A stretch of 64,000 bases of DNA. Source: Corynebacterium kalinowskii. Lineage in GTDB: Bacteria > Actinomycetota > Actinomycetes > Mycobacteriales > Mycobacteriaceae. Below are positions 1-64,000 of the stretch, in pieces. The position numbers and the translations under genes are program-made. The stretch is taken from NCBI RefSeq assembly GCF_009734385.1, contig NZ_CP046452.1, positions 248,001 to 312,000 on the forward strand, in the 5' to 3' direction. Each line of letters begins with the position of its first letter. Position 1 is the stretch's first letter. A model generated the notes under the pieces. That model ran no database searches. It was not told where the DNA came from and worked only from the letters and a program-made list of their open reading frames with translations.

Positions 1-1
1 C

Positions 2-457
2 GGCGTCAAAGGCCTAGGCAAGCGACTAGCAGCGCTGCTCACCATGAACCTCATCGTGGGCTTGGTCGGAATCGGGATCTTCGCAGTCCTTTCCCCGATC
101 AGTGTTCCTTACCTCACCACCTTCCTCTTCCTCACGTTCGCTAGCTTTGTCGTGGGCTCATTGAGTGTTGGTTCGATCGCACTGTTCGGCAAGGCTGGCA
201 TCGCCATCCCTGCTCTGACTCTCATCTCCGGAATGGGGTTCATGTCCCTGCCAAAGGAATTCGTACCGGCCTTTTGGCGGGACTGGATCTACCCGTGGAA
301 CCCGATTCGCATGATCGCAGAATCTGGCCGCGAAATCCTCTACATGGGTTCCGGCCCAGTGACGAGCACCGCGAGATTGCTCTGCATCGTGGCCGCCATT
401 GGCTTGGTATTCCTCTTTGTCGGAGCAATGCGGGCACCCCGGGGTGCGGAAGCCTAG
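2..457 (+). CDS. C-terminal part of a multi-pass membrane protein (ABC-2/YhgE-like)
   Basis: The reading frame is open from base 2 to the TAG at 455-457, so the gene starts before the window and only its C-terminal part is seen. From residue MNLIVGL onward it has about four hydrophobic segments and a loop with a PxEFVPAFWRDWIYPWNP pattern followed by an Ala/Gly-rich last helix. The P-x-EF-x-P-x-WR arrangement before the final transmembrane segments recalls ABC-2 type or YhgE/Pip-like membrane proteins; this is inference from a partial sequence. It converges on aftD, with stop codons only a few bases apart. Confidence 0.55.
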   Translation, partial: GVKGLGKRLAALLTMNLIVGLVGIGIFAVLSPISVPYLTTFLFLTFASFVVGSLSVGSIALFGKAGIAIPALTLISGMGFMSLPKEFVPAFWRDWIYPWNPIRMIAESGREILYMGSGPVTSTARLLCIVAAIGLVFLFVGAMRAPRGAEA

Positions 458-460
458 CGA

Positions 461-3400
461 TCACACTGCTTCAGTGACTGTCCTCCGGAGCTGCGCAGGC
501 ATCAACAGCGCAGCCAAGGACACACAGCAGGCCAGCGTCACGAACCACTGATCGCCCGCGTATCCCGCGCTTGGCCACGGCGCATGTGCCAGCCACAGGC
601 CAGCCAGCCCCATTCCGAGGGCAGCCAGCAGCCGATCGGAAATCAGGGTGAAGCCCACGATGGCCCAGGCCAGTGCAACAGCTACTGCGCCAACCCAGCC
701 GCCCACGATGAGTAGCGTTATGAGTCCCAAGGCGGTGGGCGCTCCGCCCAACTCAAGAGGCTCGTCGCGGCGCGGTGACCGCCGCAGCACCACTAGACAT
801 AACAACGCAGTCGCCGCAGCGAGAGCCAGGCCACCGAATAGGGAAAGCCGGTAAGCCTTGTCGCCGACAAAGGACAGCTCCACCTGCCCGTGCACCCCTG
901 GAGGGATGAGGTAGGCCTGGGTGGCGGCGTCGATAAGGCGAGGCTCAACGGTGGCGCCGCCGACCGTGGCGCGCAGGCCTTCGTTGAATGCCCGGCCCGT
1001 GATCAGTAGCTGCGGAGCGGCCGAAACCGGTACAGATCCAGCAATCGGGGTCGGCGCTGGCGGCAGCGAGAAATCCGGCGTGGTGAGGGTGATCCAACGA
1101 GCGGTGGTGGACAGCTCGTGCTGACCGGGGCTCAACGTGATCGATTGGCCGCAGGACACTGGAGAACCGTCGAGGAGGAAATCGTCGGTTACGCCGGTCG
1201 GGTTGGCGGTGGCGGGTTCCTCGTCGCAGGAGGCAGCATCGATGCGAACACTCATCTCGCGGGGAGCGGTGAAGACGCGATGAATCCAGCCGGTGTCCAC
1301 AAATGCCCGCTGGAAGAGGAACTTCTGCACGTTCGGGGAGGTGTCGGGAACCTCCAACACCCGGCGTAGATCGTGGCCCGGCGCGCTGACGTCCGCCAGC
1401 CCCACTGGCTCTGCCGATGCGCCGAGTGTGATGCGGATGTCGGTGGCGTGCTGCAGTGGCAGTTCCACCCGCATCCGTTGCCCTGGGTGCACGACCTTGT
1501 TCACACGCATGTCGCCGCTACTGAAAGTGAGTACTACCGGAGAGCCCTCGGTGAGCACCTCCACAACCGGATCCACAAATTCCCCACGGATGGTGAATGT
1601 TGCGCCCTCCTGCTGGCCGGGGGCCGGGTACCAGGCGGTATCGGCGGACCCGTCGACCGCAGCGGTGGCGGCGCGCGCCGGGTCCGCACCACCAAAGGCC
1701 GTGGCATCGGCTCCGGAGGAGGACACTTCCACCGCAGCGGAGCCCTCCCGGATGCGCGACAGTGGGCCGACGGAAGGATAGTCGCGCACCTTGTTGCGCA
1801 CGTCCGAGCCTTCGTCAGGCGATGCCAGGGGCGCCGACTGCGCGTTCCATACGCTGCCGTAGTTGCGGCTGACCAGCTGCGGAGTGTCGGTGACGATCTC
1901 CGCTTTTTCAGACACCAGCTCATAGGCGCTCGGATCCAGCAACGCGAGGGATTCGCCACCGCCAGCGACACGCACCGTTTCAGCAGGTGCTACCTGCATG
2001 TTCAGGGCGCGATCAAACTCCACGATGTCCACCTCGCCAAAAGAATGCACTGGAAAACCCTCGTCTTCAAACGACTGAACCAGTGCATGCGAGTTCGTCA
2101 GCCCCGCCAGGTCATGGCGCACCACTGCCACACCAACACCGAGGCGTGCGAACCCTTCCGCTGACGGCTCGGCCATCAGCCCGTCCAGCCCGCGGATCGC
2201 CTCTGGAGGCACCAGCGGAACAGCATCGCGCACCACCCACGGCACATCCAGGAGCGGTTGCAGTGGCTCATCGCGCGTCCAACCCCAGTGCTGCCGGGCG
2301 AAAGAACTTTGCGGCAGGATGACTGTTCGGGTGCCGCTGGCGTTCTCATTGAGCCAATCGGCGGCCGCCATCCAGTAGTCCGGAACCTGCTCGTAGCTGC
2401 CTCGTGGGGCTAATCGTCCGGTCCATGCCGGAGCCATCGAACCCACCGCCACCAAGGTCAGCAGGGCAGCAGCAGCTAATCGACGCCCTCGATCCTGCAG
2501 CCGGATCGTCGATGACAGATGCACGAAGCCCACGATCACTGGCAGATGAACCAGCGCGTCAAACTTGTGGACGTTGCGCAGCGGTGCGCCGGCACCGTCG
2601 AGGAAACTGAGGTACGCCTCGCTAACCGGGCCGTGGGCGGCGCCCATGATGAGCGCGCCGACGCACACCATGGTGAGCCAGAGGCGCCGGTGGGGGGCGT
2701 CGATAAGCCCGGCGAGACCGATAACTGCCACCGCCACGGTGAGAATGACGAAGTAGGGGCTGGTGGCAAGGAGGGTGCCCGCGAGGCGTTCGGAGTCGGC
2801 GAAGGGTGCCCAAGAGCTGGCGCCGCGCAGTATTTCGACGAGTGAGAGCCAGCGGGTGGTGACGTAGGCGCTTTCGATGAAGTCGGTAAACGGCGGGGAG
2901 TACTTGCCTAGGATCAGCAGCGGTCCGAGCCACCAGAGGGACACAGTGGCGCAGCCGAGCAGCCACAGTCCCAACGGTCGCCATGCGCGGGCCAGTAGCA
3001 GTGCGAGGAAAGCAGGCACACACGCCGCCGCCGTAGCAGTGGCATTCACGGCGCCGATGCACGCCACTGCTAGTACCGATGCCGCCACATCGCGGGCGCG
3101 CGGGCGATGACCGACCAGGGGAAGCAGTACCCATGGCACCAGCATGATCGGCCAGGTTTCCGAACTGATCGCGCCTAGGGTGCTGATTGTGCGCGGAGAC
3201 AGGGCATAGAGCAATGCGCCGAGGAACTGCCACCACGGTTGCCCGATGCGCAGGCGTTGCACGAGCAGCAAAAAGCCGGAGAAACCGACGCCGAGTACGA
3301 GCCACCACCACAGGCGCTGCGCGACCCAGTCTGGGAGCGGGTCAGTGAGCAGGAAGAATAGTCCCTGGGGGAAAAGGTAGCCATAGGCCTGGTTCTGCAG

Positions 3401-3571
3401 CTGCCCCAACGGGAAGATGTCAGTCCAGGCGTGGAGGGCACCGCTCAGGAAACCACCCGGGTTGGCAACAAGGTCGTGTTTGGTATCGGCAACTGTACGG
3501 CCCGGGGTTTGCAGGAAGCTGATGATGCCGAGCAGTAACCAGCCGAGAATGTGCTTACTGGCGCGAGCCAT
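461..3571 (-). CDS. aftD: Arabinofuranosyltransferase AftD-like (DUF3367 family)
   Basis: Integral membrane glycosyltransferase of about 1036 residues. AftD enzymes add arabinofuranose from decaprenyl-phospho-arabinose during arabinogalactan/lipoarabinomannan assembly in mycolata. The N-terminal ~400 residues hold many hydrophobic helices, starting with a loop containing DTKHDL and GQLQNQAYGYLFPQG, the conserved AftD/DUF3367 signature. A long extracytoplasmic part follows, including a discoidin-like stretch near DGSADTAWYPAP (carbohydrate binding), and hydrophobic helices return in the last ~110 residues. Length matches known AftD proteins. The start overlaps the upstream DUF2613 gene by 17 bp, suggesting co-transcription. 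The catalytic Asp is probably in the first periplasmic loop (inference). Confidence 0.9.
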   Translation of the reverse strand: MARASKHILGWLLLGIISFLQTPGRTVADTKHDLVANPGGFLSGALHAWTDIFPLGQLQNQAYGYLFPQGLFFLLTDPLPDWVAQRLWWWLVLGVGFSGFLLLVQRLRIGQPWWQFLGALLYALSPRTISTLGAISSETWPIMLVPWVLLPLVGHRPRARDVAASVLAVACIGAVNATATAAACVPAFLALLLARAWRPLGLWLLGCATVSLWWLGPLLILGKYSPPFTDFIESAYVTTRWLSLVEILRGASSWAPFADSERLAGTLLATSPYFVILTVAVAVIGLAGLIDAPHRRLWLTMVCVGALIMGAAHGPVSEAYLSFLDGAGAPLRNVHKFDALVHLPVIVGFVHLSSTIRLQDRGRRLAAAALLTLVAVGSMAPAWTGRLAPRGSYEQVPDYWMAAADWLNENASGTRTVILPQSSFARQHWGWTRDEPLQPLLDVPWVVRDAVPLVPPEAIRGLDGLMAEPSAEGFARLGVGVAVVRHDLAGLTNSHALVQSFEDEGFPVHSFGEVDIVEFDRALNMQVAPAETVRVAGGGESLALLDPSAYELVSEKAEIVTDTPQLVSRNYGSVWNAQSAPLASPDEGSDVRNKVRDYPSVGPLSRIREGSAAVEVSSSGADATAFGGADPARAATAAVDGSADTAWYPAPGQQEGATFTIRGEFVDPVVEVLTEGSPVVLTFSSGDMRVNKVVHPGQRMRVELPLQHATDIRITLGASAEPVGLADVSAPGHDLRRVLEVPDTSPNVQKFLFQRAFVDTGWIHRVFTAPREMSVRIDAASCDEEPATANPTGVTDDFLLDGSPVSCGQSITLSPGQHELSTTARWITLTTPDFSLPPAPTPIAGSVPVSAAPQLLITGRAFNEGLRATVGGATVEPRLIDAATQAYLIPPGVHGQVELSFVGDKAYRLSLFGGLALAAATALLCLVVLRRSPRRDEPLELGGAPTALGLITLLIVGGWVGAVAVALAWAIVGFTLISDRLLAALGMGLAGLWLAHAPWPSAGYAGDQWFVTLACCVSLAALLMPAQLRRTVTEAV

Positions 3572-3752
3572 ACTCCGGGCCGCCTAGCAGCGCAGTATCC
3601 GCATTGGCGACAGGGCCAGCAGGGAGGGAGTCCTGATTCGACACCGTAGCCACGCCGATAACGGCGGCCACGCCCACGACAAGACCGACCACGGCGCTAG
3701 CCAGCGCGGGGCCGATGCTGCGGCGGGTAAGGGAATCGGTTTCCAAAGCCAT
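3555..3752 (-). CDS. DUF2613 family small membrane protein
   Basis: 65 residues with one hydrophobic helix (about residues 14-36, Ala/Val/Gly rich) and a C-terminal LLGGPEYGSRQ tail. This pattern and the position directly upstream of aftD are typical of the actinobacterial DUF2613 family; function unknown. On the minus strand a TATAGT box (plus 3760-3765) ends seven bases before the ATG, which suggests a leaderless transcript starting at the A of the start codon. The promoter would overlap the last codons of the upstream UspA gene. The overlap with aftD suggests a shared role in envelope arabinan synthesis, but nothing in the sequence shows it. Confidence 0.8.
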   Translation of the reverse strand: MALETDSLTRRSIGPALASAVVGLVVGVAAVIGVATVSNQDSLPAGPVANADTALLGGPEYGSRQ

Positions 3753-3760
3753 AGGGCGAA

Positions 3761-4258
3761 CTATACCAAGTCTGACTCTTCAGGAGGAACGATCAATACC
3801 GGCAAACCCGCGTTGCTCACCAGGTTGTCCGCTGTGGAAGAAGTAAATAGGGAACGAATGCCTTTGATGCCACGGGTACCGGTAACGATGGCATCGGGGG
3901 AAAGTTCCTTGGCGGCGTCCACCAGCGCGCTCCAGATTGAGGTGGCGGATTCCACGAGGTGGGCGTGAGCTTTCAGTCCAAGTGACTCAGCGAGTGCAAC
4001 GCCCTCCTGACAGGTCTCGAGCGCGTGGACGTAGGCGGGGTCGTCATTGTCAGCGGATTCGACGGCGCTGGAGAAATCGGTTTGCATCATTCCGGCCCCT
4101 CCAGCGGCGCGAGCGGCCTGGCGGTGCAAGGGTTCCCACGCCGTGAGGATCTCCACGTGGGAAGGACGCAGCAACTTGGCACCGTATTCCAGTGCGCGCC
4201 TGGACTCGGCTGAACCATCGAAGGCGACGAGGATGACGGGTTCACTAGACGGGTGCAT
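3761..4258 (-). CDS. Universal stress protein (UspA family)
   Basis: Single-domain Usp protein of about 165 residues when started at MHPSSEP; a longer TTG-initiated version reaching 4303 is less likely because the family begins just before the VILVAFDGSAESRRAL strand. The N-terminal DGS and the C-terminal GTRGIKG...SSTADNL stretch correspond to the Usp nucleotide-binding fold (G-x2-G-x9-G/S pattern), so ATP binding is plausible. No membrane segment. It lies immediately upstream of the DUF2613-aftD pair in the same direction. The sequence gives no stress specificity. Confidence 0.85.
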   Translation of the reverse strand: MHPSSEPVILVAFDGSAESRRALEYGAKLLRPSHVEILTAWEPLHRQAARAAGGAGMMQTDFSSAVESADNDDPAYVHALETCQEGVALAESLGLKAHAHLVESATSIWSALVDAAKELSPDAIVTGTRGIKGIRSLFTSSTADNLVSNAGLPVLIVPPEESDLV

Positions 4259-4385
4259 GAAATATATTCTCACTCTTGGGTTGGGGTAGTCCTTGTATAG
4301 CAAAGCCTAATCAACCGATCGGGGCGATGTCTGGCAAACTTGAAACCTGCACGAATCCCTAAGGCAACCCGGAAAGGACGAGAAA

Positions 4386-5585
4386 ATGCGACTGATCGCG
4401 TTGCTCGCAGCCCTCTCCGTCAGTGTCGGTGGGTGCGCAGCTGTAGAAACTGCAGACGAGCCGGAACAGACCTTTGGCCCGGATTCTGCGCTGGTCACCA
4501 TGCTTGCCCAGCAGCAGCGCATCACCAGGGAACACGCTGAATTGCAGGAAGCCGAGCGCTTTGGGGTCAGCGTGGCCGCGCTGCAGCGCGCCCGCGCTGA
4601 ACTGCCCACTGACCAGCGCGCCAAGGTGGCGTCGCTCATGATGGTGGGCGTGCGCAACTTCGATGACGCCGTCTTTGCTCTCGAACAGGGCGTGGGCGGA
4701 ATCTTCATCGGTTCCTGGACCGACCCGGCGTTGCTTACCGAGCCCGGCCGCAACATCGCTGCGCTCCGCGAGCGAATCGGCCGGCCCTTCGAGGTGTCGA
4801 TCGATGCCGAAGGCGGGCGGGTTCAGCGCCAACCCGCATTGTTCGGTTCCGTCCCGTCACCCCGCGAGATAGCAAACACGAAAAGCCCTGAAGAAGCGCG
4901 CGCCATCGCGCAGCATTTAGGGCAAGGGCTCAGCGCTAAGGGCATCACAGTGGATTTCGCCCCGGTGCTGGACGTCGATAATGGCGCGTCGAATGGCGCG
5001 ATCGGCGACCGCAGCTTCTCCGCCGACCCAGCCGTTGCTGCGACCTACGGCGCTGCGTTTGCACGCGGGCTTAACGACGCCGGAGTCCGCCCCGTCTATA
5101 AGCATTTTCCAGGCCATGGCCGGGCCTCCGGAGATTCACACTTCCAAGATGTCACCTCGCCCCCGTTGGAAGACGTGAAGCGAGTTGACCTGGCACCCTA
5201 TGGCCCTGCGCTGCGGGAAGCTCCAGGAGCCGTCATGGTCGGGCATGTGCGCGTGCCCGGGCTCGGTGATGCGAGCCCGTCCAGCATCAACCCGGCGGCC
5301 TATGCCTTGCTCCGCAGCGGTGATTACCCAGGTGGTGAGCCGTATCGGGGAGTGATTTACACTGATGACCTTTCCGGTATGCGAGCCATTACCAACCGGA
5401 TGGGCACTCCGGCAGCAGTGCTGGCATCGCTGAAAGCTGGTGCGGATTGCGCGCTGTGGATCTCCACGGCGAATCTCCCCCGCGCCATCGATGAGGTTGA
5501 TGCGGCGGTATCGAATGGGGTGTATCCGCTCCCTCAGCTGGAGGATTCTGCGCTGCGGGTGCGCCTACAACTGCACACTGACTAG
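4386..5585 (+). CDS. nagZ: Beta-N-acetylhexosaminidase-like lipoprotein, glycoside hydrolase family 3
   Basis: 399-residue GH3 enzyme. The first 17 residues form a lipoprotein signal with lipobox SVGGC, so it should be anchored on the outer face of the membrane, unlike cytoplasmic Gram-negative NagZ. Family motifs are clear: DAEGGRVQR, DFAPVLDV, IGDRSFS, the KHFPGHG signature with its downstream D-x-H, and YTDDLSGM, where an Asp acts as nucleophile. The expected reaction is release of terminal GlcNAc from peptidoglycan fragments during wall turnover. It is followed on the same strand, 64 bp later, by the VanW gene, another wall-related protein. Confidence 0.88.
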   Translation: MRLIALLAALSVSVGGCAAVETADEPEQTFGPDSALVTMLAQQQRITREHAELQEAERFGVSVAALQRARAELPTDQRAKVASLMMVGVRNFDDAVFALEQGVGGIFIGSWTDPALLTEPGRNIAALRERIGRPFEVSIDAEGGRVQRQPALFGSVPSPREIANTKSPEEARAIAQHLGQGLSAKGITVDFAPVLDVDNGASNGAIGDRSFSADPAVAATYGAAFARGLNDAGVRPVYKHFPGHGRASGDSHFQDVTSPPLEDVKRVDLAPYGPALREAPGAVMVGHVRVPGLGDASPSSINPAAYALLRSGDYPGGEPYRGVIYTDDLSGMRAITNRMGTPAAVLASLKAGADCALWISTANLPRAIDEVDAAVSNGVYPLPQLEDSALRVRLQLHTD

Positions 5586-5649
5586 GACAAACGCGAGGTG
5601 ACTTACTAAAGTGAGTGGAACTTACTGTCACTGATCCCCTGGAACGCGT

Positions 5650-7344
5650 ATGACGAACTCTCAAAAGGCTGCTCCGTCCAAGCGACGCGGCCTGAAGATC
5701 ACCACTGCTGTCGTCGGTGGTCTCCTCGGCCTGAGCGCCGTCTTGTACGGCGCTGATTTCCTGCTGACTCAGGATCAGGTTCCGCGTGGCACGACCGTCG
5801 CGGGAGTGTCCGTGGGTGGTATGTCTCCCGAAGCTGCGAGTGAGAAGTTGTCCGCGGAACTGTCCGCCCGCGTGAACGAGCCCGTCATGGTCACCGCTGG
5901 GATGAAGCAGTCTCGGCTCGAGCCGGCGGCTGCAGGTCTCACCGTGAACTGGGAAGAGACGATCCGCTCCGCGGGCAAGCCTTCGCTGAACCCGATCGAC
6001 CGAGTGACCTCGTTCTTTACGGAGCACGAGGTGGGCATCGCGAGTGACGTGTCCGAAGCGGCGCTGGCCCCAGAATTGGAGCGCGTGAAGCGGGACCTAA
6101 CCGTTGCGCCCGTCGATGGCGCAGTCAGTGTTCACGGCGGGAAGGTGAACCAGAGCGCGCCTATCGACGGCCAAAACGTTGCTATCGATTCCCTGCGCAC
6201 TGAACTGGTGGAAAATTGGCTCAATCCTGCCGGAGTTTTAGTTGAACCCGAGGTAGTCACCCCGGACATTGATGCGGCGGACATGAAGAAGATCGCCGAG
6301 GGGGATGCTGCCAAGGCGATCTCAGCACCGATTGTGGCGACCGGCCGGGACGGGATCAAGGGTGAGATTCCGCTGGACCGCATGCACGAAGTTGTCGCCT
6401 TTGTGCCGTTCGAAGGCGGGCTAAAGACCGAGATTAACGCAGAGACTGCGCAGGCGATCTTGGCAGAGAACCTGTCCAAGACTGAGGTCAAGAAGAAAAA
6501 CGCCACCATCTCCTACTCGGGCGGCAGCCGAACTATCACCCCTTCCGCAGATGGCGTAAAGGTGGATTGGGAAAAGGTCATGGCCGACTTCCCACAGCGG
6601 GTGACCGGCGATCAGCCGCGTACCTTCGAAGCCGTGTACATCGATGAGAAGGCGACCTTCACCACCGAAATGGCGGAGAAGGCCACGTTCAATGACACCA
6701 TCGGTTCGTTCACGACCAGCGGATTCTCTGGCCCGTCTGGTGTGAACATCGCCAAGACCGCAGCGCTTGTCGACGGCGCCATCGTCGCCCCAGGTGAGAC
6801 CTTCTCCCTCAATAACTGGACGGGCCCTCGTGGCGCTGCCCAAGGATTTGTCGAGTCCGGCATCATCATGAATGGCCACGCCGACAAAGCTATTGGTGGT
6901 GGCATTTCGCAGTTCGCCACCACGTTGTACAACGCGTATTACTTCGCCGGCATGGAGGATGTGGCCCACACGCCGCACAGCTATTACATCTCCCGTTACC
7001 CAGCTGGTCGCGAGGCCACCGTCTACGACGGTGCCATCGACTTGGTGTTTAAGAACACCTCCCAGTACCCAGTCATGATCTCTGCAGGAGTGTCCGGCGA
7101 TTCGGTCACGGTCGCGCTCAAGGGCGTGAAGACCGTCGATGTTGAATCGATTTCCGGTGGGCGTTGGGCGCCAACCCAGCCAAAGGAAATGAAAGTGCCG
7201 GGCGAATCTTGCTCGCCTTCTAGTGGCGCGCCGGGGTTCACTACCGCCGACACTCGCGTGATTCGTAACCTCTCCGGCGTAGAGGTTTCCCGCGAAACTT
7301 TCACCACTGTGTATGACCCGCAGCCGATCGTGAAGTGCGGTTAA
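5650..7344 (+). CDS. VanW family protein with peptidoglycan-binding-like repeats
   Basis: 564 residues. An N-terminal signal anchor (about residues 17-35) follows a short basic cytoplasmic tail. Two PG_binding_4/YoaR-like segments, each with a conserved GxxPxxA...L start, occupy roughly residues 45-340. The VanW domain (about 350-490) shows GPSGVN, APGETFSLNNWTGPR, GGGISQFATTLYNA and SRYPAGREATV. The C-terminus resembles a short G5-like strand. VanW proteins are extracytoplasmic and of uncertain biochemical role, often linked to peptidoglycan. No strong ribosome binding site is visible. A strong hairpin terminator follows 23 bp after the stop. Confidence 0.85.
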   Translation: MTNSQKAAPSKRRGLKITTAVVGGLLGLSAVLYGADFLLTQDQVPRGTTVAGVSVGGMSPEAASEKLSAELSARVNEPVMVTAGMKQSRLEPAAAGLTVNWEETIRSAGKPSLNPIDRVTSFFTEHEVGIASDVSEAALAPELERVKRDLTVAPVDGAVSVHGGKVNQSAPIDGQNVAIDSLRTELVENWLNPAGVLVEPEVVTPDIDAADMKKIAEGDAAKAISAPIVATGRDGIKGEIPLDRMHEVVAFVPFEGGLKTEINAETAQAILAENLSKTEVKKKNATISYSGGSRTITPSADGVKVDWEKVMADFPQRVTGDQPRTFEAVYIDEKATFTTEMAEKATFNDTIGSFTTSGFSGPSGVNIAKTAALVDGAIVAPGETFSLNNWTGPRGAAQGFVESGIIMNGHADKAIGGGISQFATTLYNAYYFAGMEDVAHTPHSYYISRYPAGREATVYDGAIDLVFKNTSQYPVMISAGVSGDSVTVALKGVKTVDVESISGGRWAPTQPKEMKVPGESCSPSSGAPGFTTADTRVIRNLSGVEVSRETFTTVYDPQPIVKCG

Positions 7345-7367
7345 TCCCGGCAAGTCTGTTTGTGGCT

Positions 7368-7432
7368 AAAAATCACCCTTACCCGGCATCGATTCGTGAA
7401 CTCTGATGCCAGGTAGGGGTGATTTTTGTTTG
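7368..7432 (+). terminator. Intrinsic terminator after the VanW gene
   Basis: A long inverted repeat (AAAAATCACCC...GGGGTGATTTTT arms with GGCATC/GATGCC inside) ends in a T-rich stretch. It lies 23 bp after the stop codon and separates the wall genes from the thiolase operon. Confidence 0.85.
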
Positions 7433-7503
7433 CTTTCCGGGTTGCTCGGTGGCGTAATTTCTAACAATTCACTCAAAGTAGTGGCGCAGATCACGTAAGG
7501 GCG

Positions 7504-7529
7504 GTACGGTTGGAAACAAATTCGTACCG
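7504..7529 (+). promoter_or_regulatory. Putative operator upstream of the thiolase operon
   Basis: A 26-bp imperfect palindrome with CGGTACG and CGTACCG ends lies 16 bp before the thiolase ATG. It matches, base by base over most of its length, a 26-bp site in the TetR/acyl-CoA dehydrogenase intergenic region (13437-13462, opposite strand). Shared sense: GTACGGTT, then AAA, then CGTAC at identical spacing. It is probably bound by the TetR regulator encoded at 12839-13399. Confidence 0.6.
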
Positions 7530-7545
7530 TAGAAGAAGGTGTGTC

Positions 7546-8724
7546 ATGACCAGTGAAGTTGTCATCGTTGGTGCAGCCCGAACCCCGTTCGGCAAGCTCC
7601 TCGGCGGTTTGTCCAGCTTGAAGGCCACAGAGCTCGGCTCTCACGCCATCAAGGGTGCTCTAGCTCAAAACAAGATCGATCCGAACCTGGTCGAGGCCGT
7701 GGTGATGGGCCAGGTGCTGCAGGCTGGCGCGGGTCAGAACCCGGCCAAGCAGGCCGCTCTCGGCGCAGGCGTTCCGGCGACAGCGCACACCAACACTGTG
7801 AACAAGGTGTGTCTGTCTGGCCTGACTGCGGTTATCGACGCCGCTCGCCTCATTCGCTCCGGCGAAGCCGAGGTCGTAGTAGCTGGCGGCATGGAGTCCA
7901 TGTCCAACGCGCCCCACCTGCTCGGCAAGTCCCGTACCGGTACCAAGTACGGCGATGTTTCCATGAAAGACCACATGGCATGGGACGGCCTCACCGATGC
8001 TGCCCAGGAGATCTCCATGGGTGAGCTCACCGAGCAGTTCTCTGAGACCTACCAGGCCACCCGCGAAGAGCAGGACGAGGTATCGGCTAACTCCCACATC
8101 CGGGCCGAGGCGAACCGTGACAAGCTCGCCCGTGAGATCGTCCCCGTGACCATCTCCAGCCGCAAGGGAGATGTCACCGTTTCCGAGGATGAGGGCATTC
8201 GCGCTGGCACCACCAAGGAATCGATGGCTGGTCTGCGCCCGGCATTCACCAAGGACGGCACCATCACCGCCGGCAGCTCTTCTCCGATTTCTGATGGCGC
8301 TGCCGCCGTCGTTCTCACCACGCGTGAGCGCGCAGACAAGGAAGGCTGGCCGATCATGGCTGTGCTCCGCTCCGTCGGCCAGGTTGCAGGTCCGGACGCA
8401 TCCCTGCAGCTACAGCCAGCAAACGCGATCAAGAAGGCGCTCGACCGCGAAGGCTGGACGGCGGCAGACCTTGACGTTGTTGAGTTCAATGAAGCCTTCG
8501 CCGCCGTCGGCATCTGCTCGGCCCGTGAGCTGGGTATCAGCCTGGACAAGGTCAACCCATGCGGCGGCGCGATTGCTCTGGGTCACCCGATCGGTGCATC
8601 CGGTGCTCGCCTCGTCGCACACCTCGCGCACCGCCTCGCCAACGGTGAGGCAAAGAAGGTCGGCGCATCGCTGTGCGGTGGCGGTGGCCAAGGCGAGGCC
8701 ATTTTGCTGGAGGCAAATCCATGA
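7546..8724 (+). CDS. Acetyl-CoA C-acetyltransferase (thiolase)
   Basis: 392-residue thiolase. It should cleave a 3-ketoacyl-CoA with CoA to acetyl-CoA plus a shortened acyl-CoA, or act in reverse. The start is set by an AGAAGAAGG ribosome binding site six bases before ATG; the open frame upstream is not used. Residues seen: nucleophilic Cys in NKVCLSGL, the GHPIGASGAR histidine motif, and the second catalytic Cys in SLCGGGGQGEA. First gene of a three-gene operon; its stop overlaps the next start by four bases. With hydratase, dehydrogenase and HSD10-like genes nearby it likely performs the last step of one beta-oxidation route, possibly for a short or branched acyl chain (inference). Confidence 0.9.
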   Translation: MTSEVVIVGAARTPFGKLLGGLSSLKATELGSHAIKGALAQNKIDPNLVEAVVMGQVLQAGAGQNPAKQAALGAGVPATAHTNTVNKVCLSGLTAVIDAARLIRSGEAEVVVAGGMESMSNAPHLLGKSRTGTKYGDVSMKDHMAWDGLTDAAQEISMGELTEQFSETYQATREEQDEVSANSHIRAEANRDKLAREIVPVTISSRKGDVTVSEDEGIRAGTTKESMAGLRPAFTKDGTITAGSSSPISDGAAAVVLTTRERADKEGWPIMAVLRSVGQVAGPDASLQLQPANAIKKALDREGWTAADLDVVEFNEAFAAVGICSARELGISLDKVNPCGGAIALGHPIGASGARLVAHLAHRLANGEAKKVGASLCGGGGQGEAILLEANP

Positions 8725-9728
8725 TCCGCAGTGAAATCAAAGGCCACGCCGGGATCATCACCCTCGATCGCCCGAAGGCCCTGAATGCCCTCAGCCACGA
8801 AATGGCTCTCGACATGGAACGCATCCTGGAGGACTGGCGTGATGACGACACCGTCCAGCTCGTGATCGTCCGCGGTGCCGGCGACCGAGGTCTGTGCGCC
8901 GGTGGCGATGTCGCCGCCCTACGCGAAGACGCACTGAACGACGGCCACGCTGGCGCCGACTTCTGGCGCGACGAATACCGCCTCAACCTGCTCATTTCGC
9001 AGTTTCCGAAGCCGTACGTGGCGATCATGAACGGCATTGTTCTTGGTGGCGGCGTAGGTATTTCCGCGCACGGCTCGCACCGCATCGTCACCGACTCCAC
9101 CCGACTGGGTATGCCGGAAACCGGCATCGGATTCTGCCCGGATGTCGGGGGAACGTGGCTGCTGGGCCACGCCCCGGATAACTTGGGTATTCACTATGGG
9201 CTCACCGGCATCCATGAGGGTGGCGCCGAGGCTATCGAGGCCGGCATGGCCGACTACCTGGTTCCCGATTCAAAGATCGAAGCCCTCGTCGCTGACCTTT
9301 GCGAGTCCGGCCAGGTCGGGGATGTCGAAAAGCATGCAGAAGAGGCCACGGTAGGCGTCGGTCCGCGCCGCGTCGAGATGGCCCGCATCTATGGCGCCGA
9401 GAGCGTCGAGGAAATCCTGGAGCTTCTCGACGCCCACGACTCCGATTGGGCCGCGGATGCCGCCAAGCGGATCCGCCGCAACTCGCCAACGGCGCTGAAG
9501 GTGACGCTGGAATCGATTCGCCGGGCGCGTTCCCTCACCCTGGCCGAGGCCCTGGCGCAGGAATACCGGGTGTCTTGCCATATGCAGAAGAATCCTGACT
9601 TCGCCGAAGGCGTGCGGGCGCAGATCATCGATAAGGACCGGCAGCCACAGTGGCAACCGGCTACCCTCGAGGGCGTCACCCCGGACATGGTCGAGGCTGC
9701 ATTCGCGCCACTGGAAAAGGAGCTGTAA
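8721..9728 (+). CDS. 3-hydroxyisobutyryl-CoA hydrolase-like enoyl-CoA hydratase family protein
   Basis: 335 residues, longer than a simple crotonase. It has the [14 protein letters not shown] start, a LCAGGDV oxyanion segment, [10 protein letters not shown] and a [13 protein letters not shown] motif, which together point to the 3-hydroxyisobutyryl-CoA hydrolase (HIBCH) branch. That enzyme hydrolyses 3-hydroxyisobutyryl-CoA in valine catabolism. The start overlaps the thiolase stop as ATGA, so translation is probably coupled; its own stop overlaps the next ATG by one base. Some relatives keep hydratase activity, so the exact substrate is open. Confidence 0.85.
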
Positions 9729-10495
9729 TGGAAAACATTCTGGTAACCACCGAAGGGCGCGTTGGCGTCATCACCCTCAATCGCCCGAAGGCGCTGAACG
9801 CGCTGAACGATCAAACGATGCACGAGGTGGCTGCTGCTGCGCGTGAATTCGATGCCAATCCAGAGATCGGATGCATCGTCTTGACCGGCTCCGAGAAGGC
9901 GTTTGCGGCCGGAGCTGACATCAAGGAGATGGCGTCCAAGGGCGCTACCGAAATGTACAACCTCGATTGGTTCGCGGGTTGGGATGCTTTCACTGCCGTG
10001 CGAACCCCGATCATCGCAGCGGTCAACGGCTACGCCCTCGGTGGCGGCTGTGAAGTAGCCATGATGTGTGACTTCATTATCGCAGGCGACCGCGCCAAGT
10101 TCGGCCAGCCAGAGATCAACCTCGGTGTCACCCCAGGTATGGGTGGCTCCCAGCGCCTCACTCGCGCTGTGGGCAAGGCAAAGGCCATGGAAATGTGCCT
10201 GACCGGTCGCATGATGGACGCTGACGAAGCCCTGTCTTCGGGGCTCGTTGCGCGAGTGGTGCCAGCTGCTGACCTGCTCGATGAAGCCATGCGGACCGCA
10301 GAAGTCATCGCCTCCAAGTCGCTCGTGGCCGCGCGCATGGTCAAGGAACAGATCAACGCTGCTTACGAGATGACTCTTACCCAGGGCATCATGTACGAGC
10401 GTCGCACCTTCCACTCCATCTTCGCCTCCGAAGACCAGAAGGAAGGCATGGCCGCGTTCGTGGACAAGCGCGATCCGGAGTTCAAGGGTCAGTAA
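9728..10495 (+). CDS. Enoyl-CoA hydratase
   Basis: 255-residue crotonase. It should hydrate a 2-trans-enoyl-CoA to the 3-hydroxyacyl-CoA. Both catalytic glutamates of true hydratases are present, in GGGCEVAM and in [12 protein letters not shown], and the [12 protein letters not shown] segment supplies the oxyanion hole. The ATG overlaps the TAA of the preceding gene, so it is the third, translationally coupled member of the thiolase operon. A near-perfect palindromic terminator follows. Confidence 0.92.
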
Positions 10496-10516
10496 CTCTT
10501 TTCGGTTATCACGCGT

Positions 10517-10546
10517 AGAGGCCAGTACAGATCTGTACTGGCCTCT
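10517..10546. terminator. Palindromic, possibly bidirectional terminator
   Basis: AGAGGCCAGTACAGA and its exact complement form a 30-bp palindrome 22 bp after the hydratase stop and 43 bp before the end of the convergent marR gene. It lacks a strong T tract but lies where both operons must stop. Confidence 0.65.
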
Positions 10547-10588
10547 TAGCCGTGGTAGCGGCTGTTAGTGGTGCATCTTTCATCGGTG

Positions 10589-10960
10589 TCATCCGACTCC
10601 CGGCACCTCAACCAAGCGAAAACACTCTTCGAGCACTGGGGTCGCAGCAGAAACCAGGACGATGCCTTGGTCGGTGATCGACACCAAGACGCCCCGCCCA
10701 TCGGTGGGAGAAGGTGTCCGTGAGACGAGCCCGGCCTTTTCCAGCGAAGCTACGGTATGGGTGACCGATGCTGGTGGCAGTGACAACGAAGTGCTGACTT
10801 CTTTCATCGGCAAGGCGCCTAAGCGGGAATGCCGTAGCAATGACAGCAGTTCAAAGCGGGAGAATGTGATCCCGTAGGGCTTGAGGACCGCGTTTGCGCG
10901 GTCCTCAAGCAGCCGTCCGTTTCGGACGAACGAGGAGACGATGGCTAGGTCAGCGGGCAT
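10589..10960 (-). CDS. MarR family transcriptional regulator
   Basis: 123 residues, slightly short for the family. A winged helix-turn-helix is visible: FSRFELLSLLRHS, MKEVSTSLSLPPASVTHTVASLEKAGLV as recognition region, then a wing with TDGRGVLVSIT. It follows the acyl-CoA ligase gene by nine bases on the same strand, so the two form an operon. MarR repressors of CoA-ligase clusters often respond to the CoA thioester or free acid of the substrate (known for related phenylpropanoid and hydroxycinnamate systems); here that is inference. Candidate operator: the palindrome at 12796-12815 before the ligase gene. Confidence 0.85.
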   Translation of the reverse strand: MPADLAIVSSFVRNGRLLEDRANAVLKPYGITFSRFELLSLLRHSRLGALPMKEVSTSLSLPPASVTHTVASLEKAGLVSRTPSPTDGRGVLVSITDQGIVLVSAATPVLEECFRLVEVPGVG

Positions 10961-10969
10961 ACAACGAGA

Positions 10970-12697
10970 TTAGCCCTTCAGGGAAGGGAAATCCGTGTCG
11001 GCGAACTCACAGGACACTGACGTGGCACCGCCGTCGGCTGCGTGAATTTCGTTCTCGCGCTTGCGCAGATCCACACGACGGATCTTGCCGGAGACCGTCT
11101 TCGGTAGCTCGTAAAACTCAATGCGTCGGATGCGCTTGTAAGGAGCAAGGGCTTCGCGGCAGTGCTTCATGATGGACTCAGCAGTGTCCGCCGTCGGTTC
11201 GAATCCCGCAGCAAGCGCCACGTATGCCTTCGGAACTGCAAGGCGGATCGGATCTGGCGAAGGCACGACTGCAACCTCTGCCACGGCTTCGTGCTCGATT
11301 ACTGCGGACTCGAGCTCAAACGGCGAGAGCCGGTAGTCGGAAGCCTTGAACACGTCATCGTCACGGCCGACGTAGGTGATGTACCCGTCGTCGTCACGCT
11401 CAGCGATGTCGCCGGTGTGGTAGTAGCCGTCGCGGAAGACCTCTTCGTTCTTGTCATCCGCCTGGTAGTACCCCGGGGTGAGCCCGACTGGTCGCGGGTC
11501 GAGCCCCAAACAGATCTCGCCGTGATTGGTCTCTTCGCCGGTGATTGGGTCGATGAGGTGCACATCCATGCCTGGAAGTGGGCGTCCCATGGAGCCTGGC
11601 TTTACTGGCTGGCCTGGGGTGTTGGCGATCTGGAGGGAGGATTCGGTCTGACCGAAGCCGTCGCGAATGGTGGTGCCCCAGGCGCGCTCAACGGTAGCGA
11701 TCATTTCCGGGTTGAGTGGTTCGCCAGCGGCAACCAATTTAACCGGTGGGGTCTTCAAGCGGGAAAGATCAGCTTGGGCAAGCATGCGCCATACGGTCGG
11801 TGGGGCACAGAAGCTGGTCACACCTTCGCGGGCCATGGTGTCCATGAGGGAGGCAGCGTCGAAGCGGGTGTAGTTGTAGATGAAGATGGTGGCGCCGGCG
11901 ATCCAAGGGGCGAAGAAGTTAGACCACGCGTGCTTCGCCCAGCCAGGGGCAGCAACATTGAGGTGCACATCCTGCGGGGTCAGACCAATCCAGTACATGG
12001 TGGTCAGGTGTCCGACCGGGTACGACGTGTGGGTGTGCTGCACCAGCTTGGCCTTCGAGGTGGTGCCCGAGGTGAAGTACAGGAAGAGCAGCTCGTCGGC
12101 GCGCGTTTCGACGGTCGGTTCAAACTCCACCGGAGCCTGGAAAGAATCATTGAACTGGATCGTCGGATGCGCATCCTGGGTCGGGGCTTGGTCGCCGCAC
12201 TGAATCACGGTGAAGTCGCCGGTGACGTCCTGGAACTTCTCGGCATCCTCAGGATTCACGATCACCCAAGAGACCTCTGCGCGCTCAGTGCGGTCTTGGA
12301 GATCCGCGGTGCCGAGCATTGCGGTGGCTGGGTTCATGACGAAGCCGCCCTTGATGCAGGCGAGCATGGATTCCCACAACTCGACTTGGTTGCCGAGCAT
12401 GAGCATGACGCGATCGCCACGCTGCACGCCGAGGGAGATGAGCCAATTGGCCATCTGGTCGGAACGTTCCTTCAGCTGCGCGAAGGTGCGTCGGGTTTCG
12501 GTGCCGTCGATTTCGATGATGACGAGGGCTTCGTCGTCCTTGCTTTCGCTAGTGGCCAGGTGGTCGAACCAGTCGAGGGCGAAGTTGAAGGTCTCGAAGC
12601 GAGGCCACTGAAATGCCTCGCGCGCGGCAGCGTAGTCCTGCTGGTGCTCGATAAGTGTGTCGCGCGCGGCGCGGAATTGTTCGGTTTGGGTCGACAT
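10970..12697 (-). CDS. AMP-forming acyl-CoA synthetase (medium-chain/aryl acid ligase-like)
   Basis: 575 residues. It activates a carboxylic acid with ATP and CoA through an acyl-AMP. The adenylate-forming motifs are present: YFTSGTTSKAKLVQHTH (A3), GFGQTESS, the YHTGDIAERDDDGY motif, and the C-terminal lysine in KTVSGKIRR. Its overall pattern is closest to the MACS/benzoate-type ligases rather than acetyl-CoA synthetase. A strong AAGAGGAG site precedes the ATG. First gene of the operon with marR. The substrate cannot be read from the sequence; candidates are short branched-chain acids or phenylpropanoid acids, given the neighbouring beta-oxidation genes. Confidence 0.88.
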   Translation of the reverse strand: MSTQTEQFRAARDTLIEHQQDYAAAREAFQWPRFETFNFALDWFDHLATSESKDDEALVIIEIDGTETRRTFAQLKERSDQMANWLISLGVQRGDRVMLMLGNQVELWESMLACIKGGFVMNPATAMLGTADLQDRTERAEVSWVIVNPEDAEKFQDVTGDFTVIQCGDQAPTQDAHPTIQFNDSFQAPVEFEPTVETRADELLFLYFTSGTTSKAKLVQHTHTSYPVGHLTTMYWIGLTPQDVHLNVAAPGWAKHAWSNFFAPWIAGATIFIYNYTRFDAASLMDTMAREGVTSFCAPPTVWRMLAQADLSRLKTPPVKLVAAGEPLNPEMIATVERAWGTTIRDGFGQTESSLQIANTPGQPVKPGSMGRPLPGMDVHLIDPITGEETNHGEICLGLDPRPVGLTPGYYQADDKNEEVFRDGYYHTGDIAERDDDGYITYVGRDDDVFKASDYRLSPFELESAVIEHEAVAEVAVVPSPDPIRLAVPKAYVALAAGFEPTADTAESIMKHCREALAPYKRIRRIEFYELPKTVSGKIRRVDLRKRENEIHAADGGATSVSCEFADTDFPSLKG

Positions 12698-12795
12698 TTT
12701 GGCTCCTCTTTGAAGTTCAACTTCGGTGGGGAACGGGGCTAAAAGTGAGCCAGCTCCGCCACAATGGGCAATTGTGATCTAGGACGCAGCCGAGC

Positions 12796-12815
12796 TTAGT
12801 TGCAAATCGAACTAA
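12796..12815 (-). promoter_or_regulatory. Putative MarR-type operator upstream of the ligase-marR operon
   Basis: TTAGTT and AACTAA form a perfect inverted repeat separated by eight bases, about 100 bp before the ligase start. Size and symmetry fit a MarR dimer site. No second copy was found by eye, and it differs from the 26-bp motif shared by the other two operons. Confidence 0.45.
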
Positions 12816-12838
12816 AAGCGAGAAGTTTGGGTAAATAG

Positions 12839-13399
12839 TTAGCGCGAAGCGGAAACTCCATAGAGGACAATATGTCCGAGCTGGCGGTAAGCATCGGAAA
12901 AAGGCAAGGTGGCGGCGTATGTTCCTTGCTGAATGTCGGTCATCGCGCCTTGGATGATGCGGGTGAGAAATTCGGGGGATTCCACTACGAATTCCCCCGA
13001 GGCTACCCCTTCTTCAATGATGGCAGCAATCTTCTTCGTTGCCGCGGTGGTATTGAACTCGTACACCTCGCGCGCTACGGGTTCGGTGGCCATGTCGCGC
13101 ATGAATGCAGGAGAGGCATGCTCAAGGGCGCTGGTCATAGCCGTGAAATAGGCCTCGAGGATCGCGCGGTGACTGCGCAGCCCTGTGAGTTGGGAGTCAA
13201 CTTGCCTGGTGACCTCCTTGAAAAAGGTGACCAGGATCCGGCGGATAATGGCATTGCGGGAGGAGCCGAGCGCGTAAATCGTCGACTTGGAGCAGTGATA
13301 GGTGGCCACTGCGCCGTCGACGGTGAAGTCGTGAAAGCCCTGGGATAGAAAGTCGGTGTAGAGGGCGTCGAAAAGCTCGCGTTGGCGTGCGGTGAGCAC
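12839..13399 (-). CDS. TetR family transcriptional regulator of the acyl-CoA catabolic locus
   Basis: 186 residues. The GTG start at 13399 is chosen because an AGGAG lies five bases upstream; a longer TTG frame to 13432 has no such site. The N-terminal TetR helix-turn-helix reads TARQRELFDALYTDF, then FTVDGAVATYHCSKSTIYALG. The C-terminal ligand domain is about 120 residues. Transcribed divergently from the acyl-CoA dehydrogenase across a 99-bp gap that holds a 26-bp palindrome also found before the thiolase. It likely represses both operons and is induced by an acyl-CoA (inference from location). Confidence 0.87.
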   Translation of the reverse strand: MLTARQRELFDALYTDFLSQGFHDFTVDGAVATYHCSKSTIYALGSSRNAIIRRILVTFFKEVTRQVDSQLTGLRSHRAILEAYFTAMTSALEHASPAFMRDMATEPVAREVYEFNTTAATKKIAAIIEEGVASGEFVVESPEFLTRIIQGAMTDIQQGTYAATLPFSDAYRQLGHIVLYGVSASR

Positions 13400-13436
13400 A
13401 AAAACTCCTGAAAGTAGTGACTTGGCGCACAATAGC

Positions 13437-13462
13437 CTGTACGCTTACCTTTGAAACCGTAC
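13437..13462 (-). promoter_or_regulatory. Putative operator in the TetR/acyl-CoA dehydrogenase intergenic region
   Basis: Read on the minus strand this 26-bp site begins GTACGGTT, has AAA at positions 11-13 and CGTAC at 20-24, exactly as the site at 7504-7529. It lies between the divergent tetR and acyl-CoA dehydrogenase starts, which is where an autoregulating TetR protein would bind. Confidence 0.6.
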
Positions 13463-13498
13463 TAGTTATGTTACTCCACCCTCCCGAGAGGAACGACA

Positions 13499-14698
13499 AT
13501 GCCTCCTATCCTGCCAAACATCGCAGCGGATTTTCCGAAGGTCCAGTTCCCGCATGCAGACATTCTCGGTGTCGCTGACATGCTCTCTGCTGAGGAACAG
13601 CAGCAGCTTCAGTCGATCCACGAGTTCCTGCAAACCGAGATACGACCGAACGTCGGAGAGTACTGGGACCGTGAAGAGCTCCCATTCGACATGCTGCCCA
13701 AGCTGGCTGAGCACGGCCTCGGCGAGCTCGACTTCATCTCTGACTCCCGCCTGTTCAAGGGCCTCGTCTATGCCGAGGTCACCCGCGCCGACGTGTCCCT
13801 GTCCGCGCTGGTAGGCATCCACAACGAGCTGATCGTGGACTTTATCAATGCCATGGGCAGCCAAGAACAGAAAGACACCTGGCTGCCCGGCCTGCGCAAG
13901 TTTGAAAAGGTCGGCTGCTTCGCCCTTACCGAGCCGGACCACGGCTCCGACATTGCGGGTGGACTTGCGACCACCGCTAAGAAGACCAATGACGGCTGGG
14001 TCATCAACGGCGCAAAGCGTTGGATCGGCGCTGGTACATTCGCAGACTTTGCGCTCGTTTTCGCTCGCGATCTGGATGACAACGAGATCAAGGGTTTTCT
14101 CGTCGAGCTCGATCGCGACGGCGTATCCAAATCCAAAATCTCCCGCAAGATGGGTCTGCGCATCATGCAGAACGCGGACCTGAAGTTCGAGAACGTCGAA
14201 ATCCCTGCCTCCAACCAGCTGCCTGGTGCCGCCTCCTTCGCCGCTACCAACGTCCTGCTGCGCAATTCCCGTGCGTGGGTCGGCTGGCAGGGTGCTGGCA
14301 TTCAGCTCGCGATGTTCGATGCAGCGCGCAGATACGCCCTCGAGCGTGAGCAGTTCGGTCGACCGCTGGCCAAGTTCCAGCTCATCCAAGAGCCGCTGGT
14401 GCGCATCCTTGGCAACGCAACGGCGTCGCTAAGCATGATGGCCCAGGTTGCCCGCATTCAGCAGGAGGGGGACATGGACATGCCGCACGCTGCACTGGCG
14501 AAGGCCACCACGACCCGCCTGGCTCGCGAATCTGCGGCCGCGACCCGTGGCATCTTCGGCGGCAACGGCATCTGCACGGACTTTGAGGCCTCCAAGCTCA
14601 TGTCCGACGCTGAAATCCTTTTCACTTATGAAGGCACCTACGAAATTAATTCCCTCATCGTCGGCCGCGCCGTCACTGGCACCTCCGCATTCGTTTAA
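13499..14698 (+). CDS. Acyl-CoA dehydrogenase (glutaryl-CoA dehydrogenase-like branch)
   Basis: 399-residue FAD enzyme. It should introduce a 2,3-double bond into an acyl-CoA and pass electrons to ETF. Motifs: CFALTEPDHGSD, KRWIGAGTFADF, REQFGRPLAKFQ for FAD binding, and FTYEGTYEINSLIVGRAVTG near the end, whose glutamate is the expected base and whose form is typical of the glutaryl-CoA dehydrogenase subfamily. A GAGAGGA site precedes the ATG. Nine bases separate it from the HSD10-like gene. True glutaryl-CoA activity is possible, but similar proteins also serve in side-chain beta-oxidation of phenylpropanoids. Confidence 0.9.
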   Translation: MPPILPNIAADFPKVQFPHADILGVADMLSAEEQQQLQSIHEFLQTEIRPNVGEYWDREELPFDMLPKLAEHGLGELDFISDSRLFKGLVYAEVTRADVSLSALVGIHNELIVDFINAMGSQEQKDTWLPGLRKFEKVGCFALTEPDHGSDIAGGLATTAKKTNDGWVINGAKRWIGAGTFADFALVFARDLDDNEIKGFLVELDRDGVSKSKISRKMGLRIMQNADLKFENVEIPASNQLPGAASFAATNVLLRNSRAWVGWQGAGIQLAMFDAARRYALEREQFGRPLAKFQLIQEPLVRILGNATASLSMMAQVARIQQEGDMDMPHAALAKATTTRLARESAAATRGIFGGNGICTDFEASKLMSDAEILFTYEGTYEINSLIVGRAVTGTSAFV

Positions 14699-14707
14699 GG
14701 AACTGAC

Positions 14708-15451
14708 ATGGATATCACTGGAAAAGCAGCCATCATCACGGGCGGCGCATCCGGCCTCGGTGCCGCCACTGCCCGCGCGCTTATCGACGCCGGCGTCAAC
14801 GTCTATGCATTCGACCTGCAGGCAGGCGATATTGAGGGCGTTAACTATCGGACTGTCGACGTCACCGACCCGGAGGCCGTGACTTCCGCTGTGCAACAGG
14901 TTGCTGCAGAAGCCGAGCTACGTTTGCTCGTGGCCTGCGCTGGCATCTGTCCATCCCAGCGCATCATGGGACGCAAGGGTCCGCACGACCTTGGCTTGTA
15001 TGCAAAGACGATTCAGGTGAACCTGATCGGTACGTTCAACGTGCTCACCGCGTTTTCTTCAGTCGTCGCGGAATTGGAGCCATTGGATTCAGATGGGCAG
15101 CGAGGCGTGGCCATCATGACGGCCTCCGTCGCCGCCTTTGAAGGCCAGGTAGGTCAGGCTGCGTACGCTTCCTCTAAGGGTGGCATTCATGCGCTGACCA
15201 TCACCGCGGCTCGCGACCTCGCTTCTCTCGGCATCCGTGTGTGCTCCATCGCCCCAGGCGTGGTTAATACCCCGATGATGGCGTCAGTCTCCGACGAGTT
15301 CCGCGAGGAGTTGGAGTCGCGAGTGCAGTTCCCATCGCGCATGGCTGAGCCATCGGAATATGCACTGCTCGTGGAGCAGATTGTGGCCAACAACTACCTC
15401 AACGGCGAGACGATTCGCCTTGACGGCGGCCTGCGTATGCCACCGCGGTAA
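14708..15451 (+). CDS. Short-chain dehydrogenase, 3-hydroxyacyl-CoA dehydrogenase type (HSD10-like)
   Basis: 247-residue SDR. Cofactor motif TGGASGLG, NAG equivalent in ACAGICPS, catalytic YASSK after SVAAFEGQVGQA, and IAPGVVNTPMM downstream. The combination resembles type II 3-hydroxyacyl-CoA/2-methyl-3-hydroxybutyryl-CoA dehydrogenases (HSD17B10 group) more than FabG. It would oxidise the 3-hydroxyacyl-CoA made by the hydratase at 9728-10495, with NAD+. Second gene of the operon with the acyl-CoA dehydrogenase; an AAGGAACTG site precedes ATG. Confidence 0.88.
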   Translation: MDITGKAAIITGGASGLGAATARALIDAGVNVYAFDLQAGDIEGVNYRTVDVTDPEAVTSAVQQVAAEAELRLLVACAGICPSQRIMGRKGPHDLGLYAKTIQVNLIGTFNVLTAFSSVVAELEPLDSDGQRGVAIMTASVAAFEGQVGQAAYASSKGGIHALTITAARDLASLGIRVCSIAPGVVNTPMMASVSDEFREELESRVQFPSRMAEPSEYALLVEQIVANNYLNGETIRLDGGLRMPPR

Positions 15452-15454
15452 TAG

Positions 15455-16441
15455 TTAGCGGCGGAGCTGTTCGGCGCTACTTTCGCTGGCGCGCCAGAAC
15501 TCCTGCAGTTCATTTCCCAGCTTCTCGGTGACCTGGAACGGAAGCGAGTGGGTAGTGTTTGGCCAGACCTTCACGGTGCTTTCGGGCAGGTGAGATTGGG
15601 CGCGCTCGGCCGCTTTCGCGCCTCCTGCGAGGGATTTGTGATCCGCGATCCCGATGTAGACCGGCATGCTGAGCCGCTCTAGCTCGGAGTCCGTGAGTAC
15701 TTTCGGTGTTGGGAGAGCAGCCGAATATGCCTTTGAGGCAGCATCAATCATGACCGAAACTGGGGTGCGTTCTCGAATCTCTTCCACAGTTGTGCCGCCG
15801 ATTTCAGCGAGCGCGCGATCGACCCACGACTGTGGAAGCGGTGTGGATGCAACGGTGGCCCAAAAGAATGCGGAAGCGGGGAGATTGCGCAACACGAACA
15901 CAGGCTCCAGTAACGTCAAGCTCGCAACTAAGTCGGGATGGTACATCGCGAGGGCGGCTGCGGTGGCCCCGCCGAAGGAGTGGCCAACCACGTGAACTTC
16001 GTCGAGGCCTAGATGGGAAATGGCTTCGGCGAGCCAGGCTGCCTGATCCTGCATGGATGTGAGCGGAGTGGATTGCGTCGATAAGCCTGCGTCGCCGATG
16101 GCGTCCACAGCGAATACTGGTCGGTTCGTGCCGAGGTGGGGCAGCAGTTCGTTCCACATCGGGGCGCCGGAGGCTCGCCCTGGAACGAGGAGAATCGGTA
16201 TGCCTGTTGCAGCAGTATTCCAGGTGTGCAGATATGCGTCACCGAAGCTAGTGGGAACCCGCGTTGATTGCTCCGGTGGGAAGGCCGCGAGCGCATCTTG
16301 GTATGCAGTGACATATGTCGAGCGGCCTTCGGCAGAACGGAAATGGCCGACGGATGGTTTCTCTGTGAGTGCAAGAATGAATCGGTCTGCGATGACGATC
16401 GCGAGCGCGAGAACTAAGACCGCTATGATGCGTTTCTTCAT
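15455..16441 (-). CDS. Membrane-anchored or secreted alpha/beta hydrolase
   Basis: 328 residues from MKKRIIAVLV; GGAG seven bases upstream supports this start over the longer TTG frame. An N-terminal hydrophobic helix (residues 5-22) is a signal anchor. The hydrolase core shows PGRASGAPMW as oxyanion region, GHSFGG with the nucleophilic serine, and a late GIADHKSL/NTTHSLPF pair for the Asp and His. Substrate unknown: esterase, lipase-like enzyme or dehalogenase relative. It is divergent from a TetR gene over 65 bp containing two palindromic sites, so it is almost certainly that regulator's target. Confidence 0.82.
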   Translation of the reverse strand: MKKRIIAVLVLALAIVIADRFILALTEKPSVGHFRSAEGRSTYVTAYQDALAAFPPEQSTRVPTSFGDAYLHTWNTAATGIPILLVPGRASGAPMWNELLPHLGTNRPVFAVDAIGDAGLSTQSTPLTSMQDQAAWLAEAISHLGLDEVHVVGHSFGGATAAALAMYHPDLVASLTLLEPVFVLRNLPASAFFWATVASTPLPQSWVDRALAEIGGTTVEEIRERTPVSVMIDAASKAYSAALPTPKVLTDSELERLSMPVYIGIADHKSLAGGAKAAERAQSHLPESTVKVWPNTTHSLPFQVTEKLGNELQEFWRASESSAEQLRR

Positions 16442-16454
16442 AACACACAACTCC

Positions 16455-16491
16455 AATACAGTCGTATTGATTTCTACAATACGACTGTATT
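16455..16491. promoter_or_regulatory. Twin TetR operators between hydrolase and tetR
   Basis: Two 14-bp sites, AATACAGTCGTATT (16455-16468) and AATACGACTGTATT (16478-16491), are exact reverse complements, and each is itself AATAC-N4-GTATT. They repeat every 23 bp, about two helical turns, fitting two TetR dimers. They lie between both start codons and overlap the likely promoters. Confidence 0.75.
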
Positions 16492-16506
16492 GCTACAGTT
16501 GGCAAT

Positions 16507-17028
16507 ATGGATAGTCGCATGAGGATTCTCCTCGCAGTGTGGGGCGTGATCGCGACCCGTGGCATAGCAGGGGTCAGTATCCGGGTGGTGGCGCAAGAGG
16601 CAGGGATTTCTGCTGGTCGAGTGCAGTATTACTTCCCAACAAAAGACGCCCTGCTCGTTGAAAGTTGCCGGGGGATGACCCAGCTAGCTGAACAAGAATA
16701 TGAAGCTATGGAAGGCGACCCGGAAACGAAACTCTTCGAAGCAATCGCTCACGTGATTCCGAGGGATGAACAGTCGAGACGTGGCGCGATCATCTGGAAC
16801 AACTACGTCGCGGAATCGCTCGTGCGCCCGGAAATCGCCACCATCCTGGCGGAGGCAAAGCGAGGTCAAGAAGAGGAAGTCGCACGGCGGCTTGAGCCTG
16901 GCAATGAGACGAAGGCCCGCGAGATGATCGCGCTTGCCGACGGCCTCGTCCAGCGCGTGCTTATCGGGGACTTGAGCGCTGCGGAGGCCGACCATTGCAT
17001 TCGCGCAGCGTTGGAGGCCTACCCGTAA
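16507..17028 (+). CDS. TetR family regulator of the adjacent hydrolase
   Basis: 173 residues. The N-terminal DNA-binding domain includes VIATRGIAGVSIRVVAQEAGISAGRVQYYFPTKD, with the recognition helix at SAGRVQYYF; the rest is an all-helical ligand domain. A TACAGT box at 16494-16499 stands seven bases before the ATG, which suggests a leaderless mRNA and explains the missing ribosome binding site. Divergent from the hydrolase over the twin palindromes, so autorepression is likely. Its 3' end overlaps the convergent acuC gene by 10 bp. Confidence 0.88.
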   Translation: MDSRMRILLAVWGVIATRGIAGVSIRVVAQEAGISAGRVQYYFPTKDALLVESCRGMTQLAEQEYEAMEGDPETKLFEAIAHVIPRDEQSRRGAIIWNNYVAESLVRPEIATILAEAKRGQEEEVARRLEPGNETKAREMIALADGLVQRVLIGDLSAAEADHCIRAALEAYP

Positions 17029-18155
17029 GGCTGCAAACCCCAATAGGGAAACACTGCTCTAGACGTTGCCTTCATAGCAGGGGTGGCCGTGCCGTCCATG
17101 GAGATTGAGCTCAGCGACAGTGACGCCGCGAGAGATTCAGGGTCTCCCCAGGTCACCGAGCATGGGGCTCCGACGCGCCGGGACCAGTTGTGGGGCATCG
17201 GTGCGGATGGCTCGAACGGAACCCCGGCGACGGCAGCAAGCAAAGCAACCCAGATCCGGGCCACGCTGTCGCGTTGATAGCCACCGCCTCCCAAGGCCAC
17301 CCAGCGTCCCGAGGCATAGCGGTCCGCCCACTTACCGATCGAAGAGTATGCCCGGTAGAGCGCATCAACCGACAGTTGAAGGTCGGCCAACGGATCATCG
17401 CGATGAGGGTCCGCGCCATGCTGGGAAATGATGATCTCCGGCCGGAAGACCTTGAGAATCTGCGGAATCACCGAATGTGAGGCGCGCAGCCATTCCTCGT
17501 CGCCTGCCTCGCGGTCCAGAGCAATATTGACGGCAGTTCCTAGCGCCGAAGGTCCACCGATATCGTGGGCGAAACCAGTGCCAGGGAAAAGATACAAGCC
17601 GGATTCGTGGATTGAGATTGTGAGCACACGCGGGTCGTTCCAGAATTCTTGCTCCACGCCGTCGCCATGATGCGCATCCACATCAATGTAAGCAACGCGC
17701 TGGGCACCTTGGTCTAACAGCGAGCGGATCGCGATGCCGGCATCGTTGTACATGCAAAAGCCCGACATTCGGCTGGCGTGCGCGTGGTGCAGGCCGCCGG
17801 CAATGTTCACGGCGCGTTTGCGACGCCCACTCCACACTTCCTCGGCAGCGCTAACCGTCCCCGCGACAATGGCCGCGCCGATAGTTGCCATACGCGGAGT
17901 AATTACCGGATTGTCCTCCACACCGATGCCGTGTTCCAAGGAAGGCTCCCCGGAACGCACAGCCTCGAGGTAAGCCGGAGTATGCACCAATTCCAAGCGA
18001 GGAGTAACCCGCGGCACTTCGATATCGAACTGGGAGAGGATCCCGAAGTAATCCGCGAGTTCCACGGCGAGGCGAACGCGGTCGGCACCCATGGGGTGGG
18101 TGTCGCCTAGGTTGTATCCGTAGAGGGCGTCGTCGAGAAGCAGCAGCGGTTTCAT
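17019..18155 (-). CDS. acuC: AcuC-like lysine deacetylase (histone deacetylase superfamily)
   Basis: 378 residues. Zinc hydrolase of the class I HDAC/AcuC fold, expected to remove acetyl groups from protein lysines; in Bacillus AcuC reactivates acetyl-CoA synthetase. Active-site elements: GGLHHAHA (paired histidines), DVDAHHGDG (zinc Asp and His), SQHGADPHRDDPL (second zinc Asp) and GGGGYQRD (transition-state Tyr). The start codon overlaps the stop of the upstream acetyltransferase-fusion gene as ATGA, so the two are translationally coupled. It converges on the TetR gene with a 10-bp overlap. Confidence 0.88.
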   Translation of the reverse strand: MKPLLLLDDALYGYNLGDTHPMGADRVRLAVELADYFGILSQFDIEVPRVTPRLELVHTPAYLEAVRSGEPSLEHGIGVEDNPVITPRMATIGAAIVAGTVSAAEEVWSGRRKRAVNIAGGLHHAHASRMSGFCMYNDAGIAIRSLLDQGAQRVAYIDVDAHHGDGVEQEFWNDPRVLTISIHESGLYLFPGTGFAHDIGGPSALGTAVNIALDREAGDEEWLRASHSVIPQILKVFRPEIIISQHGADPHRDDPLADLQLSVDALYRAYSSIGKWADRYASGRWVALGGGGYQRDSVARIWVALLAAVAGVPFEPSAPMPHNWSRRVGAPCSVTWGDPESLAASLSLSSISMDGTATPAMKATSRAVFPYWGLQPYG

Positions 18156-20725
18156 AGCGACCGCGCAAGGGGATCGCGTTCGTTGGCCAGCGGCGCAAGG
18201 CGAATGCGGGCGCCCACGACGGTGGTGCCGTCAGAACTGGCGATGACCGGGGTAAGTTCCACGTCGACGATTGCGGCGATGTCGTCCTTTAGGCGCGCTA
18301 CCTGCATGATGAGCTGCTCAATATCGGTGAGCTGGGCAGGAAGGGAACCTCGGTAGCCCATGAGGAGCGGAGCAGCGCGCAGTTGTTCGATCATGGCGCG
18401 GGCGTCGGTGCGGCGCAGTGGTGGCACGCGCCAGGCGGTATCGCCGAGCAGTTCGGATGGTGGTCCGGCCACACCGAGGGAGACCATCGGCCCGAGCACC
18501 GGATCTTCGATGGCGCGGATGGTGAGCGTGGTGCCGGGCTTCACGGTCGGCTGCACGACCATCTCAGCACCGATGCCTAAGTCAGCAGCCATGGTCTGCA
18601 GGGTGTCCCACGCGTCTTCGAGCGCGGACCGCGAAGTGATGTGGCGCATCACAGCGGATAGCTCCGGACGCCCGCGCACCGCCGAGTGGATGTTCTTGAG
18701 CACCACGTTCCAGCCGTAACTGTCCGCGGCTGTGATCGCCTCGTCGAGCGAAGTGACAGGGGTCCACGGGATTAGATCGATGCCGTACGTGCGTAGGAGC
18801 TCGGCGGATTCTTCGTCGGTAGCCCACCGGCCCTCTGGTTCGCTCGCCAGAACCTGCTGCACAAGTGCCGACGCTGCGGCCTTGTCGCCCTGCCCAAATT
18901 CGTCCGTCGGGGTCGGGCGGACGGCGGCGCGCTGCTGCTCCGATGCCAAAATGAGCGATACTGCCTCGATGGCGTCGGCGTAAGTGCCAAACACCGGCAA
19001 TTGACCGAGCTTTTCGACGCCCCGTCGATCCTCTTCCAGTGGCCTGAAACCGACGAATGTACTGATCAGCGGGGTGGTTTCGGTGGTTGCTGCGAGCTCC
19101 TTCAGTCCGTCGTACGCTGCTTCAAAGAGCTGCTCACCGATCTCCACGATGCCACTGAGAACCACGTCAGATTCGGCCAGGGCCTTTTGGGTGGCTTCGA
19201 GAATCCCGGAGACCGGGTCCTTCAACACAGTGATTGCCGTGGCTTCGAGACCGAACCGCTGAGCCGACTGTGTCATTTGCGCAGTTAGGCCCGCGGAGTT
19301 GGATATCACAGTGATCCGCTTGCCACGGGGTACTGGCTGCCGGGCGAGGAGTTGGGCGATGTCAAACATCGTCTCGCGGCGGGTGACTACCATCGCGCCG
19401 GTGTTGCGGATGACTTCATCCAGCGCCTGCGTGGAGGCAGTTTCCAGTTGCTGGTTGGCGTAGTGACGTGCGGATTTAAGCGCTCGGCTGGGGATAAAGA
19501 CAACCACACGCTTATCCAGCGCCAGGCGAGAGAGCACACGGAAGAACTTGCGCGGGTTACCGATGGTATCCAGCGACAACAGGCAGATTTCGGTCTGCTC
19601 ATCGTCTGCCCAGTACTGGATGACGTCGTTGCCGGTGACATCGCCAAAGGAGCCCGCGCCGATGAAGGAACTGAGCCCCGAGCCGCGCTTCAATGCGTAA
19701 GACAGTGTGAGCGTCGCAATGCCCGCTGACTGCGTGAACAGCCCCACCGTGCCGGCGCGTGGCATCGGCGCCGGGGATGCGTTGAGCTGCGTGTGTGTGT
19801 TGATCAGGCCGACCGCAGCTGGACCCAACGCGCGCAGACCATAATCGCGAGCCTTATCGACGAACGTCCGCGCATCTTCGAGGGTGACTCCAGGATTCTT
19901 GGACCCGGCCAACGCCACCACACCAAAGGCATTCTTTTCGGCGGCGTTTTTAAGGGCAGCTTCGAAGGTGTCAGGGTCGTGCTCGACGATGACGAGGTCC
20001 GTGTTCTCAGGGATTTTCTCGTAATCGGTGGTGCCAGTGAGGATACGCAGCTCACCCTGGAATCGGGCCTGGGTGAGGTTCGGGACGACGGATTGCATGC
20101 GATCCACATCGCCGATCACGGCCACCGACGTGGGTTGGAGCAAGCGTCGGATGGAGTTGGCTTCGGCGCGCAGTTCGCGACGGGCCATGACCTCTCGGGA
20201 GGTTTGCGTGGGGTCGATGGGGAAGTTGACGGTGATGAAGCCGTCTTCCAGCTCCGGATTGACCTGGTAGCCGGCCTTGATAAAGGTCTGAACCATGTTG
20301 CGGTTTTGGGTCAGCATCTCCGCAAAGAACGTCTCGATGTCGCATTCGCGGCCGATTTGGGCCAGGTGCTCCAGCAAAATGTTGGCTACGCCCTTGTGGT
20401 GGTGGTCATCCTGGACCAGGAAGGAGACATCGGCGGTTCGAGTGTCGCCGGGGAGAAGTGCGTATTTCGCGGTGGCGACGATGTCTTCGCGATCAACCAT
20501 CACCAAAGTGACTCGGTCGTGGTGATCCACGTCCATCCAGTTTTTGAGATCGTCTTCCGTGAGCACCGGGTGCGCGGCGAAAAACCGCAGGTACTTGGAC
20601 TTATCCGAGACCCTTGCGTAAAAGTTCTGGAGCTCTTCGCGGTCTTCGGGGCGCACTGGGCGCAGCGTAACGATATCGCCGTCATTGAGGACGACGTCGG
20701 CTTCCCAATGCTGCGGAGTGTTCAT
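18152..20725 (-). CDS. GNAT acetyltransferase fused to ADP-forming acyl-CoA synthetase domains (Pat-like)
   Basis: 857 residues from MNTPQHW; a longer frame to 20773 has a non-conserved N-terminus. Residues about 10-175 form a GNAT domain (LRPVRPEDREELQNFYARVS, then VSFLVQDDHHHKGVANILLEHL for acetyl-CoA). A CoA-binding/succinyl-CoA ligase-like region follows (SVAVIGDVDRM, TQSAGIATL), then an ATP-grasp-type part (about 640-850). The synthetase part of Pat-type proteins is often only regulatory; whether it is active here is unknown. It is first in an operon with acuC, which predicts a lysine acetylation/deacetylation pair controlling acyl-CoA synthetases. Confidence 0.88.
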   Translation of the reverse strand: MNTPQHWEADVVLNDGDIVTLRPVRPEDREELQNFYARVSDKSKYLRFFAAHPVLTEDDLKNWMDVDHHDRVTLVMVDREDIVATAKYALLPGDTRTADVSFLVQDDHHHKGVANILLEHLAQIGRECDIETFFAEMLTQNRNMVQTFIKAGYQVNPELEDGFITVNFPIDPTQTSREVMARRELRAEANSIRRLLQPTSVAVIGDVDRMQSVVPNLTQARFQGELRILTGTTDYEKIPENTDLVIVEHDPDTFEAALKNAAEKNAFGVVALAGSKNPGVTLEDARTFVDKARDYGLRALGPAAVGLINTHTQLNASPAPMPRAGTVGLFTQSAGIATLTLSYALKRGSGLSSFIGAGSFGDVTGNDVIQYWADDEQTEICLLSLDTIGNPRKFFRVLSRLALDKRVVVFIPSRALKSARHYANQQLETASTQALDEVIRNTGAMVVTRRETMFDIAQLLARQPVPRGKRITVISNSAGLTAQMTQSAQRFGLEATAITVLKDPVSGILEATQKALAESDVVLSGIVEIGEQLFEAAYDGLKELAATTETTPLISTFVGFRPLEEDRRGVEKLGQLPVFGTYADAIEAVSLILASEQQRAAVRPTPTDEFGQGDKAAASALVQQVLASEPEGRWATDEESAELLRTYGIDLIPWTPVTSLDEAITAADSYGWNVVLKNIHSAVRGRPELSAVMRHITSRSALEDAWDTLQTMAADLGIGAEMVVQPTVKPGTTLTIRAIEDPVLGPMVSLGVAGPPSELLGDTAWRVPPLRRTDARAMIEQLRAAPLLMGYRGSLPAQLTDIEQLIMQVARLKDDIAAIVDVELTPVIASSDGTTVVGARIRLAPLANERDPLARSL

Positions 20726-20775
20726 GTGGCCTAGCTTACAAAGATTCGATGTAGATCTTGGGTTAATGAACAAAA

Positions 20776-20828
20776 GAGAGCGGTGCTCTCAAATATGGGG
20801 TAGGTTGAAATTGGTGAGCAGTGCTCAC
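20776..20828. promoter_or_regulatory. Pair of 15-bp palindromes, likely TetR operators
   Basis: GAGAGC-GGT-GCTCTC (20776-20790) and GTGAGC-AGT-GCTCAC (20814-20828) share the core GAGC-RGT-GCTC and are 38 bp apart. The second sits where the -35/-10 spacer of the reductase promoter would be. The likely binder is the TetR protein encoded at 21735-22397. Confidence 0.6.
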
Positions 20829-20851
20829 TTTATTTCAATTGAAGGAGAACA

Positions 20852-21721
20852 ATGAAGTATCTCGTCACCGGAGCTGGGCAAATCGGCTCCCAACTTGTCC
20901 ACGATCTCACCTCCCAAGGACACGCGGTCAATTGTCTTAGGAAGTCTGGCAAACCAGTTTCCGGAGCAACGGTCTTTTCCGGAGATGTTGCGGACCGGCA
21001 ACTGCTGGCCCAAGCCGTCGCTGACTGCGCCGCAATTTTCCACTGCACCCACGCTCCCTACGACTCTCGCGCATGGCGGGAACTGCTTCCGCCAGCCGAA
21101 ACAGCAGTGATGGGTACTGCTGTCGAGCTGGGAATTCCGGTGGTGTTCCCGGAATCAATGTATGCCTTTGCAGGTTGTTCCGGCCCGGTAATGGAAGGGG
21201 CAACCCCCAACCCGATCGAAGGAAAAGGGCAGGTCCGGGCGGAATTGCTCGCTGCCCGGGCTGCACACGAGGCGCAAACAGTGAGTGTCATCGCCGCAGA
21301 TCTCGTTGGTCCGACCGCCACCTCCGCCGGTTCTGTCATTACGTCGACGGTATTGGCGCCAGCGAAAAAGGGTCTGCCGGTTATCGTCCTAGCCGATCCA
21401 GACGTGCAACACAGTGCCACGTTCATTCCGGATCTCAGCGCCACGATGATCTTCGCGGCGCAGCATGCCGACGAACTTCCTACTGCGATCAATGCGCCAA
21501 GCGTGACGCATACCTTGCGGGAATGGGCATATGCCACCGGCAAGAAACCACCAGTGTGGGGTGTGCCCAACTGGCCGATTCAGTTTTTGGGCCGCATCAA
21601 CCGGATGTGCTTCGAGCTCGCGGAGATTGCGCCGATGTGGCATTCGGAGTTTGTTCTAGGCTCTAGCTCTATTCCAATTGAACCGTCACCATGGTCTGAA
21701 GTGGTGGCCCGTTCTCTGTGA
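20852..21721 (+). CDS. NAD(P)-binding Rossmann reductase/epimerase-like protein
   Basis: 289 residues of the atypical/extended SDR type. N-terminal YLVTGAGQIGSQL is the GxxGxxG dinucleotide motif; FPESMYAFAG precedes a region where the usual YxxxK is not clear (GKGQVRAELLAARAAHE is the nearest), so catalysis is uncertain. It resembles NmrA-like or epimerase/dehydratase proteins. GAAGGAG precedes the ATG. First of a probable three-gene operon with tetR and a DUF3267 membrane protein, under the palindrome pair at 20776-20828. Confidence 0.8.
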   Translation: MKYLVTGAGQIGSQLVHDLTSQGHAVNCLRKSGKPVSGATVFSGDVADRQLLAQAVADCAAIFHCTHAPYDSRAWRELLPPAETAVMGTAVELGIPVVFPESMYAFAGCSGPVMEGATPNPIEGKGQVRAELLAARAAHEAQTVSVIAADLVGPTATSAGSVITSTVLAPAKKGLPVIVLADPDVQHSATFIPDLSATMIFAAQHADELPTAINAPSVTHTLREWAYATGKKPPVWGVPNWPIQFLGRINRMCFELAEIAPMWHSEFVLGSSSIPIEPSPWSEVVARSL

Positions 21722-21734
21722 GAAGATAGCAGGC

Positions 21735-22397
21735 ATGGCACTGGGAAAACGTGAGCTGCATCGCCAAGAAATGATGGGTAAGATCCTCCAACTTGCCGAT
21801 GAACAGCTAGTCGACGGCGGGGCACAATCGCTGTCGCTTCGTGAAATCGCGCGTGATCTCGGACTCGCTTCCTCTGCGATCTATCGCTATGTCGCTAGCC
21901 GAGATGAGTTGCTCACCCTGCTCCTCGTGCGGGGTTTCAATTCTTTGGCAGATGCGGTTGATGCTGCTGTGGGCGTCGAGAAGCAGCCTGAGCGACAGCT
22001 GCGCGCCTTAGCAGGATCCGTGCGAGGCTGGGCGCGAATTAACCCGGAGCAGTATGCCTTGCTTTATGGAACTCCAGTTCCCGGGTTTCATGCAGATCAG
22101 GGCACTGTTGCGCCGGGTAGCCGGGTGCTGATGCGCCTTGCAGAGATCGCGCAGCAAGGTGCGCCGCGTATCGACGCCCATTCTTTCGAGCCTCTGGTTT
22201 CCGAGGTTCCGCTAGAACTCACTGCCGCGCAGCTTGCCGCTGGTGCTAGCGCGTGGGGGATGCTTCTTGGTGCGATTAACTCGGAAATGTTTGGTTATCT
22301 GGGGCCCGATTTTGGCGGGGTATCGGATGAACTCTTCGAAATTGCAGTAGACCGGATTGTGAAGGAACTTTGCTTGAGAGACTGCAACGAGGCGTAG
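21735..22397 (+). CDS. TetR family regulator
   Basis: 220 residues from MALGKRELHR. The helix-turn-helix region reads SLSLREIARDLGLASSAIYRYVASRDELLTLLL, split over residues about 35-67; the C-terminal part has the WARINPEQYALLYGTPVPG pattern of TetR proteins with a WHG-type ligand domain. It follows the reductase by 13 bp and is probably co-transcribed, giving autoregulation through the GAGC-RGT-GCTC palindromes. The ligand is unknown. Confidence 0.87.
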   Translation: MALGKRELHRQEMMGKILQLADEQLVDGGAQSLSLREIARDLGLASSAIYRYVASRDELLTLLLVRGFNSLADAVDAAVGVEKQPERQLRALAGSVRGWARINPEQYALLYGTPVPGFHADQGTVAPGSRVLMRLAEIAQQGAPRIDAHSFEPLVSEVPLELTAAQLAAGASAWGMLLGAINSEMFGYLGPDFGGVSDELFEIAVDRIVKELCLRDCNEA

Positions 22398-22399
22398 AA

Positions 22400-22984
22400 A
22401 TGATCGAAGAATGGACTCCTGATAGGAGAACTACGGTCTGGATGAACGTGGTCGGTCTTGGAACCACGATTGCTGGGCTTGTCGGGTTCGCAACCTTGTA
22501 TGCGACAGTCAATTCGGGAACGTACAGCTTTGTCATTTCCGCTCGTGAGCTGGTGCTTATACTGCTGATGTTCTTAGTGTTTGCGCTGCTCATTGTGGTG
22601 CATGAGCTGTTGCATGGCTTCGCATTGCGGACCTTGGGGGCCAAGCCGAAATATGGTGCCACGATGGTCGGCGGGGTGATGCCGGCGTTTTACTGCACGT
22701 CGCCAGGTGCGTTGCTCTCGAAGAAGGCGTTCACTTATGTGGCGTTGCTACCGGGGATTGTGCTGGCTGTGGTGCCTGCACTGTGGATCATTTTCCACGG
22801 CCCGTTTGCAGGATTGCTAGTTGTGCCAGCTGCAATGTTACTGGGCGGTGCGGTGGGGGATTGGTTCATGACGGCAGTCGCTCTCCGCGCGCCTCGCGGG
22901 GCGCTGATCGAGGACAACAAAGAGGGGCTGCGGATTCATTTGCCTGCCGAAGACAACTTCGCTGGACAAACCTCGGATGCTTAG
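22400..22984 (+). CDS. DUF3267 putative membrane zinc metalloprotease
   Basis: 194 residues from MIEEWTPD; an in-frame TTG at 22370 overlaps tetR but its AAGGA is too close. Four to five hydrophobic helices. The HELLHG motif within the second helix is a zincin HExxH signature, and the pattern matches DUF3267 membrane proteins. The substrate is unknown. It follows tetR by two bases, so it belongs to that operon. Confidence 0.78.
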   Translation: MIEEWTPDRRTTVWMNVVGLGTTIAGLVGFATLYATVNSGTYSFVISARELVLILLMFLVFALLIVVHELLHGFALRTLGAKPKYGATMVGGVMPAFYCTSPGALLSKKAFTYVALLPGIVLAVVPALWIIFHGPFAGLLVVPAAMLLGGAVGDWFMTAVALRAPRGALIEDNKEGLRIHLPAEDNFAGQTSDA

Positions 22985-23054
22985 TCTTCCAGGTGGTCAT
23001 GTGGCGACCTTCGATTGGGGCTACCTACAAGAATGCGCTGGTTAATCCCGCACT

Positions 23055-23759
23055 CTAGGGAAAGTAGACATCCTGCTGCGTCTGGTTGATTACAGGCGTC
23101 ATGTCCTGTCCGCGCAGCTCGGATAGCGTCTCCAAAGTGCCCTGCAAGGATGCGACCACGTCCCGGGCGCTCACCACCGCGTTTGTCGACGCCGGTAAAT
23201 CAGTCTCCAGCAGCAAGCGATCTTCGGGCACCTGCTTCACATATGCCCGACCTTTTTTGCTCTCCAACATGCTGGGATGCACGGAGATATAGCCGCCGAT
23301 CTGCATTAACCGAGTGAGTTCATCGCTCGTTCCCGAGAAACGGTGGAAGACAGGGATTACGTTGTCGGGCAGCAGGTCCAGCACCTCAGTCGCCGCCCGC
23401 ATCGCATGAATGGACAGCACGTAAGGGTGGCCCTTCAAGAGGGAAAAGATTCGGCGCAGCGCCTCAAGCTGCAGCGGGGCCGAGCCAACCCGGCGCGGGC
23501 TGAAATCCAGGCCAATTTCGCCGATAAAACGAGTCTGCGGGAGATGGCTGGCGAAAGCTTCTAACTCGGATTCGAATGTCGGTGTAACCCACCATGGATG
23601 AAATCCCAGTGAAGGCAGAGCGCCAGGCTGAACCTGAAATTCGGAAGGAAGCACAGTTTGAGCCACCACCTGCACGTCGGACTCAGCGAGCTCTGCTAGC
23701 AACGCGGCGCGCTGGGGTGCGGACACAAAATCCAGGTGAAAGTGGGTGTCTAGGAGCAC
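23055..23759 (-). CDS. TatD family metal-dependent hydrolase
   Basis: 234 residues, slightly shorter than usual TatD nucleases. Metal-binding elements: DTHFHLDF at the N-terminus, GEIGLDFS, the histidines in LSIHAMRA and VFHRFSG, and ETDLPAS near the C-terminus. TatD proteins are 3'-5' DNases or related phosphohydrolases; this diverged member could have another substrate. It overlaps the tcdA-like gene by 10 bp and is downstream of it on the same strand. Confidence 0.85.
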   Translation of the reverse strand: MLLDTHFHLDFVSAPQRAALLAELAESDVQVVAQTVLPSEFQVQPGALPSLGFHPWWVTPTFESELEAFASHLPQTRFIGEIGLDFSPRRVGSAPLQLEALRRIFSLLKGHPYVLSIHAMRAATEVLDLLPDNVIPVFHRFSGTSDELTRLMQIGGYISVHPSMLESKKGRAYVKQVPEDRLLLETDLPASTNAVVSARDVVASLQGTLETLSELRGQDMTPVINQTQQDVYFP

Positions 23760-24538
23760 GGCGTCGCCTCGCCCAAGGCCGCTAGAGCTTCCTCGCGGGT
23801 CCGGAACAATCGTGGTGGCCTTGCCATTGGCTCCAGCCCCGCCATTCGTTGGATCACTTTGCCGGCGATCATTAACCCCATGATCGGAGGCATGTAGCTC
23901 ATCGAGCCAAGACTCTCGCCTTTGGTTCGCCCCGAGTTTAGCTTCACGGGAACCTCGGTAGAGAAGAGAACCTCAACGCCCTTGATCCGCCGCTTTTCGC
24001 ATTCCAACCGCATCACTTTGGACATTTGGCACTGTGTGGTTTTGCGCAAGTTAGCGAACTTGAGCTGGGAAGGATCCATCCGATTTGCCGCGCCCATTGA
24101 AGACAGCAGTGGCAATCCCTCTGAAGCGCACCAATGCGCGATGGCGAGCTTCTGGGAAATAGTGTCGATGCAGTCCAACACGTAGTCCGGTCGCGGGAGC
24201 TCGCCTAACACGGCAGGAACATTGTCTGGGGTCAGAAAGATCTGCTGTGCATAGACAGTGCACGAGGGATTGATTTCAGCAACCATTCGACTCATCACAT
24301 CGGCCTTAACCTGGCCAAGTGTGCTGGTGAATGCCAAAGCCTGGCGATTGATGTTGCTCTCTTCCACGGTGTCCCGATCCACCAGAATGAGTGTGCCCAC
24401 GCCGCCACGGGCAAGAGCTTCCGCACAAGCAGAACCAACGCCACCGAGGCCGAGAACCATGACGGTTGAGTTCTTGAGATTGTCTAAACCGTCGTCGCCA
24501 AGCAAAAGGTGTAGGCGAGCGAATCGTTCAGAATGCAC
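23750..24538 (-). CDS. tcdA: tRNA threonylcarbamoyladenosine dehydratase (TcdA/CsdL, E1-like)
   Basis: 262 residues. ThiF/E1 superfamily enzyme that cyclises t6A37 of tRNA using ATP. Features: VLGLGGVGSACAEALARGG nucleotide-binding loop, DRDTVEESNINRQ, DCIDTISQK and SMGAANRMDPSQ, all typical of TcdA. A GTG start is chosen because AGAAGG lies nine bases upstream; a TTG two codons earlier is possible. It is transcribed away from the adjacent tRNA-Gly gene. Confidence 0.85.
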   Translation of the reverse strand: MHSERFARLHLLLGDDGLDNLKNSTVMVLGLGGVGSACAEALARGGVGTLILVDRDTVEESNINRQALAFTSTLGQVKADVMSRMVAEINPSCTVYAQQIFLTPDNVPAVLGELPRPDYVLDCIDTISQKLAIAHWCASEGLPLLSSMGAANRMDPSQLKFANLRKTTQCQMSKVMRLECEKRRIKGVEVLFSTEVPVKLNSGRTKGESLGSMSYMPPIMGLMIAGKVIQRMAGLEPMARPPRLFRTREEALAALGEATPCS

Positions 24539-24560
24539 TAACAAAAGCCTTCTAAGTAAA

Positions 24561-24634
24561 TGGAGCCGATGACGGGAATCGAACCCGCGTGTGCAGCTTG
24601 GGAAGCTGCCATTCTACCATTGAATTACATCGGC
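24561..24634 (-). tRNA. tRNA-Gly (anticodon CCC)
   Basis: On the minus strand the 74-nt sequence folds as a cloverleaf: acceptor GCCGATG/CATCGGC, anticodon stem GCAGC/GCTGC around the loop TTCCCAA, and a T arm with GGTTCGATTCC. The anticodon is CCC and the 3' CCA is encoded. It would read the GGG glycine codon. Confidence 0.95.
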
Positions 24635-24736
24635 AAACTGCCTTAAGCAGTAGCGACAAGTTTAGCACTGCGATCCTTGAGAGAAACAATCAGCTAGTCG
24701 CCCACGGCTCGGCCTAGGGGTAATAGACTGATAACC

Positions 24737-25300
24737 ATGCTGCTTTCAGATCGTGACATCCGCGCTGCCATTGATAATGGTGAACTAGGCATTGAGCCCT
24801 TCGCCCCAGAGATGATTCAGCCGTCGTCGATTGACGTGCGAATGGACCGCTTCTTCCGCGTATTCAACAATCAGAAGTACACGCATATCGACCCGAAACA
24901 GCAGCAAGATGAGCTCACCAGTGAGATTGAGGTGCAGCCGGACGAGCCGTTCATCCTGCACCCTGGCGAGTTCGTGCTCGCGGCAACGTATGAGAAGTTC
25001 ACTTTGCCGGCACACCTCGCCGGCCGACTGGAAGGCAAGTCTTCCCTTGGTCGTCTGGGCCTGCTGACGCACTCGACCGCTGGCTTCATCGATCCGGGCT
25101 TTTCCGGTCACATCACGCTCGAGCTGTCCAATGTTGCTAATCTGCCGATTTCCCTCTGGCCGGGGATGAAGGTTGGCCAGCTGGCGCTGTTTAAGATGAG
25201 TTCCCCTGCGGAAACGCCGTACGGCAGCTCCAAGCTAGGGTCCAAGTACCAGGGGCAGCGAGGCCCAACCCCGTCCAAGGCATATCTGAACTTTAGGTAA
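24737..25300 (+). CDS. dcd: dCTP deaminase, probably bifunctional (dUMP-forming)
   Basis: 187 residues. Converts dCTP to dUTP and, in the actinobacterial bifunctional type, on to dUMP. The segments [32 protein letters not shown] and [13 protein letters not shown] are nearly those of mycobacterial DCD-DUT, with catalytic Glu in ITLELSN. No ribosome binding site is visible; a TAGACT box ends seven bases before ATG, so the mRNA is probably leaderless. Followed closely by the UDP-glucose dehydrogenase gene. Confidence 0.93.
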
Positions 25301-25343
25301 CGTGCGCAGCGCCGATGCGCGAAACGCGGTAAGAATGAATCTT

Positions 25344-26666
25344 ATGCGTATGACAGTCATCGGAACCGGATACCTGGGTGCTACCCACGCTGCTTGTATG
25401 GCGGAACTTGGCCATGACGTCCTCGGTGTGGACGTTGATGAAAAGAAGATTGAGGCGCTAAAGAACAGCACAGTGCCTTTCTATGAGCCAGGTTTGCCTG
25501 AGGTTCTGGAGCGCAACATCGCCGCTGGCCGCCTGGCATTTACCACGAGCTATGACGAAGCCGCCGCTTTTGCGAACGTTCACTTCCTCGGTGTTGGAAC
25601 GCCGCAGCAGCGTGGCTCTTACGCGGCAGATTTGAAGTACGTGTACGCCGTCATCCAGGATCTCGTACCGAAGCTGAAGGGCAAGCACGTCATCTTCGGA
25701 AAGTCCACCGTCCCGGTAGGCACCGCCGCCGAATTGCAACAAATGGCTAACGAACTCGCCCCAGAGGGCACCGAAGTTGAGATCGCCTGGAACCCAGAGT
25801 TCCTGCGTGAGGGCTTTGCCGTCAAGGACACCATCACCCCAGACCGCATCGTCCTGGGCACGCGCGACGAGAACACCACCGCCGAAGAAGTTGCCCGCGA
25901 AGTCTACGCCACCCCGCTGGCCTCTGGAACCCCGTTTGTAATCACCGACCTGCAGACCGCAGAGCTGGTCAAGGTCTCCGCAAATGCGTTCCTGGCCACC
26001 AAGATTTCCTTCATTAACGCCGTCTCTGAGGTCTGTGAGTTGGTGGGTGCGGACGTCGTCAAGCTTGCCGACGCCATTGGCTACGACGATCGCATCGGCC
26101 GCAAGTTCCTCGGTGCCGGACTTGGCTTCGGTGGCGGTTGCCTGCCAAAGGACATCCGCGCATTCATGGCTCGCGCCGGCGAACTTGGCGCCGACCAGGC
26201 GTTGACGTTCCTCCGCGAGGTGGACGCGATCAACATGCGCCGTCGCGACCGCATGGTCACCCTTGCCCGCGAGGCGTGCGGTGGCAACCTGCTTGGCCAC
26301 AACGTGACAGTTCTTGGCGCTGCGTTCAAGCCCAACTCGGACGACGTTCGTGACTCCCCGGCGTTGTCCATCGCGGGCTCCCTGTCGCTAGCTGGAGCGC
26401 AGGTCACCGTGTACGACCCGCAAGGCATGGAGAACGCTCGGAAGGTTTTCCCAACGCTCAATTACGCGAATTCCACCGATGACGCACTGCGTGGCGCTGA
26501 CGTGGTGGTTCTGGCCACCGAATGGCAGGAATTCCGTGAACTCGACCCGGTGCACGCGGCATCGTTGGTTCGAGTAAAGAAGGTCCTTGACGGTCGCAAT
26601 GTGCTGCCCGTGGACGCTTGGAAGGAAGCCGGATGGGATATCAAGGCGCTCGGTCGATCCTTGTAG
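25344..26666 (+). CDS. ugd: UDP-glucose 6-dehydrogenase
   Basis: 440 residues from MRMTVIGTG; an upstream in-frame ATG at 25335 is possible. Two NAD-dependent oxidations of UDP-glucose to UDP-glucuronate. N-terminal Rossmann motif GTGYLGATHAA, the catalytic segment GFGGGCLPKDIRAF with the active Cys, and a second domain with LGAAFKPNSDDVRDSP. UDP-glucuronate feeds surface polysaccharide or glycolipid synthesis. It lies 43 bp after dcd in the same direction. Confidence 0.92.
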   Translation: MRMTVIGTGYLGATHAACMAELGHDVLGVDVDEKKIEALKNSTVPFYEPGLPEVLERNIAAGRLAFTTSYDEAAAFANVHFLGVGTPQQRGSYAADLKYVYAVIQDLVPKLKGKHVIFGKSTVPVGTAAELQQMANELAPEGTEVEIAWNPEFLREGFAVKDTITPDRIVLGTRDENTTAEEVAREVYATPLASGTPFVITDLQTAELVKVSANAFLATKISFINAVSEVCELVGADVVKLADAIGYDDRIGRKFLGAGLGFGGGCLPKDIRAFMARAGELGADQALTFLREVDAINMRRRDRMVTLAREACGGNLLGHNVTVLGAAFKPNSDDVRDSPALSIAGSLSLAGAQVTVYDPQGMENARKVFPTLNYANSTDDALRGADVVVLATEWQEFRELDPVHAASLVRVKKVLDGRNVLPVDAWKEAGWDIKALGRSL

Positions 26667-26980
26667 TCCTTTTCGTCCTTTGGACTCCGGCGTCGTTTCA
26701 AATGTTGTACGACCACGGAGAAATCTACTGTGGAGTCGGTGTTGTACTTTCACTCCTGGTACTGATTGCCTATGCGTTCCAGCCCCGCAGGTCGGTGGGT
26801 ATCATCGGGGCCCTGCTTGCCGGTGTCGGATGGGCGAACGATACGTTGGTCGCGCTGAAGTTTGGACCGGACGATCCGGTGATCAACATCGCCGGGCTGG
26901 TGCTGTACCTCGGTGTCGCTTTGGTGGTGATTCAGCTCATCGTCGAGTGGACTTCAGCCAAGCCGACTGGATCCACCTAG
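26633..26980 (+). CDS. Small membrane protein of unknown function
   Basis: 115 residues with about four hydrophobic helices: RSILVVLFVLWTPASF, then CGVGVVLSLLVLIAYAF, IIGALLAGVGWAN and LVLYLGVALVVIQLIV. The start lies inside the 3' end of ugd (34-bp overlap) with GGAAGGAAG just before ATG, which supports a real, coupled gene. I do not recognise the family. Confidence 0.65.
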   Translation: MGYQGARSILVVLFVLWTPASFQMLYDHGEIYCGVGVVLSLLVLIAYAFQPRRSVGIIGALLAGVGWANDTLVALKFGPDDPVINIAGLVLYLGVALVVIQLIVEWTSAKPTGST

Positions 26981-27161
26981 GTGCCCGATCATGAGCGAAT
27001 CAGGCGCATTGCTTAATTGAACATTTGGTTAATTATCAGGCTCAGCTATCGATTCCAAGACCTTCACAAGAAGTTGAAAAGAACTCGCATTCTGCCTGGT
27101 AAATACGATTTTCCTCGGATAGGTTGAAAATAGATCGTTTCAATATTCGAGGGTTTAGTTG

Positions 27162-27533
27162 ATGCCAAAGTTCGTGTTTTTTCTTTGTGAAGCCGCGCTG
27201 CTCGCCACAGTTCCGGCTGCCTACGCTTTTGACGTAGACATGGTTGCGCTTGTCGCGCGGGTGCTGTGCGTGGCGCTGTTGGCTGCGAGCTTCTGGCTGA
27301 GCACGAAGGACGACCGGTTCTTCGCATTTGGATTCCTGCAAGCGCTGGTATTTGGCGCCGTGTGGAGCGCTCAAGTATTCGGTGTCCTGCCTTTACCTAT
27401 TCTTTGGGCGATGTACGCCGTATTCGCGCTGGAGATCATGCTCCGACTGATGGCCCACCGCGTTGATTGGCAGGTGCGGCTACCGGGCGAGTATGTGGCT
27501 CCCCACAACCACCGTCAACTCACTCACAACTAG
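27162..27533 (+). CDS. Small membrane protein of unknown function
   Basis: 123 residues, three to four hydrophobic segments beginning FVFFLCEAALLATVPAAYA, which could be a signal anchor. A GAGGG lies nine bases before ATG. The C-terminal tail is polar (VAPHNHRQLTHN). A strong terminator follows. The preceding 180 bp are A/T rich without a gene. No family recognised. Confidence 0.6.
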   Translation: MPKFVFFLCEAALLATVPAAYAFDVDMVALVARVLCVALLAASFWLSTKDDRFFAFGFLQALVFGAVWSAQVFGVLPLPILWAMYAVFALEIMLRLMAHRVDWQVRLPGEYVAPHNHRQLTHN

Positions 27534-27542
27534 TGAGAACGA

Positions 27543-27574
27543 AAATTGGCCCCAGCTCAAGCCGGGGCCAATTT
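27543..27574. terminator. Bidirectional intrinsic terminator
   Basis: AAATTGGCCCC and GGGGCCAATTT form a perfect 11-bp stem with a 10-base loop between two convergent genes. The A/T ends give a U tract in both directions. Confidence 0.9.
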
Positions 27575-27575
27575 G

Positions 27576-28823
27576 CTATTGCTTGTAGTACTTCAGGAAG
27601 TTGCCGAAGCGCTGAATGGCGTCGGTAAGCTCTGTGGCGTGCGGCAGGGTGACCACTCGGAAATGGTCGGGCTGTTCCCAGTTGAAGCCGGTGCCGTGGA
27701 CCATGAGGATCTTCTCAGCGCGGAGCAGATCGAGCATCATCTGGGAGTCGTCGTGGATGTGGTACATCTCCAAGTCGATCTTGGGGAAGGCGTACAGCGC
27801 ACCCATCGGCTTCACACACGAAACGCCCGGAATTTCATTGAGGGCTTCATAAGCAGCATTGCGCTGCTTCAACAAGCGTCCGCCCTTGCCGGTCAGCCCG
27901 TAAATGGACTGACGGCCGCCCAATGCCACCTGAATCGCGTGCTGGGCAGGGACATTGGCGCATAGACGGGTACCCGAGAGCAATTCCAGTCCCTCGATGA
28001 AGCCCTGCGCGTGGTGCTTCGGGCCGGTCAGCACCATCCAGCCCGCGCGGTAGCCAGCCACGCGGTAGGCCTTGGATAGCCCGTTAAACGTGATGCACAG
28101 CAGGTCAGGGCACAACGTAGCGATGGAAATGTGCTCGGCATCGTCGTACAGGATGCGGTCGTAGATTTCGTCGGCCAGGATCAGCAGCTCGTGCTCGCGG
28201 GCGATGTCCACGATCTGCTGCAGCACCTCACGGGAGTACACCGCGCCGGTCGGGTTATTCGGGTTGATAACAACGATCGCCTTGGTCTTGTCCGTGACCT
28301 TAGCTTTAATGTCTTCGATGGACGGATTCCAATCGTCCTCTTCATCGCACAGGTAGTGGACCGGATTGCCACCAGCCAACGACGTGGCGGCGGTCCACAG
28401 TGGATAGTCCGGGGCAGGGATGAGGACTTCATCGCCGTCGTTAAGCAGTGCCTGCGTCACCATGGAGATCAGCTCAGACACGCCGTTGCCCAGGAAAACA
28501 TCGTCGATGTCGAATTCGGGGAAGCCGTCGATAAGCTCGTAACGCGTCACGATCGCGCGGCGCGCCGGCACGATGCCCTTAGACGTGGAGTAGCCCTGCG
28601 ACGTCGGCAGCGCCGCGATCATGTCCTGCAGGATCACGTCAGGGGCGTCGAAACCAAACACGGCTGGATTGCCCGTGTTGAGCTTCAGGATGCGGTGTCC
28701 TTCGCTCTCCAGGCGCTCAGCCTCCGCGGAGATCGGCCCGCGGATTTCATAGAGCACGCCCTTGAGCTTGTCGGACTGATCAAAGATGCGGGGTGGCTTC
28801 TGAGTGTTCACCTGTACTATCAT
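27576..28823 (-). CDS. alaT: Alanine aminotransferase-like PLP enzyme (AlaT type)
   Basis: 415 residues, fold type I aminotransferase. It should interconvert pyruvate plus glutamate and alanine plus 2-oxoglutarate. Motifs: LNTGNPAVFGF, PDYPLW, NPNNPTGAVYS, ADEIYDRI, the PLP lysine in NGLSKAYRVAGYRAGW, and an Arg in HFRVVTLP. The whole pattern matches corynebacterial AlaT. The ATG at 28823 stands only 8 bp from the divergent GNAT start; an in-frame GTG at 28811 is an alternative start with a CATGAT box seven bases upstream. Confidence 0.88.
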   Translation of the reverse strand: MIVQVNTQKPPRIFDQSDKLKGVLYEIRGPISAEAERLESEGHRILKLNTGNPAVFGFDAPDVILQDMIAALPTSQGYSTSKGIVPARRAIVTRYELIDGFPEFDIDDVFLGNGVSELISMVTQALLNDGDEVLIPAPDYPLWTAATSLAGGNPVHYLCDEEDDWNPSIEDIKAKVTDKTKAIVVINPNNPTGAVYSREVLQQIVDIAREHELLILADEIYDRILYDDAEHISIATLCPDLLCITFNGLSKAYRVAGYRAGWMVLTGPKHHAQGFIEGLELLSGTRLCANVPAQHAIQVALGGRQSIYGLTGKGGRLLKQRNAAYEALNEIPGVSCVKPMGALYAFPKIDLEMYHIHDDSQMMLDLLRAEKILMVHGTGFNWEQPDHFRVVTLPHATELTDAIQRFGNFLKYYKQ

Positions 28824-28831
28824 GCCACCGC

Positions 28832-29458
28832 ATGACCTCGGAAATAAAGTACCCCCCGTTTGGACTGCAGCTTTTCGACGGCCATGTGCTCCTGCGAGTC
28901 ATTGAAGATTGCGATCTAAAGCACCTCTGTGCGGTGACTGTTTCGGACATCTTTGAGCCGAATTGTCCGTGGGAATTCCCGTGGTTGTCTCAGGAAAACA
29001 CGGCGCTATCCACGGCGCAATTTCACTGGGGACTGCGTGCGTCCAATAAACCGGAGAACTGGGTCCTGCCATTCGCAGCGTACGTAGATGACACATACGT
29101 GGGGACGATCGATATGCGGGCATCAGATTTTCGGGAAAAGCGCAGTATATCGACGGGTTCGTATGTGCTGCGCCGTGCTCAGGGACAGGGAATTGGTACG
29201 CGGATGCGGGCGATGGTGGCGGCCTACGCCTTCGATTTTTTGTCAGCAAAAGAGATGCGTACCGCGTGGCATCCGATGAACAAGGCATCGGGTGGCGTGA
29301 GCGCTGCGCTTGGGTACCAGGTAGTAGGCCGTGCAGAATTCGGTGCGCATGACCGGCCGGAGGTACACGCGCGACTGGTGGCGGAGGACTTTCTTGGTTG
29401 CCCGACGTTAACGGTCTCCGGACATACAGAGGCGCTCCGGGAGTTCCTTGATGCGTGA
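28832..29458 (+). CDS. GNAT family N-acetyltransferase (RimJ/RimL-like)
   Basis: 208 residues from MTSEIKYPP. The acetyl-CoA loop is TGSYVLRRAQGQGIGTRMRAMV and the C-terminal part of the fold reads WHPMNKASGGVSAALGYQVVG, the N-x-AS-x-x-x-x-x-LGY pattern of RimJ/RimL-type enzymes. Acceptor unknown. No ribosome binding site; a TATCAT box ends eight bases before ATG, so it may be leaderless, with promoter sequence shared with the divergent alaT. Confidence 0.82.
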   Translation: MTSEIKYPPFGLQLFDGHVLLRVIEDCDLKHLCAVTVSDIFEPNCPWEFPWLSQENTALSTAQFHWGLRASNKPENWVLPFAAYVDDTYVGTIDMRASDFREKRSISTGSYVLRRAQGQGIGTRMRAMVAAYAFDFLSAKEMRTAWHPMNKASGGVSAALGYQVVGRAEFGAHDRPEVHARLVAEDFLGCPTLTVSGHTEALREFLDA

Positions 29459-29461
29459 CGC

Positions 29462-30094
29462 TTAGTCGTCATCCATTTCAAGCTCAGGGTCTTCCGCGCG
29501 AGCTTGCTCGAGAACTTCCTGCGCCGCACGCAGATTGATGACGCCGATGATCACGCCGATCACCACATCTGGCCAGATAGTCGCCCAAAAAATTGTGACA
29601 ATGCCGGCTGCCAGAATCAGCACGTTCGCGAGCACGTCATTGCGGGCTGCCAGCCAAGCGCCGTGCACTAGTGCACCTTCACCCCGCAGCCGCATGAGTA
29701 ACAGTGCGCTGATGAGGTTCACCACCATAGCGAACACCGCGGTCGCGGACAGCGTGAAACCTTCCGGTGGGGCGCCGCTGATGATCTTCCAGATCGCGGT
29801 GCCGAACGCGGCAAACGCGGGGATCAGAATGAGGGCGGCCAAGCCGACGCTGGCTTTGCGACGACTTGCCACCGACCATCCCAACGCGGTGACTACCAGC
29901 AGAGCGATGAGGAAGTCTTCCATGAAGTCGGCGGCATCGGCGAAGAGGCTGGCAGAGCCGATAGCCCAGGCGACGATGAACTCGACTGCGAAGCCGAAGA
30001 GGTTCAGACCCGCCACGATCATGACGATCTTGCGGGCCGACTGATTCAAACTTGACGCGGAGTACTCGTGTTCGCAGGTTTCGTGTTCGCTCAC
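29462..30094 (-). CDS. Cation diffusion facilitator-like transporter (short form)
   Basis: 210 residues from a GTG (residues SEHETCEHEY...); the longer frame upstream is unlikely because it overlaps the thioredoxin-like gene out of register. Five to six helices with the CDF metal motifs FADAADFMEDF in helix 2 and HGAWLAARNDVLANV in helix 5. It ends soon after the last helix, so the cytoplasmic CDF domain is missing. The N-terminal HETCEHEY could bind metal. It is last in a cluster with arsC, a permease and a thioredoxin-like gene, which suggests export of a toxic metal. Confidence 0.82.
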   Translation of the reverse strand: MSEHETCEHEYSASSLNQSARKIVMIVAGLNLFGFAVEFIVAWAIGSASLFADAADFMEDFLIALLVVTALGWSVASRRKASVGLAALILIPAFAAFGTAIWKIISGAPPEGFTLSATAVFAMVVNLISALLLMRLRGEGALVHGAWLAARNDVLANVLILAAGIVTIFWATIWPDVVIGVIIGVINLRAAQEVLEQARAEDPELEMDDD

Positions 30095-30099
30095 GCGTT

Positions 30100-30381
30100 T
30101 CAGCCTAGTTTGTCGCTCAAAATTTGCTTGGCATCCGCTACGCTCAGCGCCTTTCCAACGCTCACGACTTCCTCGTCGATGACTAATGCAGGGGTGCTCA
30201 TCACTCCGTAAGCCACGATGTCTGGAAAATCCGTCACGTGTGCAACTTCTTCCGTGCTGCCGAGTTCCGCGAGGGCAGTGGTGACGGTCTTTTCCATCGC
30301 CTGGCATTTCTTGCAACCCGGACCGAGAACCTTCACTCGGGCGTTGACCGGTTCTGGCTTTTTCTTGCTGAATAGTCCCAT
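30100..30381 (-). CDS. Thioredoxin-like small redox-active disulfide protein
   Basis: 93 residues. Thioredoxin fold with a CxxC active site in GPGCKKCQAMEK and the cis-Pro region VMSTPALVIDEEVV. This matches the small redox-active disulfide protein 2 family often encoded beside DUF318/ArsP-type permeases. Nine bases downstream of the permease gene and five upstream of the CDF gene. It could reduce a metal-binding Cys pair of the permease (inference). Confidence 0.88.
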   Translation of the reverse strand: MGLFSKKKPEPVNARVKVLGPGCKKCQAMEKTVTTALAELGSTEEVAHVTDFPDIVAYGVMSTPALVIDEEVVSVGKALSVADAKQILSDKLG

Positions 30382-30390
30382 TGTGTGCTC

Positions 30391-31371
30391 CTAAATTGAG
30401 TTGAAAAGGTATCCGACGGCGATGATGCCTATGGTGCAGAGCCCCAGGAAGATTCCGAGCAGCCGCGCAGACACCACGCGCTTGAGCATGACGAGAGACG
30501 GCAGGCTAAGCGTCGTGGTGGCCATCATGAAGGCGAGAATGGTGCCGAGCTGCGCGCCCTTAGCTAGCAGGGCCTCTGCGACGGGCAGAGTGCCGAAGAT
30601 GTCTGCGTACATCGGGATACCCACCAAGGTGGCGAGGATGACGCCGAAGGGGTTGTCACTGCCCAGGAGGCTGGTGATCCATTCTTGCGGAATCCAGTTG
30701 TGGATCAGCGCACCGATTCCTACGCCAATCAGGATGTATGGCAACACTGACTTGAACGTGGTCAGCATTTGTTCTTTGGCGTAGGCGTGGCGTTCTGCGC
30801 GGGAGAGCTGCGGTTCGTCTAGCTCAGGTAGTGGGGCGCTGAATCCGACGACATCGTTTTCTAGCCGCAGCTTTTCGATGATTGTGCCGCCGATAATCGC
30901 AATGAGGAGGCCAACGACTACGTAGGCAAAGGCGATCTTGAATCCGAAAACGCTACTGAGGAGGACGAGGCTTGCAATGTCCACCATCGGTGAGGAGATC
31001 AAGAATGAGAAGGTAACGCCCATGGGGAGTTTTGCTGCCGTAAATCCCATGAAAATCGGAATCGAGGAGCATGAGCAGAACGGTGTGATTGTGCCGAGCA
31101 ACGCTCCGATGGTGTTTGCCTTGAGTCCCCGGAACCGCCCTAAGATTCGTCGACTGCGCTCTGGAGGGAAGTAGCTTTGCAGGTAGGAGACTCCGTAGAT
31201 CAACAGGCACAGCAAGATGGCGATCTTGATGGTGTCATAAATGAAGAACTGCAGACTGCCACCGATGCGGGACGCAGTGTCGATGCTCAGTGCGCGGAGC
31301 GTTGAGCCAACCAGATCGTTGAGCCAGCGCATACCCAGTATTTGGTACTGGATAAAGTCAACGATGTTCAT
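30391..31371 (-). CDS. ArsP/DUF318-family permease
   Basis: 326 residues with about eight hydrophobic helices in two halves joined by a charged loop (about residues 185-205). The TPFCSCSSIPIFMGF segment with its CxC is the signature of the ArsP/permease (DUF318) family, and GIPMYADIFGTLPVAEALL is its second-half counterpart. ArsP members export organoarsenicals; others are linked to copper or zinc. It lies between arsC (2-bp gap) and the thioredoxin-like gene. Confidence 0.87.
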   Translation of the reverse strand: MNIVDFIQYQILGMRWLNDLVGSTLRALSIDTASRIGGSLQFFIYDTIKIAILLCLLIYGVSYLQSYFPPERSRRILGRFRGLKANTIGALLGTITPFCSCSSIPIFMGFTAAKLPMGVTFSFLISSPMVDIASLVLLSSVFGFKIAFAYVVVGLLIAIIGGTIIEKLRLENDVVGFSAPLPELDEPQLSRAERHAYAKEQMLTTFKSVLPYILIGVGIGALIHNWIPQEWITSLLGSDNPFGVILATLVGIPMYADIFGTLPVAEALLAKGAQLGTILAFMMATTTLSLPSLVMLKRVVSARLLGIFLGLCTIGIIAVGYLFNSI

Positions 31372-31373
31372 CG

Positions 31374-31760
31374 CTAGAACCGGCTCTCGAGTTCTTTCAC
31401 CTTAGCTTCGATGATGTCGATGACCTTGTGGAACTCTTCATCGGGCTTGCCACTTGGATCGTCCAAGCCCCAGTCCTCCCGGTGCTTGCACGGCAGGTAT
31501 GGGCACTCAACGTTGCAGCCCATGGTGACCAGAATGTCGACCTCGGGGAGCATGCCGACGAGCTTCGATTGTTGCTGGGACATGTCGATGCCGTAGCGCT
31601 CTTTAATGATGCGCACCGCATCCTGGTTGATCTGCGGAACCTGTTCGGTGCCAGCTGAGTAGAAATCGAACTTGTCCCCTGCAAAGTGCTTGCCGAGTGC
31701 TTCTGCCATCTGGCTTCGACAGGAATTGTGTACGCACACGAATGCAACAACTGGTTTCAT
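31374..31760 (-). CDS. arsC: Arsenate reductase, low-molecular-weight phosphatase type
   Basis: 128 residues from MKPVVAF. Reduces arsenate to arsenite. The P-loop CVHNSCRSQ (C-x5-R) is near the N-terminus and GCNVECPYLPCKHREDWGLDDP holds further cysteines, as in thioredoxin- or mycothiol-coupled enzymes. On the minus strand a perfect TATAAT (plus 31768-31773) ends seven bases before ATG and GTGACA lies 17 bp upstream: a strong promoter and leaderless mRNA. A CATATT/AATATG inverted repeat overlaps it, but no arsR gene is in the window. Confidence 0.92.
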   Translation of the reverse strand: MKPVVAFVCVHNSCRSQMAEALGKHFAGDKFDFYSAGTEQVPQINQDAVRIIKERYGIDMSQQQSKLVGMLPEVDILVTMGCNVECPYLPCKHREDWGLDDPSGKPDEEFHKVIDIIEAKVKELESRF

Positions 31761-31796
31761 ATTGACAATTATAAATATGTCGAACAGGTTTGTCAC
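31758..31796 (-). promoter_or_regulatory. Promoter and possible operator of the arsC operon
   Basis: On the minus strand: GTGACA, 17-base spacer, TATAAT, then seven bases to the ATG. CATATT-N10-AATATG (31758-31779) is an inverted repeat overlapping the -10 and the start codon, a typical place for an ArsR/SmtB repressor site. Confidence 0.65.
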
Positions 31797-31846
31797 CCCT
31801 CCCCGTCGTCTCCGCGAGAGCGGAACCCGAACGGGGGAGAGAGGAA

Positions 31847-34483
31847 TTATTTAGCGCCAGGAGGCTGTGCGGTAGGCGGTTGGGCAGTTGGTGGCTGTGC
31901 TGTTGGTGGGGTTGCAGCAGGAGGCTTTGCAACGGGCGGGGCTGCAACCGGTGGTTGCGCTGAAGGTGGCGCCGCAGTAGGTCGTGTTGTTGTGGGTGGC
32001 GTAGCGACGGGTGGAGTTGCTACTGGCGGAACAGCGGTAGGCGGTCCTGCCGCAGGTGGTGCTGCGACAGGTGGCGTAGCTGCCGGAGGAGTCGCGACCG
32101 GTGGCGTAGCTGCCGGAGGTGTAGCAACTGGAGGTGTTGCTACAGGCGGAGTTGCTACTGGCGGTACAGCTGTAGGCGGTCCGGCTACGGGCGGTACAGC
32201 TGTAGGCGGTCCGGCTACGGGCGGTGCCACGACCGGAGGAGTTGCCACAGGCGGAGTTGCGACCGGTGGTCCTGCTATAGGTGGCGTGGCCAATGGATGT
32301 GCAGAAATTTCCCCCGTGGATTCGACGGTTTTCGGCGGATTCTGACGTTCTGACGGGGGATTTTTCGCGTCATCTGCATCATCCACTGGGGAAGCGGCGA
32401 CTCGACGAGGTTCTTCGAGGAATGCAGGTGTGCGGAACTCCGGTAGAGCATCGTCAACCAACACGGCGTCGCGAAGCATGACGGCGATGTCCCTCACGGA
32501 GGCAGAACCCGCGCCAGAAACTGCCTTCACTCCGCCTTCGAGCATCGTGGTGCAGAATGGGCAGCTTGTGGCCACGGTGTTGGAAACCGAAAGCGCTTCG
32601 GTCGCGCGGTTTTCGTTGATGCGCGTGCCCAAGTTTTCTTCTATGAACATGCGCGCGCCACCGGCACCGCAACAGAATCCGGTGTCTCGGTTGCGTGGCA
32701 TTTCGGTGAGAGTGCCGACAGATTCGATGAGTTCACGTGGCGGATCGAAGACCTTGTTGTGGCGGCCGAGGAAGCAGGGGTCGTGGTAGGTGATTGGTTT
32801 GCGGTCTTCAGGGCGTCGGGGCACTGGGGTGAGCAGTCCCTTGCGGACGAGCCGGTTCAGTAGCTGCGTGTGGTGGATGACGTCGTAGTCACCGCCGAAC
32901 GCCGGGTACTCGTTGCGTAGCGTGTTGAAACAGTGCGCGCACGAGGTGATGATCTTGCGCTGCCCAGCTGGGTACGTTTCAAATGCACTGTTCAATCCAG
33001 AGACATTCTCATCGGCGAGCATTTGGAAGAGGAACTCGTTGCCGGCCCGGCGCGCCGGGTCGCCAGTGCAGGCGGTACCTTCCAGCACCGCGAACTTCAC
33101 GCCAGCTACGTTGAGCAGTTCGGCGATGGCTCGGGAAGTCTTGCGGCCGTTCTCATCGAAAGCTCCGGCGCAGCCGACCCACAAGAGGTACTCGAATTCT
33201 TCGCCTGAGGAAACAAGCGGAACTGGGATCCCGTCGCGGTTGGCTTCCTCCACCCAGGACAGCTGCTCGGAAGCGTTCCGGCCCCACGGGTTGCCCTTGA
33301 CCTCCAGATTCTTGAACATGCCGGTGAGCTCGGACGGGAAGTCGGCCTCAGCGAGCACCTGGAAGCGGCGCAGGTTAGTCACGTGGTCGAGGTGTTCGAT
33401 GTCAACTGGGCATTGCTCGACGCACGCGCCACAGTTTGTGCAGCTCCACAGTGCATCCGGGTCAACAGCCGAACCAACAAGCTTGAGCACATCCAGGTCC
33501 TGGTGTGGGATCGCGTCGCGGATGCCCGTGACGAGCAGTTTCGGCGACAGCGGCTTTTCTGTATTCCATGCCGGGCACTGTTCCTGGCACCGCCCACAGT
33601 CGGTGCAGGCAGAGACGTCGAGAAGCATCTTCCAGGGAGCGTCGGCGAGGGTGCCCACGCCGAGCTTATCGACGTCCGGATCTGCGTTTTCGAGAGTCAG
33701 AGCCTTACCATTGGACATCATCGGGGCGAGCTCGCCGAGAGATTTTTCGCCTGGCTTACGGCTAAAGAAGAGGGTGAAGAATGCGAGGAAACGGTGCCAG
33801 GCGACGCCCCAGCGCAGTTGCCTGCCGACCACGAACAACCACACCATGCCCGACAACAGTTTGATCAGGGCGAAGACACTAACCAGCAGTGGGGAAGATG
33901 GAAGCGGAATCAATCGGGTGAGGAAGTCTGCCCAGACGGAGCCTTCGCGGAAGGTGGCGATGGAACTGGCTTTGACCAGCAGCATGCCGAGGCCCTCGAT
34001 GAGGACGACGGCCTCCACGAAGTGAGCGGCGCGGGCGTTGGAGCCATAGAACCGGTCGAAGCGGTTGTTCGAGCCCACACGCAGACGGACCCCGATTAGG
34101 TAGAGGATTCCGAGGACCGTGCCGAGGCCGAAGACTTCTTCCGCGAAGTGGTAGATCGGCCAAGAGGAAACGATCGGCCAGCCTTTGGCAGGCGCGAATG
34201 TCTGGATGTAGGCCTCGAACCAGAACACCGAGCCAACTATGAAGCCGAACATGACAAACCAGTGGGCCAGCGCCACGAACGGTTTGCGAGCCATACCGCT
34301 ATGAAGCACGACCTTGCGCAGCATAGACATCAGGCGGGTGAGCGGCTGATTCGTGCGAGTAGTGGTGGGCTGGCCGGCGCTGATCATGCGGTAGAGCTGC
34401 CACGCTCCCCGCAGGAAAAATACCCAGGCGGGGAGCGAAGCGAGGATTCCGAAGATTCCCAGCGCGATGGAAGTGGAAGTCAT
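31847..34483 (-). CDS. EtfD-like membrane iron-sulfur oxidoreductase with proline-rich tail
   Basis: 878 residues. About five or six helices in the first ~240 residues resemble the nitrate reductase gamma/heme b region. Two 4Fe-4S motifs follow, CTDCGRCQEQCP (~292-303) and CTNCGACVEQCP (~347-358), then two CCG-type cysteine-rich domains (HDPCFLGRH, GFCCGAGGARMF). This is the architecture of mycobacterial Rv0338c/EtfD, which takes electrons from EtfBA to menaquinone during acyl-CoA oxidation. From ~730 to the end the protein is repeats of PPVATPPVAG/PPTAQ type. A 62-bp terminator-like element is embedded at about residues 706-726. Confidence 0.83.
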   Translation of the reverse strand: MTSTSIALGIFGILASLPAWVFFLRGAWQLYRMISAGQPTTTRTNQPLTRLMSMLRKVVLHSGMARKPFVALAHWFVMFGFIVGSVFWFEAYIQTFAPAKGWPIVSSWPIYHFAEEVFGLGTVLGILYLIGVRLRVGSNNRFDRFYGSNARAAHFVEAVVLIEGLGMLLVKASSIATFREGSVWADFLTRLIPLPSSPLLVSVFALIKLLSGMVWLFVVGRQLRWGVAWHRFLAFFTLFFSRKPGEKSLGELAPMMSNGKALTLENADPDVDKLGVGTLADAPWKMLLDVSACTDCGRCQEQCPAWNTEKPLSPKLLVTGIRDAIPHQDLDVLKLVGSAVDPDALWSCTNCGACVEQCPVDIEHLDHVTNLRRFQVLAEADFPSELTGMFKNLEVKGNPWGRNASEQLSWVEEANRDGIPVPLVSSGEEFEYLLWVGCAGAFDENGRKTSRAIAELLNVAGVKFAVLEGTACTGDPARRAGNEFLFQMLADENVSGLNSAFETYPAGQRKIITSCAHCFNTLRNEYPAFGGDYDVIHHTQLLNRLVRKGLLTPVPRRPEDRKPITYHDPCFLGRHNKVFDPPRELIESVGTLTEMPRNRDTGFCCGAGGARMFIEENLGTRINENRATEALSVSNTVATSCPFCTTMLEGGVKAVSGAGSASVRDIAVMLRDAVLVDDALPEFRTPAFLEEPRRVAASPVDDADDAKNPPSERQNPPKTVESTGEISAHPLATPPIAGPPVATPPVATPPVVAPPVAGPPTAVPPVAGPPTAVPPVATPPVATPPVATPPAATPPVATPPAATPPVAAPPAAGPPTAVPPVATPPVATPPTTTRPTAAPPSAQPPVAAPPVAKPPAATPPTAQPPTAQPPTAQPPGAK
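31853..32290 (-). repeat. Low-complexity tandem repeat encoding PPVAT/PPTAV units
   Basis: About 440 bp of 12-15 bp degenerate units (GGxGTxGCxACxGG on the plus strand) encode the proline-rich tail of the EtfD-like protein. Two 33-bp stretches around 32162-32226 are identical, so recent slippage is likely. Confidence 0.85.
32305..32366. repeat. 62-bp terminator-like element inside the etfD-like gene
   Basis: AAATTTCCCCCGTG at one end and ACGGGGGATTTTTC at the other are identical, at the same 62-bp span, to the element after clpB (52528-52589); the interior is partly conserved. The GGGGGATTTTT end is on the strand antisense to the gene. It encodes the KNPPSERQNPPKTVESTGEI segment. Confidence 0.75.
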
Positions 34484-34502
34484 GTAAGGAAAATCCCTTT
34501 GG

Positions 34503-34539
34503 AAGGCTTATGGATTACGACCTTTCCACCATAAGCCTT
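34503..34539 (-). terminator. Stem-loop between perM and the etfD-like gene
   Basis: AAGGCTTATGG and CCATAAGCCTT form an 11-bp stem with a 15-base loop 18 bp after the perM stop. The T tract is weak, so it may attenuate rather than end transcription into the etfD-like gene. Confidence 0.5.
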
Positions 34540-34556
34540 TTGGTGGACTTCCGGAA

Positions 34557-35882
34557 TTACTCTTCGGCCTTGACCGCGAGTGATGGATCTTCGGATTCTG
34601 GCTTGCGGCGACCGAGACGAGAGAACTTCTCCCGAATTGCGTCGAAAGCTTCCTCCGCAGAACCCGTGTTTCCGGCCGCCCGAGAAGTTTCAATCTGAAT
34701 TTCGTCTACGGTCAGCTCGCCGGAGCGCAGGGAAACCAGGTCGCCGTGGTAGCGCAGCCACACCGCGATGGATGCCGCCACTGGCACAGCCAGGAATGCG
34801 CCGACGATACCAAACAGGCTCGAACCGACGGTCACCGACAGCAGCACGATCGCAGGGTGCAGATTCATCGCCTTGGACTGCAGGATCGGGGAGAGCACGT
34901 TGCCCTCCAGCTGCTGAACGGCCACAACCAGGGCGAGCACGATCAAGGCAGTAGTAGGGCCATTGGATACCAGTGCTACCAGTACAGCCAGTGCGCCGGC
35001 GGTCACGGCACCGACGATCGGGATGAAGCCGGCGAAGAAGGTCAGCACCGCGAGGACGAAGGCCAGCGGTACGCCGAGGAAGACCAGCCCGAGGCCGATG
35101 ATGATGGCGTCGATAAGCGAAACCGCAGCTTGGGCGCGGATGTAGCCGGCCAGGGTGTTCCAGGTGCGGGTGAGCACTTCGGTGAGGTGCCAGCCCGCGT
35201 TGGCGCCCGTGGTGCGGCGGATCCACGGCAGGAAGCGGTCGCCGTCCTTGAGGAAGAAGAAGGTTAGCACCAGCATCACGCCGAGGGTGACCAGGGCGGA
35301 TGATGCGGTGGAGACGCCTTCCGCAACGCCGGAAGCGATGTTGCTCGCCTGCTCTTGTGCCTTGGCCATGAGCTGGTCAATCCACTGCGTGATCTGGTCG
35401 ATCTTGAGGTTAAACGGTGGGCCTTGCAGCCATACCTCCAGGCGGTTCAGGCCCTCGCTTGCCTTATCGACGAGCTCCTTACTTTGCGACGCAATCGACG
35501 GCGCCATCGCGGTGAAAGTGCCCACGATAACGCCAATGCTCACCAACAGCACCGAGGCGACAGCGAGCGCGGAGGGCCACTTTTTGCTGCGCAACCACTT
35601 CACTGGAGGCCAGAGCACTGTGGAGACCAGGATCGCGAGGAGGATAGGCAACAGACCCGTCCACACCTTGCCCAGGCCTTTCCACAGGATAAAGGCCGCG
35701 ATGGCCAAGATAATGAATCGCAAAGCCCAGCCCGCGACCCAGCGACCGTCTTGGCCGAGGATTGCAGATCGGTCTAGTACTTCTGCGTGTATCGGTTCGG
35801 ATTCGAGCTGTTCAGGGGCGTTGAGCAGCTTGTCTAGGTTGTCCGCGTTGTCGGCGGTGCTGGATTCAGGTGAAGTAGTCAT
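34557..35882 (-). CDS. AI-2E/PerM family transporter
   Basis: 441 residues from MTTSPESST; the longer frame runs back through the dnaK promoter region and is unlikely. About eight helices, with the family pattern: ILVSTVLWPPVKWL, a long amphipathic central part (KELVDKASEGLNRLEVWLQG), VLTFFFLKDGDRFLPW, and FIPIVGAVTAGALAVLVAL. Members export small molecules or act as Na+/H+ antiporters; the substrate is unknown. The N-terminal ~60 residues are acidic and polar. Divergent from dnaK. GGCAC-N5-GTGCC (35886-35900) lies just before the start. Confidence 0.85.
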   Translation of the reverse strand: MTTSPESSTADNADNLDKLLNAPEQLESEPIHAEVLDRSAILGQDGRWVAGWALRFIILAIAAFILWKGLGKVWTGLLPILLAILVSTVLWPPVKWLRSKKWPSALAVASVLLVSIGVIVGTFTAMAPSIASQSKELVDKASEGLNRLEVWLQGPPFNLKIDQITQWIDQLMAKAQEQASNIASGVAEGVSTASSALVTLGVMLVLTFFFLKDGDRFLPWIRRTTGANAGWHLTEVLTRTWNTLAGYIRAQAAVSLIDAIIIGLGLVFLGVPLAFVLAVLTFFAGFIPIVGAVTAGALAVLVALVSNGPTTALIVLALVVAVQQLEGNVLSPILQSKAMNLHPAIVLLSVTVGSSLFGIVGAFLAVPVAASIAVWLRYHGDLVSLRSGELTVDEIQIETSRAAGNTGSAEEAFDAIREKFSRLGRRKPESEDPSLAVKAEE

Positions 35883-35956
35883 CAGGGCACTAATTGTGCC
35901 AGGCCTAACGAATTTTGTCCTGTGCTCCAAGTCATAGTTAAAAAAGTTGAGCGAAG

Positions 35957-35983
35957 TGGGAACAACTTTGCGGTGTGGGTCGT
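35957..35983 (+). promoter_or_regulatory. Sigma-H-type promoter upstream of dnaK
   Basis: GGGAAC, 18 bases, GTT matches the corynebacterial SigH consensus (GGAAY-N18-20-GTT). It lies about 120 bp before the dnaK ATG and upstream of the HAIR operator. Confidence 0.65.
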
Positions 35984-36000
35984 TATGCATAGTGAACAGG

Positions 36001-36019
36001 TTGAGTGACATTGACTCAA
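36001..36019. promoter_or_regulatory. HAIR operator (HspR site) of the dnaK operon
   Basis: TTGAGT-N7-ACTCAA matches the HspR-associated inverted repeat CTTGAGT-N7-ACTCAAG except for its first base. A vegetative-type promoter GTGACA-N18-TACACT (36005-36034) overlaps it, so HspR binding would block the -35. Confidence 0.85.
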
Positions 36020-36101
36020 GGCGTTTGCTACACTTGCCGAAGTTGAGCCGATGGGTATCAACCTGTACTTGATCCATAGAAACAAAACAGGAGGAATAAA
36101 C

Positions 36102-37937
36102 ATGGGACGCGCAGTAGGTATTGACCTCGGCACCACGAACTCAGTTGTATCGGTACTTGAAGGTGGCGAGCCAGTTGTTATCGCCAACGCAGAAGGCGCA
36201 CGCACCACTCCATCGGTCGTAGCTTTTGCAAAGAACGGTGAGGTCCTCGTCGGCCAGTCTGCGAAGAACCAGGCCGTCACCAACGTCGACCGCACCATCC
36301 GTTCCGTCAAGCGCCACGTCGGCACTGACTGGTCCGTTGACATTGATGGCAAGAAGTACACCCCACAGGAGATCTCCGCTCGTACGCTGATGAAGCTTAA
36401 GCGCGACGCGGAGGCATACCTCGGCGAAGAGGTTACCGACGCAGTCATCACCGTGCCGGCATACTTCGAGGACTCCCAGCGCCAGGCCACCAAGGAAGCC
36501 GGCCAGATTGCCGGTCTGAACGTCCTGCGCATCGTTAACGAGCCAACCGCTGCTGCTCTGGCCTACGGACTGGAGAAGGGCGACAAGGAGCAGACCATTC
36601 TGGTCTTCGACCTCGGTGGCGGTACCTTCGACGTTTCCCTGCTCGAGATCGGCGACGGCGTTGTCGAGGTTCGTGCAACCTCCGGTGACAACGAACTCGG
36701 TGGCGATGACTGGGACCAGCGCATCGTTGACTGGCTCGTCGAGAAGTTCAAGGCTTCCAACGGCATCGACCTGACCAAGGACAAGATGGCTCTGCAGCGT
36801 CTGCGCGAAGCTGCTGAAAAGGCCAAGATCGAGCTGTCTGCCTCCCAGTCTGCCAACATCAACCTCCCTTACATCACGGTTGACGCTGACAAGAACCCAC
36901 TGTTCCTGGACGAGAACCTCTCCCGCACTGAGTTCCAGAAGATCACTCAGGATCTGCTCGACCGCACCAAGGCGCCTTTCAACCAGGTGATCAAGGACGC
37001 CGAGCTCTCCGTGAACGACATCGACCACGTCGTCCTCGTTGGTGGCTCTACCCGTATGCCAGCTGTCTCTGAGCTGGTCAAGGAGCTCACCGGTGGCCGC
37101 GAGCCAAACAAGGGCGTTAACCCAGACGAGGTCGTCGCAGTCGGCGCAGCTCTGCAGGCCGGTGTGCTCCGCGGTGAGGTTAAGGACGTGCTGCTTCTCG
37201 ACGTCACCCCGCTTTCCCTCGGCATTGAGACCAAGGGTGGCGTGATGACCAAGCTCATCGAGCGCAACACCACCATCCCAACCAAGCGTTCCGAGACCTT
37301 CACCACCGCGGAAGACAACCAGCCTTCCGTACAGATCCAGGTCTTCCAGGGCGAGCGTGAGATGGCTTCCGCCAACAAGCTGCTCGGTTCTTTCGAACTG
37401 GGTGGCATCGCTCCTGCCCCACGTGGCGTGCCACAGATCGAGGTCACCTTCGACATCGACGCTAACGGCATCGTCCACGTCACCGCTAAGGACAAGGGCA
37501 CCGGCAAGGAAAACACCATCAAGATTCAGGATGGTTCCGGACTGTCTCAGGACGAAATCGATCGCATGATCAAGGACGCTGAGGCACACGCAGAAGAGGA
37601 CAAGAAGCGCCGCGAAGAGCAGGAAGTCCGCAACTCCGCTGAGTCTCTTGCCTACCAGACCCGCAAGTTCATGGAGGACAACACCGACAAGGTCTCCGAG
37701 GACATCCGCAACAAGGTCGAGGAAGCAGCCAAGGGCGTCGATGAGGCACTTAAGGGTGACGACATCGAAGCCATCAAGACCGCTGTTGAGAAGCTGAACA
37801 CCGAATCCCAGGAGCTGGGCAAGGCTATCTACGAGGCGCAGGCCGCTGAGGCTGGTGCTGAGGGGGCCGCAACCGGCGCTGCTGACGACGGCGTTGTTGA
37901 CGCAGAGGTCATCGACGAGGAAGAAGAGAAGAAGTAA
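36102..37937 (+). CDS. dnaK: Chaperone DnaK (Hsp70)
   Basis: 611 residues. ATP-dependent chaperone, works with DnaJ and GrpE on unfolded proteins. GIDLGTTNS phosphate loop, [13 protein letters not shown] and VGGSTRMP in the ATPase domain, [18 protein letters not shown] at the linker to the substrate domain, and an acidic EEEEKK tail. AGGAGGAA precedes ATG. First gene of dnaK-grpE-dnaJ-hspR, under a HAIR operator and a SigH-type promoter. Its stop overlaps the grpE ATG. Confidence 0.98.
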
Positions 37938-38578
37938 TGACTGAGCCAAATCGCGACATGTCGCAGAACCCCGGCGATCCAGAGGTCACCGACCCTGAAG
38001 CTACCTCTCCAGAGGCTGCTGAAGCTGAAGCGGCTGCCGCTGAGGAGGCTCAGGCAGAAGCTGATCTCGAGGCGCAGGTCAATGAAGCACTCGCCGATGT
38101 CGACCTTGATGAAGACGGCAACGTCTCCACCATCGAGGCCGAGCTGGCCGAACGCACCGAAGACCTGCTCCGCATGACCGCGGAGTATGCCAACTACCGC
38201 AAGCGCACCGAGCGTGACCGCTCTGTCGCCATTGAGGTAACCAAGGCAGGGGTCATCGAAAAGTTCCTGCCTATCCTGGACGACCTCGATCTGGCTGCAA
38301 AGCACGGCGACCTCGCCGAAGGCCCACTCAAGGCTTTCGCGGACAAGTTCACCAACGTCATCACTAGCCAAGGTCTCGTCGCCTACGGCGAAGAAGGTGA
38401 TGCGTTCGATCCCGAGCGTCACGAAGCAGTTCAGGACCTGTCCAGTGGTGAAGAGAAGGTCATCGGCACCGTCCTGCGCAAGGGCTATGTCGTTGGCGAG
38501 CGCCTCGTGCGCACCGCGATGGTCATCATTGCTGATCCCGTCGCAGGGGACTCCGGCGAGGACAATAAGGACGCCTAG
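37937..38578 (+). CDS. grpE: Nucleotide exchange factor GrpE
   Basis: 213 residues. Releases ADP from DnaK. A long acidic, Ala/Glu-rich N-terminus (residues 1-60) precedes the coiled coil containing [14 protein letters not shown] and the beta domain ending with [26 protein letters not shown], all diagnostic. The ATG overlaps the dnaK TAA, so the pair is translationally coupled. Confidence 0.97.
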
Positions 38579-38622
38579 CAAGTGGCGTCGAGAAGCGAAT
38601 TGTAGAAAGGAGGAGATGCCCA

Positions 38623-39789
38623 ATGACGCAACGCGAATGGGCGGAGAAAGATTACTATGCGGACTTGGGGGTCTCCTCGTCTGCATCGCAAGCCGACATC
38701 AAAAAGGCGTACCGACAGCTCGCCCGGGACAATCACCCGGACAAGCATCCAGGTGACACGGTTGCAGAAGAGCGCTTCAAGAAGGTCGCCGAAGCATATG
38801 ACGTGCTTGGCGACGAAAAGAAGCGCGCGGAGTACGACGAACTGAAGGCCATGCTGAAGTCCGGCGGACTCGGAGGCTTTGGAACGGGAGGGCCCGGCTT
38901 CCCGGGCGGGTTTCAAGGTACGCACGGGTTCGAGGACATTCTCCGAGACCGCGGATTTGCTGGCGACGGTGGCCTTGGGGATATCTTCGGTGGCCTTTTC
39001 AACCGCGGTGGCCATAGCCGCCCATCAGCTGCGCCATCGCGGGGAGCCGACGTCGAAACGTCCATCACCTTGGAATTCCGCGAAGCGGCCAAAGGGACCA
39101 CGATTCCCATCCAACTGAGTGGCCAAGCGCCCTGCACTGACTGCCACGGATCGGGCTCCAATTCCGGAAACCCGTCCGTGTGCGGCGATTGCAACGGCAC
39201 CGGATTCATCTCCGAAAACAAGGGTGCCTTCGGGTTCTCGGCTCCGTGTACCAAGTGTGGTGGCACGGGACGAGTCATCACCGATCCGTGCCCGACCTGT
39301 TCCGGCAAGGGGACCGCGCAACGTACCCGATCCATCACTGTCCGCATTCCTGCGGGTGTGGAGGACGGTCAAAAGGTGCGACTGGCAGGACAAGGCGAAG
39401 CCGGCCCCAACGGCAAGCCAGCAGGTGACTTGTTCGTTACCGTCACTGTGAAACCCGACAAGGTTTTCAAGCGCAAGGGCGATGACCTAGAAGTGGCAGT
39501 TCCAGTCAGCTTCGGCGAACTCGCACTTGGTGGCACCATCACCGTCCCGACTCTCGAGTCGCCAGTGAAACTGAAGATCCCGGTGGGCACTCCATCCGGA
39601 CGAGTCCTTCGAGTTCGCGGGCGTGGTATCAGCCGTTCCTCCGGAATCAAGGGGGACTTGCTGGTGAAACTGGAAGTAGACATACCAAAGAACATGGGGG
39701 CAGCGGAAACCTCCGCGCTCCGCACCTACGTTCAGTCGGCCAAGGATGCGGGATATGACCCCCGTGCCAAGTGGTCAGGACTGGAATAG
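38623..39789 (+). CDS. dnaJ: Chaperone DnaJ (Hsp40)
   Basis: 388 residues. J domain with the HPD motif in [11 protein letters not shown], Gly/Phe-rich linker (residues about 80-125), four CxxCxGxG zinc repeats ([32 protein letters not shown]), and the C-terminal substrate domain with [23 protein letters not shown] full-length type I DnaJ. AAAGGAGGAG lies before ATG. Third gene of the operon, 44 bp after grpE. Confidence 0.97.
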
Positions 39790-39801
39790 GAGGACAGTGT
39801 C

Positions 39802-40197
39802 ATGAGCACCCGAGGGCAAGAAAACGAGGTCTTCGTGATTTCGGTTGCCGCGGAGCTCGCAGGCATGCACGCACAAACGCTGCGGACCTATGACCGCCTC
39901 GGACTTGTGATTCCGATGCGAACCCGAGGCGGCGGGCGTCGCTATTCGCGGCGAGATGTCGAGCTGCTACGCGAAATCCAGCGGCTCTCCCAAGAAGAAG
40001 GCGTCAACCTGGCCGGAATCAAATCAATCATCGAACTGACCAGGGAGAACGAAAAGCTCAAGACGGAAGTTGGTGAGCTGAAGTCCGAGCTGGCGGCAGC
40101 TCAACGTTCCCAAGGACGTGGCTCCGGCGAGCTAGTCCATGTACCGCGTTCCACGGCAGTAGTGATGTGGGAACCGAGGCGTGGCAGGCGGAAGTAG
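39802..40197 (+). CDS. hspR: Heat-shock repressor HspR (MerR family)
   Basis: 131 residues. Represses heat-shock genes by binding HAIR sites, usually with DnaK as corepressor. N-terminal MerR helix-turn-helix: VISVAAELAGMHAQTLRTYDRLGLV, then the wing RTRGGGRRYSRRDVELL, and a coiled coil (ELTRENEKLKTEVGELKSEL). AGGAGGACAG precedes ATG. Last gene of the dnaK operon; HAIR sites before dnaK and clpB are its predicted targets. Confidence 0.96.
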   Translation: MSTRGQENEVFVISVAAELAGMHAQTLRTYDRLGLVIPMRTRGGGRRYSRRDVELLREIQRLSQEEGVNLAGIKSIIELTRENEKLKTEVGELKSELAAAQRSQGRGSGELVHVPRSTAVVMWEPRRGRRK

Positions 40198-40210
40198 CCT
40201 TCCGCTTGTT

Positions 40211-40260
40211 AGTCCCCGTTCGAGCACTTACGAGTGTTCAAACGGGGACTGTTTGTTGCC
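40211..40260 (+). terminator. Terminator of the dnaK operon
   Basis: AGTCCCCGTT and AACGGGGACT form the base of a long stem, extended by GAGCACT/AGTGTTC, followed by GTTTGTTG. It ends the heat-shock operon before ald. Confidence 0.9.
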
Positions 40261-40365
40261 CGCCATTTGTTCCGCTTCGATATAAGGCACATTCAAAACC
40301 TTCACAAACTTGGCAAAACCTCCCCAGCCAGCTCTGTTAATCAGACAAGCTTGCAAAATATTCAA

Positions 40366-40381
40366 TGTGATTGCAGACACA
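40366..40381. promoter_or_regulatory. Possible GlxR (CRP-like) site upstream of ald
   Basis: TGTGATTGCAGACACA differs from the corynebacterial GlxR consensus TGTGA-N6-TCACA at one base. It is about 50 bp before the ald start. ald genes are under GlxR/RamA control in C. glutamicum; here the site is only a motif match. Confidence 0.4.
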
Positions 40382-40432
40382 TTTTCACCCCGCTAGTGTG
40401 AGCTAAACCACTCAGACAGCTAGGAGATAACA

Positions 40433-41953
40433 ATGACGGTGTACGCGAATCCTGGAGCAGAAGGCTCGATCGTTGAATTCAAGAAGCGCTACGAAAACTT
40501 CATTGGCGGACAATGGGTTGCCCCGGCGGGTGGCAAGTACATGGAGAACCTTTCGCCAGTAAACGGTGAAGTGTTCTGTGAAGTCCCTCGTTCGGGTGCC
40601 GAGGACGTCGAAAAGGCGCTCGATGCAGCGCACGCAGCGAAAGATGCCTGGGGCAAGACCAGTCCAGCCGAGCGTGCTCGTGTCCTCAATGCGATTGCGG
40701 ATCGTATGGAAGCGAACTTGGAAAAGCTCGCAGTGGCCGAAACTTGGGACAACGGCAAGGCCGTACGCGAAACGCTGGCCGCCGACATCCCGCTCGCTGC
40801 TGATCACTTCCGCTACTTTGCTTCCGTGGCCCGCACGCAGGAAGGGCGGATGTCGCAAATCGACGACAATACCGTCGCGTACCATTTCCACGAGCCAATC
40901 GGTGTGGTCGGCCAGATCATCCCCTGGAACTTCCCGATCCTCATGGCGGCCTGGAAAATCGCGCCAGCGCTGGCAGGTGGCAACTGCATCGTGATGAAGC
41001 CAGCCGAGCAAACTCCGGCCTCCATCCTGTACCTGATTGAGCTCATTCAAGACATCATCCCGGCAGGCGTGCTCAACGTGGTGAACGGGCTGGGCGCCGA
41101 AGCGGGTGCTGCACTGACCGCGAGCGAACGGATCGCGAAGATCGCCTTCACCGGATCCACCGAGGTAGGCAAGATCATTCACTCGGCCGTGTCCGATCGC
41201 ATCATCCCCGTCACGCTGGAGCTGGGTGGCAAGTCCCCGTCGATCTTCTTCCCAGACATCATGGACAAGGACGATGACTTCCTGGACAAGTGCGTCGAAG
41301 GCCTTGCCATGTTCGCCCTCAACCAGGGCGAAGTGTGCACCTGCCCATCCCGTGCCCTGATCCACGAGGATATTGCTGAGGAGTTCCTCAAGCGCGCCGT
41401 GAAGAAGGTCGAATCCCTCAAGTTTGGTAACCCGCTCGACACCGACGTCCAGATGGGTGCCCAAGCATCTCAGGAGCAGATGGACAAGATTTCCGGCTAC
41501 CTCAAGTCCGGTCCAGCCGAAGGCGCGGAGACGCTGACTGGTGGCAGCGTGAACAAGATCGACGGGCTGGAAGGCGGCTACTACATTGAGCCGACCATCT
41601 TCAAGGGCACCAATGACATGGCCTGCTTCCGCGAAGAAATCTTCGGACCGGTCCTGGCCGTTACCACTTTCAAGGACTTTGACGAAGCTATCGCTATCGC
41701 CAATGACACCATCTATGGCCTCGGCGCAGGCGTCTGGAGCCGCAACGGCAACACTGCCTACCGCGCTGGTCGAGCCATTCAAGCCGGTCGCGTGTGGGTG
41801 AACAACTACCACTCTTACCCAGCGCATGCAGCCTTCGGCGGCTACAAGCAGTCGGGCATTGGCCGCGAAAACCACCTCATGATGATGAGCCACTACCAGC
41901 AGGTCAAGTGCATGCTCGTCTCATACGACGAGACGCCAACCGGCCTGTTCTAA
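40433..41953 (+). CDS. ald: Acetaldehyde/aldehyde dehydrogenase
   Basis: 506 residues. NAD(P)-dependent oxidation of aldehydes, in corynebacteria mainly acetaldehyde to acetate during ethanol use. Motifs: [23 protein letters not shown], catalytic Glu in [12 protein letters not shown] and catalytic Cys in [11 protein letters not shown], and [20 protein letters not shown] precedes ATG. Ten bases upstream of the alcohol dehydrogenase gene, forming an ethanol-oxidation operon; hspR-ald adjacency is conserved in the genus. Confidence 0.93.
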
Positions 41954-41962
41954 GGAGAAAAG

Positions 41963-42994
41963 ATGAGCACTGAGAAGTTCAACGCAGCAGTAGTAGAACA
42001 GTTCGGTCCTTCGGTGGAATTGAAGGATCTGGAACTCCCTCAGCCTGGAATACACCAGGCTCTAGTCAAGCTGCATGCCAGCGGCGTATGTCACACGGAC
42101 CTCCATGCTGCCGAAGGCGACTGGCCAGTCAAACCGGAACCGCCATTTGTCCCCGGACACGAGGGCGTGGGAGAAGTGGTGGCGCTGGGTCCTGGTGACC
42201 ACGATGTTGCGGTCGGCGATATAGTGGGCAATGTTTGGCTTTGGTCTGCTTGCGGTACCTGTGAGCACTGCATTACTGGCTGGGAAACCCTATGCAATGC
42301 AGCCGAATACGGTGGCTACACGGTCGACGGTTCCTTCGGTGAGTACATGCTCGTCGACACTCGGTACTGCGCCCGCATCCCAGACGGTGCGGACCCGGTG
42401 GAAGTTGCGCCAATCCTGTGCGCCGGTGTGACCGTGTACAAGGGGCTAAAAGTTTCCGACACACGCCCGGGACAATTCATGGTCATTTCCGGTATCGGCG
42501 GACTTGGTCACATCGCGGTACAGTACGCAACGGCTTTAGGTTTGCGCGTCATTGCGGTGGACATTTCAAAAGAGAAGCTCGCACTGGCGAAGGAACTGGG
42601 AGCGGAGTTCACCGTGAACGCCGTAGACACTGATCCGGTGGCAGCTGTCAACGAGTACACCAAGGGTGGAGCTCACGGCATTCTGGTTACTGCAGTTCAT
42701 CCTCAAGCGTTTGGTCAGGCAATAGGCATGGCGCGCAAGGGTGGCACCATTGTCTTCAATGGTCTTCCGCCCGGAGACTTCCCAGCACCGATCTTTGAGA
42801 TCGTATTCAAGGCTCTGACCATTCGTGGATCCCTGGTGGGCACCCGTCAGGATCTTAAAGAAGCGCTTGATTTCTACGCTCGCGGTCTGATCAAGCCGCA
42901 CGTGACAGAGTGCAAGCTTGGCGATGTCAACAACGTGTTTGAGGACATGCGCGCTGGCAAGATCGACGGTCGAATGGCCATCAACTACGGCTAG
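41963..42994 (+). CDS. adhA: Zinc-dependent alcohol dehydrogenase (AdhA/AdhP type)
   Basis: 343 residues. Oxidises ethanol or other primary alcohols with NAD+. Catalytic zinc ligands in SGVCHTDLHA and PGHEGVGEV, four structural-zinc cysteines in SACGTCEHCITGWETLC, and the Rossmann motif GIGGLGHIAVQYA. AAGGAGAAAAG precedes ATG. With ald upstream it makes a two-step alcohol-to-acid pathway. It converges on the DUF1023 hydrolase with a 14-bp overlap. Confidence 0.93.
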   Translation: MSTEKFNAAVVEQFGPSVELKDLELPQPGIHQALVKLHASGVCHTDLHAAEGDWPVKPEPPFVPGHEGVGEVVALGPGDHDVAVGDIVGNVWLWSACGTCEHCITGWETLCNAAEYGGYTVDGSFGEYMLVDTRYCARIPDGADPVEVAPILCAGVTVYKGLKVSDTRPGQFMVISGIGGLGHIAVQYATALGLRVIAVDISKEKLALAKELGAEFTVNAVDTDPVAAVNEYTKGGAHGILVTAVHPQAFGQAIGMARKGGTIVFNGLPPGDFPAPIFEIVFKALTIRGSLVGTRQDLKEALDFYARGLIKPHVTECKLGDVNNVFEDMRAGKIDGRMAINYG

Positions 42995-44150
42995 TCAGGC
43001 CCTGCAACCGGCGGTGAAACTCTGGGTCGTTCCAATACGATGAGTGCCCGCCGGTGGCAGGCCACACCTCGGCCCCGAATGCTGGGTCCGCGGGATCGGG
43101 GCCATGCACGCCTCCCACAGTTCCCACTGTGAGGCTAATGGGGTCGGCGGGGGAAGTCACTGCGATCACGCGCGGATTCTCGCCCCGCAGGTCTAGGTCG
43201 TCGGCGTGCTTCACGCCGATGCCGGGACTGCCGGCAAGCACCAGCGCATCGACATTGAGCCCCGCAGCCGCAGCATGCCCGGCCACCACCGTGCCGTAGG
43301 AATGCCCGAGCACAGTCAAGTGTGGATCGTTCCCCCGCCGAGCGCTGCGCCTACGCAGCTCAGCTTGGAAATCCTGCAGCCGCCCACCGCCGGTGGCAGC
43401 TGGGTATGTGGCCGTTGCTGCCAGCAGGTTCGCTGGCGCGCGATAGTCAATCCACAACACCGAGGCTCCTTTCGTGCTGGCGGCAATGTCTTGCGTGCGA
43501 CGCGCGTAGCCAGGCCAGCCAGCGGGATCGGCGGAACCGACCCCGGGGATCACCGTGGTGACGCTCGGCGCGGTTTCAATTTCCCCAAAAGCCAGGACGA
43601 CACCGTCACTAGCCGGCAGCAGCCGGGCATCGGGGAACTGCGCTGCTAGTTCACGAACTTCAGGTGGGGCTTCAGCCAGAACGATCTCGTGAATCGTCTG
43701 CAGGTCCGCCCCTGAGTAGTCGGACAGCGACCGCGAGGTGGGTTCTTGACCAGTGCAAATAAACGCAATTTCTAGGGCGCAGGCATCATCTATGGCGTGC
43801 CCAATCGCACCAATTTCAGTCAAAAACGCCGCCATTTCAGGTGATTTCTGCGTGGCTGCATCCGCTGTCGGTAGAACCCGCGAGAGGTCGACTTCTATCG
43901 AGCGAAGCGAGCGTGCTGTGCTGCCAAGAACCCCGGCGACAGCGGTCATTTCTGCTATCGCCTCGGAACGCGCAGCCAACAGGTCGAAGTCTGAGCTTGC
44001 AGCTGCAGCGAGGAAGTCTGCCTCATTTCCACGGGCAAAGAAGGCCGACCAACCCTCTCCGACCGAGGCAATAGTGGAAGTCTGCCGCGCAGCCACTGCG
44101 TCGAGCTCAGCCGCGACCTCTTCAAGTTCAGCGGAGGTCAGTGGAAGCAT
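42981..44150 (-). CDS. DUF1023 alpha/beta hydrolase with helical N-terminal region
   Basis: 389 residues. The N-terminal ~150 residues are Ala-rich and helical, starting LPLTSAELEEVAAELDAVAAR, resembling WXG100/LXG-like stalks. The C-terminal ~220 residues are the DUF1023 hydrolase: IPGVGSADPAGWPGYA, the nucleophile elbow LGHSYGTVVAG, a SPADPIS segment with the probable Asp, and ATGGHSSYW with the probable His. Substrate unknown. It overlaps the 3' end of a small upstream gene by 23 bp. No signal peptide is visible, so export, if any, needs another route. Confidence 0.8.
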   Translation of the reverse strand: MLPLTSAELEEVAAELDAVAARQTSTIASVGEGWSAFFARGNEADFLAAAASSDFDLLAARSEAIAEMTAVAGVLGSTARSLRSIEVDLSRVLPTADAATQKSPEMAAFLTEIGAIGHAIDDACALEIAFICTGQEPTSRSLSDYSGADLQTIHEIVLAEAPPEVRELAAQFPDARLLPASDGVVLAFGEIETAPSVTTVIPGVGSADPAGWPGYARRTQDIAASTKGASVLWIDYRAPANLLAATATYPAATGGGRLQDFQAELRRRSARRGNDPHLTVLGHSYGTVVAGHAAAAGLNVDALVLAGSPGIGVKHADDLDLRGENPRVIAVTSPADPISLTVGTVGGVHGPDPADPAFGAEVWPATGGHSSYWNDPEFHRRLQGLTSRS

Positions 44151-44370
44151 GGAGGACTCCGGCGAGCGTGGTATCGGCGTCGTGAAGCGATGCGATCACT
44201 GACGTGGCAAGCGACCGGCTGGCGCGCAGGTTCGCGGTGGCGAGCATGGTGTCCTCTCGCCACTTTGCGGTAGCCGTAGCCAGCACAGACGCGGTGGCGG
44301 AGGGTGAGTCAAGGGTAGGGAAGCGGACAGTGAACCCGGGCACTGGATCGAGGAACGAGACGAGTTTCAT
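44128..44370 (-). CDS. Small helical protein upstream of the DUF1023 hydrolase
   Basis: 80 residues from MKLVSFLDPVPGFTVRFP; the longer frame upstream lacks a coding look and crosses the nitrilase promoter. After a short N-terminal stretch the rest (about residues 20-80) is Ala/Ser/Leu-rich and predicted as two helices. Overlaps the hydrolase gene by 23 bp, so coupled expression is likely. Size and position recall small WXG100-like partners of DUF1023 proteins, but no WXG is present. Function unknown. Confidence 0.55.
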   Translation of the reverse strand: MKLVSFLDPVPGFTVRFPTLDSPSATASVLATATAKWREDTMLATANLRASRSLATSVIASLHDADTTLAGVLHASTDLR

Positions 44371-44424
44371 GGCGCAGATCATGCAGTAAAAGCTGAAAAA
44401 GTGGAACTGTCTAGAAAGCAATCC

Positions 44425-44449
44425 TGTGGATAACTCTGGGTTATCCACA
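44425..44449. promoter_or_regulatory. Two inverted DnaA boxes before the nitrilase gene
   Basis: TGTGGATAAC-N5-GTTATCCACA. Each arm holds a perfect DnaA box (TTATCCACA at 44441-44449, its complement at 44425-44433), facing one another. It lies just upstream of the nitrilase -10 box. It can also fold as a 10-bp hairpin. Confidence 0.6.
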
Positions 44450-44462
44450 TATGCTCGGTGCC

Positions 44463-45236
44463 ATGAAGGTTGCACTCGTCCAAATCCTGACCACTGGCGA
44501 TAAAGTGGAAAACTTGGCCCGTATCAAAGACAAGGCAAAGGAAGCCGCCGAAAACGGCGCTAAACTGGTTGTTTTCCCAGAAGCAGCCATGAAGGCATTT
44601 CAGACCGGCAGGCTCGATGAAGCAGCCGAGCCCATCGATGGTCCGTTTGCAGCAGCGGTGAAAGAAACAGCAGCAAGTTGCAACACCACCATCGTTCTCG
44701 GCATGTTCACCCCGGCCGATAAGCAGGGCAAGATCAACCGAGTACACAACACCTTGCTCATCACTGACGGGCGAGAGATCAAACGCTACGACAAGCTCCA
44801 CACCTACGACGCCTTCGGCTACCGCGAATCCGACACGGTCGCGCCGGGCACTGAATTGGTGACGTGGGGTGAGCTTGGCTTCGCTACTTGCTACGACATC
44901 CGTTTCCCGGAGCAGTTCAAAGCCCTGGCGAGGCAGGGGGCCAAGGTGATCATCGTCCCCGCCAGCTGGGCGAACGGAGAGGACAAGCTGCGCCAGTGGC
45001 AACTGCTCGGCAACGCTCGTGCCTTAGACTCAACGAGCTTTGTGGTAGCAGTCGGTCAGGCGCAACCATCCGACCCGAAAGACGGCGACCCCACCGGCAT
45101 CGGCCACTCGGCCGTCATCTCGCCAACCGGGCAGCGCCTAGTGGAAGCGGGCTATGGGGAGGAGACGTTGTACTACGAGATTGATGTCAGCGTCGTCGAT
45201 AAGGCCCGTGCTGCATTGCCGGTGCTACAGGGCTAG
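44463..45236 (+). CDS. Nitrilase-superfamily carbon-nitrogen hydrolase
   Basis: 257 residues from MKVALVQ. Cys-Glu-Lys amidase/nitrilase fold: the Glu is in VVFPEAAMKAF, Lys in RYDKLHTYDAFGYRES, and Cys in FATCYDIRFPEQFKAL; PASWANG follows. The closest branch by motif is omega-amidase/deaminated glutathione amidase (Nit1/Nit2). A TATGCT box ends seven bases before ATG, so the mRNA is probably leaderless, and inverted DnaA boxes lie just upstream. It converges on the flavohemoglobin-like gene with a 12-bp overlap. Confidence 0.88.
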   Translation: MKVALVQILTTGDKVENLARIKDKAKEAAENGAKLVVFPEAAMKAFQTGRLDEAAEPIDGPFAAAVKETAASCNTTIVLGMFTPADKQGKINRVHNTLLITDGREIKRYDKLHTYDAFGYRESDTVAPGTELVTWGELGFATCYDIRFPEQFKALARQGAKVIIVPASWANGEDKLRQWQLLGNARALDSTSFVVAVGQAQPSDPKDGDPTGIGHSAVISPTGQRLVEAGYGEETLYYEIDVSVVDKARAALPVLQG

Positions 45237-46328
45237 GACCTGGATATTCTTGCGCGGGGTCCCGGCCGTGCGCATGCGTTTGCGCATCGCGAAGGCCCAT
45301 TCGGGTTCCCCGGCGATCAGCACATCTCGGTCGCCCCAGGAACCCCACGATGTCACGACATCCGCAAGGGTGCCGACCTGCTGCAAGTGCAATCCTCGGG
45401 GCGGGCGCGAGTGTTCGGTGCCGGCGACCCACCACTCGTCCGCAGGCTTTTCGACGACCGGGGTCACCGCCAGCCAGGGCGCCGTCGCCGCGACGCTCCA
45501 TAGCCCCGCCAAGTCATAGAGCTCTCCCGGATATTCGGCGCCGAAGTACACATGCGTGCGGACCGAGTTGCCGGTGGCAAGCATTTCCAGCACCATCGCC
45601 TTTAGCGGTGCCAGCCCGGTGCCTTGGGCGACCATGAGGATGTCGTTTTCTCCGCTGATGCTGAGGCTGCCGTGCGGTGGCCCGAAATACCACTGATCGC
45701 CCGGCTGGGAAACCGCTAGACCTGCGAGTTCGGGTGCGTCGGAGAGATGAAATTCGATGAATCCGCCGTCATTGGCTGGGATGGCTGGCGCGAGGTGTTG
45801 CCATTGGCCGCGAATGAGGGGCGAGGAGACGGAAAAGTACTGGCCAGGCAGATAGCGGGGCGGTACGGGGCATTCGAGGCGGATGACGGTGATCCTCCGG
45901 GCGCGACGTTGGACGTCAACTACGGTGCCGTAACTAAGTTCGGGCTGCTGCGCAATGTGTGCCTCGAGGGCAGCGATCATGGTGTCGCGGATCCAAGCAA
46001 GGTGCTGGTCGGCCTCGTAAACCTGTTGGTGCGGGAGTTCACTGCAGAATTGGTGGATCGTGCGGCTGATGATGTCGAAGCCCGCGTGGGCCAGCTCCGT
46101 GGTGAGCCCGAAGGCGCGGTGCTCGCGGGCGAGGTTGGCCACTAGGTCCTCATCTGGCTTGCTGTCCAGCAAGTACGTCAGTGCGAAAACGAGGTGCTTA
46201 TGGGCATCCTCAGCGCGCGCGGGGAACAAGAGCCGGGTTTCGGGTTGCTTCAAGTACAGCTCAGTGAGCACGCGCTCCCGAAATTCGGGGGCATGGGCGA
46301 GCAGGACGGATGAAACAGAGCCGGGCAT
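45225..46328 (-). CDS. Flavohemoglobin-like globin/FAD/NAD reductase
   Basis: 367 residues. The N-terminal ~130 residues look like a diverged globin (LAREHRAFGLTTE contains a candidate proximal His70). The FAD domain shows PGQYFSVSSP and HLSDAPE; the NAD domain shows MVAQGTGLAPLKAMV and HVYFGAEYPGELYD. Order and length fit flavohemoglobins, perhaps of the unusual type II seen in mycobacteria, but some key globin residues are weak, so NO dioxygenase activity is not certain. Start is 28 bp from the divergent MFS gene; a CACAAT box six bases before ATG suggests a leaderless mRNA. Confidence 0.75.
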   Translation of the reverse strand: MPGSVSSVLLAHAPEFRERVLTELYLKQPETRLLFPARAEDAHKHLVFALTYLLDSKPDEDLVANLAREHRAFGLTTELAHAGFDIISRTIHQFCSELPHQQVYEADQHLAWIRDTMIAALEAHIAQQPELSYGTVVDVQRRARRITVIRLECPVPPRYLPGQYFSVSSPLIRGQWQHLAPAIPANDGGFIEFHLSDAPELAGLAVSQPGDQWYFGPPHGSLSISGENDILMVAQGTGLAPLKAMVLEMLATGNSVRTHVYFGAEYPGELYDLAGLWSVAATAPWLAVTPVVEKPADEWWVAGTEHSRPPRGLHLQQVGTLADVVTSWGSWGDRDVLIAGEPEWAFAMRKRMRTAGTPRKNIQVLAL

Positions 46329-46356
46329 ATGTCTATTGTGCCGTTAGTATCATGAC

Positions 46357-47679
46357 ATGGACAACTACAGCGCCACGGAGGCCGCTACCCGAACGCAGCG
46401 GCTGGATGAACTGCCGGTCACCCGCAAGCATGCCCGGCTGCTGGGCGTGTCTGGCATCGGCTGGGCCCTCGACGCGATGGATGTCGGCCTCATTTCCTTC
46501 ATCATGGCCGCGCTGGCAGTGCAGTGGAATCTCTCCAAGACGGAAGTATCCTGGTTGGGCTCGATCGGGTTCGTCGGCATGGCATTGGGCGCGACGTTTG
46601 GTGGATTGCTCGCCGATAAGTTCGGCCGCCGACAGATTTTTGCCCTCACGCTGATGATTTATGGTGTGGCCACGGGCGCGTCAGCCCTGGTGGGAACACT
46701 GGCCGCATTGATGGCGCTACGCTTTTTCGTCGGCCTCGGCTTGGGCGCCGAGTTGCCGGTGGCCTCCACACTGATCTCGGAGTTCTCACCGCGTGCGATT
46801 CGTGGGCGCGCCGTTGTGCTGCTTGAGGCCTTCTGGGCGATCGGGTGGATTCTCGCTGCTGTGATCGGCACGTTCGTGGTTGCCGGTTCCCATAATGGTT
46901 GGCGCTGGGCCCTGGCCTTGGGATGCATTCCGGCGGCTTATTCCCTGGTGGTACGCATCGGGATGCCGGAGTCTGTGCGGTTCCTGGAGTCGCGTGGCCG
47001 TCACGAAGAAGCGGAAACAGTGGTGCGCTCCTTTGAGCAGTCCCCTAAGTGGCTGGATGTTGCGCCAGCGCGCCGGGGCAAAACTACCGTGCAGGCCACC
47101 TCGATTTGGTCGTCGTCGGTGCGCCGCCGCACGATCGCGCTCTGGGCCATTTGGTTCTGTGTGAACTTCGCTTACTACGGCGCGTTCATTTGGATTCCGT
47201 CGCTGCTGCACGCGCAAGGGTTCACCCTGGTGAAGTCGTTCACTTTCACGCTCATCATCACATTGGCGCAGCTCCCGGGATACGCAGTGGCCGCATATCT
47301 CATTGAAAGGTGGGGTCGCCGCAGCACCCTGGCCACTTTCTTGGTCGGTTCGGCTGTCGCCGCCGGTCTCTATGGCTTTTCGACGGCCGAATGGCAGATC
47401 ATCACGGCCGGCTGCCTGCTGTCCTTCTTCAACCTTGGCGCATGGGGTGCGCTCTATGCCATTGGCCCTGAGCTATACCCGACCAATATTCGCGGTCGTG
47501 GCACCGGCGCTGCCGCCGGCTTTGGTCGCATCGCCTCTATTATCGCGCCATTATTTGTCCCGCCAGTGCTGGCCGCAGTGGGCGGCCTGGGACTGTTTAC
47601 CTGCTTCGCGGTGGCCTTTGCCATCGCAGCCCTCGCTGCGCTGGCACTGCCAGAGTTAAAGGGCGAATCCCTCAGCTAG
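46357..47679 (+). CDS. MFS transporter, aromatic acid/niacin (NiaP)-like
   Basis: 440 residues, 12 helices. Major facilitator motifs: GWALDAMDVGLISF in helix 1 (D-x-x-D), GGLLADKFGRRQIF in loop 2-3, LRFFVGLGLGAELPVA and GRGTGAAAGFGRI. Closest to metabolite:H+ symporters such as NiaP or 4-hydroxybenzoate-type AAHS carriers; substrate unknown. A TAGTAT box six bases before ATG suggests a leaderless mRNA. Its stop overlaps the end of the convergent luciferase-like gene. Confidence 0.85.
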   Translation: MDNYSATEAATRTQRLDELPVTRKHARLLGVSGIGWALDAMDVGLISFIMAALAVQWNLSKTEVSWLGSIGFVGMALGATFGGLLADKFGRRQIFALTLMIYGVATGASALVGTLAALMALRFFVGLGLGAELPVASTLISEFSPRAIRGRAVVLLEAFWAIGWILAAVIGTFVVAGSHNGWRWALALGCIPAAYSLVVRIGMPESVRFLESRGRHEEAETVVRSFEQSPKWLDVAPARRGKTTVQATSIWSSSVRRRTIALWAIWFCVNFAYYGAFIWIPSLLHAQGFTLVKSFTFTLIITLAQLPGYAVAAYLIERWGRRSTLATFLVGSAVAAGLYGFSTAEWQIITAGCLLSFFNLGAWGALYAIGPELYPTNIRGRGTGAAAGFGRIASIIAPLFVPPVLAAVGGLGLFTCFAVAFAIAALAALALPELKGESLS

Positions 47680-48722
47680 CGCTCGGGCGTGGGCTCCCAG
47701 CCGAGCGCTGGGCCGACATGCTCGGCAAAGTTCTCCAGGATCCGAATGCTGATGTCCGCTCCCATGGTGGTCGGCAACGTCAGCAGCAGGGTATCCGCGG
47801 CGGCGATGGCTGGATCCTGTTGTAGCTGCTCGATGAGGGCATCGGGTTCCGCTGCGTAGGAACGGCCAAAGGTGGATGCTCCGGCCTGGGGGATGACACC
47901 AACCTGGTCGTGACCTCCACCCTGCAAACCAAAGAGTCGGTGGTCCTCGGCACTCACGAGCGGGAAGATCGACCGAGAAATAGACACCTTTGGTGACCAG
48001 TCATGACCAGCTTCCGTCCACGCTGCCCGGTAGCGAGCGATCTGATCTGCTTGAATCTCACCGAGTGTCTCGGAGGTGGTTTCTGACACCAGGGTGGAGG
48101 ACATCAAGTTCACCCCATCGCGGGCCGCCTGTTCGGCCGAGCGATGTGTACCGGAACCCCAGTAGATGCGCTTTCGCAGACCCGGGGAATGCGGGAAGAT
48201 CGGTAGCCCAGTGCCGGGCTGGTACATATTCGGATACTGCTTGTCTAGCTGCGCAGCGCGCGCCAACGGCGCGCCGTCAATGGCTGCCAAGAAGCGTTCA
48301 AAGTTCTTTCGGGCCAGGTCAGAGCCGTCTTCCCGTTCCGAATGATACCCGAATGCCTCCCAACCCTTGTCAGCTGCTTCCGGAGCGCCACGGGACAGGC
48401 CCAACGCGAGGCGCCCGCCCGCAATCTGGTCGAGTGCTGCGACTTCCTCCGCTAGGTACAGCGGATTCTCGTAGCGCATATCGATCACGCCGGTTCCGAT
48501 ATCAATGCGCTTGGTTGAACCAGCAATCGCACCCAGCAGTGGCATCGGTGCGGCAGCTTGGGGAACAAAGTGGTGCACGCGGAAGGATGCGTTGTTCACA
48601 CCCATCTCATCAGCAGCCTGCGCCACGTCCAGGTGAATTCGTGCCATGTCAGCAGCGGAAGGACCTTGCTGGGCAGGTCCCATGGCGTAGTGGCCAAAGC
48701 TCAAAAAGCCGAATGATTTCAT
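47676..48722 (-). CDS. LLM-class flavin-dependent oxidoreductase (luciferase-like)
   Basis: 348 residues from MKSFGFLSFGHY; AAGGACTAG precedes ATG, so the much longer frame is not used. Bacterial luciferase-like TIM barrel: RVHHFVPQAAAPMPLL, IDIGTGVIDMRYENPLYLAEEVAALDQIAGGRLALGLSRG split over residues about 65-105, and IYWGSGTHRS. Probably an FMNH2-dependent monooxygenase; substrate unknown. Ten bases downstream of the FAD monooxygenase gene, so the two form an operon. Confidence 0.85.
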   Translation of the reverse strand: MKSFGFLSFGHYAMGPAQQGPSAADMARIHLDVAQAADEMGVNNASFRVHHFVPQAAAPMPLLGAIAGSTKRIDIGTGVIDMRYENPLYLAEEVAALDQIAGGRLALGLSRGAPEAADKGWEAFGYHSEREDGSDLARKNFERFLAAIDGAPLARAAQLDKQYPNMYQPGTGLPIFPHSPGLRKRIYWGSGTHRSAEQAARDGVNLMSSTLVSETTSETLGEIQADQIARYRAAWTEAGHDWSPKVSISRSIFPLVSAEDHRLFGLQGGGHDQVGVIPQAGASTFGRSYAAEPDALIEQLQQDPAIAAADTLLLTLPTTMGADISIRILENFAEHVGPALGWEPTPER

Positions 48723-48732
48723 CTCTAGTCCT

Positions 48733-49833
48733 TTAATTCGTTGTATTTTGCAGTAATTCCACGGCCGCACGTGCTGCGCGGCGGCCCGCGCGAGTGGCTC
48801 CCACAGTGGAGGCCGTAGATCCGTAGCCAGCGAGTAGCACTCGCGGATTGCGTGCGACGCGGACCTCATCGAGCATGTCGATCCCACCCTTGCCATTGCG
48901 CAGCTTGAGCGGTGCCAGGTGTGCGAGCGAATGACGAAATCCGGTGTTCCAAAAGATGACGTCGACCGATTCAATTGTTCCGGCGGGGAGGGGATCCCAA
49001 CCGTATTTCGCTTGGGCGACGGGTTCGCCGAAGACTACGGCGTCGTGAAGCACGCGGTTAAACATGCCGCGCGAAACTAGCACGCCGCGGTCGACACCAG
49101 CGCTGTAGTCCGGGCGCGCCGGGATGCCTGTGCTGGCGACGACTGACGCTGGTGGCTCGCCGCTGGCAATGCGCTCGCGCACCCGCCGCTCTACGTCGAG
49201 GCCCCAGCGCGCAGATTGCTTCTCGACGCCAAAGTCCGGCGGCCTACGCGTGGCCCACAGGGTTTCTGTGACGTGCTCTAACTCGAGAAGGAATTGCACT
49301 GCGGAGAGTCCGCCACCGACGACAAGTGTGCGTTTTCCGGCGAAATCTTCGGCGCGTGTGTAGTCCTTGGTGTGGAGTTGCTGGCCTTGAAAACTGTCGA
49401 TGCCGGGGAAATAGGGGATGTACGGGGAGTCCCAGGTGCCGGTCGCTGAGATGATGATGTCTGCGGTGAGGGTGTCGCCTGAATCGAGGGTGATTGTGAA
49501 GATACGGTCCTGCTCGACCTTCGTCACGTTTGCGGGGCGGCGCACTGCCAGCTGAAACTGCTCCTCGTAAGAACCGTAATAATCAGCGACGACCGTGGAC
49601 GCTGGGGTAGCGTCGTCGCCACCAGGGGCGGGGAGTCCAGGCAGGTCGGCGATGCCATGCGCCGCGCCGAGCGTGAGGGAATCCCAGCGATGGCGCCAAG
49701 CCCCGCCGGGACCGTCGTTAGCATCGAGAATGAGGAAGTCCGTGCCAGGCGTCAGGCCGAGATGGGTCAGTTGTTGGCCAGTGGACAGACCTGCTTGTCC
49801 GGCGCCGATAACAACCACCTGAAAATGTGACAT
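48733..49833 (-). CDS. FAD-dependent NAD(P)-binding monooxygenase-like protein
   Basis: 366 residues from MSHFQVVVIGAG. Two dinucleotide motifs: VVIGAGQAGLSTGQQL for FAD and LVVGGGLSAVQFLLELE for NADPH; ATGTWDSPYIPYFPG matches the ATG motif of flavin-containing monooxygenases, and the end shows GYGSTASTVGATRAGRRAA. Likely adds oxygen to a small nucleophile or ketone. Operon with the luciferase-like gene. Divergent from clpB. Confidence 0.85.
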   Translation of the reverse strand: MSHFQVVVIGAGQAGLSTGQQLTHLGLTPGTDFLILDANDGPGGAWRHRWDSLTLGAAHGIADLPGLPAPGGDDATPASTVVADYYGSYEEQFQLAVRRPANVTKVEQDRIFTITLDSGDTLTADIIISATGTWDSPYIPYFPGIDSFQGQQLHTKDYTRAEDFAGKRTLVVGGGLSAVQFLLELEHVTETLWATRRPPDFGVEKQSARWGLDVERRVRERIASGEPPASVVASTGIPARPDYSAGVDRGVLVSRGMFNRVLHDAVVFGEPVAQAKYGWDPLPAGTIESVDVIFWNTGFRHSLAHLAPLKLRNGKGGIDMLDEVRVARNPRVLLAGYGSTASTVGATRAGRRAARAAVELLQNTTN

Positions 49834-49911
49834 GTCAACATCATATCGCAGTTGCCAGGTTGAGTCTAGGGCTATAAAGTTTCGTTGTGACATAATTCAC
49901 TGTGAATAGTA

Positions 49912-49936
49912 GGGTTGAGTGGAACAGACTCAACCC
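49912..49936. promoter_or_regulatory. HAIR operator upstream of clpB
   Basis: GGGTTGAGT-N7-ACTCAACCC: a perfect 9-bp inverted repeat containing the HspR core TTGAGT-N7-ACTCAA, 40 bp before the clpB start. Confidence 0.9.
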
Positions 49937-49946
49937 CTGGGGCGTT
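49920..49946 (+). promoter_or_regulatory. Sigma-H-type promoter of clpB overlapping the HAIR site
   Basis: TGGAAC, 18 bases, GTT fits the SigH consensus. Its -35 lies inside the HAIR spacer, so HspR and SigH would compete at clpB. Confidence 0.65.
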
Positions 49947-49975
49947 AGAAGAAGTAGAAAGAGAGGAAATCAACT

Positions 49976-52513
49976 ATGAGTTCATTCAATCCAACTACCA
50001 AAACGTCCGAGGCGTTGCAGGCCGCTTTGCAGCTCGCTTCGTCCAAGGGAAACCCCGATATTCGTCCAGCGCACCTACTGGTGGCCATCCTGGAACAGGC
50101 TGATGGCATTGCCGCTCCAGTCCTACAAGCAGCAGGTGTGGATCCGTCCGCAGTTTTGCAGGAAGCGAAGCGGGTTGTCGATGGCTACCCATCCGCGTCC
50201 GGCGATAGCCTAGCTAACCCGCAGTTCAACCGTGAGGCGCTGAACGCGCTGACCGCTGCGCAGGAATTGGCCGGTGAGCTGGGCGACGAGTACGTCTCCA
50301 CCGAAGTGTTGCTTGCCGCCATCGTGCGTGGCGACTCTGACGCCGCCAAGATCCTGAAGAGCCGTGGCGCTACTTATGACGTGATCAAGAATGCCTTTAC
50401 CGCCGTACGCGGTTCCCAGAAGGTCACCTCCCAGGATCCTGAGGGTCAATTCCAGGCGCTGGAGAAGTACTCCACTGACCTGACCAAGCTTGCTCGCGAA
50501 GGCAAGATTGACCCAGTTATCGGCCGCGACGAGGAAATCCGTCGCGTCATCCAGGTCCTGAGCCGACGCACGAAGAACAATCCAGTTTTGATCGGTGAGC
50601 CCGGTGTAGGTAAAACCGCGATCGTGGAGGGACTCGCCCGACGCATCGTTGCGGGCGACGTACCGGAGTCGTTGCAGGGCAAGTCCCTGCTCTCCCTAGA
50701 CCTTGGCTCGATGGTTGCCGGTGCAAAGTACCGTGGCGAGTTTGAGGAGCGACTCAAGGCTGTCCTCGATGAGATCAAGGCTGCCGAAGGCCAGATCATT
50801 ACCTTTATTGACGAGCTGCACACCATCGTCGGTGCCGGCGCTTCCGGCGAGTCCGCTATGGATGCGGGCAACATGATCAAGCCGCTGCTCGCCCGCGGTG
50901 AGCTGCGCCTGGTCGGTGCCACCACTTTGGAGGAATACCGCAAGTACATCGAAAAGGATGCTGCACTGGAGCGCCGTTTCCAGCAGGTTTACGTAGGCGA
51001 GCCGTCCGTGGAAGATGCCATCGGCATCCTCCGTGGCTTGAAGGAGCGCTACGAAGTCCACCACGGCGTCCGCATCCAGGACTCCGCACTGGTCGCTGCG
51101 GCGACGCTCTCGGACCGCTACATCACCTCTCGCTTCCTGCCGGATAAGGCCATCGACCTTGTCGACGAAGCAGCCTCCCGCCTGCGCATGGAAATCGACT
51201 CCTCCCCGCAGGAAATTGATGCCTTGGAGCGCATCGTGCGCCGCCTGGAGATCGAGGAAATGGCCCTCCAGAAGGAGTCTGACGAGGCATCGAAGATCCG
51301 CCTGGACAAGCTCCGCCAGGAGCTGGCAGACGAGAAGGAAAAGCTCGGTGAGCTGCGCGCACGTTGGCAGAATGAGAAGGGGGCCGTCGATAAGCTCCGC
51401 TCTGCAAAGGAAGAACTCGAGGCGTTGCGCCAGGAATCCGAGATCGCGGAGCGCGAAGGCAACTACGGCCGCGTTGCTGAGCTGCGCTACGGGCGAATCC
51501 CGGAACTGGAGAAGCAGATCGCGGAAACCCCGGTCCAGACCGACATGATCACTGAGGAGGTCACCCCGGACACGATCGCCGAGGTTGTCTCCGCGTGGAC
51601 TGGCATTCCTGCGGGCAAGATGATGCAGGGCGAGACCGAGAAGCTGCTGAACATGGAAGGCGAGCTGGGCAAGCGCGTGGTTGGGCAGCTTGAAGCTGTA
51701 ACCGCCGTATCGGATGCCGTTCGTCGTGCTCGTGCCGGCGTTGCCGACCCGAACCGCCCAACCGGCTCCTTCCTCTTCCTGGGCCCAACGGGCGTGGGTA
51801 AGACGGAGCTGGCGAAAGCGCTGGCCGAGTTCCTCTTCGACGATGAACGCGCCATGGTTCGCATCGACATGTCCGAGTACGGCGAGAAGCACGCCGTCTC
51901 CCGTCTCGTCGGTGCGCCTCCGGGATACGTCGGATACGACCAGGGTGGCCAGCTCACCGAGGCTGTGCGACGCCGTCCGTACACGGTGGTGCTTTTCGAC
52001 GAAGTTGAAAAGGCTCACCCGGATGTCTTCGATATCTTGCTGCAGGTCCTGGACGAAGGTCGCCTGACCGACGGCCAGGGTAGGACCGTGGACTTCCGCA
52101 ACACCATCCTGATCCTGACCTCCAACCTCGGTGCCGGTGGCACCCGGGAGCAGATGATGGATGCCGTGAAGATGGCTTTCAAGCCGGAATTCATCAACCG
52201 TCTTGATGACGTGGTTGTCTTCGACGCGCTGTCCCAGGAACAGCTGACTTCCATCGTGGACATTCAGGTTGGTTTCCTGGCAGCTCGACTAGCTGCCCGT
52301 CGCCTGACCCTGTCGGTGTCGGACGAAGCAAAGGCTTGGCTCGGCGAGCGCGGCTACGACCCTGCCTACGGCGCACGACCACTGCGTCGCCTGATCCAGC
52401 AGGCCATCGGCGACCAGTTGGCGAAGAAGCTGCTGGCCGGTTCCATCGTGGATGGCGATACCGTCCATGTGAATGTGGCCGACGGCGGCGAAGGGTTGGA
52501 GCTCAGCGCTTAA
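49976..52513 (+). CDS. clpB: Disaggregase ClpB
   Basis: 845 residues. Hexameric AAA+ chaperone that rescues aggregates with DnaK. N-terminal Clp repeat domain (to ~150), first ATPase domain with [13 protein letters not shown], a coiled-coil middle domain (about 405-525, rich in Glu/Lys/Leu), second ATPase domain with [31 protein letters not shown] as Walker B and the C-terminal [14 protein letters not shown] sensor 2 motif. AGAGAGGAAA precedes ATG. Regulated by HspR and probably SigH. A terminator follows. Confidence 0.97.
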
Positions 52514-52527
52514 GTTGCTGCTTTTGG

Positions 52528-52589
52528 AAATTTCCCCCGTGAGAATGTCATTTTTCATAGAATCTTGACATTCTCACGGGGGATTTTTC
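52528..52589 (+). terminator. Terminator of clpB
   Basis: CCCCCGTGAGAATGTCA and its complement make a perfect 17-bp stem ending in GGGGGATTTTT. The 62-bp unit with its AAATTTCCCCCGTG and ACGGGGGATTTTTC ends recurs inside the etfD-like gene at 32305-32366. Confidence 0.95.
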
Positions 52590-52641
52590 AGGTGGCACCC
52601 CAGACAACTCAGTGGAGAGCCAACGCACTAAGATACCTGGG

Positions 52642-53280
52642 GTGAAAGAAGCGTTTGCCAAGGCCGGAGTCGTGTGGTTTGGGCTTTTCGTGCTCGGCCT
52701 GGGATTTGGCGTGCTGGCTTCTAATTTAGGGTTCCCGTGGTGGGCTGCCTTCTTTATTTCTGCCACAGTGCTCGCGGGGTCGATGGAATTTATCCTGATT
52801 GGCTTGATCGCCACGAACACCCCGCTCACGACCATCGCGATCACTACGTTCCTGGTGAACTTCCGCCACCTGTTCTATGGGCTCACTTATCCGCTCGAGC
52901 TCTTCCAAGGCAAGCTTAAGAAGCTCTACGTCGTGTTTTGCATGGTGGATGAGGCGTTTGCGCTGAACGCCAATGAAAAGGACCCGAAAACCATGTGGTG
53001 GGTTCACATCGGGTTGCATGCGAGCTGGGCCTTGGGGTCGTTGGCAGGAGCGCTGGGCGGGGCGCAGTTCTTGAAAGGAGCACAGGGCCTGGATTTCGTC
53101 CTCATCGCCCTGTTTGCGGTGCTCAGCCTTGACTCCTGGCAGTTGACCAAAGACAAGGTTGGTGCCCTGCTGGCTGCAGGAGCGGCGGGGATTGGCATGC
53201 TGGCCGGGCATCAGAACATGATGCTGGTGGCCATGCTGCTTTTCTCGGGCGCTCTTATTGTGAGGCATCGCCGTGGATAG
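52642..53280 (+). CDS. brnF: Branched-chain amino acid exporter large subunit (AzlC/BrnF)
   Basis: 212 residues from a GTG at 52642; a TAAGAT box ends seven bases before it, so it is probably leaderless, and the in-frame GTG at 52612 is less likely. About seven helices, with the AzlC pattern LAGSMEFILIGLIA, TTFLVNFRHLFYGLTYPLE and VFCMVDEAFAL. With BrnE it exports Ile, Leu, Val and Met. The stop overlaps the next gene by 8 bp. The Lrp regulator usually divergent from brnFE in C. glutamicum is absent here; clpB is upstream instead. Confidence 0.9.
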   Translation: MKEAFAKAGVVWFGLFVLGLGFGVLASNLGFPWWAAFFISATVLAGSMEFILIGLIATNTPLTTIAITTFLVNFRHLFYGLTYPLELFQGKLKKLYVVFCMVDEAFALNANEKDPKTMWWVHIGLHASWALGSLAGALGGAQFLKGAQGLDFVLIALFAVLSLDSWQLTKDKVGALLAAGAAGIGMLAGHQNMMLVAMLLFSGALIVRHRRG

Positions 53281-53593
53281 CTACTTCTTTGCTGCCGTGG
53301 GGACTGCGATAGCTGTCACTTTCCTGTTACGCGCTATCCCGTTTCTCATTAAAACCAGGCTGTACGGTTCGCCACTCCTGGAAAACTTCGGGCGATGGAT
53401 GCCACAGGGCGCGATGCTGATCCTTTTGGCCTATTGCCTGCATGGGGTGAATTGGGGGCCTACCAGCAACAAGGTTGGCTACCTGTTGGGTCTGATTGTC
53501 ACAGTGGGAGTACACCTTTGGCGTCGAAACGCGGTGCTCTCGATCCTGGCTGGCACAGCTGTCTGCGTCGCGCTTACGACAGCACTTGCCTAG
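53273..53593 (+). CDS. brnE: Branched-chain amino acid exporter small subunit (AzlD/BrnE)
   Basis: 106 residues, three to four helices. Begins with GTG inside the brnF 3' end (8-bp overlap). The TFLLRAIPFLI segment early in the protein and MLILLAYCLHGVNW are typical of AzlD. Partner of BrnF. Confidence 0.88.
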   Translation: MDSYFFAAVGTAIAVTFLLRAIPFLIKTRLYGSPLLENFGRWMPQGAMLILLAYCLHGVNWGPTSNKVGYLLGLIVTVGVHLWRRNAVLSILAGTAVCVALTTALA

Positions 53594-53603
53594 ACTGAGG
53601 GTC

Positions 53604-54431
53604 ATGATCACCATCACCCCAGCTGAACTTATCCAGCGTGTGCGATCCTCCATGAAGACATCCATCGTTGCATCTGTATGGGAGCCCGGAGAAGGCGCAA
53701 GCCTCGAACGATTCCATATGGAACATATTCCTAATTCCATGTTTTGCGATGCCGCACTAGCGCTCGCCGGTATTCCTTCCAGCCTTGCAGGTCGTAACCC
53801 ACTTCCAGATGCCGAGCAGTTGGGGGGCTGGTTCCGACGCATGGGCCTCAATGCTGAAAGCCCAGTGGTGGTTTACGACCACCACAAGGGCCTGATGGCA
53901 GCGCGTGCGTGGTGGATCTTCAAGTGGGCTGGTATTGAGGATGTGCGCATTCTCGACGGCGGTCTCAAGGCCTGGGTTGATGCTGGAGAAATGGTGGTTG
54001 GCGGGCCCGGCAATTTCCCTCCGACCAGCACGATTCGGCCGAATCTTGGTCAGATGCCGACCTCGAGTTTGGACGATGTGAAGAGCCACCAAGGTATTTT
54101 GCTTGACTGCCGCGAGCGCTCGCGCTTCTCCGGCCAGAAAGAGTCCCTGGATCTCAAGGCTGGACACATCCCAGGCGCTGTGAACGTGCCAAGTGGCGAC
54201 ATGCTGAACGACGATCTGACCTTCAAGGATCCTGTTGAGATTCGCAGGATGCTGGCTGCGGTGGGTATCGAATCCGGCGACAACGTTATCGTCTACTCCG
54301 GATCCGGCCTCCACTCCGCCCAAATGATTGCCGCGATGCACCACGCTGATCTGCCCGGCGCCTCGCTGTTCGTCGGTGGTTGGTCGCAGTGGGCAGCGGA
54401 CGGTAGCAACCCGGTCGTGCGCGTCGACTAA
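53604..54431 (+). CDS. Rhodanese-type sulfurtransferase with Ser in place of the active Cys
   Basis: 275 residues from MITITPAEL. Two rhodanese domains. The N-terminal domain has WEPGEGASLERFHMEHIPNS and YDHHKGLMAARAWWIF; the C-terminal one has LLDCRERSRF, AGHIPGAVNVPSGD and VIVYSGSGLHSAQM. The last loop normally reads C-G-S-G-x-x-A with the sulfur-carrying Cys; here that position is Ser232 (codon TCC at 54297). Thiosulfate or 3-mercaptopyruvate transfer is therefore doubtful. It starts 10 bp after brnE. Confidence 0.85.
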   Translation: MITITPAELIQRVRSSMKTSIVASVWEPGEGASLERFHMEHIPNSMFCDAALALAGIPSSLAGRNPLPDAEQLGGWFRRMGLNAESPVVVYDHHKGLMAARAWWIFKWAGIEDVRILDGGLKAWVDAGEMVVGGPGNFPPTSTIRPNLGQMPTSSLDDVKSHQGILLDCRERSRFSGQKESLDLKAGHIPGAVNVPSGDMLNDDLTFKDPVEIRRMLAAVGIESGDNVIVYSGSGLHSAQMIAAMHHADLPGASLFVGGWSQWAADGSNPVVRVD

Positions 54432-54442
54432 ACTCATTCCAC

Positions 54443-55567
54443 GTGTGGTTAATTCTTGCAGCTCTCATCCTATTCGTCGTCGCCGGCGTGCTCCTGTGGC
54501 TTTCGCGATCGCAAAAGCCGACTCAACCGCAGTCCCCACAGCAGCCTGAGGCGACGCCGGTAACGGAAGAACTTCAGCTCGAAGTAGTTGAGGAGCTGGA
54601 GCCGCTACCGGTGGATCCCGAGCCAGAGCCCGAGCCAGAACCTAAACCACAGCCGGAGCCTGTGCCGGAACCCAAACCACAGCCGGAACCAGAACCCGAA
54701 CCGGCACCTCAACCGGAACTTCCCCCGAAGGCTGAGCCGAAGCGTTCCGCGGTGAAACTGCCAGGCGGTCAGCGTCGTGAGCGCAAGCATTGGGCCGCTG
54801 ACCGGGGCTTTAGCTTCAGCAAGACGGACGTGTACCTCACTGACGAATGGTCCCGTGGCGCCGCCGCAACCGGTGCTGCCCCACGCGAAGTGGTAGCTGG
54901 CGTCGTTGATGTCTTGGGCATGGATTATGAGATGTACCTCGTTGATCTCGACGCCATCCCCGTGATGGCGATGCGTCGCAGCGCTGCCAGCGATGTGGTC
55001 GTCGACGCGCGCCGCGTGGGCGAATTGCTTGACGACGACTCCGATGATCTCCTCCCAGTGACGCAGGTGTCCGGGTTCGCTATCCTCTCCAATGACTTTG
55101 GCGCGGCTGAACGCGTGGTGGACGAGCGCGTGATCGCAGCGCTCGCTGCGATGCCGGAAGCAGTTACTGCAGTGTGGGCCGAAGCGGACTGGGTGCTGGC
55201 TCAAACACACAAGAACTCCACCTCCGAAGACTGGGAGCGGATGATTCAACCCTTGGCGCTGATCGCGGATGCGTCTCGAGTCCTGCCACCTCGTGCGGTG
55301 CGAAACTTGGACATTGTGATGAAGACTCGGCCGGTAGGGGAGCCAGTGGTCGTCGATAAGCCTGCGGAGCCGGAGGTCGTGAAGGTGCCGCGCGCGGAGG
55401 AGCCGGTTGAGATGCCGACGCGGGCTCGGCATGCAGCGTTGGGAGTCGTCGAGGCGCGCCCGGTGGGGGTCGATGAAGTCGGGGCGATCGCAGATGGGCC
55501 GGCGCAGTTGCCGGAAAGCGACGGGACGCGGGTCGTACGCCGCGCAGATAAGCCAACTATTTTCTAA
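54443..55567 (+). CDS. Membrane-anchored PEP-rich protein of unknown function
   Basis: 374 residues from GTG. An N-terminal signal anchor (WLILAALILFVVAGVLLWL) is followed by a proline/glutamate repeat region (residues about 55-95, PEPEPEPKPQ type), then a globular part with WAADRGFSFSKTDVYLTDEW and VVAGVVDVLGMDYEMYLVD. A TAAACT box eight bases before GTG suggests a leaderless mRNA. The PEP stretch could span the wall. Corynebacterial genomes carry a similar gene upstream of pyrE; no known catalytic motif. Confidence 0.7.
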   Translation: MWLILAALILFVVAGVLLWLSRSQKPTQPQSPQQPEATPVTEELQLEVVEELEPLPVDPEPEPEPEPKPQPEPVPEPKPQPEPEPEPAPQPELPPKAEPKRSAVKLPGGQRRERKHWAADRGFSFSKTDVYLTDEWSRGAAATGAAPREVVAGVVDVLGMDYEMYLVDLDAIPVMAMRRSAASDVVVDARRVGELLDDDSDDLLPVTQVSGFAILSNDFGAAERVVDERVIAALAAMPEAVTAVWAEADWVLAQTHKNSTSEDWERMIQPLALIADASRVLPPRAVRNLDIVMKTRPVGEPVVVDKPAEPEVVKVPRAEEPVEMPTRARHAALGVVEARPVGVDEVGAIADGPAQLPESDGTRVVRRADKPTIF

Positions 55568-55577
55568 GGAGCACACA

Positions 55578-56111
55578 TTGGATAAGAAGCAGCAGCTGGC
55601 GGAGCTCGTGAAGGAGCTAGCCATTGTGCATGGCAAGGTCACTTTGTCTTCCGGCAAGGAAGCTGATTACTACGTTGATCTGCGCCGCGCGACCCTGCAC
55701 GCGAAAGCATCCCGTTTGATCGGCGAGCTTCTGCGCGAACTCACCGCGGACTGGGATTACGCCGCTGTCGGTGGTCTGACACTGGGGGCCGACCCAGTCG
55801 CCACCTCCGTGATGCATGCCGACGGCCGCGAGATTCACGCTTTTGTGGTGCGCAAGGAAGCCAAGAAGCACGGTATGCAGCGTCGCATTGAAGGTTTCAA
55901 TGTGGAGGGCCAGAAAGTGCTCGTGGTTGAAGACACCACGACCACGGGCAACTCGCCGCTCACTGCTGTTGCCGCGCTGCGCGAAGCTGGCGCTGAGGTC
56001 GTGGGTGTGGCCACCGTCGTGGATCGCAACACTGGTGCCGGCGACGTGATCGCTGCGGAGGGACTGGAGTACCGCTACCTGCTGGGCCTGGATGACCTTG
56101 GACTCGAATAA
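55578..56111 (+). CDS. pyrE: Orotate phosphoribosyltransferase
   Basis: 177 residues from a TTG start, supported by AAGGAG six bases upstream. Makes OMP from orotate and PRPP in pyrimidine synthesis. Motifs: TLSSGKEADYYVDLR near the N-terminus and the PRPP loop VLVVEDTTTTGNSPLTAVAAL in two parts; VRKEAKKHG is the catalytic lysine loop. The following methyltransferase gene overlaps its last 20 bp. Confidence 0.94.
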   Translation: MDKKQQLAELVKELAIVHGKVTLSSGKEADYYVDLRRATLHAKASRLIGELLRELTADWDYAAVGGLTLGADPVATSVMHADGREIHAFVVRKEAKKHGMQRRIEGFNVEGQKVLVVEDTTTTGNSPLTAVAALREAGAEVVGVATVVDRNTGAGDVIAAEGLEYRYLLGLDDLGLE

Positions 56112-56745
56112 AGGCCCTACCGAGTGGTTTGAAGCGCGGGTGGGTGTTGGCCCGTGGGAGGGCGAGCGCCCAACTGACTCAAAGTATGACCCTGAACTGC
56201 TCGAAAACGGCGACAAGCGCAATGTGGTAGATGCCTATCGCTATTGGACTCGTGAAGCGATCGTGGCTGACATTGATCAGCGCCGTCATCCGCTACACAT
56301 CGCGATCGAGAACTTTGAGCACGATGCGAACATCGGAACCGTCGTACGCACGGCTAATGCGTTTGCCGTGGACACCGTGCATATCGTAGGGAAGAAGCGC
56401 TGGAACCGCCGCGGAGCGATGGTCACTGACCGCTACCAGCACCTCATGCACCACGAAACGGTCGCAGATCTATTGGAGTGGGCGGTGGCGCAAGGGCTCA
56501 AAATCGTGGCCATCGATAACACCCCTGGGAGCGTTCCGCTGGAAACAGCCGACCTTCCGCGGGAATGCTTGTTACTCTTTGGTCAAGAAGGTCCAGGCGT
56601 GACCCAAGCGGCACGCGACGGTGCTTTAATGACGTGCTCAATCGCACAATTCGGTTCGACCAGGTCAATTAATGCGGGCGTTGCGGCTGGAATCGCGATG
56701 CATGCCTGGATTAGGCAACACGCTGATCTTAGCCACGCATGGTGA
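56092..56745 (+). CDS. TrmH/SpoU family RNA methyltransferase
   Basis: 217 residues. SAM-dependent 2'-O-methylation of tRNA or rRNA. SPOUT motifs: NFEHDANIGTVVRTANAF (motif 1), LLLFGQEGPGV (motif 2) and STRSINAGVAAGIAMHAW (motif 3), complete. The first 45 residues are specific to the group. The start lies within pyrE. Substrate position not evident. Confidence 0.9.
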   Translation: MTLDSNKGPTEWFEARVGVGPWEGERPTDSKYDPELLENGDKRNVVDAYRYWTREAIVADIDQRRHPLHIAIENFEHDANIGTVVRTANAFAVDTVHIVGKKRWNRRGAMVTDRYQHLMHHETVADLLEWAVAQGLKIVAIDNTPGSVPLETADLPRECLLLFGQEGPGVTQAARDGALMTCSIAQFGSTRSINAGVAAGIAMHAWIRQHADLSHAW

Positions 56746-56756
56746 GGAGAAAATTC

Positions 56757-57884
56757 GTGCAGGAAAAGTGGTCCCACAGGGCTGATCTGGCAGAAGCTGC
56801 CATAACGGACCGTCACGCTCGACGGGTCTGGGGGATCCCCGGTACTAACCTCGCCGTTGTCGGATGGCCGTCCACTACTAAGGACGAGCTGTTCTTCCAC
56901 TGGCACTATTGGTGGCAGGCGCATTACCTCGACTGCCAAATCGACGCGACCAAGCGTCGCTCCACCAAGAAGCGCAAGCGCCGCATCAAGGAAACGATGC
57001 GTGGGATCCGGATCCGCAATCTCCGCGGCTGGACTGTCAATCGTTACTACGACGACAAATCCTGGCTGGCACTGGCAGTGGGACGGTGGCTATCGTCATC
57101 CAAGCACAAGGGACTGCGTGCGCTCGAACGCAACATTTACGACGGCATCGACACCCTCACTGGTGTCCTCCCATGGCGTACCAATGAAACTTTCTACAAC
57201 GTTCCTACGAATGGGCCGGCGGCGATCATGATGGCGCGGGCAGGGCGCGTCGATAAGGCGCGCGAGCTCACCGACTGGGTTTTCGACCACCTCATCAACC
57301 AAGACGGCCTGGTCATGGACGGTATGCGCATGCGCATGCACGGCCCGGAGCTGGTACCTGTCATCCATCCGTACTGCCAGGGCGTCATGATGGGTGCCTG
57401 CCTAGAAATCGCCGATCATTTGCTGTCTGAGAACAGCGACGAGGCCTATACGTATATTTCTCGTGCGCGCGAGCTTGTCGACGCCGTTGAACGCCATCTC
57501 GCCTCCCCAGAAGGAATTCTCAATACCCACACCGATGGCGGAGACGGCGGCCTATTTAAGGGCATTCTCGCGCGCTACCTCGCGGATGTAGCTACCCGTT
57601 TGCCTGGCGACTCTTCACTTTCTGACAACACCAGACGCAAGGCCGCACGTATCGTCACGGCTTCAGCGACCTCCCTGTGGAACCGACGCGTCGAAATCGA
57701 TGGGCTCCCGGTTTTCGCCTCCAACTGGACCGAGGATGCGCGCGTGCCATCGCTATCGACTTCTGTCGGCACAATTAGGGGAGCAGTCCTGGGCTCTACC
57801 GTTCCTGAGCGTGATCTGTCCGTGCAACTTTCCGGATGGATGCTATTGGAAGCTGCCGCAAGGGTAGCGGCTGCGGATCTGTAG
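56757..57884 (+). CDS. Glycoside hydrolase family 76 protein (alpha-1,6-mannanase-like)
   Basis: 375 residues from the GTG at 56757, with AGGAGA seven bases upstream; the ATG at 56739 is less likely. GH76 features: NRYYDDKSWLALAVGR with the catalytic Asp pair, WRTNETFYNVPTNGPAAIM, and HTDGGDGGLFKGI. Members cleave alpha-1,6-mannan. No signal peptide is visible, so a cytoplasmic role, for example on lipomannan precursors or stored mannan, is possible. Twelve bases after the methyltransferase stop. Confidence 0.85.
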   Translation: MQEKWSHRADLAEAAITDRHARRVWGIPGTNLAVVGWPSTTKDELFFHWHYWWQAHYLDCQIDATKRRSTKKRKRRIKETMRGIRIRNLRGWTVNRYYDDKSWLALAVGRWLSSSKHKGLRALERNIYDGIDTLTGVLPWRTNETFYNVPTNGPAAIMMARAGRVDKARELTDWVFDHLINQDGLVMDGMRMRMHGPELVPVIHPYCQGVMMGACLEIADHLLSENSDEAYTYISRARELVDAVERHLASPEGILNTHTDGGDGGLFKGILARYLADVATRLPGDSSLSDNTRRKAARIVTASATSLWNRRVEIDGLPVFASNWTEDARVPSLSTSVGTIRGAVLGSTVPERDLSVQLSGWMLLEAAARVAAADL

Positions 57885-58489
57885 TTCGGTGCTCTGCACA
57901 ATGATGCACTGAGAGGCATCGGCGATCGGCAGGGTTCCTGAGTGTAAAGGTCATTGCCTGAGCGTTTCCTGAGCTTGTAACGGCATGGAACATCACCTTG
58001 GAAAGGTATTACTAAAGGGCTGGTGGGGGAGCGTTTTTAGGTAGCTTTGCCGCATCCATTCTTTACAAGTTGCAGTTAGTGGCAGGGGAATCATTGCCTA
58101 AAACAGGGCCGCGGCCGGTATTGCTGAGAGTTTGATTCAAATAGTCGGCCGAAACAGTGTGTGTCCTTAATATCTTTTACGTGCTTTATCAGTACGGTTC
58201 AGAAAGATTATCTAATAAATAACCAAACCACTTCCCAATAGGCGGGTGAAGTTGCAGGTCACGGAAACATTGGCGACATATATAGGAAAATTGGTGACCA
58301 AACACCTACTTTTATTCCGACAATCCACTTAAAAAACACTAAGATTAGAATAGACAAACCTGAGAGTAGGTCATACTATGTTCTCTTAGGTTCATGTATC
58401 TACCCAAGGGTAGCGGTGAATGTCTAAGAGAAACTTAAGTCTGCGTCCCGTGTTGGGGCGGGACGAGCCTTGAAAGGTCGAAAAATTAA
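57885..58489. other. 605-bp non-coding leader region upstream of the adhesin gene
   Basis: No gene is seen. The stretch is richer in A/T than its left neighbours. It holds three closely spaced CCTGAG motifs (about 57938-57977), a palindrome GGCCGCGGCC (58107-58116), and near the gene a CTACCC-AA-GGGTAG hairpin (58400-58413) and a CGTCCCG/CGGGACG hairpin (58444-58465). These may control the adhesin; no promoter can be fixed with confidence. Confidence 0.6.
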
Positions 58490-61400
58490 ATGACTGGTAA
58501 TCGTTCAGTGCGAAGCGGTGGGACACTCGCCGGCTTCGCTGACACAAGGATTGGATCCTGGTGGGGTAGGGCTTTAGCCCTATTGATGGCTTTGGTTATC
58601 GCGGTCGGTGGTGTTATGGTCGCCACCAATCAGAAGGCAGAGGCTGTCGCAATTGGCGATACGGTTTCTGTCAACTCGGGTACTTCCGGTTATCCGATTG
58701 ACGATTCTAAAAGGCTCCTGGATTCTTATCCGGAGCTGTTTGTGATCGAGGATGCTAATGGCGTCTTGATCGGGCAGACGTACTGCATTGAGTTGCGCGT
58801 CGGAATTGCCCCGACTGTCACAGGCACGATTGGGCGTTGGGATTCCTTTTCGGGAAATAACAATTTCAAGAGCGACCAGGTAGTCCGGGAAAGGGTCAAC
58901 TGGATCGTTGCCAATTCTTACCCTGCAGTGAGCCTAGAAGAGTTGCGGCAGCATTTGGGATTGCAGCCAGGTGAACTAAATGAGGCCTCTGCCATTTCTC
59001 AGACTCAGGCTGCGATTTGGGAGCTAACTGAAGGTACGGACTTCCAATACAACGGCCTCAGATTCGATCCTTTTCAGGATGCGGAGCAAGTGGCTGCACT
59101 GCAAGCAGGTCAGTATAAGCTCTATGACTACTTGCTTTCAGCTGCAAATGTCGGTCGTCCAGAGAGCTCGAATTTCTCAGGTAGTATCTCTCAGAACACA
59201 GCTGTTACCGCAACCAAGAGTGGCGAACTTGTTGGCCCAATCGTCTTCGACTCTTCCGGCAAATTCTCTGTTGAGCCGGCAAAGGGATTTCAGGTTGTAG
59301 ATGCGTCTGGCAATCCAGTTGATATTCACAACGTGGTATCCGGTCAAGAGTTGTACCTTAAGATTGTTGATCCTGCCCTTGCCACAGAATCAGGTACAGC
59401 TACCTTGAAGGCAGTAGTTTCTGGCACTGCTATTTCAGGCGCGATTGTAAATGTGGGCTCCGGTTGGTCTCATTCGCAAACTACGATTCTTACCCACGAT
59501 CGTTCTGCAGAAATATCTGCCACGGCGTCCGTAACTTGGACTGCACCCCAGCCGTCGATTGCTACTTCTGCGATCGATCAGATTGATGGTGACAAGATTA
59601 TTTCTGCCAATGGTGGCGTTGTTGTTGACACTGTGACATATTCCAACCTTGAGGTAGGCAAGACTTACACAATCAAGGGCGAGCTGATGGACAAGGCTAC
59701 TGGCGCGAGCACCGGCGTCACCGCAGAAAAGACGTTCACTGCCACCGCTGTGAATGGTACGGTCGAGCTGTCTTTCACCGTTCCTGCAGGTAACGCTGGT
59801 AAAACTTTGGTTGCGTTTGAGACCGCTTACGATGCCACTGGCGCTGTTGTTGCTGAGCACAGGGACATCAACGATGCAGCTCAGACCGTCACAGTAGAAA
59901 CCCCCACTGAGCATGCGGTGAAGATTTCTAAGGTTGATATCGCTGGTGCCGAGCTTGCTGGTGCTGAGATTGTGATCAAGGATGCTGCTGGTGTTGAGAT
60001 TGAGAAGTGGACCTCTGGTACCGCGGCTCATGAGTTCACTCTGCCTGCTGGCGAGTACACCTTTGTGGAAAACGCTGCTCCTGCAGGTTTTGACAAGGTC
60101 ACTGATATTACGTTCACTGTGAATGCTGATGGCACGATCACCACGACCACGATTGATGGTGTGGTTGTTGCATCCGGTAACACGATGACGGTCACCGACA
60201 AGGCGATCGAGCATGCGGTGAAGATTTCTAAGGTTGATATCGCTGGTGCCGAGCTTGCTGGTGCTGAGATTGTGATCAAGGATGCTGCTGGTGTTGAGAT
60301 TGAGAAGTGGACCTCTGGTACCACGGCTCATGAGTTCACTCTGCCTGCTGGCGAGTACACCTTTGTGGAAAACGCTGCTCCTGCAGGTTTTGACAAGGTC
60401 ACTGATATTACGTTCACTGTGAATGCTGATGGCACGATCACCACGACCACGATTGATGGTGTGGTTGTTGCATCCGGTAACACGATGACGGTCACCGACA
60501 AGGCGATCGAGCATGCGGTGAAGATTTCTAAGGTTGATATCGCTGGTGCCGAGCTTGCTGGTGCTGAGATTGTGATCAAGGATGCTGCTGGTGTTGAGAT
60601 TGAGAAGTGGACCTCTGGTACCGCGGCTCATGAGTTCACTCTGCCTGCTGGCGAGTACACCTTTGTGGAAAACGCTGCTCCTGCAGGTTTTGACAAGGTC
60701 ACTGATATTACGTTCACTGTGAATGCTGATGGCACGATCACCACGACCACGATTGATGGTGTGGTTGTTGCATCCGGTAACACGATGACGGTCACCGACA
60801 AGGCGATCGAGCATGCGGTGAAGATTTCTAAGGTTGATATCGCTGGTGCCGAGCTTGCTGGTGCTGAGATTGTGATCAAGGATGCTGCTGGTGTTGAGAT
60901 TGAGAAGTGGACCTCTGGTACCGCGGCTCATGAGTTCACTCTGCCTGCTGGCGAGTACACCTTTGTGGAAAACGCTGCTCCTGCAGGTTTTGACAAGGTC
61001 ACTGATATTACGTTCACTGTGAATGCTGATGGCACGATCACCACGACCACGATTGATGGTGTGGTTGTTGCATCCGGTAACACGATGACGGTCACCGACA
61101 AGGCGACTGTCACCACTCCAGTTGTCACCACGACTCCAGTCGAGACCACGACTCCTGTTGTGACCACGACTCCTGTTGTGACCACGACTCCTGTTGTGAC
61201 CACGACTCCTGTCGAGACGACCACTCCTGTCGAGACGACCACTCCTGTTGTGACCACGACTCCGGTTGTGACCACGACTCCTGTCGAGACGACCACTCCT
61301 GTTGTGACGACCACTCCTGTTGTGACGACCACTCCTGTTGTGACGACCACTCCGGTTGTGACGACCACTCCGGTTGTTGAGGTCAAGATTGGTACGACTG

Positions 61401-64000
61401 CTACCGATAAGGCTGATGGTGATAAGGACGTTAACTTCACTACTGAGCAGCCCAAGACGGTAACTGACGTTATCTCTTACACTGGTCTGACCCCAGGCAA
61501 GGTGTACTTGGTTGAGGGCGACCTGGTTGTTGCCTCCGATCCTGCAACTGTTGCTGCATCTGCGTGGAAGACGTTTATTCCTACCTCTGCTGATGGCACT
61601 GTGACTGTGGACTTTACGGTTGATGCTTCTTGGGCTGGTCAGACTCTGGTAGCTTTCGAGGCTGTCTCTCTGGTCAACACTTCTAACGGCTCTGAGAAGC
61701 CTGCGGATGTTACCCCTGTTGCAGAGCACAAGGATCCAACGGATGCGGCTCAGACTGTGACCGTGTCCAAGGAAACCCCTGCTCCTACCACGACTCCTGT
61801 CGAGACGACCACTCCAGTTGTCACCACGACTCCTGTCGAGACGACCACTCCAGTTGTCACCACGACTCCTGTCGAGACGACCACTCCAGTTGTGACGACC
61901 ACTCCGGTTGTTGAGGTCAAGATCGGTACGACTGCTACCGATAAGGCTGATGGTGATAAGGACGTTAACTTCACTACTGAGCAGCCCAAGACGGTAACTG
62001 ACGTTATCTCTTACACTGGTCTGACCCCAGGCAAGGTGTACTTGGTTGAGGGCGACCTGGTTGTTGCCTCCGATCCTGCAACTGTTGCTGCATCTGCGTG
62101 GAAGACGTTTATTCCTACCTCTGCTGATGGCACTGTGACTGTGGACTTTACGGTTGATGCTTCTTGGGCTGGTCAGACTCTGGTAGCTTTCGAGGCTGTC
62201 TCTCTGGTCAACACTTTTAACGGCTCTGAGAAGCCTGCGGATGTTACCCCTGTTGCAGAGCACAAGGATCCAACGGATGCGGCTCAGACTGTGACCGTGT
62301 CCAAGGAAACCCCTGCTCCTACCACGACTCCTGTCGAGACGACAACTCCTGTTGTCACCACGACTCCTGTTGTGACGACCACTCCAGTCGAGACCACGAC
62401 TGCCGCTACTACCACTCCTGTTGTGACCACGACTGCCGCTACTACCACTCCTGTGGTCCCTGGTGACCATCCTGTAGTGATTTCCAAGGTTGACATCGCT
62501 GGCAATGAACTTCCAGGCGCCACTATCACGATCAAGGATGCTGCGGACAATGTTGTAGAGACCTTTACATCTACTTCGGAGCCACACAACATGGATCTCT
62601 CGGCCGGTGATTACACCTTCGTCGAAGATGCAGCTCCTGCAGGCTACGAGAAGGTCACCGATATCACCTTCACGGTGAATGCTGACGGTACAATTACGGT
62701 CACCTCTGTGGATGGACAGGCTGTTGCTGCTGGTAACGAGCTTACCGTCACCGATATGCCTTCAACTACGACTCCGGTAGCGACCGCTACTCCTGAGATT
62801 ACGACCCCCGTGGTCACCACCACTCCTGTTGTGACCACGACTCCTGTCGAGACGACTACTCCTGCAGTGACGACTACTCCTGTAGTCACCACGACCCCAA
62901 TTGTTACCACCACCCCGGCAGTTTCTACCACGCCAGCTCCTTCTGAGCAGGTGGCGAAGATTGCTTTGAAGAAGTACATCGGTGACCAGGAGTTCAAGGG
63001 TGTTGAGGTTCCTCAGGCTGGTGGCGCTGGTTCTGCTGGCGTGATTGATGCTGAGAACACTAAGGCCGCTTACATTGCTAAGGCTGGCCAGGATCTGGTG
63101 ATCACGTTCGCTGTGACGAACACTGGTGCGCTGGATATGAAGAGTGTTTCTGTTGCTGATGAGCTGATCCTGGGTGCTGAGTTTGATTCCCAGCCGGTTA
63201 TGAATATCACTCCTGCTGCACAGGACATCAAGGTCGGCGAGACGAAGTTCTTCACCGCTACGGTGAATGCTCCGAAGGCTGGTTCCTTCCATGGTGACGT
63301 TGCTAAGGCAACGGGTACTCCGGTTGATGGCAATGGTAACGAGGTCCCATTCAAGGATGAGAATGGCAACTCCCATAATCCTGGGGATAAGGTCACCTCG
63401 AATGAGGACAAGGCACACTCCACCACGATGAATCCAGGTGTCACCACCTCTGCGACCGACAAGGCTGATGGCGACAAATCACTCGCTATGGGCGGGTCTG
63501 TCGTGACCGATACGGTGACTTACACCGGCCTTGTTGCTGGCAACTGGTACACCGTGACCGGTGAGTTGATGGACAAGGCTACCGGTGCTGGCACTGGTAT
63601 CACCGCGTGGAAGACGTTTAAGGCAGCTGCTGCTAATGGCACTGTTGAACTTGACTTCACTGTTCCTGCTGGCTTCGCTGGTAAGACCCTGGTGGTCTTC
63701 GAGTACCTGCACAACGCAGTGATCGATGGCAGTGGCCAGCCAACCCCTGGTTCCAACGGCACTAACGAGGGCACCACTGGCACCACCTCTGGTGCTGAGA
63801 AGACCCCTGTAATCGCTGAGCACACCGATATTAACGATGGTGCTCAAACGGTGAACGTGGCGGAGAAGATCCGAACCACTGCAACTGATGCCAAGGATAC
63901 GGACAAGGCGATCTCTGAAAACGGTGGCACCATCAAGGACACTGTTCAGTACGAAGGTCTTGTCGCTGGTGGTCAGTACATCTTGGCCGGCACGCTGATG
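58490..64000 (+). CDS. Giant modular surface adhesin, thioester domain plus SpaA-like and VaFE-type repeats (3' end beyond window)
   Basis: The frame is open from ATG 58490 to the window end, 1837 codons, with no stop; it continues beyond. A long signal peptide ends near residue 53 (core ALALLMALVIAVGGVMVA). An N-terminal thioester (TQXA-like) domain has YCIE with Cys99 and TQAAIW with Gln173. Then: a VaFE-type repeat (~357-470), four SpaA-like 100-residue repeats (474-873), a TTPVV/TTPVE linker, two VaFE-type repeats (~964-1094 and ~1142-1272) with linkers, a fifth diverged SpaA-like unit, another linker, a DUF11-like domain (~1488-1645), one complete VaFE unit and the start of the next. VaFE/SpaA domains often form intramolecular isopeptide bonds. 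Function: probable covalent host-surface adhesin. Confidence 0.88.
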   Translation, partial: MTGNRSVRSGGTLAGFADTRIGSWWGRALALLMALVIAVGGVMVATNQKAEAVAIGDTVSVNSGTSGYPIDDSKRLLDSYPELFVIEDANGVLIGQTYCIELRVGIAPTVTGTIGRWDSFSGNNNFKSDQVVRERVNWIVANSYPAVSLEELRQHLGLQPGELNEASAISQTQAAIWELTEGTDFQYNGLRFDPFQDAEQVAALQAGQYKLYDYLLSAANVGRPESSNFSGSISQNTAVTATKSGELVGPIVFDSSGKFSVEPAKGFQVVDASGNPVDIHNVVSGQELYLKIVDPALATESGTATLKAVVSGTAISGAIVNVGSGWSHSQTTILTHDRSAEISATASVTWTAPQPSIATSAIDQIDGDKIISANGGVVVDTVTYSNLEVGKTYTIKGELMDKATGASTGVTAEKTFTATAVNGTVELSFTVPAGNAGKTLVAFETAYDATGAVVAEHRDINDAAQTVTVETPTEHAVKISKVDIAGAELAGAEIVIKDAAGVEIEKWTSGTAAHEFTLPAGEYTFVENAAPAGFDKVTDITFTVNADGTITTTTIDGVVVASGNTMTVTDKAIEHAVKISKVDIAGAELAGAEIVIKDAAGVEIEKWTSGTTAHEFTLPAGEYTFVENAAPAGFDKVTDITFTVNADGTITTTTIDGVVVASGNTMTVTDKAIEHAVKISKVDIAGAELAGAEIVIKDAAGVEIEKWTSGTAAHEFTLPAGEYTFVENAAPAGFDKVTDITFTVNADGTITTTTIDGVVVASGNTMTVTDKAIEHAVKISKVDIAGAELAGAEIVIKDAAGVEIEKWTSGTAAHEFTLPAGEYTFVENAAPAGFDKVTDITFTVNADGTITTTTIDGVVVASGNTMTVTDKATVTTPVVTTTPVETTTPVVTTTPVVTTTPVVTTTPVETTTPVETTTPVVTTTPVVTTTPVETTTPVVTTTPVVTTTPVVTTTPVVTTTPVVEVKIGTTATDKADGDKDVNFTTEQPKTVTDVISYTGLTPGKVYLVEGDLVVASDPATVAASAWKTFIPTSADGTVTVDFTVDASWAGQTLVAFEAVSLVNTSNGSEKPADVTPVAEHKDPTDAAQTVTVSKETPAPTTTPVETTTPVVTTTPVETTTPVVTTTPVETTTPVVTTTPVVEVKIGTTATDKADGDKDVNFTTEQPKTVTDVISYTGLTPGKVYLVEGDLVVASDPATVAASAWKTFIPTSADGTVTVDFTVDASWAGQTLVAFEAVSLVNTFNGSEKPADVTPVAEHKDPTDAAQTVTVSKETPAPTTTPVETTTPVVTTTPVVTTTPVETTTAATTTPVVTTTAATTTPVVPGDHPVVISKVDIAGNELPGATITIKDAADNVVETFTSTSEPHNMDLSAGDYTFVEDAAPAGYEKVTDITFTVNADGTITVTSVDGQAVAAGNELTVTDMPSTTTPVATATPEITTPVVTTTPVVTTTPVETTTPAVTTTPVVTTTPIVTTTPAVSTTPAPSEQVAKIALKKYIGDQEFKGVEVPQAGGAGSAGVIDAENTKAAYIAKAGQDLVITFAVTNTGALDMKSVSVADELILGAEFDSQPVMNITPAAQDIKVGETKFFTATVNAPKAGSFHGDVAKATGTPVDGNGNEVPFKDENGNSHNPGDKVTSNEDKAHSTTMNPGVTTSATDKADGDKSLAMGGSVVTDTVTYTGLVAGNWYTVTGELMDKATGAGTGITAWKTFKAAAANGTVELDFTVPAGFAGKTLVVFEYLHNAVIDGSGQPTPGSNGTNEGTTGTTSGAEKTPVIAEHTDINDGAQTVNVAEKIRTTATDAKDTDKAISENGGTIKDTVQYEGLVAGGQYILAGTLM
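59909..61108 (+). repeat. Four 300-bp tandem repeats in the adhesin gene
   Basis: Units start at 59909, 60209, 60509 and 60809, each 100 codons (GAG CAT GCG GTG AAG...). They read as identical except one base at 60323 (ACC GCG becomes ACC ACG in unit 2, Ala to Thr). Confidence 0.95.
61109..61378 (+). repeat. Low-complexity TTPVV/TTPVE linker repeat
   Basis: 15-bp units encode TTTPV(V/E). Similar linkers recur at about 61790-61911, 62320-62460 and 62760-62940. Confidence 0.9.
61381..62310 (+). repeat. 534-bp period duplication of a VaFE-type unit
   Basis: The segment starting at 61381 recurs at 61915 with only scattered changes (att/atc; TCT to TTT, Ser to Phe at 62217). The period is a multiple of three, so the frame is kept. 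Confidence 0.9.

Follow-up and report, generated by a model that had tools for sequence, protein, structure and literature searches.

The window, a 64,000-nucleotide stretch of the Corynebacterium kalinowskii genome (a single contig of 2,510,218 bases, of which the window is C1:248001-312000), ends inside a gene for a giant surface protein. Its frame opens with an ATG at window position 58490 and contains no stop up to 64000, giving within the window the 1837 codons that the first-pass annotation had set as a minimum. On the contig the complete gene has 2044 codons (L002:490-6624, stop included; C1:306490-312624). An early stop without a wall anchor, named beforehand as the outcome that would speak against an anchored fibre, did not occur: the frame runs on for 624 bases beyond the window and ends in a sorting signal. 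Pfam placed one thioester domain (TED, residues 97-220; 8.5e-15), five TQ domains (4e-131) and five SpaA domains (3.4e-57) on the 2044-aa protein, and NCBIfam placed five VaFE domains, TQXA and a borderline LPXTG anchor, bearing out the SpaA-like and VaFE-type domains that had been recognized from the letters. Five TQ and five SpaA domains at these values rule out a chance frame. Pfam side matches to Poly_export, DUF5013 and others fall on repeat sequence, where no stretch passes by itself, and a long minus-strand frame antisense to the repeats was not accepted as a gene. The features are collected in Table 1.

The gene has a GH76 gene on one side (PF03663, 61.5 bits; flank at window 57885-58489) and the class II aldolase gene fba on the other (flank at L002:6625-6736). 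In 14 named Corynebacterium loci found via the GH76 protein, the closest GH76 proteins were those of C. spheniscorum and C. hylobatis (60% identity). GH76 and fba were direct neighbors (gap < 400 bases) in 10 of the 14; 5.5 kb of other frames separates them in C. mendelii, and in three loci fba falls outside the stretch retrieved. Because the two genes adjoin each other in these 10 relatives, the adhesin gene looks like a single-gene insertion. A tblastn search with the adhesin (E 1e-8) found no match in any of the 14 loci, and the GC content of the gene is 53.6%, lower than the 59.2% of the window. A homologue search with the full protein, including the TED region, passed 0 of 8000 candidates, and a TED-pattern scan of genome contigs gave 23 pattern stretches and zero relatives. 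Scanning the locus for promoters and terminators yielded 3 and 7, respectively, against 3.8 and 5.3 expected. Downstream of fba, around purA (L002:10155-15075), lie three mutually similar frames that by eye resemble transporter membrane components.

Table 1. Features of the adhesin gene. Plain coordinates are window positions; those with the prefix L002 lie on the retrieved locus.
Feature	Coordinates	Strand	Remarks
TIE (thioester, isopeptide, ester) adhesin gene, cut by window end	58490..64000	+	whole protein 2044 aa
N-terminal export signal, residues 1-52	58490..58645	+	hydrophobic core and AEA, by eye
Class II-like thioester domain, residues 55-354	58652..59551	+	TED 8.5e-15; borders by eye
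Cys99, thioester nucleophile (predicted)	58784..58786	+	37/37 aligned; sole Cys of protein
Gln173 of TQxxΦW helix motif	59006..59008	+	36/37 aligned; not the thioester Gln
Gln330 in SHSQTTIL, predicted thioester partner	59477..59479	+	invariant in 14-sequence alignment
TQ ester-bond domain 1, residues 355-469	59552..59896	+	Thr359, Asp380, Glu444, His457, Gln465
Four tandem CnaB2/SpaA domains, 100 aa each	59909..61106	+	0-3 base differences per 300
Thr/Pro/Val linker, residues 872-963	61103..61378	+	six-residue units, 18-base period
TQ ester-bond domain 2, Thr969...Gln1088	61379..61765	+	borders by motif
Thr/Pro/Val linker	61781..61912	+	repeat period and sequence
TQ ester-bond domain 3, Thr1147...Gln1266	61913..62299	+	borders by motif
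CnaB/SpaA domain 5	62468..62761	+	Lys1333, Glu1379, Asp1422
Thr/Pro linker	62768..62947	+	repeat period and sequence
DUF7507/DUF11-like domain, residues 1486-1640	62945..63409	+	below curated cut-offs
TQ ester-bond domain 4, Thr1653...Gln1786	63431..63859	+	borders by motif
TQ ester-bond domain 5, first part	63860..64000	+	rest past window, to Gln1937
Hydrophobic segment FPWLALIPLIPLVGGGIIS, residues 1947-1965	L002:6328-6384	+	between last ester domain and LANTG
LANTG and sorting helix	L002:6526-6621	+	outside window

Wall anchor and the hydrophobic segment before it

The protein ends in KGLLANTG-ANVAGLAGIAALMMLLGAALIRRRKEN, that is, in LANTG followed by a hydrophobic helix and the basic tail RRRKEN; the NCBIfam LPXTG anchor model fell just short at 15.6 bits (cut-off 15.9) in one search and passed at 23.3 bits in another. 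Three sortase matches were found in the genome: one is standalone, and the other two belong to a pilus cluster. The standalone sortase is class E (254 bits, cut-off 160), and the one pilus-cluster sortase that was scored is class C. Extending the sequence therefore recovered the anchor and sortase that the first-pass annotation had placed beyond the window. Class E sortases recognize LAXTG (PMC5148588), and the housekeeping sortase SrtF of C. diphtheriae attaches proteins to the wall (PMC12445094). By sequence, the adhesin has the LAxTG motif, hydrophobic helix and basic tail of a class E substrate in a genome with a class E sortase.

The segment FPWLALIPLIPLVGGGIIS is charge-free, hydrophobic and Pro/Gly-rich, and is followed by a 47-residue linker that opens with GSSES and leads to LANTG. 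A comparable segment occurs in five of the seven LAxTG proteins found in this genome (the adhesin and proteins of 3581, 702, 352 and 296 aa), a list that may be incomplete because the 439-aa protein was missed by the family search; it is absent from the 258-aa and 439-aa proteins (the latter by eye) and from both LPxTG pilins (0/2). Another LANTG protein of the same genome has an IPIIPIPIPIP segment.

We scored tails by a rule fixed before any mycolate-gene check: the 160 residues preceding the motif were searched for the best 14-mer free of D, E, K, R, N, Q and H, with Pro counted as 0 and a threshold score of at least 1.5. In a first survey, which leaned to TED proteins, the non-pilin tails of Corynebacterium passed in 40 of 59 cases (36/48 for LAxTG) and its pilin-like tails in 0/18; elsewhere in the order, the non-pilin tails of other families passed in 1/6. 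For other orders of the class, 5 of 40 non-pilin tails passed, four of the five being signal peptides of short proteins by eye. This last control is poorly matched (38 of the 40 tails are LPxTG and 2 LAxTG, many from one or two families), so our conclusions rest on the Pks13 contrast described below. The segment lay a median of 58 residues before the motif in the 40 passing tails (range 26-146). Since the layer read as peptidoglycan in C. glutamicum is ~14 nm thick, with a mycomembrane of ~7 nm (PMC12021427), a linker stretched at ~0.34 nm per residue would span about one wall thickness. Small base-pilin-like proteins of other Corynebacterium (L076, L091, L092, L094 and L100) have an alternating Ile/Val-Pro segment before LPxTG, for example PIPVPIPVP with GSS flanks, unlike pilin-like tails; L076 is below the threshold.

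TEDs were found in 39 of 242 Corynebacterium genomes. Among TED proteins with a sortase-like motif from Pks13-positive genomes, 20 of 24 passed the segment rule (37 TED loci scored). This count removes L020, whose motif is no anchor (otherwise 21/25), keeps L157 with its ISADTG motif, and leaves out the rows whose end could be assigned to no class (L144, L163 and the second frames of L149 and L157).

Mycolate synthesis requires Pks13. Our mycolate marker came from a 1582-aa frame of C. kalinowskii: its first 854 residues match mycolic_Pks13 best in NCBIfam (1443 bits with this part-length query, against a whole-protein cut-off of 2100). The frame stands directly after a FadD32-like frame, and both, as part-length queries, score under the whole-protein cut-offs. 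At E 1e-50 the marker was present in 227 of 242 Corynebacterium genomes and missing in 15, of which 13 are at least 94% complete. In genome G099 the match, near C1 position 2169035, lies inside an open frame of 14572 aa, compared with the usual 1600, possibly a fused or very large synthase.

For the Pks13-negative sample we took the LPXTG-family matches of all 15 genomes at E 0.2 (54 rows, 50 retrieved). The Pks13-positive sample comprised 22 genomes, every tenth of our numbering without G090 (Pks13-negative) and G190 (88% complete), of which 19 yielded matches at E 0.05 (89 rows, each of them retrieved). A sorting-signal filter and duplicate removal left 67 positive and 33 negative tails. The segment was present in 15 of 37 Pks13-positive LAxTG tails versus 0 of 21 Pks13-negative ones (Fisher p 0.0004; this and the following p value are too small because tails within a lineage are not independent) and in 0/20 pilin-like Corynebacterium tails of this sample. 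Four doubtful rows were counted, the negatives L211 and L240, whose upstream frame seems shifted or masked, and the positives L306 and L329; without them, and with the denominator of 37 kept, the contrast is 13/37 versus 0/19 (Fisher p 0.0023). The masked L236 and L239 were left out, as were L209, L210, L220 and L221, which come from Pks13-negative assemblies that are 53% and 77% complete. The 21 negative tails derive from G123 (12), G089 and G090 (5), the group of G087, G125, G136 and G202 (3), and G228 (1, doubtful). On a ClpB tree the Pks13-negative genomes require three or more separate changes, so absence of the segment is not one clade's habit.

We tentatively propose that, in corynebacteria with a mycomembrane, many sortase-anchored adhesins are threaded through it by a dedicated, helix-breaking hydrophobic segment placed about the wall's thickness before LAxTG. 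Such a segment would be Pro/Gly-rich enough for passage through the inner membrane and oily enough to stay in the mycomembrane, and Ser/Gly clusters resembling reported O-mycoloylation sites would often flank it; in the adhesin, residues 1947-1965 would then lie in or across the mycomembrane. If so, a single protein would be joined covalently to peptidoglycan and also embedded in the outer membrane. It is also conceivable, at a similarly tentative level, that the segment is hydrophobic low-complexity drift or a secretion pause unconnected to the outer membrane. Consistent with drift or a pause, 22 of the 37 blind-picked LAxTG tails from Pks13-positive genomes have no segment, a count that also rules out its presence in every wall protein of mycolate species, and the TED protein of the nearest relative (G074, L150) has none either. 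Shuffling the adhesin tail gave an equally good segment in 295 of 20000 trials, 10 of 86 internal windows of the protein pass the threshold, and the LAxTG habit elsewhere is hardly known, with 5 non-pilin LAxTG tails scored outside the genus in all. Three tails from the incomplete Pks13-negative assemblies (L209, L210 and L220) have the segment, which is contrary to the membrane proposal if those species truly lack Pks13. Against drift or a pause stand the empty set of Pks13-negative LAxTG tails, spread over at least three separate lineages though with 12 of the 21 from one genome, and the split between LAxTG proteins and LPxTG pilins in C. kalinowskii itself.

Two published cases bear on the membrane proposal. 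The S-layer protein PS2 of C. glutamicum is described as anchored in the mycomembrane through a hydrophobic segment at its C-terminus; the same source mentions further surface proteins whose ends resemble that of PS2 (PMC12021427). PS2 resembles the adhesin in having its hydrophobic segment after the surface domain, the membrane role being proposed in the adhesin; PS2 ends in its segment, whereas that of the adhesin is internal and is followed by the linker and sorting signal, so that the adhesin does not have a PS2-like end. O-mycoloylation is reported on Ser, less often Thr, in flexible stretches rich in Ser, Gly and Ala (PMC11066868). The GSS flanks of the adhesin resemble such sites, but Pks13-negative tails have Ser/Gly runs too, so that the flanks are no proof in themselves. 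Linkage of PorH and ProtX to the wall is described in a preprint (PMC12632848). We noticed no paper in the open-access literature on an outer-membrane segment in sortase-anchored proteins, and we do not claim novelty.

Stalk and thioester tip

All five TQ domains have, by motif, the Thr, the strand Asp, the Glu of VxFE and HxDxxDxxQ, and all five CnaB domains have the Lys, catalytic Glu and Asp (481/527/570, 581/627/670, 681/727/770 and 781/827/870 in the tandem copies). In a search of the PDB, the SpaA domains matched the fibronectin-binding protein domain 2x5p (2.6e-17), which we take to be the FbaB domain from which SpyCatcher originated, and SpyCatcher fusions were among the matches. The TQ domains matched 4mkm, a C. 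perfringens-type surface protein (4.7e-10). Both 4mkm and 4ni6 are Cpe0147, for which a Thr nucleophile, buried acids, a base/acid and a Gln electrophile are described (PMC12679949). Since these roles are matched in the TQ domains, the VaFE/TQ domains are predicted to form ester bonds. We therefore rejected VaFE as an isopeptide domain, its residue set being that of ester-bond chemistry; the isopeptide bonds first assigned to both kinds of domain remain the prediction for SpaA/CnaB, on the Lys/Glu/Asp motif, and fall away for VaFE.

The Thr/Pro/Val linkers noted at first sight are present, with their 18-base period. The DUF11-like domain fared less well: residues 1486-1640 match DUF7507 at 1.6e-5 and DUF11 at 0.0021, both short of their cut-offs, and are ~31-34% identical to repeats of the 3581-aa protein of the same genome, which has DUF7507 and DUF11 domains. 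That protein (L366:4391-15133; C1:2284391-2295133) ends in an LAKTG signal and has 18 DUF7507 stretches; six BLAST matches at an equal spacing of 299 residues and with identical score point to recent repeat expansion. In the adhesin, the tandem CnaB domains show 0-3 base differences in 300, and 2 bases in 435 distinguish TQ domains 2 and 3; judged from these repeats, its stalk has been lengthened or homogenized recently. Stalk length may vary between strains, and the number of the four near-identical CnaB repeats could have been misjudged in assembly.

At the tip, the first-pass annotation had paired Cys99 with Gln173. Its choice of Cys99 holds, as this residue is conserved in all 37 aligned TEDs and the 2044-aa protein has no other Cys. 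Gln173 we rejected as the partner; it belongs to the TQxxΦW helix, whose Gln is reported to be non-essential for thioester formation (PMC4450167, PMC6194298). In a 14-sequence TED alignment, Cys99, Gln173 and Gln330 are all invariant and Gln286 varies. A wider set has Gln at position 330 in 20 of 36 sequences; this set is partly misaligned, and many of its non-Gln rows look like letters from later stalk domains. The profile of the 14 TEDs matched 6fwy ("B-type Cna protein", 1.1e-8) and 6fwv ("Collagen Adhesion protein", 1.6e-6) best in the PDB, and 4c0z, 5dcq and 5a0l more weakly, 5a0l (0.015) being the weakest and the class I domain of SfbI (PMC6194298). By their names and lengths, 6fwy and 6fwv are taken to be the class II domains EfmTIE86-TED and BaTIE. 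In class II TEDs a beta-sandwich is inserted between helix 3 and the strand that bears the Gln; the profile alignment to the two structures reaches the domain end, and no Gln is placed exactly opposite Gln330. As a single query against PDB sequences, the TED region matched no TED.

Most likely, judging from the alignments, Cys99 pairs with Gln330. Because the Cys99-Gln330 spacing of 231 exceeds the 171-204 of solved class II TEDs (PMC6194298), and Gln286 (GQELYL) has a spacing of 187 and is invariant in a close four-sequence set, we keep Gln286 as a minor and rather unlikely rival. Its variation in the 14-sequence set, where Gln330 is constant, argues against it, as does its position: published class II constructs or domains stop about 22-35 residues past their Gln (PMC6194298), and the assumed domain end lies 24 residues past Gln330 and 68 past Gln286.

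An adhesin of the TIE kind

The protein combines an N-terminal thioester domain with its Cys motif, TQxxΦW and Gln, stalk domains of both isopeptide and ester type, and a secretion signal (by eye) with a sortase motif. We conclude that it is very probably a sortase-anchored TIE adhesin of a mycolate-type Corynebacterium, with export, a thioester tip, a cross-linked stalk and class E anchoring. The adhesin would be exported through the general secretory route. At its free end the class II-like domain would carry the Cys99-Gln330 thioester, which would bond covalently to a nucleophile, as that of SfbI does to a fibrinogen lysine; the five ester-bond and five isopeptide domains, with their Thr/Pro/Val spacers, would bear pulling force and resist protease; and the class E sortase would cleave LANTG and join the chain to the wall. 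The domains and LANTG signal thus support what had been predicted, a very long fibre that is cross-linked, anchored to the wall and tipped by a thioester. It is highly improbable that the adhesin, instead of being a monomeric wall protein, is a tip or shaft pilin that a class C sortase polymerizes: the genome does have a pilus cluster with two sortase genes, the one scored being class C, but the adhesin gene stands alone between GH76 and fba, far from that cluster, its product ends in LANTG after a long linker, and the hydrophobic segment is missing in 18/18 and 20/20 pilin-like Corynebacterium tails.

The protein had been called possibly undescribed, which applies to the individual protein and not to its kind, since TIE proteins were named in 2015, one of C. 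diphtheriae among them (PMC4450167). As described for SfbI, FbaB, BaTIE, EfmTIE86 and the C. diphtheriae TIE protein (PMC4450167, PMC6194298), they have in common with the adhesin an N-terminal TED, an isopeptide and/or ester stalk and a sortase anchor. The adhesin differs in its LAxTG motif in a cell with a Pks13-like gene, in a TED only remotely similar to solved ones, and in the extra hydrophobic segment before the linker, a comparison that does not extend to the C. diphtheriae TIE tail. The Mobiluncus mulieris adhesin is another giant TIE protein of an actinobacterium, and its predicted TED was modelled on SaTIE; at 7651 residues it is far larger and has LPxTG (PMC10619420; compared by description). 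The stalk of C. perfringens Cpe0147 (4mkm, 4ni6) shares the TQ domains, which the adhesin mixes with CnaB2 domains and Thr/Pro linkers. The FbaB CnaB2 domain, the SpyCatcher parent (2x5p), shares the isopeptide domain, of which the adhesin has four near-identical tandem copies and one diverged copy.

To the TIE set the adhesin adds a Corynebacterium protein whose stalk mixes ester and isopeptide domains and whose thioester tip is class II-like. It also touches on a wider problem, that sortases anchor proteins to peptidoglycan, yet the mycolic-acid bilayer of corynebacteria lies outside the wall. A recurrent segment before the anchor, unseen in the examined tails of Pks13-negative genomes that are nearly complete, would be a testable answer for some proteins.

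A C-terminal motif near PR..I..(I/V)PSG......MP..I is common to some TED proteins that lack a sorting signal (L138, L139, L140-L142, L143, L146, L156, L159, L160 and L162). In Pks13-negative genomes, the hydrophobic segment was found before this motif in 0 of 4 (L140, L141, L142 and L156, one lineage). In Pks13-positive genomes it was found in 5 of 7, in L143 by script and in L146, L159, L160 and L162 by eye, where the script missed it, and not in L138 or L139. The shared ending could be another anchoring or export signal.
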